NCBI GenBank assembly: GCA_905221145.1
Contig: CAJNCA010000001.1
Coordinates: forward strand, 62,001 to 126,000
Direction of reading: 5' to 3'
Length of the DNA stretch: 64,000 bases
From: a bacterium
Lineage (GTDB): Bacteria > Bacillota > Bacilli > Lactobacillales > Streptococcaceae
The notes under the pieces were generated by a model, which was not told where the DNA came from, made no database searches, and saw nothing but the letters and a program-made list of their open reading frames with translations. The translations under genes were made by a program, and so were the position numbers. Position 1 is the first letter of the stretch. Every line of letters begins with the position of its first letter. This document shows, in pieces, positions 1 through 64,000 of this stretch.

Positions 1-78
1 GGGATGTACTGGGTTTACACACTCAATAGTCTAGTAGGATGGTACCAATGGACCAAGGCAGTTCGTAAGGAGGCATAA
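1..78 (+). CDS. pnuC: Nicotinamide mononucleotide/riboside transporter PnuC, C-terminal end (partial)
   Basis: The window opens inside a reading frame of 25 codons ending in TAA at 76-78. It reads ...WVYTLNSLVGWYQWTKAVRKEA, which resembles the C-terminal membrane helix and basic tail of PnuC transporters (the W-Y-x-W motif is typical of the family). The stop lies one base before the ATG of the downstream Nudix regulator, and that gene's AAGGAGG ribosome binding site sits inside the last codons, so the two are translationally linked. PnuC imports NAD precursors. The assignment rests on a short segment and on the NAD-type neighbour, so it is good but not certain. Confidence 0.7.
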   Translation, partial: GMYWVYTLNSLVGWYQWTKAVRKEA

Positions 79-79
79 A

Positions 80-853
80 ATGACGGACATAAAGATTCCA
101 GCAGGGATGACGGAAAAAGAATATTTTGAAATGCATGCCAGTCAGGAGGAGTTTTTAGACTGGTACTACAAGCAGGAACTCCCTCAATATGAAAAACCAA
201 GTGTGACAGTGGATATGGTAGCCTACTGCTTTGTCGAAGGAAAAATCAAGCTCTTGCTAATTCGTCGCAAGGCTCACCCTTATCAAAACTGTTTGGCCTT
301 AGTTGGAGGTTTTATGGATAAGAGAGAAGATGCTGCTCATGCCTGTCAGCGAGAAGTAAGTGAAGAAGTTAATCTCGATCTACCTTTGGAAAAAATCGAG
401 CAATTGATGACCGTATCGACTCCCGGGCGTGACCCACGAGGCTGGACTGTGACCATTGCTCACTTGGTTTATCTGCCTAGTCGCGTCCTAGACCTCGTTC
501 AGGCAGGAGACGATGCCAAGGATGTCGTTTTCGTAGATGTCGATTTTCAGACGGGCAAATGCTTCTTGGAGGGAGTCGAATTGGACGAGCAAGCCTTCGC
601 CTTTGACCATTATGCCATTATCCAAGAATCCATCAAACGAATCCAAGGCCGTCTCGACTGGAACCCGACTTTCCTCTATCTGCTAGAGGAGGAGTTCACT
701 GTCTATGAGGGGACTGAACTGGTCAATCTCATCAACCCCGGTCGACCAATCGTCAGCAATAACTTTCTCGTAAAATACGGCGAATATGTAGAAGAAGTCG
801 GACTCAAACGAGTGCCCAAAAAGAAACCAAGAAAAACCTATCGATTGAAATAA
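80..853 (+). CDS. Nudix-domain transcriptional regulator, NrtR-like (NAD metabolism)
   Basis: A 257-residue protein with an N-terminal Nudix fold (about residues 40-170) and a C-terminal part of about 80 residues (PTFLYLLEEEFT..., basic end VPKKKPRKTYRLK), the size and order of NrtR regulators, where a Nudix-like domain senses ADP-ribose and a winged helix binds DNA. The Nudix box GFMDKRED...REVSEEVNL keeps R-E-x2-EE, but the usual glycine after EE-x is Asn, so hydrolase activity may be weakened, as in many NrtR proteins. It is one base downstream of the pnuC end and probably co-transcribed with it. A plain ADP-ribose pyrophosphatase is the alternative. The ATG at 80 has a good RBS (AAGGAGG, 67-73). 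Confidence 0.75.
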   Translation: MTDIKIPAGMTEKEYFEMHASQEEFLDWYYKQELPQYEKPSVTVDMVAYCFVEGKIKLLLIRRKAHPYQNCLALVGGFMDKREDAAHACQREVSEEVNLDLPLEKIEQLMTVSTPGRDPRGWTVTIAHLVYLPSRVLDLVQAGDDAKDVVFVDVDFQTGKCFLEGVELDEQAFAFDHYAIIQESIKRIQGRLDWNPTFLYLLEEEFTVYEGTELVNLINPGRPIVSNNFLVKYGEYVEEVGLKRVPKKKPRKTYRLK

Positions 854-857
854 AAAA

Positions 858-911
858 CGAGGTCGGGACAAAGTTTCCGACCTCTTTATGTACCATCATG
901 AGATGGTTTTG
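858..911. terminator. Bidirectional intrinsic terminator
   Basis: The stem GAGGTCGG (859-866) / CCGACCTC (877-884) is followed by TTT on the plus strand and preceded by an A-run that gives a T-tract on the minus strand. A second small hairpin, ACCATC-ATGA-GATGGT, follows at 892-907 with TTTT. It lies between the converging Nudix gene and the small membrane-protein gene, so it can stop both transcripts. Confidence 0.75.
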
Positions 912-925
912 TGTTGTGACTGCTT

Positions 926-1156
926 TTATGGGTGGCTATCTTTCTTAGAATTGCTCAACAGGTGAGTAAAAAAGTCTTTGTATCGATACTTGAGATAGTT
1001 CTCATGTAAAAATAACAAAGCGATGTAGACAATCATAAAGCTTGTAGTCAGATAGAAGACATCAAATGCAGTTCGCGCATAGTAAGTGGCTGTTTCATAA
1101 GAGCAAATAGCTCCCAAAATCAACCCAGGAAGATACTTGTAATATTTGCTTAACAT
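926..1156 (-). CDS. Small two-helix membrane protein, function unknown
   Basis: A 76-residue protein with two hydrophobic segments (about residues 8-20 and 30-50) and a hydrophilic, Lys/Ser-rich tail ending NSKKDSHP. No catalytic motif is visible. The gene is real by context: an AGGAGGTG ribosome binding site lies just upstream of the ATG, a good sigma-A promoter precedes it, and a bidirectional terminator follows it. A perfect cre motif covers the -35 box, so expression is probably lowered by CcpA on preferred sugars. It may belong to one of the small streptococcal DUF families, but I cannot name one with confidence. Confidence 0.65.
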   Translation of the reverse strand: MLSKYYKYLPGLILGAICSYETATYYARTAFDVFYLTTSFMIVYIALLFLHENYLKYRYKDFFTHLLSNSKKDSHP

Positions 1157-1189
1157 AAGCCTACACCTCCTATATTCTATTTCAATGTT

Positions 1190-1227
1190 ATTATATTCCT
1201 TTGCACTTGAATATGCAAGCGATTACA
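1190..1227 (-). promoter_or_regulatory. Promoter with overlapping cre site for the small membrane protein
   Basis: On the minus strand, TTGCAT (1218-1213), a 17-base spacer and TATAAT (1195-1190) form a strong sigma-A promoter. The bases 1213-1227, ATGCAAGCGATTACA, match the CcpA consensus WTGNAANCGNWNNCW at every defined position and overlap the -35 box, the classical arrangement for repression. Confidence 0.7.
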
Positions 1228-1359
1228 AAAGAGTGATTTAAAAATATTACTCAAAATAGGAATTTTTTTCTGTTTTTTCTATTAGACTATGAATAGAAGA
1301 GTAGGAGGAGTAAATATATCTAAATGATGTGAGATTTTTAAAATAGTTTAAATAAATCG

Positions 1360-1388
1360 TTGACATATTTAAATTTCAATGTTACAAT
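1360..1388 (+). promoter_or_regulatory. Sigma-A promoter of the lipoprotein gene
   Basis: TTGACA (1360-1365), 17-base spacer, TACAAT (1383-1388): a near-consensus promoter about 50 bases upstream of the lipoprotein ATG at 1443, which has an AAAGGAG site at about 1429-1435. Confidence 0.75.
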
Positions 1389-1442
1389 TATATTACAAAA
1401 AGATTTCTTAATATTTCAAAAATATTACAAAGGAGCAGAAAA

Positions 1443-2141
1443 ATGAAAAAGAAAACCTATATCAAATTGATGGCAGCGACTGTATTGGCTTCTACCTTGC
1501 TATTAGGAGCTTGTGGAAATAAAAAGGAAACAACTCAAGCAAGCAGTTCTGTTAAGACAAGCCAATCATCAAGCTCTAAAGCAGCTTCTGCTAGCAAAGA
1601 AAGCAAGACTCAGAAATCCTCAAGTTCAGCTTCATCTGAAAAGGACAAGACAGCTATTGACCAGTCTGCAGCAACTGCGACACCATCACAAGCGGCACCT
1701 GCACCAGAGCAAAGACAGGGTCAAGAAGTGTCTAATCAACAGGCGGCTAGTCAACAAACTCCTGCTCAGGCTTCTTCAACTCAACAGGCTCCTCAAGCCC
1801 GGTCTAACCAATCAAACTATGACCCAACAACTGACCGCAAACTTCAAGATAAGCAAGCAGAGCAAAATAAACGCTACAAGGGTGTTTTAACTATGGTAGA
1901 CGGTGATTTCTCAGCTGCAGTGGGCAACTGGAAGGGTGCCAATGGCGAAACCATTACAGTTTCATCAGGAGGTCAATTCACAGTAGAATCTGCTGATGGA
2001 AAGAAAGAAAACTACTCTATCAGAGGCTATTCTTATACTCTTGATGATGGCAAGTATAATGCCAAAATCGGTGGAGGAAAAGTCATCCAAATTACAACAG
2101 GAGCGGATGGCAAGGTTTCCAGTGTTGCTTTGAGTCAATAA
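1443..2141 (+). CDS. Cell-surface lipoprotein with low-complexity linker, DUF6287-like C-terminus
   Basis: A 232-residue predicted lipoprotein. The signal peptide is MKKKTYIKLMAATVLASTLL with lipobox LLGAC, lipidated Cys at residue 24. Residues about 28-140 are a Ser/Lys/Gln/Ala/Pro-rich linker likely to span the wall. The C-terminal module of about 85 residues (YKGVLTMVDGDFSAAVGNWKG... to the end) is Gly-rich and beta-strand-like and resembles small streptococcal lipoprotein domains of the DUF6287 kind; that name is from memory. It is monocistronic, with its own strong promoter and a terminator at 2177. A 125-codon reading frame in another phase within the linker is a by-product of the repetitive composition. 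Role unknown. Confidence 0.75.
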   Translation: MKKKTYIKLMAATVLASTLLLGACGNKKETTQASSSVKTSQSSSSKAASASKESKTQKSSSSASSEKDKTAIDQSAATATPSQAAPAPEQRQGQEVSNQQAASQQTPAQASSTQQAPQARSNQSNYDPTTDRKLQDKQAEQNKRYKGVLTMVDGDFSAAVGNWKGANGETITVSSGGQFTVESADGKKENYSIRGYSYTLDDGKYNAKIGGGKVIQITTGADGKVSSVALSQ

Positions 2142-2176
2142 TAACGATTAGTATTTGAATTTTTTCAATCAAAGAA

Positions 2177-2212
2177 AATCCGTCAGCTCAATAAGAGTTG
2201 ACGGATTATTTT
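2177..2212. terminator. Bidirectional intrinsic terminator
   Basis: A 13-base-pair stem AATCCGTCAGCTC / GAGTTGACGGATT (one G-T pair, loop AATAA) is followed by ATTTTAT on the plus strand and preceded by an A-rich run. It lies between the converging lipoprotein and isochorismatase-like genes. Confidence 0.85.
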
Positions 2213-2216
2213 ATAC

Positions 2217-2762
2217 TTATACTTGGGTTAAAAATTCTTCTGTAGAAAGAATTTGAGCAAATTCATCTTGTAGAGAAAGGAGATTAATCTCATGGATAGT
2301 CTCAGGAGAGATGGCCTGACCGTTTTTGTTAGATAGGGTAAAACTGGCAGTGGCATCTGCTAGTAAAGTGACTTCAAAGCCAAGATTTGCTGCCATTCGT
2401 GTCGTAGTAGATACACAATGAGGCAGAGTCAAACCAACAAGGACTAAATGACCAATCTGATTTTTTTGTAAATAGGTTTCAAGATTTGTTTCAATAAAGG
2501 CGCTATTAACCGTTTTTTGAAAGACAGGTTCGGAAGCAACTGGTTCAAATCCACTTTTAAACTCCTGATTTTGTTTGTTATGAAATTGCGACTGGGGATT
2601 ATTAGATATGTGTTGAATGTGTAAGACTGGAAGACCGTGTTTACGAAAGTGTGTCAGTACCCTCAATGCTTGATGTTCAGCTTGAGGGTTGTTTCGTTCT
2701 CCCAAAATAGGTCTATCAAATGCTTTTTGCATATCGATAATCAGTAGAGCAGTATGAACCAT
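2217..2762 (-). CDS. Isochorismatase-like cysteine hydrolase
   Basis: A 181-residue member of the isochorismatase/nicotinamidase superfamily. The expected catalytic triad is visible: Asp in LLIIDMQKAF (about residue 10), Lys in VFQKTVNSAF (about 84) and the nucleophilic Cys in LTLPHCVSTTTRMA (about 117). The specific substrate cannot be read from sequence; homologues hydrolyse amides or enol ethers. The ATG at 2762 is chosen over an in-frame ATG at 2795 because the latter lies inside the dus gene and adds 11 residues foreign to the family. The dus stop is one base upstream, so the gene is the third cistron of hslO-dus-hydrolase. It is followed by a bidirectional terminator. Confidence 0.82.
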   Translation of the reverse strand: MVHTALLIIDMQKAFDRPILGERNNPQAEHQALRVLTHFRKHGLPVLHIQHISNNPQSQFHNKQNQEFKSGFEPVASEPVFQKTVNSAFIETNLETYLQKNQIGHLVLVGLTLPHCVSTTTRMAANLGFEVTLLADATASFTLSNKNGQAISPETIHEINLLSLQDEFAQILSTEEFLTQV

Positions 2763-2763
2763 T

Positions 2764-3744
2764 TTAAGCCTTATCCAATTGTAAGAGGGCTTCAATCTCT
2801 GCTAGGGTGCTAGCTTGTGAAATAGCTCCACGAAGTTTGGCAGCGCCAGATGTTCCACGGAGGTAGTGAGGAGCGAGTCCTCGGAATTCACGAACTGCTA
2901 CGTTTTCCCCTTTGAGGTTAATCAAGCGTTTCAAGTGTTCGTAGGCAATTTTCATCTTATCTTCAAAGGTCAAATCAGGTAGGATTTCTCCTGTTTCAAA
3001 GTAGTGGTTAATTTGGTTGAAGAGGTAAGGATTTCCCATGGCAGCGCGGCCAATCATGACTGCGTCAGCACCGACTTCTTCGATACGCTGTTTGGCTTCT
3101 TGAACCGTACGGATGTCACCGTTGGCGATGAATGGAATCTTGGTCAGTGCTTGAGCGACCTTGTGAAGGGTCTCAAGGTCTGCGTGGCCTGTGTACATTT
3201 GTTCACGGGTACGTCCATGCATAGCGAGTGCAGAAACACCTGCAGCTTCAGCAGCGAGGGCATTTTCTACTGCAAGAGACGGGTCAGCCCAGCCGGTACG
3301 CATTTTGACAGTGAGGGGGATATCAAGGACAGATTGTACCTTGTTGATGATAGAGTAAATTTTATCTGGGTCCTTGAGCCACATAGCGCCAGCTTCGTTC
3401 TTCACGATTTTGTTAACTGGACAGCCCATGTTGATATCGACGATATCGGTCTTGGTGTTTTCTTGGATGAATTCTGCTGCGCGTGCGAGGCTGTCTTCAT
3501 CACTTCCAAAAAGTTGGATAGAGACTGGGTTTTCGCCTTCATCGATATGAAGCATATGCAGGGTTTTTTCGTTGTTGTATTGGATTCCCTTGTCAGAGAC
3601 CATTTCCATGACAACGAGCCCAGCTCCGAGCTCTTTTGCGATAGTACGAAAGGCTGAGTTGGTGACACCAGCCATGGGTGCTAGAACGGTACGATTGGGA
3701 ATCTCAACATTGCCGATCATAAAAGGTGTATTAAGATTTGTCAC
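2764..3744 (-). CDS. dus: tRNA-dihydrouridine synthase (DusB-type)
   Basis: An FMN-dependent enzyme that reduces uridine to dihydrouridine in tRNA. The sequence shows the Dus TIM barrel: [10 protein letters not shown] near the start, [20 protein letters not shown] with the catalytic Cys (about residue 103), [17 protein letters not shown] and IANGDI, then [18 protein letters not shown]. The start is taken as GTG at 3744, because GGAGG lies 9 bases upstream (3758-3754) and the protein then begins [19 protein letters not shown]; an ATG at 3774 would extend further into hslO without a good RBS. The 5' end overlaps hslO by 14 bases. Length (326 residues) is normal. Which uridine is modified is not predictable here. 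Confidence 0.88.
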
Positions 3745-4603
3745 GAATGAGTTCCTCCAGGTCGTTTTCATCAAAGTTGTAAGTAGTTTGGCAGAATTGA
3801 CAAGTGATTTCTGCCCCGTGGTCTTCCTCTTTCATTTCCTGTAGGTCTGAACTTGGAAGGCTGGCAAGAGCATTCATAAAGCGCTCATGGCTACAGTCAC
3901 ATTGGAAACGGATTTCTTCTTCAGAAAGACGCTTGTAGGCTTCGTCACCGTAGATTGCCTTGAGGAGGGCTTCGATATGGTCGTCGCTTTCCAGAAGGGT
4001 TGAGATAGCTGGCATTGCTTGGATGCGTTTTTCAAAGCGAGCAATCTCTTCTTCCTTGGCTCCCGGCAAGACTTGAACTAGGAAACCACCTGCAACTTTT
4101 ACCTTGTCTTCCTCGTCCAAAAGGACATTGAGGCCGACTGCTGAAGGAGTCTGTTGGCTTTCAGTCAGGTAAAAGGCAAGGTCTTCACCGATTTCTCCAG
4201 AGATGAGAGGAGTCATAGAGTTATAAGGATTTCCAGTACCGTAGTCTGTGATAACGAGGAATTGACCATTGCCGACAAAAGGTCCGACTAGGACTTCACC
4301 AGTTGCAGTCTTTTTGATATCGACACCTGGATTTTGAACGTAGCCTTTGACATTCCCCCTGGTATCAGCGACGGTGATGATAGCACCTAGAGAGCTAGAT
4401 CCCAGCACTTTAACTGTTAGTTTGGTATTTCCTTTTTCATTGGCTGCGAGAATCTGGCTAGCGATAAGAGTTTGACCAAGCGCCACAGTTGAGCTAGCTT
4501 GGGTTTGATGTTTTTCTTGAGCAGTGCGGACGGTTTCTGTGCTATCAAGGACAAAAGCACGAAAGGCTCCGCTTTCTGATATAGTTTTAATAATTTTATC
4601 CAT
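3731..4603 (-). CDS. hslO: Redox-regulated chaperone Hsp33
   Basis: A 290-residue Hsp33: a holdase chaperone activated when oxidation releases zinc from four cysteines. The C-terminal zinc motif is present as [10 protein letters not shown] (C-x-C) and CQFCQTTY (C-x2-C). The N-terminal substrate-binding domain begins [22 protein letters not shown], typical of the family. The ATG at 4603 is chosen; the frame stays open upstream to 4816 but that part is unlike Hsp33 and would overlap the divergent regulator gene. It is the first gene of a minus-strand operon with dus and an isochorismatase-like hydrolase. Confidence 0.92.
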
Positions 4604-4767
4604 AGCTACTATTTTAGCATAAAAATACCCAAAGGGGGAGCCGTGTGTTTGCTGATTTTCAGGATAATGGACCGGGAATTTAGCAGGGAAATAAAAAGAG
4701 AAACAGATTATTTCAGCATTTGTAAGATTTATGCTATGCTTAAGGTAGAACATGAAAGGGGTAACAA

Positions 4768-6195
4768 ATGTATTTAGGAGACTTGATGGAAAAGGCTGAA
4801 TCTGGCCAATTTTCAATCCTTTCCTTTCTCTTACAAGAGTCTCAGACGACTGTCAAGGCTGTAATGGAGGAAACAGGATTTTCAAAAGCAACCCTAACCA
4901 AATATGTCACCCTGCTCAATGACAAGGCTTCGGACAGTGGCTTAGAGCTGAACATCTCCTTAGAAGATGAAAATCTGCGTCTGTCGATCGGTGCAGCTAC
5001 CAAGGGAAGAGATATCCGTAGCCTGTTTTTGGAGAATGCTGTTAAATATCAGATTCTTGTTTATCTTCTCTATCACCAACAGTTTTTGGCCCATCAGCTG
5101 GCTCAAGAATTGATGATTAGTGAGGCTACGCTTGGTCGCCACTTGGCTAGTTTAAATCAGATTTTGTCAGAATTTGACTTATCCATCCAAAATGGCCGTT
5201 GGCGAGGTCCGGAGCATCAGATTCGCTATTTCTATTTCTGTCTTTTCCGCAAGGTCTGGTCCAGTAAGGAGTGGGAAGGCCACATGCAGAAGCCAGAGAG
5301 AAAGCAGGAGATTGCTACACTAGAGGAAATCTGCGGTGCAAGCTTGTCTTCGGGCCAGAAATTGGACCTGGTTCTCTGGGCTCACATCAGTCAACAACGT
5401 CTTCGGGTCAATGCCTGTCAGTTTCAAGTCATAGAAGAAAAAATGCGAGGGTATTTTGACAATATTTTCTACCTTCGTTTGCTGAGAAAGGCTCCGTCCT
5501 TTTTTGCTGGGCAACACATCCCTCTAGGAACTGAGGATGGTGAGATGATGATATTTTTCTCTTTCCTCCTATCTCATCGCATTCTTCCCCTCCATACTAT
5601 GGAGTATATTCTTGGTTTTGGAGGGCAGTTGGCAGATTTGCTGACGCAATTGATTCAAGAAATGAAGAAGGAGGAGCTGCTGGGTGATTATACAGAGGAC
5701 CATGTCACCTATGAACTTAGTCAGCTTTGTGCTCAAGTCTATCTATATAAGGGCTATATTTTACAAGATCAGTACAGATATCAGACAGAGAATCGTCATC
5801 CTTATTTGCTGATGGAACATGATTTTAGAGGGACTGCAGAGAGAATTTTTCATATTTTGCCAGCCTTTCATCAGGGAACGGATTTGGATAAGAAAATTCT
5901 CTGGGAATGGCTGCAGTTAATCGAATATATGGCTGAAAATGGTGGTCAGCATATGCGGATTGGTCTGGATTTGACATCTGGTTTTCTTGTCTTTTCAAGG
6001 ATGGCAGCCATTTTGAAACGATATTTGGAATACAATCGTTTTATTACCATTGAAGCCTATGACCGAACTCGACATTATGATTTGCTGGTTACCAATAACC
6101 CGATTCATAAGAAGGAACAAGCACCAGTCTATTATTTAAAAAATGACTTGGATATGGAAGATTTGGCGGCTATTCGTCAGTTATTATTCACTTAA
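4768..6195 (+). CDS. Mga-family transcriptional regulator
   Basis: A 475-residue protein with the layout of Mga/AtxA-type regulators: two N-terminal helix-turn-helix regions (about residues 10-65, [26 protein letters not shown]; and about 95-150, [28 protein letters not shown]), then PRD-like helical regions to the C-terminus with an EIIB-like end ([19 protein letters not shown]). Such proteins couple PTS phosphorylation or sugar state to transcription. It starts at ATG 4768 with AAAGGGG upstream, divergent from hslO, and is separated from glpK by a terminator. A role in controlling the adjacent glycerol operon is plausible but only inferred from position. Confidence 0.8.
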
Positions 6196-6223
6196 AAGGC
6201 TTGGTCGTTCCAGGTCTTTTTTG
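6194..6223 (+). terminator. Intrinsic terminator after the Mga-like gene
   Basis: An 11-base-pair stem AAAAGGCTTGG / CCAGGTCTTTT (two G-T pairs, loop TCGTT) running into a T-run. It overlaps the stop codon of the Mga-like gene and precedes the glpK promoter region. Confidence 0.7.
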
Positions 6224-6276
6224 TGAAATTCGCACAATCTCCTCACATTTTTTTAAAAATTAAAAAAAGTTGATGA

Positions 6277-7863
<1,587 letters not shown>

Positions 7864-7904
7864 TACTGGAAGAATAAAGCGACTTAGTTAGAAAGTGTGT
7901 AAAA

Positions 7905-9731
7905 ATGGAATTTTCAAAGAAAACACGTGAATTATCAATTCAAAAAATGCAGGAACGTACCTTGGACCTCTTGATTATCGGTGGAGGAATTACAGGGGCT
8001 GGTGTAGCCTTGCAGGCAGCAGCTAGTGGTCTAGATACTGGTTTGATTGAAATGCAGGACTTCGCAGAAGGAACATCCAGCCGTTCAACAAAACTGGTTC
8101 ACGGAGGTCTTCGTTACCTCAAACAATTCGACGTGGAAGTGGTGTCAGATACAGTTTCTGAACGTGCAGTGGTTCAACAAATCGCTCCACACATTCCAAA
8201 ACCAGACCCAATGCTCTTGCCAGTTTACGACGAAGATGGAGCTACTTTTAGCCTCTTCCGTCTCAAAGTAGCTATGGACTTGTACGACCTTTTGGCAGGA
8301 GTTAACAACACGCCAGCTGCTAACAAGGTTTTGAGCAAGGAAGAAGTCTTGGAACGCCAGCCAAACTTGAAGAAAGAAGGTTTGGTAGGAGGTGGGGTTT
8401 ACCTTGACTTCCGTAACAACGATGCGCGTCTCGTGATCGAAAATATCAAACGTGCCAATCAAGATGGTGCCCTCATTGCCAACCACGTGAAGGCAGAAGG
8501 CTTCCTCTTTGACGAAAGTGGCAAGATTACAGGTGTCGTAGCTCGTGATTTGTTGACAGACCAAGTATTTGAAATCAAGGCGCGTTTGGTGATCAACACA
8601 ACAGGTCCTTGGAGCGACAAGGTGCGTAATTTGTCTAATAAGGGAACACAATTCTCACAAATGCGTCCAACTAAGGGAGTTCATTTGGTAGTGGATTCAA
8701 GCAAGATCAAGGTTTCTCAACCGGTTTACTTTGACACAGGTTTGGGTGACGGTCGTATGGTCTTTGTTCTCCCACGTGAAAATAAGACCTACTTTGGTAC
8801 AACGGATACAGACTACACAGGTGATTTAGAACATCCAAAAGTGACGCAGGAAGATGTAGATTATCTACTTGGTATTGTCAACAACCGCTTCCCAGAAGCT
8901 AACATCACCATCGATGATATCGAAAGCAGCTGGGCTGGTCTTCGTCCATTGATTGCAGGTAATAGCGCTTCTGACTATAATGGAGGAAATAACGGAACTA
9001 TTAGCGATGAAAGCTTCAATACCTTGATTGCGACTGTCGAAGCTTATCTATCGAAAGAAAAAACGCGTGAAGATGTTGAATCTGCTGTCAGCAAGCTTGA
9101 AAGTAGTACATCTGAGAAACATTTGGACCCATCTGCAGTTTCTCGTGGTTCTAGCTTGGACCGTGATGACAATGGCCTTTTGACCCTTGCTGGTGGTAAA
9201 ATCACAGACTACCGTAAGATGGCTGAAGGAGCTATGGAGCGTGTGGTTGACATCCTCAAAGCAGAATTTGACCGTAGCTTTAAACTGATCAACTCTAAGA
9301 CTTATCCTGTTTCAGGTGGAGAATTAAATCCAGCAAATGTGGACTCAGAAATCGAAGCCTTTGCCCAACTTGGAGTGTCACGTGGTTTGGATAGCAAGGA
9401 AGCTCATTACCTAGCGAATCTTTACGGTTCAAATGCACCGAAGGTCTTCGCCCTTGCTCACAGCTTGGAACAGGCGCCAGGACTCAGCTTGGCAGACACC
9501 TTGTCCCTTCACTATGCAATGCGCAATGAGTTGGCTCTTAGCCCAGTTGACTTCCTTCTTCGTCGTACCAACCACATGCTCTTTATGCGTGATAGTTTGG
9601 ATAGTATCGTTGAGCCAGTTTTGAATGAAATGGGACGATTCTATGATTGGTCAGAAGAAGAAAAAGCAGCCTACCGTGCGGATGTCGAAGCAGCTCTTGC
9701 TAACAATGATTTAGCAGAATTAAAAAATTAA
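7905..9731 (+). CDS. glpO: Alpha-glycerophosphate oxidase
   Basis: An FAD enzyme oxidising glycerol-3-phosphate to dihydroxyacetone phosphate with O2, producing H2O2 in lactic acid bacteria. The 608-residue protein has the dinucleotide-binding DLLIIGGGITGAGVALQAAASG near residue 20, GTSSRSTKLVHGGLRYLKQF, and a C-terminal region with LTLAGGKITDYRKMAEGAM. The roughly 50-residue insertion after AGNSASDYNG (about residues 355-410) is characteristic of the streptococcal oxidase as opposed to GlpD dehydrogenases. It starts 41 bases after glpK without an intervening terminator. Confidence 0.94.
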   Translation: MEFSKKTRELSIQKMQERTLDLLIIGGGITGAGVALQAAASGLDTGLIEMQDFAEGTSSRSTKLVHGGLRYLKQFDVEVVSDTVSERAVVQQIAPHIPKPDPMLLPVYDEDGATFSLFRLKVAMDLYDLLAGVNNTPAANKVLSKEEVLERQPNLKKEGLVGGGVYLDFRNNDARLVIENIKRANQDGALIANHVKAEGFLFDESGKITGVVARDLLTDQVFEIKARLVINTTGPWSDKVRNLSNKGTQFSQMRPTKGVHLVVDSSKIKVSQPVYFDTGLGDGRMVFVLPRENKTYFGTTDTDYTGDLEHPKVTQEDVDYLLGIVNNRFPEANITIDDIESSWAGLRPLIAGNSASDYNGGNNGTISDESFNTLIATVEAYLSKEKTREDVESAVSKLESSTSEKHLDPSAVSRGSSLDRDDNGLLTLAGGKITDYRKMAEGAMERVVDILKAEFDRSFKLINSKTYPVSGGELNPANVDSEIEAFAQLGVSRGLDSKEAHYLANLYGSNAPKVFALAHSLEQAPGLSLADTLSLHYAMRNELALSPVDFLLRRTNHMLFMRDSLDSIVEPVLNEMGRFYDWSEEEKAAYRADVEAALANNDLAELKN

Positions 9732-9739
9732 GAAAAAGG

Positions 9740-9790
9740 AAAAGAGGTGGAGGGTAGCATTCCTTGTCGCCCGCCCCTTCTTTTTAATGG
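9740..9790 (+). terminator. Hairpin between glpO and glpF (partial terminator or attenuator)
   Basis: The arms 9740-9754 (AAAAGAGGTGGAGGG) and 9770-9784 (CCCGCCCCTTCTTTT) pair with two mismatches and one G-T pair and run into TTTTTAA. The glpF ribosome binding site (GGAG, 9789-9792) follows immediately, so the structure could reduce glpF expression relative to glpKO. Inferred from sequence only. Confidence 0.45.
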
Positions 9791-9800
9791 AGACAGAAAG

Positions 9801-10505
9801 ATGATGAATGAATTATTTGGAGAATTTTTGGGGACTTTAATCCTGATTCTTCTAGGAAATGGTGTTGTTGCAGGTGTGGTTCTTCCGAAAACCAAGAGCA
9901 ACAGCTCAGGTTGGATTGTGATTACCATGGGTTGGGGGATTGCAGTTGCGGTTGCAGTATTTGTATCTGGAAAACTCAGTCCAGCTCATTTAAACCCAGC
10001 TGTGACCATTGGTGTGGCCTTAAAAGGTGGTTTGCCTTGGGCTTCCGTTTTTCCTTACATCCTAGCTCAGTTCGCAGGGGCTATGCTTGGTCAGATTTTG
10101 GTTTGGTTGCAATTCAAACCGCACTATGAGGCAGAAGAAAATGCAGGCAATATCCTGGCAACCTTCAGTACTGGTCCAGCTATCAAGGATACAGTTTCTA
10201 ACTTGATTAGCGAAATCCTTGGTACCTTTGTTTTGGTGTTGACAATCTTTGCTTTAGGTCTCTACGATTTTCAGGCAGGTATCGGAACCTTTGCAGTGGG
10301 AACTTTGATTGTCGGTATTGGTCTATCACTTGGTGGGACAACAGGCTATGCCTTGAACCCTGCGCGTGACCTTGGACCTCGTATCATACACAGCCTTCTT
10401 CCAATTTCAAACAAGGGAGACGGAGACTGGTCTTATGCTTGGATTCCAGTTGTGGGACCTGTTATCGGTGCAGCCTTGGCCGTGCTTGTATTCTCACTTT
10501 TCTAG
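9801..10505 (+). CDS. glpF: Glycerol uptake facilitator (aquaglyceroporin)
   Basis: A 234-residue MIP-family channel for glycerol. Both pore motifs are present, HLNPAVTIGVAL (first NPA, about residue 63) and YALNPARDLGPR (second, about 192), and six hydrophobic helices can be traced. The start is ATG 9801 (or 9804), behind GGAG at 9789-9792; an upstream in-frame ATG at 9747 lies in the hairpin between glpO and glpF and gives a non-membrane extension, so it is rejected. Last gene of the glycerol operon; a RUP-like repeat starts 3 bases after the stop. Confidence 0.93.
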   Translation: MMNELFGEFLGTLILILLGNGVVAGVVLPKTKSNSSGWIVITMGWGIAVAVAVFVSGKLSPAHLNPAVTIGVALKGGLPWASVFPYILAQFAGAMLGQILVWLQFKPHYEAEENAGNILATFSTGPAIKDTVSNLISEILGTFVLVLTIFALGLYDFQAGIGTFAVGTLIVGIGLSLGGTTGYALNPARDLGPRIIHSLLPISNKGDGDWSYAWIPVVGPVIGAALAVLVFSLF

Positions 10506-10508
10506 TTT

Positions 10509-10659
10509 ATACTCTTCGAAAATCTCTTCAAACCACGTCAGCGTCGCCTTACCGTATGTATGGTTACTGACTTCGTCAGTTCTATCTGCAACCTCAAAGC
10601 AGTGCTTTGAGCAACCTGCGGCTAGCTTACTAGTTTGCTCTTTGATTTTCATTGAGTAT
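10509..10659 (-). repeat. RUP-like intergenic repeat, copy 1
   Basis: A 151-base element starting ATACTCTTCGAAAATC and ending GATTTTCATTGAGTAT, i.e. with terminal inverted repeats of the ATACTC..GAAAATC type. Read on the minus strand it matches the other copy at 62680-62792 through most of its length but carries an extra internal segment (GTATGTATGGTTACTGACTTCG region). It resembles RUP, the IS630-related non-autonomous repeat of pneumococcus; that identification is from memory of the RUP ends. It sits immediately after glpF. Confidence 0.75.
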
Positions 10660-10681
10660 TAGAAAACAATTATTTTGATAG

Positions 10682-10710
10682 AGCTTGAGATGAAAATCTC
10701 AGGCTTTTTT
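10682..10710 (+). terminator. Intrinsic terminator downstream of glpF and the RUP repeat
   Basis: A 10-base-pair stem AGCTTGAGAT / ATCTCAGGCT with a GAAA tetraloop and a following T6 run. It is the first good plus-strand terminator after glpF. The bases right after it (TTTTCATTGAGTAT, to 10720) repeat the end of the RUP-like element. Confidence 0.8.
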
Positions 10711-10899
10711 CATTGAGTATAACTTCTTAGAGCTAGCTAACAACGATAATAATCTTTCCTTTAAAAAGTAGGAATAATAAAGGCAATAGCTTTTTCTTTT
10801 TCATGTGAAAAACTTCACTTTTGTTTTCTGCTATTTTATGCTAAAATATTAAAAATCAAATTGTAATTCCAAAGTTGGCAACTAAGATGGGAGTCTTAT

Positions 10900-12078
10900 A
10901 TGTCTAATTCATTTATCAAGTTGTTAGTCTTTCAATTGTTTGCAAATTTAGCAGATATTTTCTTTAGAGTAACAATCATTGCTAACATATATATTATTTC
11001 AAAATCAGTAATTGCCACATCACTAGTTCCTATTTTAATAGGGATATCCTCTTTTATTGCTAGTCTTTTAGTTCCTTTAGTTACTAAAAGGATAGCGCTA
11101 AATAGGGTTTTATCTTTATCCCAATTTGGAAAGACTATATTATTGTCGATGCTGGTAGGAATGTTTACCGTAATGCAATCAGTAGCGCCTTTGGTAATCT
11201 ATCTATTTGTTGTTGCGATTTCCATATTGGATGGTTTTGCAGCACCTGTTTCCTATGCTATTGTGCCACGTTATGCGACCGATTTGGGTAAGGCTAACTC
11301 AGCCTTGTCAATGACTGGTGAAGCTGTTCAATTGGTGGGTTGGGGATTAGGTGGACTCTTGTTTGCAACAATTGGTCTCTTACCTACCACGTTTATCATT
11401 TTAATCTTGTATATCATTTCTAGCTTTCTGATGTTATTTCTTCCTAAGGCTGAAGTGGAGGTGTTAGAGTCAGAAACTAATCTTGAAATTTTGCTCAAAG
11501 GTTGGAAGTTAGTTGCCAGAGATCCTAGATTAAGACTTTTTGTATCAGCAAATTTATTGGAAATTTTCTCAAATACGATTTGGGTTTCGTCTATCATACT
11601 TGTCTTTGTAACTGAGTTATTAAATAAAACGGAGAGTTACTGGGGATATTCTAATACAGCATACTCTATTGGGGTTATAATTAGTGGCTTAATTGCTTTT
11701 AGACTATCTGAAAAGTTTCTTGCTGCTAAATGGGAAAGTATTCTTTTTTCTCTTGTAGCCATGGCAATAGTGACACTGACTATTCTATTTTTTCCAAACG
11801 CACAGATGTTTTTAGTATTTTCAGCTTTAGTTGGTATGTTATCGCAACTAAAAGAAGTTCCTGAAAGTGTATTTCTTCAGGAAACAGTAGAGGAAAATAA
11901 CTTGGTTAATGTCTATTCCGTTCTTGAAGTGATTTCGACATTAGCATTTTCAGTATTTGTTTTGCTAATGAGCTATATTACTGAGAATGTTGGTATTAGC
12001 ATCAGTTTTTGGCTATCAGCAATTTGTCTGATGATAGAAGCTATTTTAATTTATATCAGACGAGATTATTTTAAATGA
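10900..12078 (+). CDS. MFS transporter, drug/macrolide-efflux-like
   Basis: A 392-residue membrane protein with about 12 hydrophobic segments, resembling the MFS_3 (MefA/MefE-like) branch: N-terminal FQLFANLADIFFRVTIIANIYIIS, mid-loop PRYATDLGKANSALSMTGEAVQLVGWGLGG, central cytoplasmic loop with KLVARDPRLRLFVSANLLEIFSN. The substrate is unknown. It is monocistronic: -10 box TAAAAT with upstream TGC at about 10839-10847, an inverted repeat GTGAA-n4-TTCAC at 10805-10818 that might be an operator, GGGAG ribosome site, and a terminator at 12110. Its base composition looks AT-richer than the flanking glp and dlt operons, which suggests an accessory gene. Confidence 0.75.
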   Translation: MSNSFIKLLVFQLFANLADIFFRVTIIANIYIISKSVIATSLVPILIGISSFIASLLVPLVTKRIALNRVLSLSQFGKTILLSMLVGMFTVMQSVAPLVIYLFVVAISILDGFAAPVSYAIVPRYATDLGKANSALSMTGEAVQLVGWGLGGLLFATIGLLPTTFIILILYIISSFLMLFLPKAEVEVLESETNLEILLKGWKLVARDPRLRLFVSANLLEIFSNTIWVSSIILVFVTELLNKTESYWGYSNTAYSIGVIISGLIAFRLSEKFLAAKWESILFSLVAMAIVTLTILFFPNAQMFLVFSALVGMLSQLKEVPESVFLQETVEENNLVNVYSVLEVISTLAFSVFVLLMSYITENVGISISFWLSAICLMIEAILIYIRRDYFK

Positions 12079-12109
12079 GAGACTAGTTAAAAAGTCTTGA
12101 AAAATTAGA

Positions 12110-12158
12110 AAAGCGCATAGTATCGGGTGTTGAAAAAACTTGATATTATGCGTTTTAT
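12110..12158 (+). terminator. Terminator-like hairpin, also a dispersed repeat (copy 1)
   Basis: The arms 12110-12128 and 12138-12156 pair over about 17 bases with G-T pairs and a bulge, around the loop GTTGAAAAA, and end in GCGTTTTATT. The same hairpin with substitutions recurs at 62603-62647. It terminates the MFS transcript. Between it and the dlt promoter (12159-12289) I see only AT-rich sequence. Confidence 0.7.
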
Positions 12159-12289
12159 TATGGGAAGATTTATTTTATTTTCTAATGAAATTGAGTTTTT
12201 GCCCAGCTTCACTCTATTTAAAATTTACATAGAAAAACCGCATAATCCTTAAAATAAGCTGAAATCTAGTGAAAATGTACGGTAAACAA

Positions 12290-12319
12290 TTGAAAAAATA
12301 CTATATAAAGTGGTACAAT
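12290..12319 (+). promoter_or_regulatory. dlt operon promoter
   Basis: TTGAAA (12290-12295), 18-base spacer, extended -10 TGGTACAAT with TACAAT at 12314-12319. It lies 72 bases upstream of dltX. No CiaR direct repeat (TTTAAG-n5-TTTAAG) was seen nearby. Confidence 0.7.
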
Positions 12320-12390
12320 GGTAGAAAAATAAGCTAGTAAGAATCACTCTTATTTTAGCGAAAAATTACAGAAATGAATGGTTTTTCTTG

Positions 12391-12522
12391 ATGAAACAGA
12401 GAAAAGAATTGTACCTCTTTCTTGGTCGGACAGCCTTGTATTTTCTTATCTTTCTAGGGCTGCTTTACTTCTTTAGCTATCTTGGTCAAGGTCAAGGAAG
12501 CTTTATCTATAATGAATTTTAA
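12391..12522 (+). CDS. dltX: DltX, small membrane subunit of D-alanylation system
   Basis: A 43-residue protein with one transmembrane helix (about residues 14-30) and the invariant C-terminal motif FIYNEF that defines DltX. DltX is encoded just before dltA in many Firmicutes and works with DltB/DltD in passing D-alanine to teichoic acids. The start at ATG 12391 is the only in-frame ATG, though it has no clear Shine-Dalgarno sequence. First gene of dltXABCD, 20 bases before dltA. Confidence 0.9.
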   Translation: MKQRKELYLFLGRTALYFLIFLGLLYFFSYLGQGQGSFIYNEF

Positions 12523-12542
12523 CTTGAAGGAGAACCCCTATT

Positions 12543-14093
12543 GTGTCAAACAAACCAATAGTAGATATGATTGAAACCATTGAGCATTTTGCTCAGACTC
12601 AGCCTAGCTATCCTGTCTATAATGTTTTGGGGCAGGAACATACTTATGGAGATTTAAAGGCTGATTCGGATAGTTTAGCTGCAGCCATTGACCAACTAGG
12701 CTTGCCTGAGAAGTCTCCTGTAGTCGTTTTTGGTGGCCAAGAATATGAAATGTTGGCAACTTTTGTAGCCTTGACTAAGTCAGGTCATGCCTACATTCCA
12801 ATTGACAGCCATTCAGCCTTGGAGCGTGTTTCGGCTATTTTAGAAGTGGCAGAGCCAAGCTTGATTATTGCCATTTCAGACTTTCCATTGGAGCAGGTTT
12901 CGACACCGATGATGACTCTAGCTCAGGTTCAAGAATCCTTTGCCCAAGGGAATAACTACGAAATCACGCATCCAGTCAAGGAAGATGATAATTACTACAT
13001 TATCTTTACTTCTGGTACAACTGGTAAGCCTAAGGGAGTGCAGATTTCCCATGATAACCTCCTCAGCTTTACCAACTGGATGATTACGGATAAGGAATTT
13101 GCGACGCCAAGTCGTCCGCAAATGCTGGCTCAGCCACCTTATTCTTTTGACCTGTCTGTCATGTACTGGGCTCCAACCTTGGCACTTGGTGGTACACTTT
13201 TCGCTCTTCCTTCAGCTATTACTCAGGACTTTAAGCAACTCTTTGCGACCATCTTTTCATTGCCAATCGCTATCTGGACATCAACACCATCCTTTGCGGA
13301 TATGGCCATGTTGTCTGAAGACTTCAACAGCGAGAAAATGACTGACATCACGCATTTCTACTTTGATGGGGAAGAATTGACAGTCAAAACAGCTCAAAAA
13401 CTGCGCGAGCGTTTCCCAAATGCCCGTATTATCAATGCCTACGGCCCAACAGAAGCGACAGTGGCCTTGTCAGCTGTTGCCGTGACAGACGAGATGTTAG
13501 CGACTCTCAAACGTCTTCCAATCGGCTATACCAAGGCCGACTCTCCAACCTTTATCATTGATGAGGAAGGCAATAAATTGCCAAATGGCGAACAGGGAGA
13601 AATCATTGTTTCTGGACCAGCCGTTTCAAAAGGTTATATGAACAATCCTGAAAAAACGGCAGAAGCCTTCTTTGAGTTTGAAGGTCTACCAGCCTACCAT
13701 ACAGGAGATGTGGGAACTATGACAGATGAAGGTTTGCTTCTCTACGGCGGACGCATGGACTTCCAGATTAAGTTCAACGGTTATCGCATTGAGTTAGAAG
13801 ATGTCTCTCAAAACCTCAATAAGTCTCGCTTTATCGAGTCTGCTGTTGCAGTTCCGCGCTATAACAAGGACCATAAGGTACAAAATCTACTGGCCTATGT
13901 CATCTTAAAAGACGGTGTTCGTGAGCAGTTTGAACGTGATATCGATATTACCAAGGCTATTAAGGAAGATTTGACAGATATCATGATGTCCTATATGATG
14001 CCGTCTAAATTCCTTTACCGAGACAGTTTGCCACTGACTCCAAATGGGAAGATTGACATTAAAGGATTGATTAACGAGGTGAATAAGAGATGA
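12543..14093 (+). CDS. dltA: D-alanine--D-alanyl carrier protein ligase
   Basis: An adenylation enzyme that activates D-Ala with ATP and loads it on the DltC phosphopantetheine arm in the cytoplasm. The 516-residue sequence has the ANL-family core motifs: [20 protein letters not shown] (P-loop), [38 protein letters not shown] and the catalytic Lys in [12 protein letters not shown] near the C-terminus. The start is GTG 12543 with AAGGAG at 12526-12531. The stop overlaps the dltB start (ATGA). Confidence 0.95.
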
Positions 14094-15334
14094 TGGAGTT
14101 CTTTCAACAGCTTCCTCATTTAGAGCCATATGGCAATCCTCAGTATTTTGTCTATGTGATTGCTGCAACCTTACCTATCTTTATTGGCCTCTTTTTCAAG
14201 AAACGCTTTGCCTGGTATGAAGTGCTGGTTAGCCTCTTCTTTATCGCCACCATGCTGGTGGGTGGGAAGACCAATCAGTTGGCTGCCTTGGCTATTTACC
14301 TTTGCTGGGAAATATTGCTCGTACTTTTCTACAAGCATTATCGAAAAAGTAAGGATGGCAAGTGGGTCTTCTACCTAGTTAGCTTTCTATCCCTCCTTCC
14401 GATTATCTTTGTCAAGGTGCAGCCAGCTATCAATGGAACGCAGTCTTTGCTTGGATTTTTGGGGATTTCTTACCTGACCTTTCGTTCGGTTGGGATTATT
14501 ATCGAGCTGAGAGATGGAGTGATCAAGGATTTCACCCTCTGGGAATTCCTCCGTTTCCTTCTCTTCATGCCGACTTTTTCAAGTGGTCCAATAGATCGCT
14601 TTAAGCGTTTTAATGAAAATTATCAGACCATTCCTGAGCGGGATGAGTTGATGGATATGCTGGATGAATCTGTTCGCTATATCATGTGGGGATTTTTGTA
14701 CAAGTTTATCCTAGCTCATATTTTAGGAGAGACCTTACTCCCTCCTCTGAAGAATCTAGCCCTGCAGTCAGGTGGCTTCTTTAACCACTATGCCTTGGCA
14801 GTCATGTATACCTTTGGTCTGGAGCTTTTCTTTGACTTTGCAGGTTATTCTATGTTTGCCTTAGCCATTTCAAATTTGATGGGAATCCGTAGCCCGATCA
14901 ACTTTAATAAGCCCTTTTTATCAAGGGATTTGAAGGAATTTTGGAATCGTTGGCATATGAGTCTGTCCTTCTGGTTCCGTGACTTTGTCTTTATGCGAAT
15001 GGTCATGGTGTTGACTAGAAAGAAGGTCTTTAAAAATCGTAATGTAACCTCAAGTGTGGCCTACATTGTAAATATGCTGATTATGGGATTTTGGCATGGA
15101 GTAACTTGGTACTATATCGCCTATGGACTCTTTCATGGATTAGGCTTGGTCATTAATGATGCTTGGATTCGTAAGAAAAAAACACTCAATAAGGAACGGA
15201 AAAAAGCAGGGAAGCCTGCTCTACCTGAGAATCGCTGGATTCAGTTGCTTGGCATGGTTATCACCTTCCATGTCGTCATGCTGTCATTCTTAATCTTTTC
15301 TGGATTTTTGAATGATTTATGGTTTAAAAAATAA
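14090..15334 (+). CDS. dltB: D-alanyl transfer protein DltB (MBOAT acyltransferase)
   Basis: A 414-residue polytopic membrane protein of the MBOAT family that moves D-Ala from DltC across or at the membrane. Family features visible: [38 protein letters not shown] and the catalytic His region [22 protein letters not shown]. It overlaps dltA by 4 bases; ATG 14093 is the alternative start. Length is normal for DltB. Confidence 0.95.
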
Positions 15335-15344
15335 AAGGAAATAA

Positions 15345-16848
<1,504 letters not shown>

Positions 16849-16874
16849 ACGAATGACAAAATAATAAACGATTT

Positions 16875-16916
16875 AACTCTAAAGATTAGACAATCAGTCT
16901 GATTTTTAGGGTTTTT
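16875..16916 (+). terminator. Terminator after dltD
   Basis: A 17-base-pair stem (16875-16891 with 16897-16913, three G-T pairs, loop AATCA) followed by TTTCTTT. It ends the dlt transcript, so the following island is transcribed separately. Confidence 0.85.
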
Positions 16917-16997
16917 CTTTATCCTAATAAAAATGTGTATTTATAGATATTGGTGTTTAAAAAGCAGGAACTTCATCTGGCTAGAGAACTCATATAG

Positions 16998-17006
16998 TGG
17001 TATAAT
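16998..17006 (+). promoter_or_regulatory. Extended -10 promoter of the glycosylation island
   Basis: TGGTATAAT, an extended -10 box with no good -35 at 17 bases, 72 bases upstream of the first island gene. The region 16917-17077 holds no other visible feature. Confidence 0.6.
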
Positions 17007-17077
17007 TTAAGAAACAGAATGAAAATGGTTTTAGTATGGTTAGATTGATCGTTTTTGTATGAATATCGAGGGGAAAA

Positions 17078-18430
17078 ATGGATATAGATAGAACTCTTTC
17101 AGTACAGATTCAAGGTTTGTTGGTGTTTGAAAGTCCTCTTCATCATGATGAGCGTGGCTATTTTTTAGAGAACTGGCGTAAAAAAGATTTGGTTGCAAAT
17201 GGGGTACCAGAATCCTTCTTTCATCATAAACTTCAAAATAATGTGTCTGTCTCAAAGCAGGGGGTTATTAGAGGAATGCACTGTCAAGGCTATGAAAAGT
17301 TGATGACAGTAGCCTTTGGTAGCTTTAAAATGATTTTTATCGATCTACGAATAGATTCTCCAACTTACAAATCTGTAGATGTGATAGATGTCAAACCTGG
17401 TAGGGCTGTTTTTGTCCCTGGCGGAGTAGCCAATGGAGCACAGTCGTTAGTTAACAATGGGATATTGAATTATCTGGTTGCTGATTATTATGATCCACAT
17501 AAAAACTATTTAGGTATTACACCACTAGACAAAGATGCTCATTTGTCGTGGGATTCTCTTTTAAAACCAATCATTTCTGAAAAAGACCAAGCTGCTAAAT
17601 CTTTTAAAGAAGTTCTTGAACTAATTGAATCAAGCAAGAAGAAAGTTGCTTTAATTGGATCAAGAGGTGCAGTTGGGAAAGTTTTATTTGATACATTAAG
17701 TAAACTATCTGATATTGATTTAAGTTGTTTCAATAGAAATAATATTGAAGAAGCTTTGAAAGATTCTTATGATGTGGTGATTTGTACTGCTCCGTCATCA
17801 GAAAAATTATTGACTAATCTAGGTTTGAAAAACAATGACTTGGAAATCGATAAATTACTGAATGTCCTAAAAAAGATTCAAACAGGTCATATGATTTTAG
17901 TATCTACGAAGTCTGTATTTGATAGTGGTTCCAGATATAGTGCGATTCATCAAGAGATTTATAATGGCGTAATTGAAGCTCATCAAAATAAGAATACTAT
18001 TTATATTATGGACACCTTATATGGAAAAACACTGAAAAAGGGCTTTGTTCATGATTTGATTTCTAGACAATGGACCTATATTTCAAATGATATTGTTTTG
18101 GACAAGCCTGAGTTAGAAAAATATTATCAAAAAGTAAATGATCAGCTGTGGTCTCTAGTAGAGCCTCTTCCAAATGAATTATTAAGTACTTTAGAGCCAA
18201 TTTCTGATATTTATCCTGATGAAATGTGCTATCAAGTGACGGCAATAAATGATTTAGTTGATCATCTGGTGGCGAATTTAAATAGGATTGATGGAGTGAA
18301 ACTGGGGATCAATCAGTCTGAAATTTTTACAGGTAAACAAATTAAGAATTTAGTAAAAAATCCGGATGATTCCATTTTAGGACAATACTTTAAACAGCAA
18401 AAAGGAGATTCGAATCTTGAAAATTTATGA
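17078..18430 (+). CDS. Fused RmlC-like sugar epimerase and NAD(P)-binding (RmlD/reductase-like) protein
   Basis: A 450-residue two-domain protein. Residues about 5-165 are a cupin of the dTDP-4-dehydrorhamnose 3,5-epimerase type: HDERGYFLENWRKKDLV, VIRGMHCQGYEKLMTVAFG (His and Lys expected in the active site), VFVPGGVANGAQSLVNN and YLVADYYDP. Residues about 185-450 begin with a Rossmann motif (KKVALIGSRGAVGKVLFDTL) and have later VSTKSVFD and YGKTLKKGFVH, suggesting a sugar-nucleotide reductase, although the usual YxxxK is not obvious. Together with the RmlB-like enzyme two genes on, it could make a dTDP-6-deoxyhexose. The C-terminal half is visibly AT-rich. ATG 17078 with GAGGGG upstream. 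The exact sugar product is unknown. Confidence 0.7.
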   Translation: MDIDRTLSVQIQGLLVFESPLHHDERGYFLENWRKKDLVANGVPESFFHHKLQNNVSVSKQGVIRGMHCQGYEKLMTVAFGSFKMIFIDLRIDSPTYKSVDVIDVKPGRAVFVPGGVANGAQSLVNNGILNYLVADYYDPHKNYLGITPLDKDAHLSWDSLLKPIISEKDQAAKSFKEVLELIESSKKKVALIGSRGAVGKVLFDTLSKLSDIDLSCFNRNNIEEALKDSYDVVICTAPSSEKLLTNLGLKNNDLEIDKLLNVLKKIQTGHMILVSTKSVFDSGSRYSAIHQEIYNGVIEAHQNKNTIYIMDTLYGKTLKKGFVHDLISRQWTYISNDIVLDKPELEKYYQKVNDQLWSLVEPLPNELLSTLEPISDIYPDEMCYQVTAINDLVDHLVANLNRIDGVKLGINQSEIFTGKQIKNLVKNPDDSILGQYFKQQKGDSNLENL

Positions 18431-19190
18431 AAATAATAGAGGTTTTCAACTAGGAAATTTGCTCTATCTTCTCCTACAAGCGCATAGAGATCGGATGATG
18501 GGCTATGAGGAAAGTTATGTTTTACGAACAGGATATTTTCAGTTTGCCCAAACCTTTTTTCCAAAAACTGCTGCCTTATTTTCAAAAGCAAATGGTATCG
18601 AATTAGAAGATTTCGGTTATTTTCAAGAGGCAGGTGTTGACTATTCTTCAGAAGAATTGGACTCTTTTTGTAGAGAGTATTTGATTGAGCCAGTAGTTGC
18701 AGCTTCTACTCAATTTGAAGAGAAGAATGTGACAATTGCCATTAGGAGAACGGATTTTCTCAATGAACGAAATAGAAAAAATTACGGTTATAACTCTCAG
18801 TTGTATATCTGCTCTTGTTTAGACAAGATAGCAGACATTGAAGAGGCTGATTTTCAACATTTGACCATCAGAATTACTTCAGATGATGTTGCCTGGTGTC
18901 GTGAAGAATTGGTACCTTTTCTACATACTCAGTACCATTTTGAAAATCCGATTATAGTTGAGGAGCAGGATATTCAAGATAACTTTTTACAACTGTATAG
19001 CTGTAACAAGTATTTCATTTGCCCCAATTCGACCTATTGTTACTGGGTAGGCTATATTTTAAGACTGACCAAGCCTTTTGTAAAAGTGTTTGTTCCTGAT
19101 TTTAATACTCTGATTGAACAAAATGGAAAACAAATTGCGGATACAAGAGAATGGGAAGTTGTCAGTGTTGACCGTACTGGCTTTGAGTGA
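18417..19190 (+). CDS. Glycosyltransferase family 11-like (alpha-1,2-fucosyltransferase type)
   Basis: A 257-residue protein resembling GT11 enzymes. The nucleotide-sugar motif of the HxRRxDF kind appears as VTIAIRRTDFLN (about residues 103-114), and a downstream FICPNSTYCYWVGYILRL matches the SNSTFSWW-type motif of the family. It begins with TTG at 18417, supported by AAAGGAG 9 bases upstream, and overlaps the preceding gene by 14 bases, so they are translationally coupled. GT11 proteins transfer fucose or related 6-deoxyhexoses, which fits the deoxysugar enzymes on either side. The HxRR His is replaced by Ile-Ala-Ile, so the match is partial. Confidence 0.62.
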   Translation: MKIYENNRGFQLGNLLYLLLQAHRDRMMGYEESYVLRTGYFQFAQTFFPKTAALFSKANGIELEDFGYFQEAGVDYSSEELDSFCREYLIEPVVAASTQFEEKNVTIAIRRTDFLNERNRKNYGYNSQLYICSCLDKIADIEEADFQHLTIRITSDDVAWCREELVPFLHTQYHFENPIIVEEQDIQDNFLQLYSCNKYFICPNSTYCYWVGYILRLTKPFVKVFVPDFNTLIEQNGKQIADTREWEVVSVDRTGFE

Positions 19191-19211
19191 AATGTGTTAA
19201 AGGAAAAATAA

Positions 19212-20207
19212 ATGAACTATAAAAATATCGTTGTGACTGGTGGAGCTGGTTTCATTGGTTCAAATTTTGTTCGATACCTTAAAGAGACTTATAAGGGTAT
19301 TCAGATTACGATTTTGGATAATTTGACTTACGCCTCTTCTCTGAAAACTATCGAAGATTTGCTGGATGACGGAGTAGCCTTCCATAAACTGGATATCGCA
19401 AATGAGTTGGAATTAGGTAAATACATCGATGAAGGAGTTGATTTGATTGTTCATTTCGCAGCGGAATCTTTTAATGATAAGTCTTTGCACGATACGTCTG
19501 TTTTTGTGAAGAGTAATATCGTTGGGACGCACAATCTTTTAGAGTTAGCTAGGAAGTATGATATCCGTTTCCACCATATTTCAACAGATGAGGTTTACGG
19601 GGATTTTCCATTAGAAAGTAAGGATAAATTCACTGAAAAAACGCAGTATAATCCAAGTTCTCCTTATGCTGCTACAAAGGCCTCTGCAGATTTATTGGTA
19701 AAAGCTTGGGTTCGTTCTTTTGGTGTCAGGGCTACGATTTCAAACTGTTCAAATAATTATGGACCCTATCAAAATCCTGAAAAATTTATCCCAAGACAAA
19801 TCACCAATCTTTTAACTGGTCAGCAGGCAGTTCTATATGGAGCAGGACTGAATATTCGTGACTGGATTCATGTCAAAGACCATTGTCGAGCTATTGACAC
19901 CATTATTGATAAGGGTGTGATTGGTGAAACCTACTTGATTGGAGTAAATAATGAGCGCACGAATATCGAAGTTTTACAGAAAATCTTGTTGCAGTTAGGA
20001 AAATCTCAGGAAGATTTCAAGTATATAGCAGATAGACCAGGACACGACCTTCGTTATGGAATTGATGCTAGTAAGTTATATACTGAATTAGGTTTTACAC
20101 CTCTCTACGTGGATTTTGATAAAGGCTTAAAAGAAGTTATCCATTGGTATCAAGAACATGAAGATTGGTGGCAAGAGATGATTGCACAAAAGCAAGATGC
20201 TAAGTAA
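19212..20207 (+). CDS. dTDP-glucose 4,6-dehydratase-like NAD-dependent sugar dehydratase
   Basis: A 331-residue extended short-chain dehydrogenase of the RmlB type. Visible motifs: GGAGFIGSNFVRYL (NAD binding, residue about 10), HFAAESFNDKSLHD, HISTDEVYGDF (catalytic Thr-Asp-Glu) and SPYAATKASADLL (YxxxK), then NNYGPYQNPEKFIPRQI and the C-terminal RPGHDLRYGID. RmlB enzymes convert dTDP-glucose to the 4-keto-6-deoxy sugar. HFAAESFND replaces the commoner HLAAESHVD, so substrate or product may differ slightly. No rmlA homologue lies in the island, so the nucleotide sugar must come from the housekeeping pool. Confidence 0.82.
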   Translation: MNYKNIVVTGGAGFIGSNFVRYLKETYKGIQITILDNLTYASSLKTIEDLLDDGVAFHKLDIANELELGKYIDEGVDLIVHFAAESFNDKSLHDTSVFVKSNIVGTHNLLELARKYDIRFHHISTDEVYGDFPLESKDKFTEKTQYNPSSPYAATKASADLLVKAWVRSFGVRATISNCSNNYGPYQNPEKFIPRQITNLLTGQQAVLYGAGLNIRDWIHVKDHCRAIDTIIDKGVIGETYLIGVNNERTNIEVLQKILLQLGKSQEDFKYIADRPGHDLRYGIDASKLYTELGFTPLYVDFDKGLKEVIHWYQEHEDWWQEMIAQKQDAK

Positions 20208-20238
20208 GAGTTTGTAAGAATGTTATGAGGAGTTAAAT

Positions 20239-21825
20239 TTGGAGAATATAATTTTTTGTTCGTCTCCCTTCCAGGTTTTAGTCGCTAAAGAAGTTGTACA
20301 GACTGTCTCAGAAGACTTTATCGGGATTTATCTAAAGATGTCAAATGATTCGAGACAGGATTTTTATGCTGAACGAATGGCAGAATTTTGTAAGGAAGTC
20401 CTTGTTTTAGAAGGAAAAACAGTCTTTAATGATATTCAGGAAGCCTTAAAAGACAGGGCCATCAGTAATCTCTATCTAGCCAGCTTAGACAATCCAGTGG
20501 CTCTTAGCATCTTTAACCCTAGCACAATGAATTTGTATACCTTTGATGATGGTAGTACTTCCATTGTACCCCTCAATCTGTATACACAAAATCTTGAGAG
20601 GGTCATTCCCTATGCAAACTTTACCTTGAGAGAGATCATGTCATTGTCAAATAGACATTATACGGTATTTGAGGACTGTGTCCTTTTTCCAAAAGACGAG
20701 CAGGTTTTGTTAAAGCTTCATCTGGAACCAAGTCATTTTCATAGGGCTAAAAATGGCAAGAAAATAAGTGTTTTTCTGGGGCAATTTCTAGGCTCTCTCC
20801 TTTATCAGGAAGATTTGGAACTTACTCAAAAATTGACTGCTAAAGTTTTAGATGAACAGAAGATTGATTACTACTATCCCCATCCTAGAGTACCTTTGAA
20901 TCCCTATCAAGATAAATTGAAAGAAACAAGATTTTGCTTTGAAGAAGAAATCTATCTTTTGTTAGAAGAATATGAGTTCGTTGAGGTACATGGTTTTTAC
21001 TCAACTTCGCTTTTGTTGGTTAAAAATATAGAGGGTGTATCGGTTCATGGGTATAGGACTTTTTTAACAACTCATGAATCAAATGTTTTTGCAAAACTAG
21101 GTGTGCCCTATCAAAATGTGTCCCAATCGGACACACCTGTTGATATTGTCATGCCTGTCTATAATGGCGCTGAAACCATTAGCCAAACGATTGATTCTGT
21201 TTTAAATCAAACTCATCAAGCCTTTCGTCTGCTAATTGTGGATGATGGTTCGACAGATAATACAGAGGAAGTATGTAAGCCATATCTAGTAGACGAGCGA
21301 ATACAGTATATCAGGGAAGGTCATAAAGGGATTTCAGAAACTTTAAATCGTGGAGTAAGCCTGTCTCAAACGAAATATGTAGCTAGACAAGATGCAGATG
21401 ATGTATGGATGCCTTGGCACCTAGATTTTCTCTTGCAAGAGTTAGAGAAAAATCCTCAATTAGATCTTATCGGGGCTAGAGTTGTCGCAGAAGAAGATGC
21501 CGTAACAGATAAAATCAAACGGAATCAAACACATCACTTATCAGGGGAAAAGTTGTGGTTAGAGCTTGCTTATCAAAATGTATTTAACCATTCAACCGTC
21601 ATTTTTAAACGCTCTGCTTATGATGAAGCAGGATGCTATGATGATAAGTGTGATGGGTTTGAAGATTGGCATTTGTGGGCTCGTATAGTTACAAAGGACA
21701 ATGCTTTAGTGTTGAATGTTATGACAACTTACTATCGCTTATCGGAGCGTTATAAAAGAGAGATGCTTTTCCGAGCAAGACTAGCAAGAAGTCGTGGATT
21801 AAGATTAGAAGATGTATTGGACTAA
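20239..21825 (+). CDS. Two-domain glycosyltransferase: GT52-like N-terminus fused to GT2 C-terminus
   Basis: A 528-residue fusion. Residues 1-300 begin ENIIFCSSPFQVLVAKEVV and contain TFDDGSTSI and DYYYPHPRVPLNPYQ, features of GT52 sialyltransferase-like proteins. From about residue 303 a complete GT2 domain follows: VDIVMPVYNGAETISQTIDS, LLIVDDGSTDNTEEVC, KYVARQDADDVWMPWHLDFL (DxDD) and CDGFEDWHLWARI (ED acceptor motif). It therefore could add two different sugars. The start is TTG 20239, with GAGGAG 7 bases upstream. It is in one transcript with the flanking genes (31- and 3-base gaps). Confidence 0.7.
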   Translation: MENIIFCSSPFQVLVAKEVVQTVSEDFIGIYLKMSNDSRQDFYAERMAEFCKEVLVLEGKTVFNDIQEALKDRAISNLYLASLDNPVALSIFNPSTMNLYTFDDGSTSIVPLNLYTQNLERVIPYANFTLREIMSLSNRHYTVFEDCVLFPKDEQVLLKLHLEPSHFHRAKNGKKISVFLGQFLGSLLYQEDLELTQKLTAKVLDEQKIDYYYPHPRVPLNPYQDKLKETRFCFEEEIYLLLEEYEFVEVHGFYSTSLLLVKNIEGVSVHGYRTFLTTHESNVFAKLGVPYQNVSQSDTPVDIVMPVYNGAETISQTIDSVLNQTHQAFRLLIVDDGSTDNTEEVCKPYLVDERIQYIREGHKGISETLNRGVSLSQTKYVARQDADDVWMPWHLDFLLQELEKNPQLDLIGARVVAEEDAVTDKIKRNQTHHLSGEKLWLELAYQNVFNHSTVIFKRSAYDEAGCYDDKCDGFEDWHLWARIVTKDNALVLNVMTTYYRLSERYKREMLFRARLARSRGLRLEDVLD

Positions 21826-21828
21826 ACT

Positions 21829-23079
21829 ATGGTGAAAATATTTACAATAAAGGAAGGCGTGCCTGTAAGAACTTATGGTTTTGAAAGAAGTCAATTGGCA
21901 CGTCAAGAAATTTTTAAAAGTCTGTCCCTAGAACAGGAACTCGTTATAACAAATCTGGAGAAATTTGTACCGAATTTTGTAGAAACGTTAGAAAAACTTG
22001 GTTTTGAAAACTTCTATCATGTTATTTTTGACCAGTCAGATCTGGCTAGACAAAAGCCGAGTGTGGAAAAAGAATTTGTTCAGGGACTAGCTAATGTCAG
22101 TGAAGTCGAGTACACAAAAGATGGATATGTAGGACTCGTTCATTATCAAAATGGAGATATAGAATGCTATACTTCACAATTACTGTATCGTTTCCAATAT
22201 CAAGAAAATCTCTTTACTCTTTTTGATAGTAAAGGGGAGTTGCTGAAGGGGGATGTGAGTGAAAATTACCATTCTTACCAAAATCTAAGAAGTGGGGAAA
22301 CCTACACTCAATGGCAGTTAGTCAGTCTCTATCTAGCGAATAATTCTACAGTGAAAGATTGCTTTATCATTGATATGGTCAACGAATACCCTCTCCAATT
22401 GAGGAAATTTTTCCAAAATACGGGAAGAAAGCTATTTGCTTATACCCATTACAATATTTTAGACCCGATGATGAAGTTTGTCTTACAAGGTTGGTGCCAG
22501 AATATCGTTGTAAGCCCTGTTTTGGAGCAACTAATAGGGAAAGAAAAGGTTCGCTTTTTACCTCCAATGTTTGTGGATGGAGTTTTGGAAAAAGAATATG
22601 CAAGAGTCACCGATTGGTGTATCGTTGGCAATATGACGATGATCAAACGGTGTGCCTGGGCGATTGAGGCCTTTCGACAAGTGCCAGATAGTCAGTTGAC
22701 GATTTATGGCAATTTGCCAGATGGTTATAGCCAGAAAGACTTGCCGTCAAATGTCCATTATGCTGGTTTTCTAGAAGAGGTTCCTTATGAGAAGCACCAA
22801 GGCTATCTCTCCTGTTCTATGAGTGAATGCTTTGCCAATTCAGCTGTAGAAGCATCTGCCAAGGGTTTGGTCTGTCTCTTGTCTGATACAGATTTAGCTC
22901 ATAGGTACTATAAGAGCCAATCTAAAGCTGTCTCAACATTTGGTGACATCGGGGAGTTAATCTTGTGGCTCAATGCTTATCAAAAAGAAGGTCGTTACGC
23001 GTCAGCAACATTCTCTAAAGACTATCAAAAAAAGGAAATTCTAGAGATGTATCAGTATGTGTTATCCTTAGAAATATGA
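21829..23079 (+). CDS. GT4-type glycosyltransferase, GtfA/GtfB-like
   Basis: A 416-residue protein. The C-terminal half carries a GT-B Rossmann domain with the GT4-type signature MSECFANSAVEASAKGLVCLL (about residues 332-352) and LTIYGNLPDGY before it. The N-terminal half has a beta-rich stretch (YTKDGYVGLVHYQNGDIECYT ... LFTLFDSKGELL, about residues 90-140) reminiscent of the add-on beta domain with which GtfA/GtfB of the serine-rich-adhesin system hold their protein acceptor. That similarity is by eye. It lies directly upstream of the LPXTG adhesin gene, which is the obvious candidate acceptor. The RBS is weak; the start is 3 bases after the previous stop, so it probably depends on coupling. 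Confidence 0.6.
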   Translation: MVKIFTIKEGVPVRTYGFERSQLARQEIFKSLSLEQELVITNLEKFVPNFVETLEKLGFENFYHVIFDQSDLARQKPSVEKEFVQGLANVSEVEYTKDGYVGLVHYQNGDIECYTSQLLYRFQYQENLFTLFDSKGELLKGDVSENYHSYQNLRSGETYTQWQLVSLYLANNSTVKDCFIIDMVNEYPLQLRKFFQNTGRKLFAYTHYNILDPMMKFVLQGWCQNIVVSPVLEQLIGKEKVRFLPPMFVDGVLEKEYARVTDWCIVGNMTMIKRCAWAIEAFRQVPDSQLTIYGNLPDGYSQKDLPSNVHYAGFLEEVPYEKHQGYLSCSMSECFANSAVEASAKGLVCLLSDTDLAHRYYKSQSKAVSTFGDIGELILWLNAYQKEGRYASATFSKDYQKKEILEMYQYVLSLEI

Positions 23080-23085
23080 TATAAT
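23077..23085 (+). promoter_or_regulatory. Extended -10 promoter for the adhesin gene
   Basis: TGATATAAT (23077-23085) straddles the stop of the upstream glycosyltransferase gene and is about 97 bases before the adhesin ATG. The following TTGAAAGCGTAAAAC resembles a degraded cre motif but mismatches near its end, so I do not call it. Confidence 0.55.
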
Positions 23086-23181
23086 TGAAAGCGTAAAACT
23101 TTCTGGGTTTTATAGTTCTTAACGCACATTTTATAGATTTAAAGTATAAAAAACAATGAAATTTTAGGAAGGTCGTGTTTT

Positions 23182-26100
23182 ATGTTTCATACTGATAGAC
23201 AGGAGAAATTTTCTCTTCGTAAGTATAAAGATGGTCGAACAGATTCCAAGTTAATCGGAGCAACGATTTTGGCCACAGGTGTGGCTTTAGCTGTTGGTGC
23301 AAGTCCAGTAGCTGCTAATGTTACTTCTAATGGTACAAATGAACCTACAATAGTGAGCGACACAGCCAAGGTTGAATCTGCAAAGGCTACGACTTTTACA
23401 GACGATACAGATGCATCAAAAACTTTTAAAGTTGATGCAGTTTTGGATGGAGGGGCAACCGAGCCAACAAAAGCTAACATCAATACTGGTGATACTGACG
23501 GTAATGACACAGTGAGTTTCAAATCAGAAGCAACTGTCAATTATAAACTGGATTCTGATAAGTCATTACTAAAAACAGAAACAGTAGAAGCTGGAAAAGG
23601 TACGGTTACAACACCTTTTGATAAAAAAGGTCTTGCTTATGACGCAGATGGTAAAGACTACCGTGAATCAACAGTGGCTAAAACTGGGGATGCTATTAGT
23701 GAAGCCACTGGAAAAAAAGATACAGTAGAAGCGAATAATAAAGTTTATGAATATGTACGTTCAGAAGTTGAAGGTACTGACAAACCAACTTATGACAAAA
23801 CACATTTCAATGATATCGAAGCTCCAGTATCTCCAGAAGGAATGCATAATAAACTAGGAGAAATCGACTATACAAAAACAACAGGTAAAGTTTACTTAGT
23901 TGAAGAAACAGCTGATGGACAATATGGTAAATTTGTAGAAGCGAGTGGCGTAACTAGTGACGAAGATGCTGTTGCAAAATGGAAAGCTGGAGAAGCTACA
24001 GCTAAAGATTTTACTAAAGCTAATGTAACTCTTCAAGAAGGAGATACAATTCTTGTCCTTGATAAAGATACTTATGCGACTACAAATACTGTAGAAAGTA
24101 AAAGTAAAAAAACAGGTACGAATGTCACTTATGTTGCGGTAAAAGAAACTGTTTATGACGGAACTTCCACTGATATTTGGGGTATGACGTATGCAATCCT
24201 TAGAGAAAATTATACAGCCATTAAAGATATCGGGGATGATAATGTCTTTGGAACTGCTGACGATAATGAAAGAAACGCAACTTCGAATGGTACTCAAACA
24301 AGAAAATCAATGGATGTGTTTGATGTGTCAGGAAGAGAAGATAAAAATTCTAAATATCTTCAAAAAACACCAGATTTAAACACGTCTAATGCTTCGGTGA
24401 AAGATATCTTGAAAGATGTTTTTGCAACTGGATATCGACTTGTTGATTTCTTTGCGAGTAATGCTTCAAAACCTACGGATATTGAAGCAATTAATAGCGT
24501 CAAAACTAATTTAGATAACAAAGTAGACGAACTCGTTAATTATATGAAAGATAATAATATTCGAGTTGGTTCATCTAATGGTAAAGTTGGGTTCTATGTA
24601 AATGACGCTTCAGCTGACAATGACTCATCTAAACTAGATCAATTTGAAACAAAAGTTAGAGAAGTAAGTACGGTTTTAGATGCTTTACCTATTATTGATA
24701 AAGTAAAAACTTCTGGTGTTGCTTCAAAAGAAGAAGGTCAAAAATACGGAGCATCTGATGCTGATGTGTTTCCTGTTTCTAAAGATCTTGTTGAAACTTA
24801 TGAATTTACAACTGTAGGTGGTTTAGTAGTAACAACAAACACTAAGTATGATAGAAATGATGGACATGATGTGATTTGGGATAAATACCCGATAAACACA
24901 GAAGAAAAAATTAATATTTCGAATGTGACAACTAATGGAACATGGGGTGTTACAGTATCAGATGATAAATCACAAGCTACGTTGACTAAATCTGGACGTG
25001 AAGTAAAAGAATGGGAAGCTTCGGATGAAACAACAACGGATACTGTTACAGTTGCTAAAAAAGAAATCATCACACCAATCCGTGCTTATAAAGTAATGGG
25101 TGAAGAAAAACCGACAGTGACTCACTATTACAACTTAAAAATCACAAAAGAAGAAGCTGGTACTGCAACAGCTACTAAACAAGGTAGTGTAGTTATCAAA
25201 TACGTAACTACTGATGGAAAACAATTAAAATCAGAAACTGATAAAGACAATGTTACATTAGAAACGAAAACTGTTGTAAGCTTGTACTCAGGTGAAACAA
25301 AAGTTGATGAACGTACTGATATCGTACCTGTAGAACAAAACTACGACACAACTTCAAAACCAAAACAATATCCAACATTAGTAGATGCTGATACTGGATT
25401 TACATATGAGTATGTTGGTCTAAAACAAGGTTCTCCAGCTGCTAGTGGTAAAGTAGTAGAAGGAACAACAGAAGTTGTTTACGAATACCGCTTAGTAAGT
25501 GAAGAAGAAAAAACTCCTTCTAAATCAGTTGCGACTAAGACAGGTTCTGTTGACGTGAAACACGTTGTTATCAACGAAGATGGAACGTTAAAAACATTAA
25601 AAGAAACAGAAGTAGTGAAAAACAATGTTCCTTTAGAGTATGAAGATACGTACGTAACTTACTCAAAAGGTGTAAAAGTATCTGAACGTAAAGAAAAACG
25701 CGCAGTTACTGAAAAATACGACACTACTGATAAACAATACCCAACACTTAAAGATGAAGCTACAGGGTTAGTATATAAATATGTAGGACAAACATCTGAT
25801 TCAGCTCCAGCGACTGGAGACGTAACAGAAGGTGAAAAACACGTTATCTACAGCTATACTCTAGATAAACAAGAAGAAACAACACCATCTAAAGTAGTTG
25901 AAACTAAAGGATCAGTAGTTGTTAAATATGTTGATGCTGACGGTAATGAAATCAAAGATTCTGCGAATGTAGTAACAGATGCAGTTGTTAAAACAACGAA
26001 AACATACGCTACTAAATCAGGAGAGGTTGTACTTTCAACACGTGATGAAGTAACAGAAAATGATGTAAACTACAATACTGTTGAAAAGAAAGTTGATACA

Positions 26101-28149
26101 ATCACTAAAGATGGTAAGAAATATGTCTTCCGTGGTGTATATGCAGTTTCGGACAAATTCAACAATACAATTGAAGAAACAGGTAAGGTAAAAGAAGGAA
26201 CTACAACGGTTGTTTATCAATACGATTATGTTATTCCAGTAGATCCAACTAAGCCTAACGAAGGTGACAATAATCCTCCAAAACCAGAGGATAAAATTCC
26301 TAATGACCCACAAAACCGTTCATACAAAGACTTAGGTCTCTTAAAAGAAGTGAAACGTGTTATCACTTATGTTTACGAAAATGGACCAAAAGCAGGACAA
26401 GAAGCTAGTGCGCCTGTTAACCAAACAGCTCGTTTCACAAGAACTGCAGAAATTAACAGTAGAACTGGTGAAGTGGTCTACACAAGCGAGTGGACTCCAG
26501 AACAAAAACTTGCAGAAGTAGTGTCACCAAAAATCGATAAATATGCAGTTGATAAAGAAAAAGTAGCTGAATTAGCAGTAACGCACGAATCTGAAGACAG
26601 TAGCGAAATTGTTAAATACCGTGAAAATCCTGAAATTATCGAACATGATGCAGCAAAAGACAAAAAAGGTTCTGTAGTTGTTAAGTATGTAGACGCTCAA
26701 GGAAATGAAATCAGTGAAGCGGTAACTGTTAAAGATAATGCAGTAGTAGAAAAAGCTACGACAAAAGTCTATGCAAATCGTGAAGAAACTACTTATACAG
26801 CAACAAATGAAGAATACAGCACTGTAGAGAGTCGTAAAGACGTTATCGAAGCTAATGGTAAGAAATATAAATACAGTGGTATTTACGCAGTTTCTGATAA
26901 ATACAATAATGTATTAGAAGAAACAGGTAAGGTGAAAGAAGGAACTACGACAGTTGTATACCAATACGATTATGTTATTCCAGTAGATCCAACGAAGCCT
27001 AACGATGGTAATCAAAATCCTCCAAAACCAGAGGATAAGATTCCTAATGATCCAAAAGGTCGCACCTACAAAGATTTAGGTTTACTAACAGAAGTGAAAC
27101 GTGATATCACTTATGTTTATGAAAATGGACCAAAAGAAGGTCAGGAAGCAAGTGCACCAGTTGAACAAACTGCTCGCTTCACAAGAACTGCAGAAATCAA
27201 CAGTAGAACAGGTAAAGTGACGTACACAACCGACTGGACTCCAGAACAAAAACTTGTTGAAGTAGTATCGCCAATAATTGAGGGTTACAATGTAGATAAA
27301 GCTAAGGTAGAAGAATTAGCTGTAACACATGAATCTAAAGATTCAGCAGTTGTTGTTAAATACTCTCAAAATAAACCAAACAGTGTACGTGACTACGCTA
27401 AAGATAAAAAAGGAACAGTTATTGTTAAATTCGTAGATATTAATGAAAATTTCCTTGCGGATGATGTAGTTGCTAAGAACAATGTCATTGTGGCTGAAGC
27501 GACAACTATAACTACTGGTGATAAAGAAGAAACAACTTACAAAGCAACTGGTGAAGAATATGCGGTGACACCACCAGAAACGATCGAAGTAGATGGAGTG
27601 ACATTCCGATTGAAACGTGTCCTTCCAGCAGGTGATAAGTTTAAGAATACTGTGGAAGAAAAAGGATTGGTTAAAGAAGGTGTTACTACTATTGTTTACC
27701 AATATGTAATGCAAATTGATGCTCCAACAGTTGATAAACCAGAATTTGATGGTGGAATAGTTCCGTTAGATCCTCCAGTTGTGGAAATTCCAGAGTTGAA
27801 GATTCCTGAAGAGCCTAAACCAGAACCAACTCCGACTCCGACTCCGACTCCAACTCCAGAGCCAAATCCTGCACCTACACCTACACCACAACCAGCTCCA
27901 ACACCTCAACGAAACGAGACTCCAAAACCACCTGTACCTGTGGCAGAAGATTCGGGAACACCGGAAGCTCCGAATAGACCAGTACCTTCAAATTACAATC
28001 CAGATGGGAACACTTACCCAGCTCCATCAACTGAGGTAGCTCAATTGCCAAATACTGGTACGGAATCGAACGCAGCCTTGGCAGCATTCGGATTTGTTGG
28101 AATGTTGAGTGGTCTAAGTATCGTTCTTCGTAAGAAGGATAATGAGTAA
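23182..28149 (+). CDS. LPXTG-anchored surface adhesin with MucBP and Muc_B2 repeats
   Basis: A 1655-residue wall-anchored protein. The N-terminus has a YSIRK-like signal (KFSLRKYKDGRTDSKLIGA then a hydrophobic stretch, cleavage near SPVAA-N). Residues about 50-665 are a unique, Thr/Asp/Lys-rich region with no family I recognise. From residue about 668 there are five MucBP-type modules, each opening GSVVVKYV or similar (DNA starts 25183, 25543, 25909, 26668, 27412); modules three and four are each followed by a Muc_B2-like module (ARFTRTAEINSRTG.V.YT..WTPEQKL). A Pro/Thr linker, sortase motif LPNTG, hydrophobic segment and charged tail RKKDNE end it. MucBP proteins bind mucin glycans. Own extended -10 promoter, AGGAAGG ribosome site and terminator; placed behind three glycosyltransferase genes that may modify it. 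Confidence 0.9.
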   Translation: MFHTDRQEKFSLRKYKDGRTDSKLIGATILATGVALAVGASPVAANVTSNGTNEPTIVSDTAKVESAKATTFTDDTDASKTFKVDAVLDGGATEPTKANINTGDTDGNDTVSFKSEATVNYKLDSDKSLLKTETVEAGKGTVTTPFDKKGLAYDADGKDYRESTVAKTGDAISEATGKKDTVEANNKVYEYVRSEVEGTDKPTYDKTHFNDIEAPVSPEGMHNKLGEIDYTKTTGKVYLVEETADGQYGKFVEASGVTSDEDAVAKWKAGEATAKDFTKANVTLQEGDTILVLDKDTYATTNTVESKSKKTGTNVTYVAVKETVYDGTSTDIWGMTYAILRENYTAIKDIGDDNVFGTADDNERNATSNGTQTRKSMDVFDVSGREDKNSKYLQKTPDLNTSNASVKDILKDVFATGYRLVDFFASNASKPTDIEAINSVKTNLDNKVDELVNYMKDNNIRVGSSNGKVGFYVNDASADNDSSKLDQFETKVREVSTVLDALPIIDKVKTSGVASKEEGQKYGASDADVFPVSKDLVETYEFTTVGGLVVTTNTKYDRNDGHDVIWDKYPINTEEKINISNVTTNGTWGVTVSDDKSQATLTKSGREVKEWEASDETTTDTVTVAKKEIITPIRAYKVMGEEKPTVTHYYNLKITKEEAGTATATKQGSVVIKYVTTDGKQLKSETDKDNVTLETKTVVSLYSGETKVDERTDIVPVEQNYDTTSKPKQYPTLVDADTGFTYEYVGLKQGSPAASGKVVEGTTEVVYEYRLVSEEEKTPSKSVATKTGSVDVKHVVINEDGTLKTLKETEVVKNNVPLEYEDTYVTYSKGVKVSERKEKRAVTEKYDTTDKQYPTLKDEATGLVYKYVGQTSDSAPATGDVTEGEKHVIYSYTLDKQEETTPSKVVETKGSVVVKYVDADGNEIKDSANVVTDAVVKTTKTYATKSGEVVLSTRDEVTENDVNYNTVEKKVDTITKDGKKYVFRGVYAVSDKFNNTIEETGKVKEGTTTVVYQYDYVIPVDPTKPNEGDNNPPKPEDKIPNDPQNRSYKDLGLLKEVKRVITYVYENGPKAGQEASAPVNQTARFTRTAEINSRTGEVVYTSEWTPEQKLAEVVSPKIDKYAVDKEKVAELAVTHESEDSSEIVKYRENPEIIEHDAAKDKKGSVVVKYVDAQGNEISEAVTVKDNAVVEKATTKVYANREETTYTATNEEYSTVESRKDVIEANGKKYKYSGIYAVSDKYNNVLEETGKVKEGTTTVVYQYDYVIPVDPTKPNDGNQNPPKPEDKIPNDPKGRTYKDLGLLTEVKRDITYVYENGPKEGQEASAPVEQTARFTRTAEINSRTGKVTYTTDWTPEQKLVEVVSPIIEGYNVDKAKVEELAVTHESKDSAVVVKYSQNKPNSVRDYAKDKKGTVIVKFVDINENFLADDVVAKNNVIVAEATTITTGDKEETTYKATGEEYAVTPPETIEVDGVTFRLKRVLPAGDKFKNTVEEKGLVKEGVTTIVYQYVMQIDAPTVDKPEFDGGIVPLDPPVVEIPELKIPEEPKPEPTPTPTPTPTPEPNPAPTPTPQPAPTPQRNETPKPPVPVAEDSGTPEAPNRPVPSNYNPDGNTYPAPSTEVAQLPNTGTESNAALAAFGFVGMLSGLSIVLRKKDNE
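25909..27411 (+). repeat. Two tandem ~750-base repeats inside the adhesin gene
   Basis: Unit 1 is 25909-26667 (759 bases) and unit 2 is 26668-27411 (744 bases), each encoding MucBP + proline linker (VIPVDPTKPN) + Muc_B2. A third, partial unit (27412-27720) carries only the MucBP part. The units are alike in protein but diverged in DNA, so the duplication is not recent; unit number could still vary among strains by recombination. Confidence 0.8.
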
Positions 28150-28210
28150 GATTTTAATGAGTTTCTAGTTATAAATTCTAGACCTCTTGAGTGAGGTAAG
28201 GTATGTATTT

Positions 28211-28238
28211 GGAGAAGACTTAGGTCTTCTCCATTTTA
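28211..28238 (+). terminator. Terminator after the adhesin gene
   Basis: A perfect 9-base-pair stem GGAGAAGAC / GTCTTCTCC with loop TTAG, followed by ATTTTAT. It closes the accessory island. Confidence 0.8.
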
Positions 28239-28271
28239 TATATAATTTGAAGAAAAAAGAGTTGTGTTTTC

Positions 28272-28328
28272 AAAAATAGATTCAGACACTGGGCACTTTA
28301 TGATGGAGATGTCAAGGAATTTCAATAG
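28272..28328 (+). pseudogene. dltD: Remnant of a second dltD 3' end
   Basis: The bases 28272-28328 read in one frame KNRFRHWALYDGDVKEFQ-stop, aligning with the true DltD end NERFFSKDWATYDGDVKEFQ-stop. The last 27 bases are identical to 16822-16848. There is no start or upstream coding sequence. It is followed by its own terminator and then the adc promoter, which is what would be expected right after dltD in a chromosome lacking the island. It therefore marks the right-hand junction of the inserted segment. Confidence 0.85.
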
Positions 28329-28341
28329 ATAATAGTATGGA

Positions 28342-28392
28342 AGAGTTCAAGAATGAAGCCTATTTTCACGTTTTTTCTTGACTCTTTTTTTG
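28342..28392 (+). terminator. Terminator upstream of adcR, probably the ancestral dlt terminator
   Basis: The arms AGAGTTCAAGAA (28342-28353) and TTCTTGACTCT (28375-28385) pair with one bulge and run into T7. It directly follows the dltD remnant. The 3' arm contains the adc -35 box (TTGACT), so terminator and promoter overlap. Confidence 0.75.
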
Positions 28393-28416
28393 GTTGTGAT
28401 ATAATTAACCAGTAAA
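28378..28416 (+). promoter_or_regulatory. adc promoter with AdcR operator
   Basis: TTGACT (28378-28383), 16-base spacer, extended -10 TGATATAAT (28397-28405). Overlapping the -10 and start region, TTAACCAGTAAA (28405-28416) matches the AdcR zinc-box TTAACnRGTTAA with one mismatch. Zn-bound AdcR would repress its own operon here; AdcR autoregulation is established in streptococci. Confidence 0.75.
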
Positions 28417-28479
28417 TAAAATTTCAAAGAATAGTATTTTTCTCTTAAAAAGAGAAGTTCAAAAGGAAAGGAGTCAGAT

Positions 28480-28920
28480 ATGAGACAGCTAGCGAAGGAT
28501 ATCGATGCTTTTTTGAATGAGGTGATTTTGCAGGCAGAAAATCAGCATGAAATCCTAATAGGTCATTGTACTAGCGAGGTAGCTCTGACCAATACTCAGG
28601 AGCATATCCTCATGCTTTTGTCAGAGGAATCTTTAACCAATTCAGAATTGGCTCGTCGCCTCAATGTCAGTCAGGCAGCAGTTACCAAGGCCATTAAGTC
28701 TTTGGTCAAGGAAGGGATGCTGGAAACATCTAAAGATCCTAAGGATGCGCGTGTGATTTTTTATCAGTTGACTGACTTGGCTCGTCCAATTGCTGAGGAG
28801 CACCATCATCACCATGAGCATACGCTTTTAACCTATGAACAAGTGGCGACTCAGTTTACTCCAAATGAACAAAAAGTGATCCAGCGGTTTTTGACTGCTT
28901 TAGTAGGAGAAATCAAATAA
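28480..28920 (+). CDS. adcR: Zinc-responsive MarR-family repressor AdcR
   Basis: A 146-residue MarR-type winged-helix protein: [26 protein letters not shown] (recognition helix) and wing residues [13 protein letters not shown]. The zinc-ligand features of AdcR are present: Glu/Cys/His near ILIGHCTSE (about residues 27-35) and the His cluster EEHHHHHEH (about 107-115). It represses zinc uptake genes when Zn is sufficient. Its stop overlaps the adcC start by one base, first gene of adcRCBA. Confidence 0.95.
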
Positions 28921-29624
28921 TGAGATATATTACGGTAGAGGATTTGTCCTTCTATTATGATAAGGAGCCAGTTCTCGAGCATATCAATTATAGTGTTGAT
29001 AGTGGGGAATTTGTGACCTTGACGGGAGAAAATGGAGCAGCTAAGACGACACTCATCAAGGCCAGTCTTGGAATCCTTCAGCCACGCATTGGTAAGGTGA
29101 CCATTTCAAAGACAAATACCCAGGGTAAGAAATTGAGAATAGCCTATCTTCCCCAGCAGATTGCCAGTTTTAATGCGGGTTTTCCAAGTACGGTTTATGA
29201 ATTTGTCAAGTCGGGTCGCTATCCGCGAAAGGGTTGGTTCCGTCGGTTGAATGCCCATGATGAGGAGCATATCAAGGCTAGTTTAGACTCAGTTGGTATG
29301 TGGGAACACCGAGACAAACGCTTGGGGTCTCTATCTGGGGGACAAAAGCAGAGAGCGGTGATTGCGCGTATGTTTGCTTCTGACCCAGATGTGTTCATCC
29401 TAGATGAGCCGACAACGGGGATGGATACAGGAAGTAAAAATGAATTTTACGAACTCATGCACCACAGCGCCCATCATCATGGCAAGGCTGTTTTGATGAT
29501 TACCCATGATCCTGAAGAAGTTAAGGACTATGCGGACCGCAATATTCATCTAGTCCGTAACCAAGATTCGCCATGGCGTTGTTTCAACGTTCATGAGAAT
29601 GATCAGGAGGTGGGCCATGCTTAG
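28920..29624 (+). CDS. adcC: Zinc ABC transporter ATP-binding protein AdcC
   Basis: A 234-residue ABC ATPase. Signature [18 protein letters not shown], Walker [13 protein letters not shown] and H-loop LMITHD are normal. The Walker A reads [10 protein letters not shown]: the Gly just before the catalytic Lys is Ala, a departure from GxxGxGKT. Full length for the family and in an intact operon, so it is presumably functional. It overlaps adcB by 8 bases. Confidence 0.94.
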
Positions 29625-30423
29625 TTTATTATCTTATGACTTTATGCAACGTGCCTTTCTGGCGGTTATTGCTATGAGTCTTTTCTCGCCGGTTCTTGGA
29701 ACTTTTCTTATCTTGCGCCGTCAGAGTTTGATGAGTGATACCCTCAGCCACGTCTCGCTTTCGGGTGTAGCTTTTGGTCTGGTTTTGGGGATTTCTCCGA
29801 CTGTTTCTACGATTGCCATTGTCTTGATTGCGGCGGTCTTTTTGGAGTATCTCCGTACGGTTTACAAGAGCTTTATGGAAATCGGGACAGCTATCCTCAT
29901 GTCAACAGGTCTGGCTGTTTCTCTGATTGTCATGAGCAAGGGTAAAAGCTCGAGTTCTATGAGTTTGGACCAGTATCTTTTTGGTTCAATCGTGACTATC
30001 AGCGAAGAGCAGGTCATTTCCCTCTTTGTCATTGCGGCGGTTGTTTTGATTTTGACTTTCCTCTTCCTTCGTCCGATGTATATCTTGACCTTTGATGAGG
30101 ATACGGCTTTTGTGGATGGTCTGCCAGTTCGCACCATGTCTATTCTTTTTAACATGGTGACAGGGGTGGCTATTGCCCTTATGATTCCTGCAGCAGGGGC
30201 TCTTCTGGTGTCGACCATTATGGTCTTGCCAGCTAGTATTGCCCTGCGTCTGGGTAAAAACTTTAAATCGGTTATGCTGCTGGCCAGTGCGATTGGATTT
30301 TTGGGAATGGTGGCAGGACTCTACATTTCCTACTATGCAGAAACACCTGCAAGTGCAAGTATTACCATTATTTTTGTAACTGTCTTTTTACTCATTAGTT
30401 TAGTAAGACGTTTTATCAAATAG
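29617..30423 (+). CDS. adcB: Zinc ABC transporter permease AdcB
   Basis: A 268-residue permease of the ABC-3 (ZnuB/MntB) family with about eight hydrophobic segments; family motifs [22 protein letters not shown] and [20 protein letters not shown] are visible. ATG 29617 is chosen, since AGGAGG at 29605-29610 sits 6 bases before it, rather than the in-frame ATG at 29593 inside adcC. Followed 9 bases later by adcA. Confidence 0.94.
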
Positions 30424-30432
30424 GAGATCAAC

Positions 30433-31938
30433 ATGAAAAAAATTAGCTTATTGCTAGCCAGTCTATGTGCCTTGTTTTTAGTGGCTTGTTCCAATCAAAA
30501 GCAGGCAGATGGCAAACTAAATATCGTAACAACCTTTTACCCTGTCTATGAATTTACCAAGCAAGTCGCAGGAGATACTGCTAATGTAGAACTCCTCATC
30601 GGTGCTGGTACAGAACCCCATGAATACGAACCTTCTGCCAAGGCAGTTGCCAAAATCCAAGACGCAGATACTTTCGTTTACGAAAATGAAAACATGGAAA
30701 CATGGGTCCCTAAATTGCTAGATACTTTGGGTAAGAAAAAGGTGAAAACTATCAAGGCGACAGGTGATATGTTGCTTTTACCAGGTGGTGAGGAAGAAGA
30801 GGGAGACCATGATCATGGAGAAGAAGGCCATCACCATGAGTATGATCCCCATGTTTGGTTATCACCAGTTCGTGCCATTAAACTTGTAGAGCACATTCGT
30901 GATAGCTTGTCAGCAGATTATCCTGATAAAAAAGAGACCTTTGAGAAGAATGCTGCTGCCTATATCGAAAAATTACAAGCCTTGGATAAGGCTTATGCAG
31001 AAGGCTTGTCTCAAGCCAAACAAAAGAGCTTTGTGACTCAGCACGCAGCCTTTAATTATCTTGCCTTGGACTATGGACTCAAACAAGTCGCAATCTCAGG
31101 TCTCTCTCCAGATGCAGAACCATCAGCTGCTCGTCTGGCAGAATTGACAGAGTACGTCAAGAAAAATAAAATTGCCTATATCTACTTTGAAGAAAATGCT
31201 TCACAAGCCCTTGCTAATACACTTTCAAAAGAGGCAGGTGTCAAAACAGATGTCCTCAATCCTTTAGAAAGTCTGACAGAAGAAGATACCAAGGCGGGAG
31301 AAAATTATATCTCTATCATGGAGAAAAACCTCAAGGCTCTAAAACAAACAACAGACCAAGAAGGCCCAGCAATCGAGCCTGAAAAAGCAGAGGATACGAA
31401 GACAGTTCAAAATGGTTACTTTGAGGATGCAAATGTCAAGGACCGCACCTTGAGTGACTATGCAGGTAACTGGCAATCAGTTTATCCTTTCCTTGAAGAT
31501 GGTACTTTTGACCAAGTCTTTGATTACAAGGCTAAGTTGACAGGTAAGATGACTCAGGCTGAGTACAAGGCCTACTATACAAAAGGCTATCAGACAGATG
31601 TGACTAAGATTAATATCACTGATAACACTATGGAATTTGTTCAAGGTGGACAAAGTAAGAAATATACTTACAAGTATGTCGGCAAGAAAATCTTGACTTA
31701 TAAGAAAGGCAATCGTGGCGTGCGCTTCCTCTTTGAAGCCACAGATGCTGACGCTGGACAATTCAAATATGTTCAGTTTAGTGACCACAATATCGCCCCA
31801 GTTAAGGCAGAACATTTCCATATCTTCTTTGGAGGTACAAGCCAAGAAGCCCTCTTTGAAGAAATGGATAACTGGCCAACTTACTACCCAGATAACCTAT
31901 CTGGCCAAGAAATCGCCCAAGAAATGTTGGCGCATTGA
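30433..31938 (+). CDS. adcA: Zinc-binding lipoprotein AdcA (ZnuA-ZinT fusion)
   Basis: A 501-residue lipoprotein with lipobox LVAC (Cys 19). Residues about 25-310 are a ZnuA-type cluster A-I binding domain with the His/Asp/Glu-rich loop EEEEGDHDHGEEGHHHEYDPHVW; zinc ligands are expected in GTEPHEYEPS, DPHVWLSP, TQHAAFNYL and the Glu of YFEEN. Residues about 325-501 are a ZinT domain (YFEDANVKDRTLSDYAGNWQSVYPF ... VKAEHFHIFFG). It captures Zn outside the membrane and passes it to AdcB. Ends the operon; a terminator follows at 31944. Confidence 0.95.
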   Translation: MKKISLLLASLCALFLVACSNQKQADGKLNIVTTFYPVYEFTKQVAGDTANVELLIGAGTEPHEYEPSAKAVAKIQDADTFVYENENMETWVPKLLDTLGKKKVKTIKATGDMLLLPGGEEEEGDHDHGEEGHHHEYDPHVWLSPVRAIKLVEHIRDSLSADYPDKKETFEKNAAAYIEKLQALDKAYAEGLSQAKQKSFVTQHAAFNYLALDYGLKQVAISGLSPDAEPSAARLAELTEYVKKNKIAYIYFEENASQALANTLSKEAGVKTDVLNPLESLTEEDTKAGENYISIMEKNLKALKQTTDQEGPAIEPEKAEDTKTVQNGYFEDANVKDRTLSDYAGNWQSVYPFLEDGTFDQVFDYKAKLTGKMTQAEYKAYYTKGYQTDVTKINITDNTMEFVQGGQSKKYTYKYVGKKILTYKKGNRGVRFLFEATDADAGQFKYVQFSDHNIAPVKAEHFHIFFGGTSQEALFEEMDNWPTYYPDNLSGQEIAQEMLAH

Positions 31939-31943
31939 TGAGA

Positions 31944-31976
31944 AACCGACTAGTTCATAAGAGCTGGTCGGTTTTT
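31944..31976 (+). terminator. Terminator of the adc operon
   Basis: A 13-base-pair stem AACCGACTAGTTC / GAGCTGGTCGGTT (G-T pairs, loop ATAA), followed by TTTTT. Confidence 0.85.
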
Positions 31977-32037
31977 GGATACTAGATAGCTAGCTTCATT
32001 ATGGACCTTTCAGAACTTTAAAAAATAAATAAAACTC

Positions 32038-32137
32038 TTGAAATATCGGGGCCTGTATGTTAGAATGATTTTAATGGATAAGGTTCATTAGAACACCAAA
32101 GCCCCTAACTATTGCAGTAGTTAAGGGCTTTTTTGAC
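32038..32137 (+). ncRNA. Candidate RNAII-type antitoxin RNA of an Fst-family type I locus
   Basis: A strong promoter TTGAAA (32038-32043), 17-base spacer, extended -10 TGTTAGAAT (TAGAAT 32061-32066) has no ORF behind it and is followed within about 65 bases by an intrinsic hairpin AAGCCCCTAACT / AGTTAAGGGCTT (one mismatch) with T6. The expected transcript is about 32073-32137. The hairpin can terminate from either side and separates this RNA from a converging small hydrophobic peptide frame (32182-32274, minus). ATAAGGTT occurs near the RNA 5' end (32078-32085) and again at 32308-32315, where the opposite transcript would start: the direct-repeat layout of the pAD1 par (RNAI/RNAII) locus. Confidence 0.55.
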
Positions 32138-32181
32138 GTATCTTAGTGATTAAACGGGTGTTGATAGGCTAGTCACTCGGT

Positions 32182-32274
32182 CTATTTCTTACCATCTAGC
32201 CATTTGCAAACGAAATACAAGATAATTCCTGCTATGATCTCCGCTACAATAGTAAGAACGAGCTCAGGTAGTAC
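32182..32274 (-). pseudogene. Fst-like small hydrophobic toxin peptide, start codon apparently lost
   Basis: The minus strand encodes 30 residues before TAG: a hydrophobic helix (LVLTIVAEIIAGIILYF) followed by CKWLDGKK. A short membrane helix followed by W-L-D and a charged tail is the pattern of Fst/par type I toxins. No ATG, GTG or TTG lies between the upstream in-frame TAA and the helix (the first codon is GTA), so it looks decayed unless a rare start is used. It faces the RNAII-like promoter across a shared terminator. The rest of the intergenic region (31977-32037 and 32316-32440) holds no other recognisable feature except promoters. Confidence 0.55.
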
Positions 32275-32440
32275 TTAGATAAACAACGGAGCTAGAAAAT
32301 ATCGTGAATAAGGTTTCTAATATATGTAACATCTCCCTTATTTAAAGTGATAGAGATTAGACGACAATGTGACAATTCACCTCTAATTATTGACATTTCA
32401 GGAAAAATTGCAGTAAAAACTGCACAGCCTTCTTTAAATG

Positions 32441-32449
32441 TGCTATAAT
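32441..32449 (+). promoter_or_regulatory. Extended -10 promoter of the SPFH gene
   Basis: TGCTATAAT at 32441-32449, with only a weak -35 (TGCACA at 32421-32426, 17-base spacer). The ATG is 31 bases downstream. Confidence 0.65.
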
Positions 32450-32479
32450 ACAGGAAAAATAATGATGGAGGTCACGATA

Positions 32480-33379
32480 ATGGCAACATTTTTGATGATT
32501 TTTGTGGTGGTTTGTGTGCTCCTATTGGTGATAGTCACACTGAGTACAGTTTATGTGGTTCGTCAGCAGTCGGTGGCGATTATTGAACGCTTTGGGAAAT
32601 ACCAAAAGGTTGCCAATAGCGGTATTCATATTCGCTTACCTTTTGGGATTGACTCGATTGCAGCGCGGATTCAGTTGCGCTTGTTGCAAAGCGATATTGT
32701 GGTTGAGACCAAGACCAAGGACAATGTGTTCGTTATGATGAATGTGGCAACCCAGTACCGTGTCAATGAGCAGAGCGTGACAGATGCCTACTATAAACTT
32801 ATGCGTCCAGAATCTCAGATTAAATCTTATATTGAAGACGCCCTTCGCTCTTCTGTTCCAAAATTAACCTTGGATGAATTGTTTGAGAAAAAAGATGAGA
32901 TTGCCCTTGAAGTTCAACACCAAGTCGCAGAAGAAATGACTACTTACGGCTACATTATTGTGAAAACCTTGATTACCAAGGTTGAACCAGATGCAGAAGT
33001 TAAGCAATCCATGAATGAAATCAATGCGGCGCAACGCAAGCGGGTCGCAGCGCAAGAATTGGCGGAAGCTGACAAGATTAAAATTGTCACTGCAGCTGAA
33101 GCCGAAGCAGAAAAGGATCGCCTTCATGGTGTGGGGATTGCTCAACAACGTAAGGCGATTGTGGATGGGTTGGCAGAGTCTATCACCGAACTCAAGGAAG
33201 CCAATGTTGGTATGACTGAAGAACAAATCATGTCCATCCTCTTGACCAACCAGTATTTGGATACCTTGAATACCTTTGCTTCTAAAGGAAATCAAACTAT
33301 CTTTTTACCAAATACACCAAATGGTGTGGATGATATCCGTACACAAATCTTGTCAGCTCTCCGTGCTGAGAAGAAATAA
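32480..33379 (+). CDS. SPFH/band-7 (stomatin-like) membrane protein
   Basis: A 299-residue protein with an N-terminal membrane helix (FLMIFVVVCVLLLVIVTLSTVYVV) and an SPFH domain (VRQQSVAIIERFGKYQKVANSGIHIRLPFG ... VTKVEPDAEVKQSMNEINAAQRKRVAAQELAEADK), then a coiled-coil Ala/Glu region and C-terminus with YLDTLNTFASKGNQTIFLPN. This is the stomatin/prohibitin layout linked to membrane microdomain organisation; no enzymatic activity is expected. ATG 32480 is selected by GGAGG at 32467-32471; an in-frame ATG at 32438 overlaps the promoter. Monocistronic with a terminator behind it. Confidence 0.88.
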   Translation: MATFLMIFVVVCVLLLVIVTLSTVYVVRQQSVAIIERFGKYQKVANSGIHIRLPFGIDSIAARIQLRLLQSDIVVETKTKDNVFVMMNVATQYRVNEQSVTDAYYKLMRPESQIKSYIEDALRSSVPKLTLDELFEKKDEIALEVQHQVAEEMTTYGYIIVKTLITKVEPDAEVKQSMNEINAAQRKRVAAQELAEADKIKIVTAAEAEAEKDRLHGVGIAQQRKAIVDGLAESITELKEANVGMTEEQIMSILLTNQYLDTLNTFASKGNQTIFLPNTPNGVDDIRTQILSALRAEKK

Positions 33380-33386
33380 TAGACTA

Positions 33387-33411
33387 AAGAGCTTGGCAAC
33401 AGGCTCTTTTT
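33387..33411 (+). terminator. Terminator after the SPFH gene
   Basis: A 9-base-pair stem AAGAGCTTG / CAGGCTCTT (one G-T pair, loop GCAA), then TTT. Confidence 0.75.
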
Positions 33412-33498
33412 GCATTACCCTTGTAGCTTTGAGGACTAAATCCTCCTCCACAAATTATAGAATCTTTTCTGAGTATTTAGGGAGTGATGGAGGAAATC

Positions 33499-33527
33499 TT
33501 GAAAGCGCTTTTGTTTTGTGCTATAGT
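33499..33527 (+). promoter_or_regulatory. Promoter with overlapping cre for the GH2-GH29 operon
   Basis: TTGAAA (33499-33504), 17-base spacer, extended -10 TGCTATAGT (TATAGT 33522-33527). The same TTGAAAGCGCTTTTG (33499-33513) is a palindromic cre motif with two mismatches at its right end, overlapping the -35 box. CcpA repression of the glycosidase operon is therefore likely. Confidence 0.7.
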
Positions 33528-33562
33528 CAAGTCAATAGACTTGTTTAAAGAGGAATGCTTGT

Positions 33563-36500
33563 ATGAGAAGAGAAGAAGTTTTACGAAATCACTGGTTTTT
33601 TAGCCAGGAGGTGGGGAAAGAAGAAGCCTTGGCATCGGATTTTCAGAGGGAAAATTGGCAGGCTATTCAAGTGCCGCATGACTGGAGTATTTACAATGAT
33701 TTTGACCATTATTCGCCAGCGCAAAATGAGGGTGGCCAGCTAAATGGGGGTCAAGCCTGGTACCGGACGCAGTTTTACTTGGAAGAAGATGCCAGTCTTG
33801 TTTCAGTGCGTTTGCTCTTTGATGGGGTTTACATGAATGCCCAAGTCTATATTAACGGGCAAGTGCTGGGCTATTATCCCAATGGCTATACACCTTTTTC
33901 ATATGATATCACGCCTTATCTAAGAAACGATGGGACGGCCAACCAGCTTGCGGTTTTTGTAGAAAATCAGCAACCTAGCAGTCGTTGGTATTCGGGTAGC
34001 GGTATTTATCGAGAAGTGAAGTTGTTGATTACAGATGCAGTTCATCTGGATTTGTATGGTATTACGATAGCGAGTCCCAAGCTAAAGGAGCAAAGGCAAT
34101 CTTGGGTGGATACCCAGCTTGAAAGCAAGGTTTCAAATGATGGGCCTCAGTCCGTGTCGGTGTATTTGGAACAGAGTATCTGGTATGAAGGACAGCAACT
34201 GTCAGACTGGCAGGCAACAGACTCTGTAGTGATTGAAGCTGGGGACAAACATCATTTCCAACAAGCAATATCAATTTTTCAACCTTTGCTTTGGGATATT
34301 GACTATCCTCGCCTTTACCAATTGAAGACTCGTCTTTATAAAAATGGCATTTTGGTTGATGAAGAAGTGGAGACCTTTGGTTACCGCTATATGGATTGGC
34401 AAGCGGATAAGGGCCTCTTTCTAAATGGTCGCTGGTTGAATATTCATGGGGTTTGTCTGCACCATGACTACGGAGCGCTGGGAGCTGTGGAAAACAAGTC
34501 AGCTGCTGAGAGACGATTGCGTCAGATGAAGGAAATGGGAGTCAATGCTATCCGAATTACCCATAATCCAGCTAGTAGTATTTTGCTGGATCTAGCTGCC
34601 AAAATGGGCCTACTCATACAAGAAGAAGCCTTTGATACCTGGTATGGAGGCAAGAAAGAATATGACTATGGTCGCTTTTTTGAGGAAGAAGCGACTCATC
34701 CAGAAGCGAAAGCAGGCGATTTCTGGTCAGATTACGATTTGCGCACTATGATTGAGCGTGGCAAGAACAATCCAGCGATTTTTATGTGGTCCTTGGGAAA
34801 CGAAGTCAGCGAAGCAAATGGAGACGCTCATTCATTGAAGACGATCAAGCGCTTGCTAGGAAGGGTTAAGGAGGTTGATGATAGTCGTTTTGTGACCATG
34901 GGAATGGACCAGTTCCGCTTTGGCGATGGTTCTGGAGGTCATGAAAAGATTGCTGATTTGCTGGATGTGGTGGGTTTGAATTACTCGGAAGATAATATTG
35001 ACGCGATTCGCAAAAGACATCCCAAGTGGCGACTTTATGGGTCTGAAACCTCATCGGCTACACGGACGCGTGACAGCTATTTTCGACCAGATAAGGAATG
35101 GGTTGGAGATAATCGTCGCGTGCGGAATTTTGAACAGTCGGACTATGGCAATGATCGGGTTCCTTGGGGGAAGACGGGGACGGATTCTTGGATAGCAGAT
35201 CGAAATCGGCTAGACTATGCAGGTCAGTTTATCTGGACAGGAGTGGACTATATCGGTGAGCCAACTCCTTGGCACAATCAAAATGATACACCTGTCAAGA
35301 GTTCCTATTTTGGGATTGTGGACACGGCAGGGATTCCTAAAAATGACTATTATCTCTATCAAAGTCAATGGGTGGATGCAGATCAGCATCCCATGGTTCA
35401 TATACTGCCCCACTGGAATTGGGAAATCCACAAGAGTTATCAACAAGTTGTGGATAAGTATGGGGATATCCCTGTTCGAGTGTATTCAAATGCTGGTTCA
35501 GTAGAGCTATTTCTCAATGGAAAATCTCAGGGGAGAAAGACTTTTCAGGAAAAATGGACTTCAGATGGTAGAAAATACCAAGAGGGACAAGGTTCAGATC
35601 AACTCTATCTCGAATGGCGTTTGCCTTATCAACCAGGAGAATTGCGTGCTGTGGCCTATGACCGTCAAGGTCAGATTGTGGCAGAAGATAGGGTGGTGAC
35701 TGCAGGTAAGCCAGTTCAAATCGGGCTACATGCCGAGAAAACACAACTAGAGCCAGATGGGCAAGACCTCCTTTATCTCTATTTTGATGTATTGGACAAG
35801 GATGGAAATTGGGTGCCGACTGCTTCCAATCAACTTCATTTTGAAATTCAAGGTCCTGCCCGCATTGTGGGTGTGGATAACGGCAGACAGGCCAGTCGTG
35901 AACGTTATCAGGCTCAGAAAAATGGTTGGTTTAAGAGGAAAGCCTTTCATGGCAGGGGTGTCCTTTTAGTTCAAAGCTTGGATCAGTCAGGTCAAGTGAG
36001 AGTAAAAGCCAGTGCTAGAGGGCTAGAGCCAGCAAGTTTTGATTTCCTAGTGGGAGAGGCTTTGGCTTCCCAACTAGTGAAAAATAAGCGCTTGTTTGAG
36101 ATTCGAGTGGACAAGCGGGCAGGTTTACAAGAAGGAGATTCCCTATCTATTGGATTTTATCCACAAACTGTGGATAACCCTGTGAACAAGGTGGGGAATA
36201 GTGAAGTGATTTGGGAGACGAGTGGTAGTGCCCACGCCATTATCAAACAGGGAGTACTTCATTGCTTGTCTGCAGGCGACCTGTCTATCCGCGCTAGTTA
36301 TCAAGGGAAAACCTATCAAACTCATTTGCAGGTCGCAGAAAATACCTCATTAGGGCAGGCAGTGTCTGTACGACCACTTCGCTTGTATACATCTAAGGGG
36401 ACTTATCCACAGTTTCCGTCCTCGGTCTTGGTGGACTATGAGTCAGGCTGTGCAAAACGAGTCAAGGTTGTCTGGGAGGAAATTCCTAAAGAAGATTTGG

Positions 36501-37351
36501 AAAAATTTCATGAATTTACGGTATCTGGTCAGCTTGAGGGGCTGGATCTAAAGCCTTCGGCTCAGGTTTGTGTTCAAGGGATTTACGCTATTGAGCTTGA
36601 AAAGGTTTGGACGCTTGTCAAGGAAGCCCCACATTTACCAGACCGAGTCAAGCTAGTCTTATCAGATGGCAGACGAGATACGGCCAAGGTGACTTGGGAT
36701 GAACTCGATCCTCAAATCTATGCTCAGGTAGGAAAATATGTTCTCACAGGGCAAGTAGCGGGCTGTGAGTTGCTAGCAAAAGTAACCATTCATGTGACAG
36801 ATGCTAGTGTAGATGGGGAAGTTATTTCTAATCAGTGGACTGGGTCTAACCTGCCTCTGCTCTTTGCTTCCCATTCAGAGCCTAATCATCCAGCTTCATA
36901 TCTCAATGACAAGGTTATTGCTAGGAAGAAATCGACAGCCAATACTTGGATTGCCAAGTCAGAGCAAGCCAGCGTGGGCATTCTGTTTGGAGATGCAGGG
37001 ATTTTAAAACCGCGATTTGTAGATAACCTGACCTTGTATTATGTTGAAAATCAAGACTACGTGGCGGTGGATCCTACCTATATCGACTATTATGTAGGGA
37101 ATGAGCCTGCCTTGCCTCGAACTCCCAACCATTTGGACAAGGATTCTCTGCTCAAGCAAGAGGAGAATTGGCGCCCTGTATCAGGCATCCGAAAAGTGTC
37201 AAGTGACAAGGATGAAGAGCTTCGTTTTGAATTTGACAAGGTGAAAACTTATGCCCTTCGTCTTCGATTTGAAGACTTGAACAGTCCCCTAGCCTTAACA
37301 GAATTGCAAGTGCATGCTAAAAAAGTAAAGAAAAATGTAGATAGGAAGTAG
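33563..37351 (+). CDS. GH2 glycosidase (beta-galactosidase-like) with Ig-like and C-terminal binding domains
   Basis: A 1262-residue GH2 enzyme. Order: sugar-binding domain (1-165), Ig-like domain (170-280), TIM barrel (about 283-580) with GVCLHHDYGALGAVENKSA, acid/base Glu about 414 in MWSLGNEVSE and nucleophile Glu about 495 in LYGSETSSATR; then DUF4982-like and GH2 C-terminal domains (about 620-800), Ig-like Big_4-type segments (about 930-1070) and a C-terminal discoidin-like module. The architecture resembles pneumococcal BgaA, but there is no signal peptide or LPXTG motif, so it should act in the cytoplasm. Likely substrate is beta-galactoside on imported glycans; beta-glucuronidase is less likely. 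First gene of an operon with GH29 (1-base gap). Confidence 0.85.
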   Translation: MRREEVLRNHWFFSQEVGKEEALASDFQRENWQAIQVPHDWSIYNDFDHYSPAQNEGGQLNGGQAWYRTQFYLEEDASLVSVRLLFDGVYMNAQVYINGQVLGYYPNGYTPFSYDITPYLRNDGTANQLAVFVENQQPSSRWYSGSGIYREVKLLITDAVHLDLYGITIASPKLKEQRQSWVDTQLESKVSNDGPQSVSVYLEQSIWYEGQQLSDWQATDSVVIEAGDKHHFQQAISIFQPLLWDIDYPRLYQLKTRLYKNGILVDEEVETFGYRYMDWQADKGLFLNGRWLNIHGVCLHHDYGALGAVENKSAAERRLRQMKEMGVNAIRITHNPASSILLDLAAKMGLLIQEEAFDTWYGGKKEYDYGRFFEEEATHPEAKAGDFWSDYDLRTMIERGKNNPAIFMWSLGNEVSEANGDAHSLKTIKRLLGRVKEVDDSRFVTMGMDQFRFGDGSGGHEKIADLLDVVGLNYSEDNIDAIRKRHPKWRLYGSETSSATRTRDSYFRPDKEWVGDNRRVRNFEQSDYGNDRVPWGKTGTDSWIADRNRLDYAGQFIWTGVDYIGEPTPWHNQNDTPVKSSYFGIVDTAGIPKNDYYLYQSQWVDADQHPMVHILPHWNWEIHKSYQQVVDKYGDIPVRVYSNAGSVELFLNGKSQGRKTFQEKWTSDGRKYQEGQGSDQLYLEWRLPYQPGELRAVAYDRQGQIVAEDRVVTAGKPVQIGLHAEKTQLEPDGQDLLYLYFDVLDKDGNWVPTASNQLHFEIQGPARIVGVDNGRQASRERYQAQKNGWFKRKAFHGRGVLLVQSLDQSGQVRVKASARGLEPASFDFLVGEALASQLVKNKRLFEIRVDKRAGLQEGDSLSIGFYPQTVDNPVNKVGNSEVIWETSGSAHAIIKQGVLHCLSAGDLSIRASYQGKTYQTHLQVAENTSLGQAVSVRPLRLYTSKGTYPQFPSSVLVDYESGCAKRVKVVWEEIPKEDLEKFHEFTVSGQLEGLDLKPSAQVCVQGIYAIELEKVWTLVKEAPHLPDRVKLVLSDGRRDTAKVTWDELDPQIYAQVGKYVLTGQVAGCELLAKVTIHVTDASVDGEVISNQWTGSNLPLLFASHSEPNHPASYLNDKVIARKKSTANTWIAKSEQASVGILFGDAGILKPRFVDNLTLYYVENQDYVAVDPTYIDYYVGNEPALPRTPNHLDKDSLLKQEENWRPVSGIRKVSSDKDEELRFEFDKVKTYALRLRFEDLNSPLALTELQVHAKKVKKNVDRK

Positions 37352-37352
37352 T

Positions 37353-39035
37353 ATGGTAAGAGAAATAAAACCTCATGGGCCCTTGCCTAGTCAGGCCCAG
37401 CTAGCTTATTTAGAGGATGAACTAGCAGCCTTTATCCATTTTGGGCCTAATACCTTTTATGACCAGGAATGGGGGACAGGTCAGGAGGATCCTGAACGCT
37501 TTAATCCGACCAGGTTAGATGCGCGTGAGTGGGTTCGCGTGCTCAAGGAAACGGGCTTTAAAAAGTTGATTTTGGTGGTCAAGCACCACGACGGCTTTGT
37601 CCTCTATCCGACGGCTTACACGGATTATTCGGTCAAGGCCAGTCCTTGGAGGAATGGAGAGGGGGACTTGCTCCTTGAAGTATCCCAAGCTGCCACAGAG
37701 TTTGATATGGATATGGGGGTCTACCTATCGCCTTGGGATGCCCACAGTCCTCTCTATCATGTGGAGCGAGAAGCGGACTATAATGCCTATTATCTGGCAC
37801 AGCTGAAGGAGATTTTATCAAATCCTGCCTATGGCAATGGAGGGAAATTTGCTGAGGTCTGGATGGATGGTGCCAGAGGAGAGGGCGCTCAAAAGGTCAA
37901 TTATGAATTTGAAAAATGGTTTGAAACCATTCGTGACCTGCAGGGAGATTGCTTAATTTTTTCAACAGAAGGCACTAGTATCCGCTGGATTGGAAATGAA
38001 CGAGGGTATGCAGGTGATCCCCTGTGGCAAAAGGTGAATCCTGACAAACTAGGGACAGAAGCAGAGTTGGATTATCTTCAGCATGGGGATCCTTCAGGCA
38101 CGCTGTTTTCAATCGGTGAGGCAGATGTTTCCATCCGACCAGGCTGGTTTTACCATGAGGATCAAGATCCTAAGTCACTTGAGGAGTTGGTCGAAATCTA
38201 CTTCCACTCGGTGGGGAGGGGCACCCCTCTTTTGCTCAATGTCCCACCGAATCAAGATGGTCTCTTTGATGAGAAGGATATCAAACGGCTCTATGAATTT
38301 GCGGCTTATCGTGACGAGCTCTATAAAGAAGATTTGGCTCTGGGAGCCAAGGTATCTGGTCCTGCTCTTTCCGCTGACTTTGCCTGTCATCATCTGACAG
38401 ACGGCCTTGAGACCAGCTCTTGGGCAAGCGATACAGACCTGCCCATCCAGTTAGAACTCGACTTAGGGGCACCTAAAACTTTCGATGTGCTTGAGTTAAG
38501 AGAAGATTTGAAGCTAGGACAACGAATCGCTGCTTTTCATGTGCAAGTAGAGGTGGACGGCGTCTGGCAGGAATTTGGAACGGGATTTACAGTTGGTCAT
38601 AAGCGCCTCTTACGAGGGCCACTAGTAGAGGCACAGAAAGTGCGCGTGATGATCACGGAGGCACAGGATTTGCCTGTATTGACCAAGATTTCACTCTATA
38701 AAACTCCTAGCTTAGCAAACAAAGAAGTTGTTCAGGGACTAGCATTTTCAGAGAAAAGTCTAGCTGTGGCAAAGGGAAAGATTCTGCATTTTAGGGTTGA
38801 ACGTAGCGAAAGTAGTACTACTTTGGAAGCTAAAATTTCGATTCAGCCGGGGACTGGTGTGCATGGTGTCGCCTATCAGGATGAGATTCAATTCCTTCAA
38901 TTTCAAGCTGGAGAAAGCAAAAAAGACCTGACCATACCAACCCTGTATTTTGCTTCCGACAAGACCCTGGATTTTTATCTGAATCTGACTGTTGATGGAC
39001 AGCTGATTGATCAAGCTCAAGTTCAAGTTTTATAA
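37353..39035 (+). CDS. GH29 alpha-L-fucosidase
   Basis: A 560-residue protein with a GH29 catalytic domain over residues 1-330: FIHFGPNTFYDQEWGTG, LILVVKHHDGFVLYPTAYTDYSVKASPW, YLSPWD, and AEVWMDGARGEG, whose Asp (about residue 172) is the expected nucleophile. NVPPNQDGLFDEKDIKRL closes the barrel, followed by discoidin-like beta domains (about 345-460) and a C-terminal beta domain. It removes alpha-linked fucose from glycans. There is no signal peptide, so it acts inside the cell. One base after the GH2 gene and convergent with GH92. Confidence 0.9.
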   Translation: MVREIKPHGPLPSQAQLAYLEDELAAFIHFGPNTFYDQEWGTGQEDPERFNPTRLDAREWVRVLKETGFKKLILVVKHHDGFVLYPTAYTDYSVKASPWRNGEGDLLLEVSQAATEFDMDMGVYLSPWDAHSPLYHVEREADYNAYYLAQLKEILSNPAYGNGGKFAEVWMDGARGEGAQKVNYEFEKWFETIRDLQGDCLIFSTEGTSIRWIGNERGYAGDPLWQKVNPDKLGTEAELDYLQHGDPSGTLFSIGEADVSIRPGWFYHEDQDPKSLEELVEIYFHSVGRGTPLLLNVPPNQDGLFDEKDIKRLYEFAAYRDELYKEDLALGAKVSGPALSADFACHHLTDGLETSSWASDTDLPIQLELDLGAPKTFDVLELREDLKLGQRIAAFHVQVEVDGVWQEFGTGFTVGHKRLLRGPLVEAQKVRVMITEAQDLPVLTKISLYKTPSLANKEVVQGLAFSEKSLAVAKGKILHFRVERSESSTTLEAKISIQPGTGVHGVAYQDEIQFLQFQAGESKKDLTIPTLYFASDKTLDFYLNLTVDGQLIDQAQVQVL

Positions 39036-39036
39036 A

Positions 39037-39073
39037 ACAAAAGATCCTTTGTATCGTGCAAAGGGTCTTTTGT
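39037..39073. terminator. Bidirectional terminator between GH29 and GH92 genes
   Basis: A 13-base-pair stem AAAAGATCCTTTG / CAAAGGGTCTTTT (one G-T pair, loop TATCGTG) with T/A tracts on both sides. Confidence 0.85.
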
Positions 39074-39080
39074 CTACTAG

Positions 39081-41165
39081 TTAGTGACTTGGCAACCAGC
39101 TGAGTGTAAAGGTTAGTTGCTCAGCTTTCAAGAGATCTTGGTGTTGAATGCTAGATACTGGGGTCTTATCCAGTCGGCATTCTTTGACAAAGTTGAAGTG
39201 GCTGTGGTTTTGCTCAGTATGGATATCCAGCCATTTATCTTCTTTAGTGAGATAGACTCGGAGGTGGTCAAAGAGAGGGATTCCGAGATCATAGCTGGGT
39301 TTTCCTGGACAGGTTGGATAAAAACCGAGAGCCGACCAGATGTACCAGGCCGATAGACTACCGTTATCCTCATCGCCAGGATAGGCTTCCCAACTTGGGT
39401 GAAAAGCTTTCTGACGGAGCGTCTTGATGAGAAGAGCGGTATAGTTAGGGTAGTCGCTGTAGCGGAAGAGATAAGGAATGTGGAAGCTAGGCTGGTTGGA
39501 AATGGCGATTTGTCCAAAAGGAGCGGTAGCCATCTCGCTCATCTCATGAATCTCGTAACCATAGCCGGTCGTCTCAAAGAGGGGAGCATCCTGACAGACT
39601 TTCAAAAGATAGTTACTGAAGGCTTCTTTTCCACCCATAAGTTTGATTAAGCCTGGGATATCGTGGAGGACACCTAAAGTCGCTTGAATGGCAGAACATT
39701 CGGCATAATCTCGCCCCCAACTGTATGGAGAGAAGTCAGGACGGAAGTTTCCTTGATTGTCTCGCGCTCGCCTGTAGCCTGTCTCAGCGTCAAATAGATG
39801 GCGGTAATTTTGTGAAGCAGCCATGTAGGTATCAGCGATTTCTGTTTTCCCTAGTTTTTCGGCAAAGCTGGCGATACAAAAGTCGCTATAGGCATAGTCT
39901 AGGGAATGGCTGACGCTTTCGTGGTGATCGGTAGAGAGGTAGCCAAGTTCTTGGTATTGGGCTAGTCCGTGGCGACCATTGATGCCGAGAGGGTCGGACT
40001 TGGTGGCTGTTTCAAGCATGGCTTGAAGGAGTTCTTCTTCCAAGTCGGGAGCCATGTCCTTGCAGGCGCTATCTGCGATAATGCCGTCTAAAAGGGTACC
40101 AGGCATCATGCCACGTTCATCTGGGGCCAGCCATTTTGGAAGAAATCCGGTATCGCGGTAGCTATTGAGGAAACCTTCTAAAAAGAGACGATAATGCTCT
40201 GGTATGACAAGGGCAAAGAGGGGGAAGGTGGTGCGGAAGGTATCCCAGAAGCCATTGTTGCTAAATAGGACACCGGGTTTGACAGTACCAGTAGCCAGAT
40301 CCATGTGGATGGCTTGCCCTGATTCATCAATCTCATAAAAAGTCTGAGGAAATAGGAAGAGTCTGTAAAGGCAGTGATCAAAGAAGGTTCGGTCAGCTTC
40401 TCCTGTCTCTAGCACGTCAAAACGATAGAGGAGATTTTCCCAGTCCGCTTGGGCATTTGCTTTACAGCTATTAAAATCTTCGTGAGGTAGATTAAGCAGT
40501 GCTTGAGAAGGGGAGATGAAAGAAGTTGCTAGCTGAATCTCAGCATGGCTGCTTGCTAAGTCAATTCGCCAGTCTCCGCCTTCTTGGCTGACAGCAAGAA
40601 TATCCGTGTTCATTTTCAGGGAAGTGAACATCGTTAGTGGATTTTTATTGGTCTCAGTTTTTCCTTCTTGTCTTAGGGCAAGCGTTCTCTTATCTACTTG
40701 CTCTACGGTCAGTTTATCTGCTGCGTGAAGATAGAGGGAGAGGGCTTTGCCTTGCTTTTGCTTCAAACGAATAGAAGCACCGTAGCAAGTCGGTGTAAGC
40801 TGGCTTTCAATCTGATAGCGCAGGGAGAAAATCTTCAGATAATGAGGCTGGAAAGTAGCCTTATTCATATCATAGGAAGACTGGCGGTGAAAGAGACTGT
40901 CTCCGCCCAGTTGACCTGTGACAGGTGTCAGAAGGAGCCAAGAGTAGTCTCCAATCCAAGGGCTGGGCTGGTGGGTTAATCGAATCCCTTGAAAGATAGG
41001 CAGATGCGGATCGAAAAACCAAGCTCCCTCCTGATCACTGGTCTGGGGCACAAAGTAATTCATCCCGAAAGGGATGCCCGTGTAAGGCAGGGTATTTCCC
41101 CGAGAGAAGGCATGCTTGCTAGCAGTCCCAAAGCGGGTATCGATGGTTTCAAGTAGTGGTTTCAT
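39081..41165 (-). CDS. GH92 alpha-1,2-mannosidase
   Basis: A 694-residue GH92 enzyme: Ca-dependent exo-alpha-1,2-mannosidase acting on high-mannose N-glycans. Visible features: N-terminal FGTASKHAFSRGNTLPYTGIPFGMNYF, IRLTHQPSPWIGDYS, a central SNNGFWDTFRTTFPLF, SHSLDYAYSDFCIASFAEKLGK, and YPGDEDNGSLSAWYIWSALGFYPTCPGKPSYDLG, which holds conserved acidic residues of the family. No signal peptide. It is transcribed opposite to its neighbours from an extended -10 promoter (41192-41200) and ends at a shared terminator. It is the expected first mannosidase of the intracellular N-glycan route. Confidence 0.92.
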   Translation of the reverse strand: MKPLLETIDTRFGTASKHAFSRGNTLPYTGIPFGMNYFVPQTSDQEGAWFFDPHLPIFQGIRLTHQPSPWIGDYSWLLLTPVTGQLGGDSLFHRQSSYDMNKATFQPHYLKIFSLRYQIESQLTPTCYGASIRLKQKQGKALSLYLHAADKLTVEQVDKRTLALRQEGKTETNKNPLTMFTSLKMNTDILAVSQEGGDWRIDLASSHAEIQLATSFISPSQALLNLPHEDFNSCKANAQADWENLLYRFDVLETGEADRTFFDHCLYRLFLFPQTFYEIDESGQAIHMDLATGTVKPGVLFSNNGFWDTFRTTFPLFALVIPEHYRLFLEGFLNSYRDTGFLPKWLAPDERGMMPGTLLDGIIADSACKDMAPDLEEELLQAMLETATKSDPLGINGRHGLAQYQELGYLSTDHHESVSHSLDYAYSDFCIASFAEKLGKTEIADTYMAASQNYRHLFDAETGYRRARDNQGNFRPDFSPYSWGRDYAECSAIQATLGVLHDIPGLIKLMGGKEAFSNYLLKVCQDAPLFETTGYGYEIHEMSEMATAPFGQIAISNQPSFHIPYLFRYSDYPNYTALLIKTLRQKAFHPSWEAYPGDEDNGSLSAWYIWSALGFYPTCPGKPSYDLGIPLFDHLRVYLTKEDKWLDIHTEQNHSHFNFVKECRLDKTPVSSIQHQDLLKAEQLTFTLSWLPSH

Positions 41166-41191
41166 AGTCTTTCCTTTAGCTGTTTTTCTAC

Positions 41192-41200
41192 ATTATATCA
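41192..41200 (-). promoter_or_regulatory. Extended -10 promoter of the GH92 gene
   Basis: On the minus strand TGATATAAT (41200-41192), 27 bases before the ATG at 41165. The -35 (TTCTAA) is weak. The divergent GH125 gene has a possible -10 TATACT at 41295-41300. No clear cre was seen in this 170-base spacer. Confidence 0.6.
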
Positions 41201-41335
41201 GAAAAAGATAACCTTTAGAAAAGGAGTTTCAAAGATAACTAGTTTGTAGAAAAATGACTATCATTTGTGTATGTATTTTCTGTCTCAAAAGCTATATACT
41301 GAAAATGAAACTTGTTTGAAAGAGGAAATTGCACG

Positions 41336-42616
41336 ATGATTTATTCGAAAGAAATTGTTAGAGAGTGGCTGGATGAAGTAGCAGAGAGGGCCAAGGACCA
41401 TCCGGAGTGGGTGGATGTCTTCGAGCGTTGCTACACAGACACCTTGGACAATACGGTTGAAATCCTAGAAGATGGTTCAACCTTTGTGCTCACAGGAGAT
41501 ATTCCTGCTATGTGGCTTCGAGATTCGACAGCCCAACTCAGACCCTACCTGCATGTGGCTAAAAGAGATGCCCTCCTGCGTCAGACCATTGCAGGTTTAG
41601 TCAAACGTCAGACGACCTTGGTGCTCAAGGATCCTTATGCCAACTCCTTCAACATTGAGGAGAACTGGAAGGGGCACCACGAGACCGATCACACAGACCT
41701 GAATGGTTGGATTTGGGAACGAAAGTATGAGGTGGATTCGCTTTGCTATCCTTTGCAGTTGGCTTATCTCCTATGGAAAGAGACTGGTGAGACTAGTCAG
41801 TTTGATGAGACTTTTGTCAAAGCGACCAAGGAAATTCTTCATCTGTGGACGGTGGAACAAGACCACAAGAATTCACCTTATCGTTTTGTTCGGGATACGG
41901 ACCGCAAGGAAGACACCTTAGTAAATGATGGCTTTGGACCTGATTTTGCAGTAACTGGTATGACTTGGTCAGCCTTCCGTCCAAGTGATGATTGCTGCCA
42001 GCATAGCTACTTGATTCCGTCAAATATGTTTGCCGTAGTCGTCTTGGGTTATGTCCAAGAAATCTTTGCAGCATTGGCTCTAGATGATAGCGAGAGTATT
42101 ATCGTAGATGCTAAGCGTCTTAAAGAGGAGATCCAAGAAGGCATCGAAAACTACGCCTACACCACCAACAGCAAGGGCGAAAAGATTTATGCCTTTGAAG
42201 TGGATGGTCTAGGAAATGCCAGCATCATGGATGATCCAAACGTACCAAGTTTGTTGGCTGCACCTTATCTAGGCTACTGCGACATTGACGACGAAGTGTA
42301 TCAAGCCACTCGCCGTACCATTCTTAGCCCTGAAAATCCATATTTCTACCAAGGAGAATATGCTAGTGGTCTCGGAAGTTCTCATACCTTCTATCGTTAT
42401 ATCTGGCCCATTGCCCTTTCTATCCAAGGCTTGACAACAAGAGATAAGGCAGAGAAGAAATTCTTGCTGGATCAGCTGGTTGCTTGCGATGGGGGCACAG
42501 GTGTCATGCATGAAAGCTTCCACGTGGATGACCCAACGCTTTACTCTCGTGAATGGTTCTCTTGGGCCAACATGATGTTCTGCGAATTAGTCTTGGATTA
42601 CCTGGATATTCGTTAA
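41336..42616 (+). CDS. GH125 exo-alpha-1,6-mannosidase
   Basis: A 426-residue (alpha/alpha)6-barrel enzyme of family GH125, which removes alpha-1,6-linked mannose. Motifs: LTGDIPAMWLRDSTAQLRPYL, YEVDSLCYPLQLAYLLWK, GMTWSAFRPSDDCCQHSYLIPSNMFA with the acid Asp at about residue 218-219, and GVMHESFHVDDPTLYSREWFSWAN with the base Glu at about 393. ATG 41336 preceded by AGAGGA is chosen; the in-frame ATG at 41312 lies too near the -10 box. No signal peptide. Followed after 210 AT-rich bases by the GH38 gene, which may have its own promoter. Confidence 0.93.
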   Translation: MIYSKEIVREWLDEVAERAKDHPEWVDVFERCYTDTLDNTVEILEDGSTFVLTGDIPAMWLRDSTAQLRPYLHVAKRDALLRQTIAGLVKRQTTLVLKDPYANSFNIEENWKGHHETDHTDLNGWIWERKYEVDSLCYPLQLAYLLWKETGETSQFDETFVKATKEILHLWTVEQDHKNSPYRFVRDTDRKEDTLVNDGFGPDFAVTGMTWSAFRPSDDCCQHSYLIPSNMFAVVVLGYVQEIFAALALDDSESIIVDAKRLKEEIQEGIENYAYTTNSKGEKIYAFEVDGLGNASIMDDPNVPSLLAAPYLGYCDIDDEVYQATRRTILSPENPYFYQGEYASGLGSSHTFYRYIWPIALSIQGLTTRDKAEKKFLLDQLVACDGGTGVMHESFHVDDPTLYSREWFSWANMMFCELVLDYLDIR

Positions 42617-42709
42617 TCTAGGATTTTACTTGTTTTTAGTCAGTTTACTAAGACAAAGTAACTGAATATTTACTTCTTTCAAATTTCATCTCAAATCGTA
42701 GTTAAATTC

Positions 42710-42738
42710 TTGATAAATAAAATATTTAGAGTTAAACT
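42710..42738 (+). promoter_or_regulatory. Possible promoter of the GH38-ROK-GH20 genes
   Basis: TTGATA (42710-42715), 17-base spacer, TAAACT (42733-42738), in the 210-base gap after the GH125 gene. No terminator was found in the gap, so read-through from GH125 is also likely. Confidence 0.4.
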
Positions 42739-42826
42739 GTTGGTGATTTGTTGAATTTGATTGAGCAAATCTTACATCCAAAAATGTTAACAATAAAAAT
42801 TTAAATTTAGAATGAGGTTTTACTTC

Positions 42827-45472
42827 ATGGAAAATGTTGTTGTACATATTATCTCACATAGTCACTGGGACCGTGAGTGGTACTTACCTTTTGAAAGCCA
42901 CCGTATGCAGTTGGTGGAATTGTTTGACAATCTCTTTGATCTCTTTGAAAATGACCCTGAGTTCAAGAGCTTCCACTTGGATGGTCAAACCATTGTCCTT
43001 GATGACTACTTGGAGATTCGCCCTGAGAATCGCGACAAAGTCCAACGATACATCGACCAAGGCAAACTTAAAATTGGTCCTTTTTACATCTTGCAGGATG
43101 ACTACTTGATTTCAAGTGAAGCCAATGTCCGCAATACTCTTATCGGTCAGCAAGAAGCTGCTAAATGGGGCAAATCAACTCAGGTTGGTTACTTCCCAGA
43201 TACCTTTGGAAATATGGGACAAGCACCTCAAATTCTTCAAAAATCAGGCATTCACGTGGCAGCCTTTGGTCGTGGTGTGAAACCAATTGGATTTGACAAC
43301 CAAGTCCTTGAAGATGAGCAATTTACTTCTCAATTTTCAGAAATGTATTGGCAGGGTGCGGATGGAAGTCGTGTCCTCGGTATCCTCTTTGCCAATTGGT
43401 ACAGTAATGGGAATGAAATCCCAGTTGATAAAGACGAGGCCTTGACCTTCTGGAAACAAAAATTGTCAGATGTGCGTGACTATGCTTCGACCAACCAGTG
43501 GTTGATGATGAACGGCTGTGACCACCAACCTGTTCAGAAAAATCTGAGCGAAGCCATTCGTGTAGCAAATGAACTCTTCCCAGATGTAACCTTTGTTCAT
43601 AGTTCTTTTGATGAATATGTCCAAGCCGTGGAAAGTGCCCTACCAGAGCAGTTATCAACGGTTACAGGTGAGTTGACCAGTCAGGAAACAGACGGCTGGT
43701 ACACACTTGCCAATACTTCTTCATCTCGTATTTATCTCAAACAAGCCTTCCAAGAAAATAGCAACCTCCTAGAGCAAGTTGTAGAACCCTTGACTATTAT
43801 CACTGGGGGCCACAACCACAAGGATCAGTTGACCTATGCTTGGAAAACTCTTTTGCAGAATGCGCCGCATGATAGTATCTGTGGCTGTAGTGTGGACGAA
43901 GTTCACCGTGAGATGGAAACCCGTTTTGCCAAGGTTAATCAAGTCGGAAACTTTGTTAAGAGCAACTTGCTCAATGAGTGGAAGGGTAAAATCGCTACAG
44001 CTAAGGCCCAAAGTGACTATCTCTTTACGGTTATTAACACAGGCTTGCATGATAAGGTTGATACAGTCAGCACAGTGATTGATGTGGCGACTTGTGATTT
44101 CAAGGAATTGCACCCAACAGAAGGCTATAAGAAGATGGCTGCCTTAACCTTGCCAAGCTACCGTGTGGAAGACTTGGATGGTCGTCCTGTAGAGGCTAAA
44201 ATCGAAGACCTTGGGGCTAATTTTGAGTATGATTTACCAAAAGACAAGTTCCGCCAAGCTCGTATCGCTCGACAAGTGCGCGTGACAATTCCAGTTCACC
44301 TAGCGCCACTTTCTTGGACAACCTTCCAATTACTGGAAGGAGAACAAGAACACCGCGACGGTATTTACCAAAACGGAGTGATTGATACGCCATTTGTAAC
44401 GGTGAGTGTGGATGACAATATCACAGTTTATGACAAGACAACTCATGAAGCTTACGAAGACTTTATCCGCTTTGAGGACCGTGGGGATATCGGAAACGAG
44501 TATATCTATTTCCAACCAAAAGGAACAGAGCCCATCTATGCAGAGCTTAAGGGCTACGAGGTCTGGGAAAACACAGCTCGCTATGCTAAGATTTTGCTCA
44601 AACATGAATTGACCGTGCCTGTCAGTGCCGATGAAAAGCTAGAAGAAGAGCAAAAAGGCATCATCGAATTTATGAAGCGTGAGGCTGGACGGTCAGAAGA
44701 ATTGACAAGTATTCCTCTTGAAACTGAGTTGACTGTCTTCGTTGACAATCCACAAATCCGCTTTAAGACTCGCTTTGCTAATACCGCTAAAGACCACCGT
44801 ATCCGTCTCTTGGTCAAGACTCATAATACGCGTCCAAGCAATGATTCTGAAAGCATCTATGAAGTGGTGACACGACCAAACAAACCAGCAGCTTCATGGG
44901 AAAATCCTGAAAATCCTCAACACCAACAAGCCTTTGTCAGCCTGTATGACGATGAAAAAGGGGTGACTGTATCTAACAAGGGATTGAATGAATACGAAAT
45001 CCTTGGAGATGACACCATTGCCGTGACTATTTTGCGTGCATCAGGTGAGTTGGGTGACTGGGGCTACTTCCCAACACCAGAGGCACAATGCTTGCGTGAG
45101 TTTGAAGTCGAATTTGCGATTGAATGCCACCAAGCCCAAGAACGCTTTTCAGCTTTTCGTCGCGCGAAAGCCTTGCAGACACCATTTACCAGCTTTCAGA
45201 TTGCTAGACAAGAAGGAAGCGTGGCTGCGACTGGTAGCCTCTTGAGTCATTCTGTTCTCAGCATACCACAAATCTGTCCAACAGCCTTTAAGGTAGCTGA
45301 AAATGAAGAAGGCTATGTTCTTCGTTACTACAATATGTGTAGTGAAAATGTGCGTGTACCGGAAAGTCAACATCTCTTCCTTGACCTACTTGAACGACCA
45401 TACCCAGTTCATAGAGGCCTCATTGCACCGCAAGAGATTCGTACAGAACTCATCAAAAAAGAAGAAATTTAA
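42827..45472 (+). CDS. GH38 alpha-mannosidase
   Basis: An 881-residue GH38 enzyme that cleaves alpha-1,3 (and other) mannose linkages of N-glycan cores. Motifs: VVHIISHSHWDREWYLPFESHR at the N-terminus (metal His-x-His/Asp), GQTIVLDDYLEIRPE, GYFPDTFGNMGQAPQIL with the nucleophile Asp at about residue 125, MNGCDHQP, and ILLQNAPHDSICGCSVDEVHREME (metal ligands). ATG 42827 is chosen, with GAGGT 9 bases upstream; the in-frame ATG at 42812 has none. Cytoplasmic by absence of a signal peptide. Confidence 0.93.
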   Translation: MENVVVHIISHSHWDREWYLPFESHRMQLVELFDNLFDLFENDPEFKSFHLDGQTIVLDDYLEIRPENRDKVQRYIDQGKLKIGPFYILQDDYLISSEANVRNTLIGQQEAAKWGKSTQVGYFPDTFGNMGQAPQILQKSGIHVAAFGRGVKPIGFDNQVLEDEQFTSQFSEMYWQGADGSRVLGILFANWYSNGNEIPVDKDEALTFWKQKLSDVRDYASTNQWLMMNGCDHQPVQKNLSEAIRVANELFPDVTFVHSSFDEYVQAVESALPEQLSTVTGELTSQETDGWYTLANTSSSRIYLKQAFQENSNLLEQVVEPLTIITGGHNHKDQLTYAWKTLLQNAPHDSICGCSVDEVHREMETRFAKVNQVGNFVKSNLLNEWKGKIATAKAQSDYLFTVINTGLHDKVDTVSTVIDVATCDFKELHPTEGYKKMAALTLPSYRVEDLDGRPVEAKIEDLGANFEYDLPKDKFRQARIARQVRVTIPVHLAPLSWTTFQLLEGEQEHRDGIYQNGVIDTPFVTVSVDDNITVYDKTTHEAYEDFIRFEDRGDIGNEYIYFQPKGTEPIYAELKGYEVWENTARYAKILLKHELTVPVSADEKLEEEQKGIIEFMKREAGRSEELTSIPLETELTVFVDNPQIRFKTRFANTAKDHRIRLLVKTHNTRPSNDSESIYEVVTRPNKPAASWENPENPQHQQAFVSLYDDEKGVTVSNKGLNEYEILGDDTIAVTILRASGELGDWGYFPTPEAQCLREFEVEFAIECHQAQERFSAFRRAKALQTPFTSFQIARQEGSVAATGSLLSHSVLSIPQICPTAFKVAENEEGYVLRYYNMCSENVRVPESQHLFLDLLERPYPVHRGLIAPQEIRTELIKKEEI

Positions 45473-45500
45473 TTTCAAAAAGTAAACATAAAGAGAAAGG

Positions 45501-45543
45501 AGGGGCGAAAAAGTAAGAACTAACTGCTGATTCGCCCCTTTTT
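45501..45543 (+). terminator. Terminator-like hairpin immediately before the ROK gene
   Basis: A 9-base-pair perfect stem AGGGGCGAA (45501-45509) / TTCGCCCCT (45531-45539) followed by TTTT, with the ROK ATG at 45544 directly after. The only good Shine-Dalgarno sequence (AAAGGAGG, about 45496-45503) overlaps the 5' arm. The element could attenuate ROK-GH20 transcription or control its translation. Confidence 0.6.
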
Positions 45544-46425
45544 ATGGTAAAAACAATGACCATTGCAACGATTGATATCGGAGGGACTGGGATTAAGTTT
45601 GCTAGTCTTACTCCTGATGGGAAAATACTAGATAAGACAAGCATTCCAACGCCAGAAAGTTTGGAGGTTTTACTAGCTTGGCTAGACCAGCGCTTGTCAG
45701 AACAGGATTATAGCGGGATTGCTATGAGCGTTCCAGGCGCGGTCAATCAAGAAACTGGTGTGATTGATGGCTTCAGTGCCGTCCCTTATATCCACGGCTT
45801 TTCTTGGTATGAAGCCCTTGCCCATCATCAGCTGTCTGTCCATCTAGAAAATGATGCCAACTGCGTTGGGTTAAGTGAATTGCTTGCTCATCCAGAGCTT
45901 GAAAATGCAGCTTGTGTTGTGATTGGGACAGGGATTGGTGGAGCCATGATTATCAATGGTAGACTTCACCGAGGTCGCCACGGCCTAGGTGGAGAATTTG
46001 GCTACATGACAACCCTTGCCCCTGCTAAAAATCTCAACAACTGGTCGCAACTAGCGTCAACTGGAAATATGGTGCGATACGTGATTGAAAAATCTGGTCA
46101 GACTGATTGGGACGGTCGCAAGATTTACCAAGAGGCCGAAGCAGGAAATGCCCTTTGTCAAGAAGCAATTGAGCGCATGAACCGCAATCTGGCGCAAGGT
46201 TTGCTCAATATCCAGTATCTGATTGATCCAGATGTCATTAGTCTGGGAGGCTCTATCAGTCAAAATCCAGATTTCATCCAAGGTGTCAAGAAGGCTGTAG
46301 ATGACTTTGTTGATACCTACGAAGAGTACACGGTCGCACCTGTTATCCAAGCCTGCACCTATCATGCAGATGCCAATCTCTACGGTGCCCTTGTCAACTG
46401 GCTACAGGAGGAAAACCAATGGTAA
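45544..46425 (+). CDS. ROK-family sugar kinase
   Basis: A 293-residue ROK protein: ATP-binding [17 protein letters not shown] at the N-terminus, [14 protein letters not shown] (catalytic Asp in END), [28 protein letters not shown]. The usual ROK zinc motif C-x-C-G-x2-G-C is absent after GEFGYM, as in some streptococcal members, and there is no helix-turn-helix, so it is a kinase rather than a repressor. A hexose freed by the neighbouring glycosidases is the likely substrate, exact sugar unknown. ATG 45544 is nearest; ATG 45556 is possible, and neither has a good RBS. It overlaps the GH20 gene by 7 bases. Confidence 0.82.
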
Positions 46426-48299
46426 GCTTTACAGGACTTAGTCCCAAACAAACTCAGGCAATCGACTTGCTGACAAAGCATATCTCTTTACCAGATGTGG
46501 AAGTGGCGGTCGCCCAGTCTGACCAAGCGTCTATCTCTATCAAAGGTGAAAGTGGACACTATCAACTGACCTACCGCAAACCTCACCAACTCTATCGCGC
46601 CTTGTCTTTGTTGGCAACAGTTCTATCAGAAGGTGACAAAGTAGCGATTGAAGAACAGGCGGCTTATGAAGATTTAGCCTACATGGCAGACTGTTCCAGA
46701 AATGCAGTTTTGAATGTGGCTTCTGCCAAGCAGATGATTGAGGTCTTGGTACTCATGGGCTACTCAACCTTTGAGCTCTACATGGAAGACACCTACCAGA
46801 TTGAGGGGCAACCTTACTTTGGTTACTTCCGTGGTGCCTACTCGGCTGAGGAGTTGCAGGAAATAGAATCCTATGCCCAGCAGTTTGACATGACCTTTGT
46901 GCCCTGCATCCAGACCTTGGCCCATTTGTCAGCCTTTGTCAAATGGGGTGTCAAGGAAGTGCAGGAGCTCCGTGATGTGGAGGATATTCTTCTCATTGGC
47001 GAAGAAAAGGTTTATAACCTGATTGATGGCATGTTTGCGACTCTATCTAAACTGCAAACTCGCAAGGTCAATATCGGGATGGACGAAGCCCACTTGGTTG
47101 GTTTGGGACGCTACCTTATCTTGAACGGCGTTGTAGACCGTAGTCTTCTCATGTGCCAACACTTAGAGCGCGTGCTGGATATTGCTGACAAGTATGGTTT
47201 CCACTGCCAGATGTGGAGCGATATGTTCTTCAAACTCATGTCAGCGGATGGTCAGTACGACCGTGACGTGGAAATTCCAGAGGAAACGCGAGTCTACCTA
47301 GACCGTCTCAAAGACCGTGTGACCTTGGTTTACTGGGATTATTACCAGGATAGCGAAGAAAAGTACAATCGTAATTTCCGCAATCACCACAAGATTAGCC
47401 ACGACCTTGCCTTTGCAGGGGGAGCTTGGAAGTGGATTGGTTTCACACCTAACAACCATTTCAGCCGTCTCATCGCTCTTGAAGCCAATAAAGCCTGTCG
47501 TGCCAATGACATCAAAGAAGTTATCGTGACAGGTTGGGGGGACAATGGTGGGGAAACAGCCCAGTTCTCTATCTTACCAAGCTTGCAAATCTGGGCAGAA
47601 CTCAGCTACCGCAATAACCTAGACCGTTTGTCTGCTCGCTTCAAGACCAATACAGGCCTATCAGTTGAGGACTTTATGCAGATTGACCTAGCCAACCTCT
47701 TGCCAGACTTGCCGAACAATCTCAGTGGCATCAATCCCAACCGCTATGTCTTTTATCAGGATGTTCTCTGCCCAATTCTTGATAGACACATGACACCGGA
47801 ACAGGACAAACTGCACTTCGCTCAGGCCGCTGCGACGCTTGCTGAAATCAAAGAAAAAGCTGGTGCCTATTCTTACCTCTTTGAAACTCAGGCCCAGTTG
47901 AATGCTATTTTAAGTTCTAAAGTCGATGTAGGACGACGCATCCGTCAGTCCTACCAAGAGGGTGATAAAGAAAGTTTGCAAGAAATCGCAAGACAAGAAT
48001 TACCAGAACTCAGAAGACAAATCGAACACTTCCATACCCTCTTTAGCCACCAATGGTTGAAGGAAAACAAGGTCTTTGGCTTGGACACAGTTGATATCCG
48101 TATGGGAGGACTCTTGCAACGCATCAAGCGAGCAGAAAATCGTATAGAGGCTTATCTGGCAGGTCAGCTTGACCGCATCGAAGAGCTAGAAGTGGAAATC
48201 TTACCATTTACTGATTTCTACGCAGACAAGGACTTCGCAGCTACAACAGCCAACCAGTGGCATACCATTGCGACAGCTTCAACGATTTATACAACTTAG
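46419..48299 (+). CDS. GH20 beta-N-acetylhexosaminidase (GH20C-like)
   Basis: A 626-residue GH20 protein. The catalytic Asp-Glu pair lies in [14 protein letters not shown] (about residues 222-223). Other features are an N-terminal alpha/beta domain (to about 80), the barrel start [73 protein letters not shown] and [17 protein letters not shown], and a helical C-terminus. There is no signal peptide, in contrast to the secreted StrH. It resembles the pneumococcal cytoplasmic GH20C that trims terminal GlcNAc/GalNAc. Last glycosidase gene before the transporter. Confidence 0.9.
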
Positions 48300-48328
48300 A
48301 AACAAGAACAGTATCCCTTGTTCAGAGT

Positions 48329-48344
48329 GTTTCCCGTGAAACAT
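48329..48344. other. parS-like ParB-binding palindrome
   Basis: TGTTTCCCGTGAAACA differs in one base from the Firmicute parS palindrome TGTTTCACGTGAAACA. It lies in the gap between the GH20 gene and the sugar transporter. parS sites cluster around oriC in streptococci, and flanking genes here are origin-proximal in S. pneumoniae (from memory), so the match is more than chance would suggest. Confidence 0.6.
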
Positions 48345-48361
48345 CCCTTTCTTAAAAAAGT

Positions 48362-48392
48362 ACTCCACATAAAATAATTTGTGGAGTTTTTT
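48362..48392 (+). terminator. Terminator after the GH20 gene
   Basis: An 8-base-pair stem ACTCCACA / TGTGGAGT around an AT-rich loop, followed by T6. It separates the glycosidase operon from the transporter operon. Confidence 0.8.
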
Positions 48393-48429
48393 CTATAATT
48401 AGTAGTTTAACCTAACCTGCAAATAGGAG

Positions 48430-48454
48430 TATACTAATAATGTAATCGTTATCA
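48430..48454 (+). promoter_or_regulatory. Transporter operon promoter with perfect cre
   Basis: -10 box TATACT (48430-48435) with a weak -35 (TTAACC, 48407-48412). Just downstream, ATGTAATCGTTATCA (48440-48454) fits the CcpA consensus at all defined positions and lies over the expected transcription start, a position that gives strong repression. Confidence 0.75.
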
Positions 48455-48508
48455 AAAGTCTAAAAAGGAATTTTTAGATGGATATCAAAATAAAAAAGGG
48501 AGGAAATT

Positions 48509-49438
48509 ATGAATAAGTTTTCAAAAACCTTGAGAGACAACTGGATCTTTCTCTTGATGGTTTTACCAGGGGCACTCTGGTTGATTCTATTCTTCTACAT
48601 TCCAGTATTTGGGAACGTGGTTGCCTTTAAAGACTACCACATGACCAGTAATGGATTTATAGATAGTATCGTGAATAGTAAATGGGTCGGACTCGATAAT
48701 TTTAGATTCTTATTTAGTTCAAGAGACGCCTTTATCATCACACGAAATACTGTCCTCTACAACTTAGGCTTTATCTTTATTGGTCTGATTGTATCTGTAG
48801 GGATTGCCATCATCCTCAGTGAACTCCGTTCTAAGAGAATGGTTAAAATCTTCCAAACTTCTATGTTGTTCCCTTACTTCTTGTCTTGGGTTATCATCAG
48901 TTTCTTTACAGATGCCTTCCTAAACATCGATAAAGGGGTTTTTAACCATTTCCTAGAATCTATTGGGATGAAAGAAGTCAATTTCTACGCTAACTTGGGT
49001 ATCTGGCCATATCTCCTACTTTTCCTAGGTATTTGGAAAGGCTTTGGATATAGCAGTGTCATGTACTATGCGACAATCATGGGAATTGATCCAACCTACT
49101 ATGAAGCCGCAACAGTGGATGGGGCTAGCAAGTGGCAACGGATCCGCAATGTAACCATTCCTCAGTTGACACCATTGGTAACTGTATTGACCATCCTTGC
49201 AGTCGGAAATATCTTCCGTGCAGACTTCGGTCTCTTCTACCAAATCCCCCACAATGCTGGTCAGCTTTATAACGTAACCAACGTCTTGGACGTATATGTT
49301 TATAATGGCTTGACTCAGACAGCGGATATCGGGATGGCCTCAGCGGCGGGTCTCTACCAATCAGTTGTCGGCTTGATTTTGGTTATCCTATCGAACTTAC
49401 TTGCAAGACGAGTTGATCCAAACTCAGCCTTGTTCTAG
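48509..49438 (+). CDS. Sugar ABC transporter permease (LplB type; NgtP1-like)
   Basis: A 309-residue binding-protein-dependent permease with six hydrophobic segments and the EAA loop YYEAATVDGASKWQRIRNVTIPQL. The N-terminus (WIFLLMVLPGALWLILFFYIPVFGNVVAFKDY) is typical of LplB-type oligosaccharide permeases. With the next two genes it matches the pneumococcal N-glycan importer NgtS-P1-P2 (SP_0090-0092 region, from memory). It has a GGGAGG ribosome site and is first in the operon; no ATPase gene is present, so it probably uses the shared MsmK. Confidence 0.88.
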   Translation: MNKFSKTLRDNWIFLLMVLPGALWLILFFYIPVFGNVVAFKDYHMTSNGFIDSIVNSKWVGLDNFRFLFSSRDAFIITRNTVLYNLGFIFIGLIVSVGIAIILSELRSKRMVKIFQTSMLFPYFLSWVIISFFTDAFLNIDKGVFNHFLESIGMKEVNFYANLGIWPYLLLFLGIWKGFGYSSVMYYATIMGIDPTYYEAATVDGASKWQRIRNVTIPQLTPLVTVLTILAVGNIFRADFGLFYQIPHNAGQLYNVTNVLDVYVYNGLTQTADIGMASAAGLYQSVVGLILVILSNLLARRVDPNSALF

Positions 49439-49451
49439 AAAGGAGGAGAAT

Positions 49452-50375
49452 ATGGCAGAAAAGAAAATTAAAAAAGAAAAAATTGATAATGTCGGCATTC
49501 ACTCCTTCAGTAAGAAAGCGGATATCTTCTTTAGTACCATTTCTGGTTTGATCGCCCTCTCTTGTATCCTACCCTTTGTATTCGTTATTGTTATTTCGGT
49601 GACAGATGAAAAGAGTATCCTTCAAAATGGGTATAGCTTCTTCCCATCACAATTTGGTTTAGACGGTTTTGAGTTCTTGGCACAGTTTAAGGATAAAATC
49701 CTACAAGCCCTCTTCATCTCAGTCTTTGTAACCGTAGTTGGGACATTGACAAATGTCTTTATCACAACAACTTATGCTTACGCCATTTCACGGACAACCT
49801 TTAAGTATCGCAGATTCTTTACCATCTTCGTACTTCTCAGTATGTTGTTCAACGCTGGTTTGGTACCAGGTTATATCATGGTCACTCGTGTACTTCAGCT
49901 TGGTGACACTGTTTGGGCCTTGATTGTTCCAATGCTTCTCTCACCATTCAACATTGTCTTGATGCGTTCCTTCTTCAAGAAGACCATTCCAGAAGCTATT
50001 CTAGAATCTGCTCGTATCGATGGTGCCAGTGAAGCCCGAATTTTCTTCCAGATCTGTTTGCCATTGTCACTACCAGGTATCGCAACCATCACGCTCTTAA
50101 CAGCTCTTGGTTTCTGGAATGACTGGTTCAACGCCCTTCTTTATATCAAGAGTGACAACTTGTATCCATTGCAATATTTGCTCATGCAAATCCAACAAAA
50201 TATGGACTACATCGCCAAAGCAGTCGGCCTATCTGGTCAACTGGGAGTTGCTCTTCCAAAAGAAACAGGTCGTATGGCCATGGTTGTAGTTGCAACCCTT
50301 CCAATCGCAATTTTGTACCCATTCTTCCAACGCTACTTTGTAAAAGGTTTGACTATCGGTGGTGTGAAAGAATAG
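49452..50375 (+). CDS. Sugar ABC transporter permease (YtcP type; NgtP2-like)
   Basis: A 307-residue permease partner with six membrane segments and the EAA loop ESARIDGASEARIFFQICLPLSLPGI. The first 20 residues are Lys-rich and cytoplasmic. ATG 49452 is chosen from AGGAGG at 49441-49446; the in-frame ATG at 49401 lies within the upstream gene. It follows the first permease by 13 bases. Confidence 0.88.
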   Translation: MAEKKIKKEKIDNVGIHSFSKKADIFFSTISGLIALSCILPFVFVIVISVTDEKSILQNGYSFFPSQFGLDGFEFLAQFKDKILQALFISVFVTVVGTLTNVFITTTYAYAISRTTFKYRRFFTIFVLLSMLFNAGLVPGYIMVTRVLQLGDTVWALIVPMLLSPFNIVLMRSFFKKTIPEAILESARIDGASEARIFFQICLPLSLPGIATITLLTALGFWNDWFNALLYIKSDNLYPLQYLLMQIQQNMDYIAKAVGLSGQLGVALPKETGRMAMVVVATLPIAILYPFFQRYFVKGLTIGGVKE

Positions 50376-50382
50376 TGCTTGT

Positions 50383-50427
50383 TGAGAAATATCCTTTCTC
50401 AGTTCCCAACTTCCCTTGCGTGAAGTT
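50383..50427 (+). other. Two small mRNA hairpins before the binding-protein gene
   Basis: TGAGAAA / TTTCTCA (50383-50389 with 50395-50401) and AACTTC / GAAGTT (50408-50413 with 50422-50427), without T-runs. Such hairpins between permease and binding-protein genes often stabilise the mRNA segment for the more abundant lipoprotein; that role is inferred. Confidence 0.4.
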
Positions 50428-50478
50428 AAAATCATTACATTGTTTATAAGTTTAAAAATAAAAAAAGGAGTTTTTATC

Positions 50479-51960
50479 ATGAAAAACTGGAAAAAATATG
50501 CTTTTGCATCTGCTAGCGTAGTCGCTTTGGCTGCTGGTCTCGCTGCTTGTGGAAACCTTTCAGGTAACAAAAAAGCTGCTGACTCAGCTTCAGGTGATAA
50601 GACTGTTATCAAAATGTACCAAATCGGTGACAAACCAGATAACTTGGATGAATTGCTAGAAAATGCTAACAAAATCATCGGTGAAAAAGTTGGTGCTAAA
50701 TTGGATATCCAATACCTTGGATGGGGTGACTATGGTAAGAAAATGTCAGTTATCACATCATCTGGTGAAAACTATGATATCGCCTTTGCAGATAACTATG
50801 TTGTAAACGCTCAAAAAGGTGCTTACGCTGACTTGACAGAATTGTACAAAAAAGAAGGTAAAGATCTTTACAAGGCACTTGACCCAGCTTACATCAAAGG
50901 TAACAGCATTAACGGTAAAATTTACGCAGTTCCAGTTGCAGCCAACGTTGCATCATCTCAAAACTTCGCCTTCAACGGAACACTTCTTGCTAAATACGGT
51001 ATCGATATTTCAGGTGTAACTTCATACGAAACACTTGAACCAGTCTTGAAACAAATCAAAGAAAAAGCTCCAGATGTAGTGCCATTTGCGGTTACTAAAA
51101 ACTTTATCCCATCTGATAACTTTGACTACCCAGTTCCAAACGGACTTCCATTCGTTATCGACCTTGAAGGAGACACTACTAAGATCGTAAACCGTTACGA
51201 AGTACCTCGTTTCAAAGAACACTTGAAGACTCTTCACAAATTCTATGAAGCTGGATACATTCCAAAAGACGTAGCAACAAGCGATACTTCATTTGACCTT
51301 CAACAAGATACTTGGTTCGTTCGTGAAGAAACAGTAGGACCAGCTGACTATGGTAACAGCTTGCTTTCACGTGTTGCAAACAAAGATATCCAAATCAAAC
51401 CAATCACTAACTTCATCAAGAAAAACCAAACAACACAAGTTGCTAACTTTGTTATCTCAAACAACTCTAAGAACAAAGAAAAATCAATGGAAGTGTTGAA
51501 CCTCTTGAACACTAACCCAGAACTCTTGAACGGTCTTGTTTACGGTCCAGAAGGCAAGAACTGGGAAAAAATTGAAGGTAAAGAAAACCGTGTTCGCGTT
51601 CTTGATGGCTACAAAGGAAACACTCACATGGGTGGATGGAACACTGGTAACAACTGGATTCTTTACATCAACGAAAACGTTACAGACCAACAAATCGAAG
51701 ACTCTAAGAAACAATTGGCTGAAGCTAAAGAATCTCCAGCGCTTGGATTCATCTTTAACACTGACAGTGTGAAATCTGAAATCTCAGCAATCTCTAACAC
51801 AATGCAACAATTCGATACAGCTATCAACACTGGTACTGTAGACCCAGACAAAGCTATTTCAGAATTGATGGAAAAATTGAAATCTGAAGGTGCCTACGAT
51901 AAAGTATTGAACGAAATGCAAAAACAATACGATGAATTCTTGAAAAACAAAAAATCATAA
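50479..51960 (+). CDS. Oligosaccharide-binding lipoprotein of ABC transporter (NgtS-like)
   Basis: A 493-residue extracellular solute-binding protein. The signal peptide MKNWKKYAFASASVVALAAG ends in lipobox LAAC. Then a family 1/LipO-type fold: VIKMYQIGDKPDNLDELLENANKII, YLGWGDYGKKMSVITSSGENYDIAFADNYV, with aromatic-rich GGWNTGNNWILYIN late. By gene order and similarity it corresponds to NgtS, which binds N-glycan fragments such as those left by EndoD. Codon use is highly optimised (GGT, AAC, GAA), consistent with high expression. ATG 50479 has AAAGGAG upstream; the in-frame ATG at 50416 lies in the hairpin region. Confidence 0.88.
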   Translation: MKNWKKYAFASASVVALAAGLAACGNLSGNKKAADSASGDKTVIKMYQIGDKPDNLDELLENANKIIGEKVGAKLDIQYLGWGDYGKKMSVITSSGENYDIAFADNYVVNAQKGAYADLTELYKKEGKDLYKALDPAYIKGNSINGKIYAVPVAANVASSQNFAFNGTLLAKYGIDISGVTSYETLEPVLKQIKEKAPDVVPFAVTKNFIPSDNFDYPVPNGLPFVIDLEGDTTKIVNRYEVPRFKEHLKTLHKFYEAGYIPKDVATSDTSFDLQQDTWFVREETVGPADYGNSLLSRVANKDIQIKPITNFIKKNQTTQVANFVISNNSKNKEKSMEVLNLLNTNPELLNGLVYGPEGKNWEKIEGKENRVRVLDGYKGNTHMGGWNTGNNWILYINENVTDQQIEDSKKQLAEAKESPALGFIFNTDSVKSEISAISNTMQQFDTAINTGTVDPDKAISELMEKLKSEGAYDKVLNEMQKQYDEFLKNKKS

Positions 51961-52003
51961 GATCAATTGATTTCGTGTATTCATTCTTAATTCCTAAAAA
52001 CTG

Positions 52004-52050
52004 AATCACTGTTTTCCTCAGGCTTATCTGGGGGAGGCAGTGATTTTTTG
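52004..52050 (+). terminator. Terminator after the transporter operon
   Basis: The outer stem AATCACTG / CAGTGATT (52004-52011 with 52038-52045), an inner CCTC/GAGG stem and following T6. The rest of the gap to 52192 is featureless apart from the next RBS. Confidence 0.8.
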
Positions 52051-52192
52051 AAACGAGAGCATGGATATCCATGTTTCCTTATCACTATTTAACCATTCAG
52101 GAAATCTTAAGCACTATTTAGGATTTGGAGTAAGGATTTAGGCAAATATGGCTTATATTAGAGATGTCTCGAGTTTACAAAGGAGGGTTCAA

Positions 52193-52882
52193 ATGAAAAA
52201 GTATCAGCTTGTCTTCAAAATTAGTGCAGTTTTCTCTTATCTATTTTTCGTATTTGGCCTTTCTCAGCTGACGCTTATTGTTCAAAATTATTGGCAATTT
52301 TCTTCCCAGATTGGCAATTTCGTCTGGATTCAAAATATCTTGAGTTTGCTATTTAGCGGAGTCATGATTTGGATTCTGGTTAAGACAGGCCATGGTTATC
52401 TCTTTCGCATTCCAAGAAAAAAATGGCTTTGGTATTCGATTTTGACAGTATTAGTGGTAGTGCTCCAGATCTCTTTTAACGTTCAGACAGCTAAACATGT
52501 TCAGTCAACTGCTGAAGGTTGGGCCGTATTGATCGGTTATAGTGGGACCAACTTTGCTGAGCTAGGTATCTATATAACTTTGTTCTTTCTGACTCCATTG
52601 ATGGAAGAGCTAATCTATAGAGGATTACTGCAACACGCCTTTTTTAAGCATTCGAGATTTGGCCTTGATTTGCTTCTTCCGTCAATTTTATTTGCTCTTC
52701 CTCATTTTTCAAGCCTGCCTAGTTTGTTAGATATCTTCGTCTTTGCAACATCTGGCATCATCTTTGCTAGTTTGACCCGCTATACCAAGAGCATTTATCC
52801 TTCCTATGCGGTGCATGTGATCAATAATATTTTCGCAACATTACCATTTTTGCTGACTTTTTTACACAGGGTGTTTGGGTAA
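52193..52882 (+). CDS. CPBP-family intramembrane protease (bacteriocin self-immunity type)
   Basis: A 229-residue polytopic protein with the CPBP/Abi signature: EELIYRGLLQHAFF (EExxYR, about residue 138), LFALPHFSSL and HVINNIFATL (catalytic His/Asn). In streptococci such proteins are common beside bacteriocin genes and are thought to give immunity. ATG 52193 with AAAGGAGG at 52180-52187; an in-frame ATG at 52148 has no RBS. The next gene encodes an EntA-type immunity protein, so the pair looks like an immunity module without a bacteriocin gene nearby. Confidence 0.8.
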   Translation: MKKYQLVFKISAVFSYLFFVFGLSQLTLIVQNYWQFSSQIGNFVWIQNILSLLFSGVMIWILVKTGHGYLFRIPRKKWLWYSILTVLVVVLQISFNVQTAKHVQSTAEGWAVLIGYSGTNFAELGIYITLFFLTPLMEELIYRGLLQHAFFKHSRFGLDLLLPSILFALPHFSSLPSLLDIFVFATSGIIFASLTRYTKSIYPSYAVHVINNIFATLPFLLTFLHRVFG

Positions 52883-52950
52883 AATAATGGCATGAGAGTT
52901 AGGAATTATAGTTTTTCGATTTATAAGCGAGTTTCAGGAGGTAAATGAGT

Positions 52951-53247
52951 ATGACATCATTAAAATGGTTCGCTGGAGGAAGCGAAAGACGTTGTGAAGC
53001 CCTGACGATCATAAATCATTTATTGGAAGATATAAAGGATACGTCTCAACTTGCTCCCTTGAAAAATCAGTTAGTGAGTTATAAAAGACGATTAAAGGAT
53101 GATGGGACCTCTACTCCGTTTATTCTAAGCCAAATGAACGTTGACATCTCACGTGTGTTGATTGACAATAAGCTGACTTTGTCAGAAAGTCAAGCTGAGC
53201 AGATCAAAAAATTGAGAGAATTATCTGCGATTCGCTATGGTTACTAA
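52951..53247 (+). CDS. EntA-type bacteriocin immunity protein
   Basis: A 98-residue soluble helical protein resembling class IIa bacteriocin immunity proteins (EntA_Immun): EALTIINHLLEDIKD..., KNQLVSYKRRLKDDGTSTPFILSQMNVDISRVL, then an amphipathic helix and tail ELSAIRYGY. Immunity proteins protect against pediocin-like bacteriocins by acting with the mannose PTS. ATG 52951 is preferred because AGGAGG (52936-52941) is 9 bases upstream; ATG 52945 would be only 3 bases away. No bacteriocin precursor (double-glycine leader) was found around it. Confidence 0.75.
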   Translation: MTSLKWFAGGSERRCEALTIINHLLEDIKDTSQLAPLKNQLVSYKRRLKDDGTSTPFILSQMNVDISRVLIDNKLTLSESQAEQIKKLRELSAIRYGY

Positions 53248-53293
53248 TGAAATGCAGGGATAAATCCCTTTCTACAATTTCCAGTCAAATAAA

Positions 53294-53322
53294 TTGCATT
53301 CGTTTTCTCAAGCAGGTATACT
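53294..53322 (+). promoter_or_regulatory. Promoter of trhO
   Basis: TTGCAT (53294-53299), 17-base spacer, TATACT (53317-53322), 57 bases before the ATG. Confidence 0.65.
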
Positions 53323-53378
53323 AGTATAGTTAGATGAAAAATTCTGAAAATTTAAGAATAGAAAAGAGAACAAATCTT

Positions 53379-54365
53379 ATGGCAAAAGATATTCGTGTCT
53401 TACTTTACTACCTTTATACTCCAATTGAAAATGCAGAGCAATTTGCTGCAGACCACTTGGCTTTCTGTAAATCAATCGGCCTGAAAGGTCGTATCCTAGT
53501 CGCTGACGAAGGAATTAACGGAACAGTTTCAGGTGACTATGAAACAACTCAAAAATATATGGACTACGTTCACAGCCTCCCAGGCATGGAAGACCTCTGG
53601 TTCAAGATTGACGAAGAAAATGAACAAGCCTTCAAGAAGATGTTTGTTCGTTACAAGAAAGAGATTGTCCACCTTGGTTTGGAAGACAACGACTTTGACA
53701 ATGACATCAACCCACTTGAAACAACAGGTGCTTACTTGTCTCCAAAAGAGTTCAAAGAAGCCCTTCTTGACGAAGATACAGTGGTCCTTGACACACGTAA
53801 CGATTATGAGTACGACCTAGGACATTTCCGTGGAGCTATCCGCCCAGACATCCGCAACTTCCGTGAATTGCCACAATGGGTCCGTGACAACAAGGAAAAA
53901 TTCATGGACAAACGTGTCGTGGTTTACTGTACAGGTGGAGTTCGCTGTGAGAAATTCTCAGGCTGGATGGTCCGTGAAGGCTATAAAGATGTTGGCCAAT
54001 TGCACGGAGGAATCGCTACTTACGGTAAAGACCCAGAAGTCCAAGGTGAACTTTGGGATGGGAAAATGTACGTCTTTGACGAGCGTATCGCAGTTGATGT
54101 CAACCATGTCAACCCAACTATCGTAGGGAAAGACTGGTTTGATGGCACACCATGTGAACGTTATGTCAACTGTGGAAATCCATTCTGTAACCGTCGTATC
54201 TTGACATCAGAAGAAAATGAAGACAAGTACCTTCGTGGATGCTCACACGAGTGCCGTGTTCACCCACGTAACCGCTATGTTTCAGAAAATGAATTGACAC
54301 AAGCTGAAGTTATTGAGCGCCTAGCCGCTATCGGTGAAAGCTTGGATCAAGCAGCTACAGTATAA
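53379..54365 (+). CDS. trhO: tRNA uridine(34) hydroxylase, rhodanese family (TrhO/YceA)
   Basis: A 328-residue protein with the TrhO layout: N-terminal acylphosphatase-like domain ([46 protein letters not shown]), rhodanese domain with active-site loop [17 protein letters not shown] (Cys about residue 187), and a C-terminal Cys-rich tail ([15 protein letters not shown] ... CSHECRVH) typical of the longer family members. TrhO hydroxylates U34 of tRNA to ho5U. ATG 53379 starts the conserved [11 protein letters not shown]; the upstream ATG at 53334 is too near the promoter. Confidence 0.92.
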
Positions 54366-54369
54366 GATC

Positions 54370-54394
54370 AAACAGTCCTCAGGGGCTGTTTTTC
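54370..54394 (+). terminator. Terminator after trhO
   Basis: The stem AAACAGTCC / GGGCTGTTT (G-T pair) with a short loop, then TTTTT. Confidence 0.75.
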
Positions 54395-54450
54395 TATGCT
54401 TTTTACTCAAAAATCTAAAGTTTGTTTCTGTATCTTTCAGGAAAATAGGG

Positions 54451-54473
54451 TATACTATATGTAAACGATTTCA
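54451..54473 (+). promoter_or_regulatory. -10 box and perfect cre upstream of the DUF4299 gene
   Basis: TATACT (54451-54456) followed by ATGTAAACGATTTCA (54459-54473), which fits WTGNAANCGNWNNCW fully and lies over the transcription start, 14 bases before the ATG. Confidence 0.7.
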
Positions 54474-54487
54474 AAAGGAGTCCAGTT

Positions 54488-55348
54488 ATGGCGAAAACAT
54501 TTTTTATTCCAAATAAACAGAGCATTTTAGGAGAACAGGAAATTTTGACTGCCAAGTCCATCTTGGCTTTGGTAGATGGTTTGGAGTCACATAGTTATGA
54601 TGCAGTTTATCTCCGTCAGCCACTTAATCGTCTCGAGTATATCGAGTGTGCGATAGTGGGGCAATCACAATTTCTCTTTAAAATTAGTTATGCTGATGGT
54701 CAAAAGGCTTATCGTGTCGATCTTCCTGACCTACTCACAAAGACAGACTGGCAGATTATCAAATCATTTTTAGATGCCCTGCTTGCTTACACAGGAACTG
54801 AGATTGAAGGACTAGATGGTTTTGACTTTGAAGCTTATTTCCAAGCAAGTATTCAAGCCCATCTGGCTGATAGTGCAGCCCGTTTTACGATTTGCCAAGG
54901 AATTTTTAATCCTGTTTTCTTTAGTCATGAGGATTTGAAGAGCTTTTTAGGGGAAGATGGCTTGACTCAGTTTGAAGCGCGTGTGCGTGCGGTTCAAGAG
55001 ACAGACGCCTACTTTGCAAGAGTTTCCTTCTATCAAGATGGAGAAGACCAAGTGCACGGTGTTTACCATCTGGCTCAAGGCGTCAAAACCGTTTTACCGA
55101 GAGAACCATTTGTTCCTGCAGCCTATATTGAGCAATTGGTGGATAAGGAAGTGCAGTAGGAGATTGACTTGGTTCAAATCAAAGGAGACGGCTCTAAACC
55201 AGAAGACTATGAAGCCATTGCCCGCTTGAACTATGCAAAATTCCTAGAGTCACTACCATCAGCATCTTACCACCAACTAGATGCCAATCAATTAGAAGTA
55301 CAACCCATTCTAGGACAAGATTTTAAAACATTAGCACAAGAAGAGTAA
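54488..55348 (+). pseudogene. DUF4299 protein gene interrupted by an in-frame TAG
   Basis: From ATG 54488 (AAAGGAG upstream) 223 codons run to TAG at 55157-55159 (...IEQLVDKEVQ-stop). The same frame continues without shift for 62 further codons, EIDLVQIKGDGSKPEDYEAI ... to LGQDFKTLAQEE and TAA at 55346-55348, and the continuation looks like normal protein. The intact product would be 286 residues, a DUF4299-type cytoplasmic protein of unknown function (family name from memory). A single change of TAG restores the frame. It has a perfect cre at its promoter. The truncated 223-residue form could still be made. Confidence 0.75.
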
Positions 55349-55353
55349 AGCAG

Positions 55354-55379
55354 AAGCAGGTCAATCGACTTGCTTTTTT
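55354..55379 (+). terminator. Terminator after the DUF4299 gene
   Basis: The stem AAGCAGGTC / GACTTGCTT (one G-T pair, loop AATC) with T4. Its position right after TAA 55348, not after the internal TAG, supports the longer original gene. Confidence 0.8.
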
Positions 55380-55386
55380 GACATAG

Positions 55387-55414
55387 AAAAAATCCTGCCA
55401 TGAAAGACAGGATT
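55387..55414 (-). terminator. Terminator after the acidic membrane-protein gene (minus strand)
   Basis: Read on the minus strand, AATCCTG-n10-CAGGATT followed by T6, directly after the stop at 55420. Confidence 0.75.
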
Positions 55415-55419
55415 GAAGT

Positions 55420-56484
55420 TTAAAGAAAGGCTAAGATACGGAGATAATCCCCAATCAGTGCCACTTCAGCTACAAAGAAGAGGAGGATAATGACTCCGTT
55501 CACAAGGACAGACAAGAATAATTGATAGAAGGAGTCGGTTTCACTTGCTTGACTTGGCCTTGTAATGATATGGAGACTAGCGAGCAGAATGATTCCAATG
55601 CTAATCACACACAAGAGGGCTGTAAATCGTAGGCTATCAAAGAAGGCAAAGAAACTAGCAATGGCAGTGAGGAAGATTGGAATTGCCAAGAGTTGACTAT
55701 ATTGTTGGAGAACCTTTTCTAGCGTCCAGTCTTTTTCCTGGTGGATAAATCGTCTCACGACGAAACTACCCAAGAGGAATGAAAAGAAGAAGAGTGTTGT
55801 TGCTACTAGGATAGAGATAATCGAAAAGAGACTTAATGAAGCAAATTGTTCAGGGAAGTGATTATGCATAGTTGCTATATGTCCATAGTAAGCATGTTTG
55901 ATGTGGTAGATACTAAAGAAAAAGGAAGATGCAGAAAACAGAATGAGCAAGAGAAAGGCTGTGTAGCTGTGTGTGCTACTTGTTTCAAGATTGCTCGTAG
56001 GAGATTTGATTGCTTCCACTAGCCAAGACCAAAAATCAAGCGCTTGCTCTTTCCATCTATCCGTAGATTTTGGAGCTTGGTCGGGGATATAGGGACTTTC
56101 TAAGGATTGACTGATAAGAAGGGGCTCTTTCGTGGTTGGTTTTTGCTGCGGAAGTGCTTCTTGACTCTCTTCAGCTTTCGTGACTTTTTCTGTTTCCCCA
56201 GAAAGATCTTGCTCTTCTTCAGTAGAATCTAATGCTTTCTTTTCTTCTATTTCTGTTCTTGATTCACTGTCTTCAGGCGTTTCAATTTTCTCTTCTTGCT
56301 GGTTTTCCAGTTCGACTTTAGCTTGAGAGACTTCCTCCTCTACTTGAGTATTTTTTTCAATTGGTGTATCGAGATCGGCTATCGTTTCTTCAGCCTTGTC
56401 TGCAACCTCTTGAGCTTGCTCTTCAGGTTTGTTCTTACTTGTTGTTTTTACAAAATCATTACTTTCAAACCATTCTTGTTTCAT
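55420..56484 (-). CDS. Membrane protein with long acidic cytoplasmic N-terminus
   Basis: A 354-residue protein. Residues 1-130 are very Glu/Lys/Gln-rich, probably disordered or coiled (EEQAQEVADKAEETIADLD ... EEKKALDSTEEEQDLSGETEKV). Then about five hydrophobic helices follow from residue 175 on (YTAFLLLILFSASSFFFSIY, LFSIISILVATTLFFFSFLLG, LLAIPIFLTAIASFFAFF, LLCVISIGIILLASLHII, LFLSVLVNGVIILLFFVAEVAL). It resembles DUF6574-type streptococcal proteins; function unknown. AGGAGG precedes ATG 56484. A TTGACA box with an overlapping cre-like motif lies upstream. Confidence 0.7.
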   Translation of the reverse strand: MKQEWFESNDFVKTTSKNKPEEQAQEVADKAEETIADLDTPIEKNTQVEEEVSQAKVELENQQEEKIETPEDSESRTEIEEKKALDSTEEEQDLSGETEKVTKAEESQEALPQQKPTTKEPLLISQSLESPYIPDQAPKSTDRWKEQALDFWSWLVEAIKSPTSNLETSSTHSYTAFLLLILFSASSFFFSIYHIKHAYYGHIATMHNHFPEQFASLSLFSIISILVATTLFFFSFLLGSFVVRRFIHQEKDWTLEKVLQQYSQLLAIPIFLTAIASFFAFFDSLRFTALLCVISIGIILLASLHIITRPSQASETDSFYQLFLSVLVNGVIILLFFVAEVALIGDYLRILAFL

Positions 56485-56531
56485 GGTAGAACCTCCTTTT
56501 TAGTTAGATAAATATGCTTCCATAGCAGCAG

Positions 56532-56550
56532 ATGTAAGCGCTTTTGTCAA
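56532..56550 (-). promoter_or_regulatory. -35 box with overlapping cre-like site
   Basis: On the minus strand TTGACA (56550-56545) begins a candidate promoter, but the -10 at 17 bases (TGCTAT) is poor. ATGTAAGCGCTTTTG (56532-56546, plus-strand reading) matches cre with two mismatches and overlaps the -35. It overlaps the stop codon of the upstream DUF4097 gene. Confidence 0.45.
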
Positions 56551-57458
56551 CGTCTGTTTGGTATGGATATTAGCTCAATATTATTATCAGCTCTAGCAAT
56601 GAGTTGATCCTTGACATCGGTTTTTTCAGTTTTGTAAGGGTTGCTTAATTCCGTGCCTCTTGATTCAGGCTTTTCTCTTGTGAATTGGTGGATAGAACCA
56701 TAGTTGCTTGAGATGTCCCAGTTAATTCGTTGGTTCTCTTTCTGGTCTAGGATGATTCTGAGATACCTTTTGGCAGTCAGTTCAACCTTACCATGGACTT
56801 GGATATTTTCAGCGTGGAAGTGCTTCTCTGTTGACTCTAGCTGACTATCTGTAAGGTCTGTATCAAAGATATTGACGATATTAGGGGTTGTGAGTTTACT
56901 GTTTTTGATACGACTTCCTTCAATTCGGAGGAGATAGCTGTTTGTATTGAGGGTCGCATTTTCAAGGCTAGCATTAGTGATACTGGTTTGTCTGCGATTG
57001 GCTGAGATGTTGATTCCTTTTAGAGTTCTCCCTTTTGGTAGTCGGAGAATAACTTCTTCAAAACGACTAGAGTAGCTACTTGCGATATGGAGAATCCCGC
57101 CAATTCCAGAAGATAGAAACGGAGTTTCAGACAGTTTTTTATCCGTTAGGCTCAGCGTTTTATCGTTCTGATTTGTGATAAGATCATGGTTAGCAGAAAG
57201 AGATGGATGGTAAGAAATGTGGATTTGATCATCGAAAGAGTCTGTGATGGTCAGCGCGTGTTGGTGGAGAGTAATTTCTAGGTTTTCGACTTCCTTGCCA
57301 AAGGTTAGCTCTTCCGTACGGCTATCATAGACAGGTTCTTTGGACATGGCAAGTAGGCTCTTAATTCCGTCAGATTGGATGCCTACAAAGAGCAGGACAA
57401 AGCCGATAACGGTAGTCACAACACCAAAAATGAGAAATCCTTTTGTCCATTTACGCAT
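56547..57458 (-). CDS. DUF4097-family membrane-anchored beta-strand repeat protein
   Basis: A 303-residue protein: one N-terminal helix (GFLIFGVVTTVIGFVLLFVGI) and an extracytoplasmic beta-helix-like region (LEITLHQHALTITDSFDDQIHIS, LRLPKGRTLKGINISANRRQTSI, ASLENATLNTNSYLLRIEGSRI), the pattern of DUF4097/LiaG-type proteins. These often sit behind DUF1700 and PadR genes in envelope-stress operons. ATG 57458 is chosen because GAGGTG lies just upstream; it overlaps the DUF1700 gene by 8 bases. Confidence 0.8.
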   Translation of the reverse strand: MRKWTKGFLIFGVVTTVIGFVLLFVGIQSDGIKSLLAMSKEPVYDSRTEELTFGKEVENLEITLHQHALTITDSFDDQIHISYHPSLSANHDLITNQNDKTLSLTDKKLSETPFLSSGIGGILHIASSYSSRFEEVILRLPKGRTLKGINISANRRQTSITNASLENATLNTNSYLLRIEGSRIKNSKLTTPNIVNIFDTDLTDSQLESTEKHFHAENIQVHGKVELTAKRYLRIILDQKENQRINWDISSNYGSIHQFTREKPESRGTELSNPYKTEKTDVKDQLIARADNNIELISIPNRR

Positions 57459-58044
57459 GCTGGTCACCTCTCTTTCCTTTTTTAAGAACAAATTGCACCA
57501 GGCGAACAATGAGTAGACCGAAGAAGCGAGCTACATAGGAAATACCTAATAAAACCAGCGAAGAAGCACCGATAGCTAGTAAACCAGAACCGAAAATCAA
57601 GATAAAGGCTGATTTAGCTTGGGCTAGGACAGTAAAACTTTCAACTAAAAATAGGAATCCGCCGATGATACCAAGTATGGAAACCGCAAAGAAAGCCAAG
57701 ATGACAGTCAAGGCTGCCACAAGGATTGCGAACAGGGACACGAGGATGGCGATTCCCAGAGGAATACCAATAGGGGCTGCAAGCAAAGCTAACAAGGCGA
57801 TATGCAAAATTTGTCGGTTATTCTTTTGAGCAGGCGCTTCATTGATTTTTTTATCTAGAAGATTTGATAGAACTTCGTGGGCTGCTTCCTTAGGAGTTCC
57901 CAAGCTAGCGATGAGTTCTTCTTCTCCCTCGACTCCAGCATCGTCAAAGAGTTCTCTGAAATAGTCCATGGCTTCGATGCGATCAGCTTCAGGTAGTTTC
58001 TTGAGATAGAGTTCTAGCTGAGTCAGGTATTCAGTTCTTGTCAT
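57451..58044 (-). CDS. DUF1700-family membrane protein
   Basis: A 197-residue protein. The N-terminal soluble part MTRTEYLTQLELYLKKLPEADRIEAMDYFRELFDDAG and SLGTPKEAAHEVL is the DUF1700 signature. Four hydrophobic segments and a basic C-terminus (KKGKRGDQHA) follow. It overlaps padR by 14 bases. Proteins of this type are usually encoded with PadR regulators; they are thought to act in membrane stress sensing, but no activity is proven from the sequence. Confidence 0.85.
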   Translation of the reverse strand: MTRTEYLTQLELYLKKLPEADRIEAMDYFRELFDDAGVEGEEELIASLGTPKEAAHEVLSNLLDKKINEAPAQKNNRQILHIALLALLAAPIGIPLGIAILVSLFAILVAALTVILAFFAVSILGIIGGFLFLVESFTVLAQAKSAFILIFGSGLLAIGASSLVLLGISYVARFFGLLIVRLVQFVLKKGKRGDQHA

Positions 58045-58357
58045 GGCGGATACTCCCTTCTATGATGCCATTGATGGTGTCTGTATAAAGTGCCCATTCA
58101 TCTTTTAGGGTCACGAGCTGTTCTATACCACCATTTGTCAAGGAGTAGTATTTGCGCATGCGACCTTGGAACTCTCTAGAATAGGTTGTCAGAAAGCTAT
58201 TGCCCTCCAATTTTTTGAGAATGGGATAGAGTGTAGATTCTTTGATATTAGCGATCAGCTTAATGGTTTGGCTAATCTCATAACCATAAGAATCATCCTG
58301 CTCCAGTACGGCCAAGATGAGAAATTCAATCAAGGCAGAGGATGTTGGAAAGTACAT
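58031..58357 (-). CDS. PadR-family transcriptional regulator
   Basis: A 108-residue PadR protein: winged helix with ALIEFLILAVLEQDDSYGYEISQTI, ESTLYPILKKLEGNSFLTTYSREFQGRMRKYYSLTNGG, and a C-terminal dimer helix. First gene of the operon with DUF1700 and DUF4097. An AAGGAGG ribosome site precedes ATG 58357. It most likely represses its own operon through the duplicated AT-rich element around the promoter. Confidence 0.9.
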   Translation of the reverse strand: MYFPTSSALIEFLILAVLEQDDSYGYEISQTIKLIANIKESTLYPILKKLEGNSFLTTYSREFQGRMRKYYSLTNGGIEQLVTLKDEWALYTDTINGIIEGSIRHDKN

Positions 58358-58374
58358 GGGGAACCTCCTTTTCT

Positions 58375-58470
58375 AATGTGTAAGATTTTTATATATAATT
58401 TTTTTACACATACATTGTACATCTAAATGAAAGCCCTGTCAAGAGAAATGTGTAAAATTTTTATATATAA
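58375..58470 (-). promoter_or_regulatory. padR operon promoter flanked by two copies of a 24-base element
   Basis: On the minus strand, consensus TTGACA (58442-58437), 17-base spacer and TACAAT (58419-58414). Two direct copies of a 24-base element (58375-58398 and 58447-58470), differing in one base and beginning AATGTGTAA on the plus strand, bracket it: one just upstream of the -35, one in the leader. The leader copy also forms an inverted TGTGTAA-n20-TTACACA (58377-58410). This is a strong candidate for the PadR operator. Confidence 0.75.
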
Positions 58471-58471
58471 A

Positions 58472-58497
58472 AAACTTCTAGCCAAAACTAGAAGTTT
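58472..58497 (-). terminator. Terminator of the MFS gene (minus strand)
   Basis: A perfect 10-base-pair stem AAACTTCTAG / CTAGAAGTTT around a 6-base loop, followed on the minus strand by a T-run; it overlaps the last base pairs of the MFS gene and abuts the upstream operator copy of padR. Confidence 0.8.
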
Positions 58498-59662
58498 AGA
58501 GGATTTTATCAGCTCTGTCTACTGTAAAGAGGGCCACGGTCATGATGATATCGACGAGTAAGAGGGCAGCTACAGCTGGCACCCAAGAGTGGAAAAGGTC
58601 AAAACTGTAACCAAAGAGGGTTGGCCCAAAGGCTGCTAGGATATAGCCTCCTGTTTGAGATAAGCCAGACAATTGGGCAGTCTTTTCAGGGGCGCTTGTC
58701 TTGAGTGAAAAGTTGACCATGAGATAAGGGAAGAGGGCGCTGGTTGCGGTTCCGATGAGGAGATGGATGGCAAGCCAGTAAATGAAACTATTGATCGGGA
58801 AGAAAAGCATGGAAATGCCGACCACACCAGCTAGTGAGACCAGAGTGAGCATGAGCTGACGGTTGCGAGTAGATAAGCTGGTTGTCAGGCTTGGGATGGT
58901 CATTGAAAAAGGAATGCTAATCAGAGAGAAGATAGAAGTCAGCAAGCCAGCTTCGTGACTGGATAGGCCTGCATGGATGGCCATAGTAGGTAGCCAAGTC
59001 ATAGCAGTGTAAAAGAGCAAGGATTGAAAACCTGCAAAGATAATCACTGCCCAGACCTGTTTATTATGCATGACCTTTGTTTTGCTTTTCTGTTTGGTTT
59101 GAGGAGCCAGTCTGTGATTATAGCGGTGATTTGGCAGCCAGACCAAAAAAGTTGCTAGACAGAGCAGGGTGAGGAGGATGATGAGGCCTTTCCAAGAACT
59201 GGCTTGTGTAATGGGCACAGCCAGATAGGAAGCCAGAGCTGTCGCAATCCCCATAGACGTCACATATAAGGTGGTCAGAAAACCAATTTTCTTTGGTTGA
59301 TTGGCTTGGATAAGACTAGGAAGCAGAACGTTGATAACTGCGATACTTGCCCCAACCATCAAGGTTCCTAGATAGAGGAGGGGCAGATTGATTAGTCGAA
59401 TCAGAGAGCCAATGGTTAAGAAGAAGAGGCTATAGGTGAAGAGATGCTCCAAGCCGATTTTCTGAGCCAGTCGAGTAGAAAATAGTGAGAAGAGGGTAAA
59501 CATGAGGAGGGGAAGGCTGGTCAAGACGCCAAGTGAACTAACTTCTACCCCCAGACCTTGCGAAATATCTCCCAAAATAATGGGTAAAACAGTAAAAGGA
59601 GTCCGCAAGGAAACACCAATCAGGATAATACCTGGAACAAAAAAAAGTGATTGCTTTTTCAT
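58496..59662 (-). CDS. MFS transporter, CynX/NimT-like
   Basis: A 388-residue protein with about 12 hydrophobic segments. FVPGIILIGVSLRTPFTVLPIILGDI at the start, LLMFTLFSLFSTRLAQKIGLEHLF and LPSLIQANQPKKIGFLTTLYVTSMGIATALAS match the CynX/NimT (cyanate / 2-nitroimidazole type) branch. Real substrate unknown. Monocistronic on the minus strand, with its terminator at 58472. The gap 59663-59816 holds only the start region of the divergent glycosyltransferase gene. Confidence 0.8.
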   Translation of the reverse strand: MKKQSLFFVPGIILIGVSLRTPFTVLPIILGDISQGLGVEVSSLGVLTSLPLLMFTLFSLFSTRLAQKIGLEHLFTYSLFFLTIGSLIRLINLPLLYLGTLMVGASIAVINVLLPSLIQANQPKKIGFLTTLYVTSMGIATALASYLAVPITQASSWKGLIILLTLLCLATFLVWLPNHRYNHRLAPQTKQKSKTKVMHNKQVWAVIIFAGFQSLLFYTAMTWLPTMAIHAGLSSHEAGLLTSIFSLISIPFSMTIPSLTTSLSTRNRQLMLTLVSLAGVVGISMLFFPINSFIYWLAIHLLIGTATSALFPYLMVNFSLKTSAPEKTAQLSGLSQTGGYILAAFGPTLFGYSFDLFHSWVPAVAALLLVDIIMTVALFTVDRADKIL

Positions 59663-59816
59663 ATAATACCTCTTCTAACTGATTTTAATAACAGCTTATT
59701 TTAAGGCTTTTTCACTATAATGTCAAGTAAGGTTTCTGGCTTTCAAGATAAAAATGGGAAAGTCTTGAAAATTATGATAAAATAGTGGAAGGAAATCTAT
59801 ACATTGGAGAAAAACT

Positions 59817-60647
59817 GTGTCTGAAAAGCAAAAAATCAGCGTATTGATGTCGGTCTATATTAAGGAAAATCCGACATTTTTAAAGGATGCTATTGAGAGT
59901 GTTCAAAATCAGACCCTGAAACCGAGCGAATTGGTTCTGGTTGAGGATGGGCCTTTGACACCTGAGCTCTATCAGGTATTAGACCAGGTAGAAGCTGAGT
60001 CTGAAATTCCAGTGAAACGCTGCCCTCTTGAGCAGAATCAAGGTTTGGGTCTGGCTCTTCGACAGGGTGTTTTGCAGTGTCAGTACGATATCATCGCTCG
60101 TATGGATACAGATGATATAGCTGTTCCAGACCGTTTTGAGAAACAGGTTCAGTTAATGGAGAGGGACAATCTCGACCTATTAGGTGGCCATATTGCAGAG
60201 TTTATTGACAATCCTGATGAGATTGTTTCTTATCGTCGTGTTCCAACCCAGCACGCAGATATTGTAGCTTATCAAAGAATGAGAAGCGCCTTTAACCACA
60301 TGACTGTTATGTTCAAGAAGGATATGGTTCTCAAGGCAGGCAACTATGAGGATGGGCTTTATATGGAAGATGACCTCCTCTGGCTCAATATGATTGCTGC
60401 AGGAGCCAAGACTGGAAACCTGGATCAAATCTTGTGTAGGGTTCGTGTCGGAGCAGGGATGTTTGAGCGTCGTGGGGGACTGCGTTACCTCAAACTCTAT
60501 CGTCAGGCTCGTCAACGAATGCTGAAGAGAGGGCAAATTTCTTACATGGAATATGCCAAGAGTGTTGCGATTCAGATGGTTGTTGCACTTTGTCCAGGAT
60601 TTGTCAGACAGTTTATTTTTATGAAACTGTTACGAAAAAGCAATTAA
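59817..60647 (+). CDS. GT2-family glycosyltransferase
   Basis: A 276-residue GT-A enzyme: SVLMSVYIKENPTFLKDAIES, LVLVEDGPLTPELY, IARMDTDDIAVPDRF (DxD motif about residue 98), and YMEDDLLWLNMIAAGAK. It starts with GTG 59817 behind GGAG. Such proteins add sugars to surface polysaccharide or teichoic acid; acceptor unknown. It is followed by a CapD-like gene, with a separate extended -10 promoter between them. Confidence 0.87.
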   Translation: MSEKQKISVLMSVYIKENPTFLKDAIESVQNQTLKPSELVLVEDGPLTPELYQVLDQVEAESEIPVKRCPLEQNQGLGLALRQGVLQCQYDIIARMDTDDIAVPDRFEKQVQLMERDNLDLLGGHIAEFIDNPDEIVSYRRVPTQHADIVAYQRMRSAFNHMTVMFKKDMVLKAGNYEDGLYMEDDLLWLNMIAAGAKTGNLDQILCRVRVGAGMFERRGGLRYLKLYRQARQRMLKRGQISYMEYAKSVAIQMVVALCPGFVRQFIFMKLLRKSN

Positions 60648-60681
60648 AAGATTGTAACAAATCGTAAACTAGAGAAAAAGT

Positions 60682-60690
60682 GTTATAATA
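60682..60690 (+). promoter_or_regulatory. Extended -10 promoter of the CapD-like gene
   Basis: TGTTATAAT at 60682-60690, about 42 bases before the ATG, which has AAGGAGG at about 60715-60721. No convincing -35 at 17 bases. Confidence 0.6.
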
Positions 60691-60732
60691 ACAATATAAC
60701 TACCCAACTCTTTTAAGGAGGAGTAAATTTCT

Positions 60733-62583
60733 ATGAATAAAAAACTCACAGATTATGTCATTGATCTGGTGGAAATTTTAAATAAACAACAAAAACAAGT
60801 CTTCTGGGGCATATTTGATATTTTCAGTATGGTAGTTTCCATCATTGTATCTTATATTTTATTCTACGGATTGATTAATCCAGCGCCTGTTGACTACATT
60901 ATCTATACGAGTTTGGCCTTCCTGTTCTATCAATTGATGATTGCATTTTGGGGGTTGAACGCTAGTATTAGTCGTTACAGCAAAATTACGGATTTTATGA
61001 AAATCTTTTTTGGTGTGACTGTGAGCAGCGTCTTGTCATATAGTATCTGCTATGCCTTCTTGCCACTCTTTTCCATCCGTTTTATCGTACTCTTTATCTT
61101 GTTGAGTACCTTCTTGATTTTATTGCCACGGATTACTTGGCAGTTAATCTACTCTAAACGCAAAAAAGGCAGTGGAGATGGGGAACACCGTCGAACTTTC
61201 TTGATTGGTGCTGGTGATGGTGGAGCCCTCTTTATGAACAGCTACCAACATCCAACCAGTGAATTAGAACTTGTTGGTATTTTGGATAAGGATGCTAAGA
61301 AAAAGGGACAAAAACTCGGTGGTATCCCTGTTTTGGGCTCTTATGATAACCTGCCTGAATTGGCTAAACGCCATCAAATCGAGCGTGTTATTGTTGCAAT
61401 TCCGTCGCTTGATCCGTCAGAGTATGAACGTATCCTGCAAATGTGTAATAAGCTGGGTGTCAAATGTTACAAGATGCCTAAGGTTGAAACCGTTGTTCAG
61501 GGACTCCACCAAGCAGGTGGAGGCTTCCAGAAGATTGATATCACAGACCTTTTGGGCCGTCAGGAAATTCGTCTTGACGAATCGCGTCTGGGAGCAGAAC
61601 TTACTGGAAAAACAATCTTGGTTACAGGGGCTGGTGGTTCAATCGGTTCTGAAATCTGTCGCCAAGTTAGCCGCTTCAATCCTGAACGCATTGTCTTGCT
61701 CGGTCATGGGGAAAACTCAATCTACCTTGTGTATCATGAATTGATTCGCAAGTTCCAAGGGATTGATTATGTACCAGTCATCGCAGATATTCAAGACTAT
61801 GATCGTCTCTTGCAAGTCTTCGAGCAGTATAAGCCTGCTATTGTTTATCATGCGGCTGCCCACAAGCACGTTCCTATGATGGAGCGCAATCCAAAAGAAG
61901 CCTTCAAAAATAATATCCGTGGAACCTACAATGTGGCTAGGGCTGTTGATGAAGCCAAGGTGCCTAAGATGGTTATGATTTCGACAGATAAGGCCGTCAA
62001 TCCACCTAATGTTATGGGAGCAACCAAGCGCGTGGCTGAATTGATTGTCACTGGCTTTAACCAACGTAGCCAATCGACCTACTGTGCGGTTCGTTTTGGG
62101 AATGTTCTTGGTAGCCGTGGTAGCGTGATTCCTGTCTTTGAACGTCAGATTGCTGAAGGTGGTCCTGTAACAGTGACAGACTTCCGTATGACCCGTTACT
62201 TTATGACTATTCCAGAAGCTAGCCGTCTGGTTATCCATGCTGGTGCTTATGCCAAGGATGGGGAAGTCTTTATCCTTGATATGGGCAAACCAGTCAAGAT
62301 TTATGACTTGGCTAAGAAAATGGTCCTTCTAAGTGGACACACCGAAAGTGAAATTCCAATCGTTGAAGTTGGAATCCGTCCAGGTGAAAAACTCTACGAA
62401 GAACTCTTGGTATCCACCGAACTTGTTGATAATCAGGTTATGGATAAGATTTTCGTTGGTAAGGTGAATGTCATGCCTCTAGAAGCCATCGATCAAAAGA
62501 TTGAAGAATTCCGCACTCTCAGTGGAGATGAGTTGAAACAAGCTATTATCGCCTTTGCTAATCAAACAACCCACGTTGAATAA
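60733..62583 (+). CDS. CapD/FlaA1-like membrane nucleotide-sugar dehydratase/epimerase
   Basis: A 616-residue protein: four N-terminal membrane helices (about residues 20-140), a CoA-binding-like Rossmann domain (RRTFLIGAGDGGALFMNSY, about 155-265), and a C-terminal short-chain dehydrogenase domain of the Polysacc_synt_2 family: GKTILVTGAGGSIGSEICRQV, YHAAAHKHVPMMERNPKEAFKNN, MISTDKAVNPPNVMGATKRVAEL. The active-site Tyr of YxxxK is replaced by Met (MGATK), as is usual in UDP-GlcNAc 4,6-dehydratases of this group. It probably makes a 4-keto-6-deoxy or 4-epimerised UDP-GlcNAc derivative for surface glycans. Confidence 0.88.
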   Translation: MNKKLTDYVIDLVEILNKQQKQVFWGIFDIFSMVVSIIVSYILFYGLINPAPVDYIIYTSLAFLFYQLMIAFWGLNASISRYSKITDFMKIFFGVTVSSVLSYSICYAFLPLFSIRFIVLFILLSTFLILLPRITWQLIYSKRKKGSGDGEHRRTFLIGAGDGGALFMNSYQHPTSELELVGILDKDAKKKGQKLGGIPVLGSYDNLPELAKRHQIERVIVAIPSLDPSEYERILQMCNKLGVKCYKMPKVETVVQGLHQAGGGFQKIDITDLLGRQEIRLDESRLGAELTGKTILVTGAGGSIGSEICRQVSRFNPERIVLLGHGENSIYLVYHELIRKFQGIDYVPVIADIQDYDRLLQVFEQYKPAIVYHAAAHKHVPMMERNPKEAFKNNIRGTYNVARAVDEAKVPKMVMISTDKAVNPPNVMGATKRVAELIVTGFNQRSQSTYCAVRFGNVLGSRGSVIPVFERQIAEGGPVTVTDFRMTRYFMTIPEASRLVIHAGAYAKDGEVFILDMGKPVKIYDLAKKMVLLSGHTESEIPIVEVGIRPGEKLYEELLVSTELVDNQVMDKIFVGKVNVMPLEAIDQKIEEFRTLSGDELKQAIIAFANQTTHVE

Positions 62584-62602
62584 AAAATCTTTAAAATCAG
62601 AA

Positions 62603-62647
62603 AAACGCATATTATCAAGTCTTGAAAAAACTTGGTAGTATGCGTTT
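62603..62647 (+). terminator. Terminator-like hairpin, dispersed repeat (copy 2)
   Basis: The arms 62603-62620 and 62630-62647 pair over 18 bases with G-T pairs, around CTTGAAAA, ending GCGTTTCG. It is the same element as 12110-12158 and follows the CapD-like gene as its terminator. Confidence 0.75.
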
Positions 62648-62679
62648 CGTTATGTGTAAACTTGTTTCATTTTCTTCTG

Positions 62680-62792
62680 AGACTCAATGAAAATCAAAGA
62701 GCAAACCAGGAAGCTAGTCGCAGGTTGCTCAAAGCACAGCGTTGAGGTTGCAGATAAAGCTGACGTGGTTTGAAGAGATTTTCGAAGAGTAT
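62680..62792 (+). repeat. RUP-like intergenic repeat, copy 2
   Basis: 113 bases from GACTCAATGAAAATCAAAGAG to TTCGAAGAGTAT, with terminal inverted repeats. It is near the 107-base RUP length. It is in the opposite orientation to copy 1 (10509-10659) and lacks that copy's extra internal segment. It lies between the CapD-like gene and the HAD gene. Confidence 0.75.
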
Positions 62793-62819
62793 GAAAAGTG
62801 AGTTGTTGCCCAGTCTATG

Positions 62820-63452
62820 TTATTGAAAATAGGCCAAAACCTCTAATGGTTTGTGGGCGATATAATCAGGCTGATAGTTGAGCAAATCTGCTTGCTCTCC
62901 AAATCCCCAAGTGACAGCTAATTTCTGAATGCCTGTTTCTTGAGCTCCCAGCATATCAAACTTGGTATCTCCAATAATGATGGCTTGTTCAGGTGCTAGT
63001 TGATATGTCTGCAAAGCCTGACGAATGACATCGGCCTTATGGGGTGCTTCAGGGCTGGAACCATAAATGCCCTCAAAGAAATGATGGATTCCCAAGTTTT
63101 TTGTCATGTCTTGAGCGGTTGGAGTATTCTTTGTAGTGGTGATGTAGAGAGGATATTTGCTAGATAACTCCTCGAGCAGTTCTACAATCTGAGGGAAGAG
63201 CTGAGCTTCATGGATACCTTTTTCCTTGTAGTAGGAACGGTATATCTGCACAGCCTCAGAAATTTGTTCTTTGGGAAGGCAGGTCGCAAAACTACTTTCA
63301 AGGGGCGGTCCCATAAAACCACGAATCGTTTTGGCATCAGGGCTAGACACTCCTAGCTCTTTAAAGGTATGGGTAAAGGCGTTGTGAATCCCGATAGAAC
63401 TGTCAACGAGGGTTCCGTCCAGATCGAAAAAGATAGCTGAGATAGAGGTCAT
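62820..63452 (-). CDS. HAD-superfamily hydrolase, phosphoglycolate phosphatase-like
   Basis: A 210-residue HAD phosphatase: motif I FFDLDGTLVDSSIGI (nucleophile Asp about residue 10), motif II ITTTKNTP, motif III Lys in GSSPEAPHKADVI, motif IV IIIGDTKFDMLGA. The cap region after GIHNAFTHTFKELG is of the Gph/PpaX type. Substrate not predictable. It lies 21 bases downstream of sdaAA on the same strand, so it is probably the last gene of that operon. Confidence 0.88.
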   Translation of the reverse strand: MTSISAIFFDLDGTLVDSSIGIHNAFTHTFKELGVSSPDAKTIRGFMGPPLESSFATCLPKEQISEAVQIYRSYYKEKGIHEAQLFPQIVELLEELSSKYPLYITTTKNTPTAQDMTKNLGIHHFFEGIYGSSPEAPHKADVIRQALQTYQLAPEQAIIIGDTKFDMLGAQETGIQKLAVTWGFGEQADLLNYQPDYIAHKPLEVLAYFQ

Positions 63453-63473
63453 AGTTTCTCCTATTTGATAAGC

Positions 63474-64000
63474 TTATTCTCCGAAAATTTCTTTTTGGAG
63501 GCGACGACCAGTAGGGGTGGCAGCGAGTCCACCTTCAGCTGTTTCACGAAAGGCAGTTGGCATACTTGCCCCTACTTGATACATGGCATCGATAACTTCA
63601 TCCACAGGGATTTTAGATTCGATACCTGCCAGGGCCATGTCTGCTGCGATAAAGGCAAAGCTAGCTCCCATGGCATTGCGTTTGACACAGGGAACTTCGA
63701 CCAAGCCAGCCACAGGGTCACAGATGAGACCTAGCATATTTTTAATGACAAAGGCAATGGCCTGACTGGCCTGATAAGGTGTCCCACCAGCAACCATAGT
63801 CAAGGCGGCAGCACTCATAGCAGAGGCCGAACCAACCTCGGCTTGACAGCCACCCTCAGCACCTGAGATAGAGGCATTGTTTGCGATGACTAGTCCAAAG
63901 GCACCAGCAGCAAAGAGGAAATCCAGCTGTTGCTCGTGGCTTAGATCTAATTTTTCAATAGCAGCAGTTAGGACTGAGGGCAAACAGCCAGCGCTTCCAG
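63474..64000 (-). CDS. sdaAA: L-serine dehydratase, alpha subunit (partial, C-terminal 174 residues)
   Basis: The frame is open from the window edge to the stop at 63474. It reads GSAGCLPSVLTAAIEKLDLS ... EGGCQAEVGSASAMSAAALT ... LICDPVAGLVEVPCVKRNAMGA, with the cysteines that hold the 4Fe-4S cluster of iron-sulfur serine dehydratases. The enzyme converts L-serine to pyruvate and ammonia. The start and the beta-subunit gene lie beyond the window. Confidence 0.93.
   Translation of the reverse strand, partial: GSAGCLPSVLTAAIEKLDLSHEQQLDFLFAAGAFGLVIANNASISGAEGGCQAEVGSASAMSAAALTMVAGGTPYQASQAIAFVIKNMLGLICDPVAGLVEVPCVKRNAMGASFAFIAADMALAGIESKIPVDEVIDAMYQVGASMPTAFRETAEGGLAATPTGRRLQKEIFGE

Follow-up and report, generated by a model that had tools for sequence, protein, structure and literature searches.

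A probable adhesin-plus-glycosylation cassette, outside the accessory Sec pathway, in an island imported between dltD and adcR of a Streptococcaceae genome

Glycosylation of streptococcal adhesins is often tied to serine-rich repeat proteins (SRRPs) and to the accessory Sec system. The SRRP islands, in the passages of PMC7661464 that deal with them, group in one locus the adhesin and its glycosyltransferases (GtfA, GtfB and accessory transferases that extend the glycan) together with accessory Sec genes. Wall-anchored adhesins may also be served by dedicated glycosyltransferases, as is the case for SdgA and SdgB, which act on adhesins with SD repeats in Staphylococcus (PMC3794999). The Pgf operon of Streptococcus mutans modifies surface proteins post-translationally, the adhesin Cnm among them (PMC5856776). 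For the pilus adhesin PilA of group B Streptococcus, there is evidence of modification with sialic acid, an N-linkage being suggested (PMC4583379). The YSIRK adhesin AsaA, present in S. oralis and in Gemella without accessory Sec, is inferred by its authors not to be glycosylated, partly because accessory Sec is absent (passages of PMC7846122).

We analyzed a 64-kb stretch of DNA (the window) which includes, between dltD and adcR, an 11.5-kb island of low GC content with a copy of the dltD 3′ end at either border (Table 1). The flanking genes encode DltD (Pfam E 6e-120) on one side and AdcR/C/B/A on the other; DltD shares only 73% identity with its counterpart in genome G001, and AdcR 100%. 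The original prediction placed between dlt and adc a self-contained block of five enzyme genes followed by an adhesin gene, and the six genes are present in that order, with intergenic distances of −14, 21, 31, 3, and 102 bp. The first of these corresponds to the overlap of the RmlC-reductase gene with the GT11 gene, which starts with TTG.

Table 1. Features of the island and its borders (window positions).
Feature	Positions	Strand	Basis
Left repeat, 3′ end of the dltD copy in use	16810..16849	+	35/40 identical to right repeat
Imported island between dltD and adcR	16850..28329	.	Alignment to empty G001 site; low third-codon GC
Terminator-like hairpin after dltD	16875..16913	+	Consensus scan only
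Extended −10 element TGGTATAAT, putative promoter of enzyme genes	16998..17006	+	
RmlC-type epimerase fused to atypical extended-SDR reductase (YxxxH for YxxxK)	17078..18430	+	
GT11-like glycosyltransferase	18417..19190	+	Pfam PF01531 E 3e-10
RmlB, dTDP-glucose 4,6-dehydratase	19212..20207	+	TIGR01181 422 bits vs. NCBIfam cut-off 365
Bifunctional GT52-GT2 glycosyltransferase	20239..21825	+	GT52 E 1e-14, GT2 E 7e-31
GT4 of GtfA/SdgB group, putative protein O-glycosyltransferase acting on the adhesin	21829..23079	+	GT4 E 9e-7
Extended −10 element TGATATAAT, putative adhesin promoter	23077..23085	+	
YSIRK/LPXTG adhesin with Muc_B2 domains, proposed acceptor (1655 aa)	23182..28149	+	
A3, N-terminal domain common to the adhesins paired with GT4s of the w, s, and third types	23584..24216	+	Alignment
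Terminator-like hairpin after the adhesin	28210..28233	+	Consensus scan only
Right repeat, orphan dltD 3′ end beside adcR	28290..28329	+	35/40 identical to left repeat

Compared with the described systems, the cassette resembles the SRRP islands in having an adhesin and transferases together, among them accessory transferases that could extend the glycan, and its GT4 is related to GtfA by the profile of its group. Unlike these islands, as far as the passages of PMC7661464 describe them, it lacks both serine-rich repeats and a second GT4, its adhesin carries a YSIRK signal, and neither SecA2, SecY2 nor any Asp gene appears in the gene list and domain search of the island. As with SdgA and SdgB, the GT4 gene stands beside its own adhesin; in contrast to their acceptors, this adhesin is devoid of serine-aspartate repeats, as judged from its translation and composition, and the single GT4 is accompanied by GT52-GT2, GT11, and sugar-nucleotide genes. 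A further hallmark of the Sdg systems is that the adhesin receives GlcNAc. Regarding Pgf, the GT2 half from the window matches PgfS weakly (E 4e-4), with no other Pgf match listed for the island proteins. An O-linked glycan and a dedicated cassette are proposed here, unlike the case of PilA, and glycosylation is proposed for a YSIRK adhesin, unlike the case of AsaA. The best reading is that the cassette works like the SdgB and GtfA systems, yet belongs to neither by the defining features tested. No description of such a cassette was found in the titles and abstract starts of open-licence PMC full text, nor in the passages of PMC6722419, PMC4863584, and PMC12979206.

The GT4 had been predicted to be similar to GtfA/GtfB, and profile comparisons relate the group to which it belongs to GtfA and SdgB. 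The GT4 profile matches the GtfA structures 4pqg (E 4e-23) and 5e9t, both named Gtf1 in the PDB, along nearly its full length; a 505-aa group-1 glycosyltransferase (7ec1/7ec3/7ec7), which we take to be SdgB, is matched more weakly than GtfA. Out of the 13 GT4 members described below, 10 match the NCBIfam model for GtfA, 8 that for SdgB and 3 that for SdgA; the window GT4, taken alone, matched no NCBIfam model, these three included. The profile places the window GT4 in the group of GtfA and SdgB, which O-glycosylate adhesins.

The adhesin includes Muc_B2 domains (E 3e-38) and an LPXTG anchor (E 8e-7). As anticipated, it lacks serine-rich repeats: serine accounts for 5.6% and threonine for 12.2% of its residues, and the richest 100 aa contain 28 S+T. 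Its gene contains two 300-nt repeats (26111-26410 and 26855-27154) that are 84% identical. MucBP repeats were considered as a common acceptor signal and rejected: as matches to the MucBP family occur in 19/19 genomes searched, and many of those listed (for example in G089, G048, and G001) lie far from any GT4, MucBP does not act as such a signal. For the N-terminal A3 domain, a profile was built from 15 GT4-linked adhesins, so that distant adhesins without a GT4 could be missed by it. The predicted fold of A3 is a poor model (mean pLDDT 55.9). The N-terminal region of the adhesin has 1614 relatives in the protein database, a point against the proposal, as the pairing with a GT4 was followed in the genome loci read.

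Homology of the window to the empty site of G001 extends up to position 16849 and resumes at 28290, with an overlap of 40 bp in G001 which corresponds to the dltD 3′ end. Third-codon GC ranges from 0.19 to 0.36 in the island genes vs. 0.38 to 0.49 in the flanking dlt and adc genes. The orphan dltD 3′ end is a scar of the import of the island, which likely arrived via recombination with a donor dltD; no integrase is found among the six island genes by gene list and domain search. A second dltD 3′ copy also exists at the related locus of G089, L031 (37/40), and is missing from L032 and L033.

For the distribution of the cassette, 284 Streptococcus genomes were searched with the GT4, and the 13 genes with E ≤ 1.1e-39, one of them interrupted, were counted; they belong to nine genomes. 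Four genomes carry a GT4 that is 72-93% identical to that of the window (w-type). Nine further genes (31-34% identity), including one from G091 that contains a stop, are either s-type or of a third subtype. More distant relatives (L018-L024, of 371 aa, L025, and L026; E 1e-10 to 8e-4) stand outside the count, as does a fragmentary GT4 of 138 aa that lies close to the NeuA gene of G048. Reading the neighborhoods of the 13 counted genes covered twelve regions, as L036 holds two of the genes. A YSIRK adhesin with A3 is present in the same cluster for 12 of the 13 GT4 genes; the remaining one (L042) is located at a contig end, and an A3 match near the start of another contig of the same genome (G227:C6) is consistent with a break at this point. 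Run against these 284 genomes, the A3 profile gave 12 matches, eleven of them on the contig of a GT4 cluster, in exactly the nine genomes that carry the GT4 (co-occurrence 9/9 vs. 0/275). Using the window's own adhesin region as query, six genomes were found, all within these nine. The co-occurrence expected in the original prediction thus holds, as the GT4 is not mostly found without the adhesin.

The nine carriers are related species and do not represent nine independent events. The clusters are located in at least four chromosomal settings and are also present in Granulicatella elegans and Gemella haemolysans, and these differing sites together with the two other genera are a stronger argument for the pairing than the nine-genome count. 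Identities between GT4s and between A3 domains were compared for 17 pairs, with one adhesin per GT4 (Mantel r 0.88, 0/10000 permutations); because near-identical loci (L032/L033 and L039/L040/L041) stayed in the set, the pairs lack independence. The comparison excluded the second adhesin at each of L045 and L046, the GT4 that is interrupted in L036, the locus L042, where no adhesin is within reach, and the pairs from S. suis. The high correlation arises because the three subtypes match. Fine co-evolution within subtypes was not found (r 0.14 in w, 0.34 in s), which suggests that domains are shuffled inside a subtype; the window A3 domain is 90% identical to one from Granulicatella, the corresponding GT4s being 64% identical. 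Taking into account that the dlt-adc site, empty in G001, is occupied in other strains by differing sets of genes, and that the island is imported, its genes might be chance neighbors at a recombination hot spot that collects adhesins and glycosyltransferases. We consider this very improbable in view of the co-occurrence figures, of the matching of subtypes across genera and of the many genes for MucBP proteins, among the matches listed, that are far from any GT4.

A dedicated system free of accessory Sec had also been proposed, and SecA2 does not exceed the cut-off in seven of the nine Streptococcus carriers; it does so in the other two, and in neither of the two carriers outside the genus. 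These counts, as well as those for NeuA and RmlA given below, cover the nine carriers among the 284 genomes, the window's own assembly not being one of them. Genomic data therefore lend good support to a dedicated, Sec2-independent glycosylation of the adhesin. We consider it likely, from sequence analysis, that the island is a horizontally acquired adhesin-plus-glycosylation cassette in which the GT4 would glycosylate the adjoining adhesin, and the product would be exported by the general Sec route. We infer the acceptor, the order of the steps and the sugars as follows. The GT4, which has neither a GtfB partner nor SecA2 in the island, would put the first sugar on Ser/Thr residues of the adhesin in the cytoplasm; GT52-GT2 and GT11 would extend and cap the glycan. 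RmlB and the RmlC-reductase fusion would supply a dTDP-6-deoxyhexose for one extension or capping step, and the GT52 half probably adds sialic acid where a partner cassette (NeuA, transporter) provides CMP-sialate. The glycosylated adhesin, once exported, would be anchored by sortase.

The island adjoins dlt, which modifies teichoic acid, and its transferases might instead add sugars to a polymer of the wall, either teichoic acid or a surface polysaccharide; the adhesin would then be a hitch-hiker that binds or presents this polymer. It also fits such a role that TarM, a teichoic acid glycosyltransferase, has the SdgB/GtfA fold (passages of PMC8561734). Nevertheless, we regard it as improbable: the six island genes include no polymerase, flippase or lipid-carrier transferase, the genomes with the GT4 and those with A3 adhesins are the same nine of 284, and 9 of the 12 sister regions do not adjoin dlt. 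Furthermore, the best solved relatives of the GT4 are GtfA structures and TarM is not among the best 10 listed, which does not by itself exclude TarM. Dedicated glycosylation of the adhesin, independent of accessory Sec, is the reading we prefer.

The identity of the sugars is less certain than dedicated glycosylation of the adhesin. Use of a 6-deoxyhexose, as originally proposed, stands in part: the three genes of the deoxysugar block are open in the window, but the module is complete in only three of the seven w-type loci. By its profile score, the RmlB of the dTDP-L-rhamnose pathway is present. The RmlC domain of the fusion (E 3e-36) matches the RmlC fold and superfamily, with 99 bits vs. 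the cut-off of 156 for the equivalog TIGR01221; the reductase departs from the YxxxK motif of RmlD. In Foldseek searches, the top 50 matches corresponded to the RmlC half only, and a second look at the SDR half gave tied matches. The GT11 protein gave only chance-level matches to solved structures. Among the nine carriers, RmlA is over the cut-off in G089 alone, which is also the sole genome with a full-length RmlC-reductase match among the matches listed, these being ranked with the best first; in the Granulicatella that carries the fusion, no RmlA is over the cut-off.

Pointers to sialic acid, namely the GT52 half and sister cassettes with NeuA, an SSS transporter, and GT52, had been overlooked. 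NeuA at ≥86% identity is present in exactly the nine carriers, the next best match in the 284 genomes being 46% identical. All eight non-w regions (L035-L042) hold GT52 and a NeuA-like cytidylyltransferase, and six of the eight an SSS symporter, which is broken in two of these six. The sister NeuA matches CMP-sialate synthetases (6ifd, E 2e-21), and the sister GT52 an alpha-2,3-sialyltransferase (2yk5, a meningococcal enzyme; E 3e-11). In the window fusion, GT52 (PF07922) is above the cut-off and, among the matches listed, aligns with the stand-alone, sialyltransferase-like GT52s from sister clusters (26 invariant columns over 12 rows, 6 fused and 6 stand-alone). The GT2 half matches nearly every genome among the matches listed and is uninformative. 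Decayed parts are seen at several loci: a stop in the GT4 of L036, and a broken SSS symporter in L041 and L042.

Under a variant of the proposal, the adhesin is glycosylated with sialic acid as the working cap, while the genes for the deoxysugar are either remnants or used for a different polymer. The incomplete modules, with RmlB broken in L034, are in line with it, as are the NeuA gene found at the deoxysugar site in L032 and L033 (with a stop in L033), the presence of NeuA in 4/4 Streptococcus genomes with the GT52-GT2 fusion (among the matches listed), and a reductase without the canonical lysine. Yet the altered motif occurs in 32/32 island-like relatives, and is therefore a family trait and not decay; moreover, the open genes in the window, and the RmlC-reductase/GT11/RmlB block retained beside GT52-GT2/GT4 in Granulicatella, argue against a relic. 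We hold this variant to be rather unlikely; the cap may be sialic acid, 6-deoxyhexose, or both.

The w and s kinds coexist in one cluster of Granulicatella elegans, L046. It comprises two w-type adhesins, GT52-GT2, GT4, RmlC-reductase (50%), GT11 (64%), and RmlB (70%), together with NeuA-like (30%) and SSS-like (34%) genes, an s-type GT4, GT52, and an s-type adhesin; a third-type pair (L052) lies elsewhere in that genome. In Gemella haemolysans the w and s kinds are in two clusters, L045 and L047. Within the stretches read, NeuA is found neither in these two nor in L052. It is conceivable, and we put it forward tentatively, that these cassettes make up one mobile family in oral Firmicutes, in which mucin-binding adhesins are self-glycosylating and do not depend on Sec2. 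Every adhesin subtype would travel with its own GT4, and interchangeable capping modules would serve for either scavenged sialic acid (SSS transporter, NeuA, GT52) or 6-deoxyhexose. If so, a host-like or strain-specific glycan would be carried by the same protein that binds host mucin. Should the cassette work as proposed, the link between glycosylation and accessory Sec would be broken, and testable acceptors are named. Were sialic acid to be the cap, commensals would show host-type sugars on their own mucin-binding proteins, with a bearing on immune tolerance, antigenic variation, and strain typing.

The perfect extended −10 pattern TGNTATAAT occurs six times in the window vs. 2.4 expected (six were reached in 5/100 shuffles), with one site upstream of the enzyme unit, one upstream of the adhesin gene and one at adcR. 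A promoter of its own had been predicted for the adhesin: a perfect extended −10 element does precede the gene, but a simple promoter scan of the + strand gave none between GT4 and adhesin and listed neither of the two island sites, so the putative promoters rest on the extended −10 motif. The element upstream of the adhesin is retained in L031, L032, and L033, and absent in L034. Terminator-like hairpins number seven in the window vs. 6.3 expected, and are weak taken alone.

Further GT4 genes lie next to genes for surface or secreted-looking proteins. For S. suis-type GT4s, 11 rows were obtained, eight of them with loci; a surface-repeat reading frame stands beside 8/8, with a MucBP match in at least seven of the eight, and BLAST detected no A3 domain in the linked proteins. 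In L054-L059 (S. suis), the more distant GT4 directly follows a repeat surface protein without a recognizable C-terminal LPXTG anchor, and in L056 GT52 and a NeuA-like gene come next. In seven Streptococcus genomes, the 371-aa GT4 gene of L018-L024 is upstream of a gene for a secreted-looking protein, and it possibly encodes another surface-protein-linked glycosyltransferase. Finally, a 498-aa GT4 gene of G123 (L025:1006-2502) is placed just upstream of a YSIRK-type surface protein.
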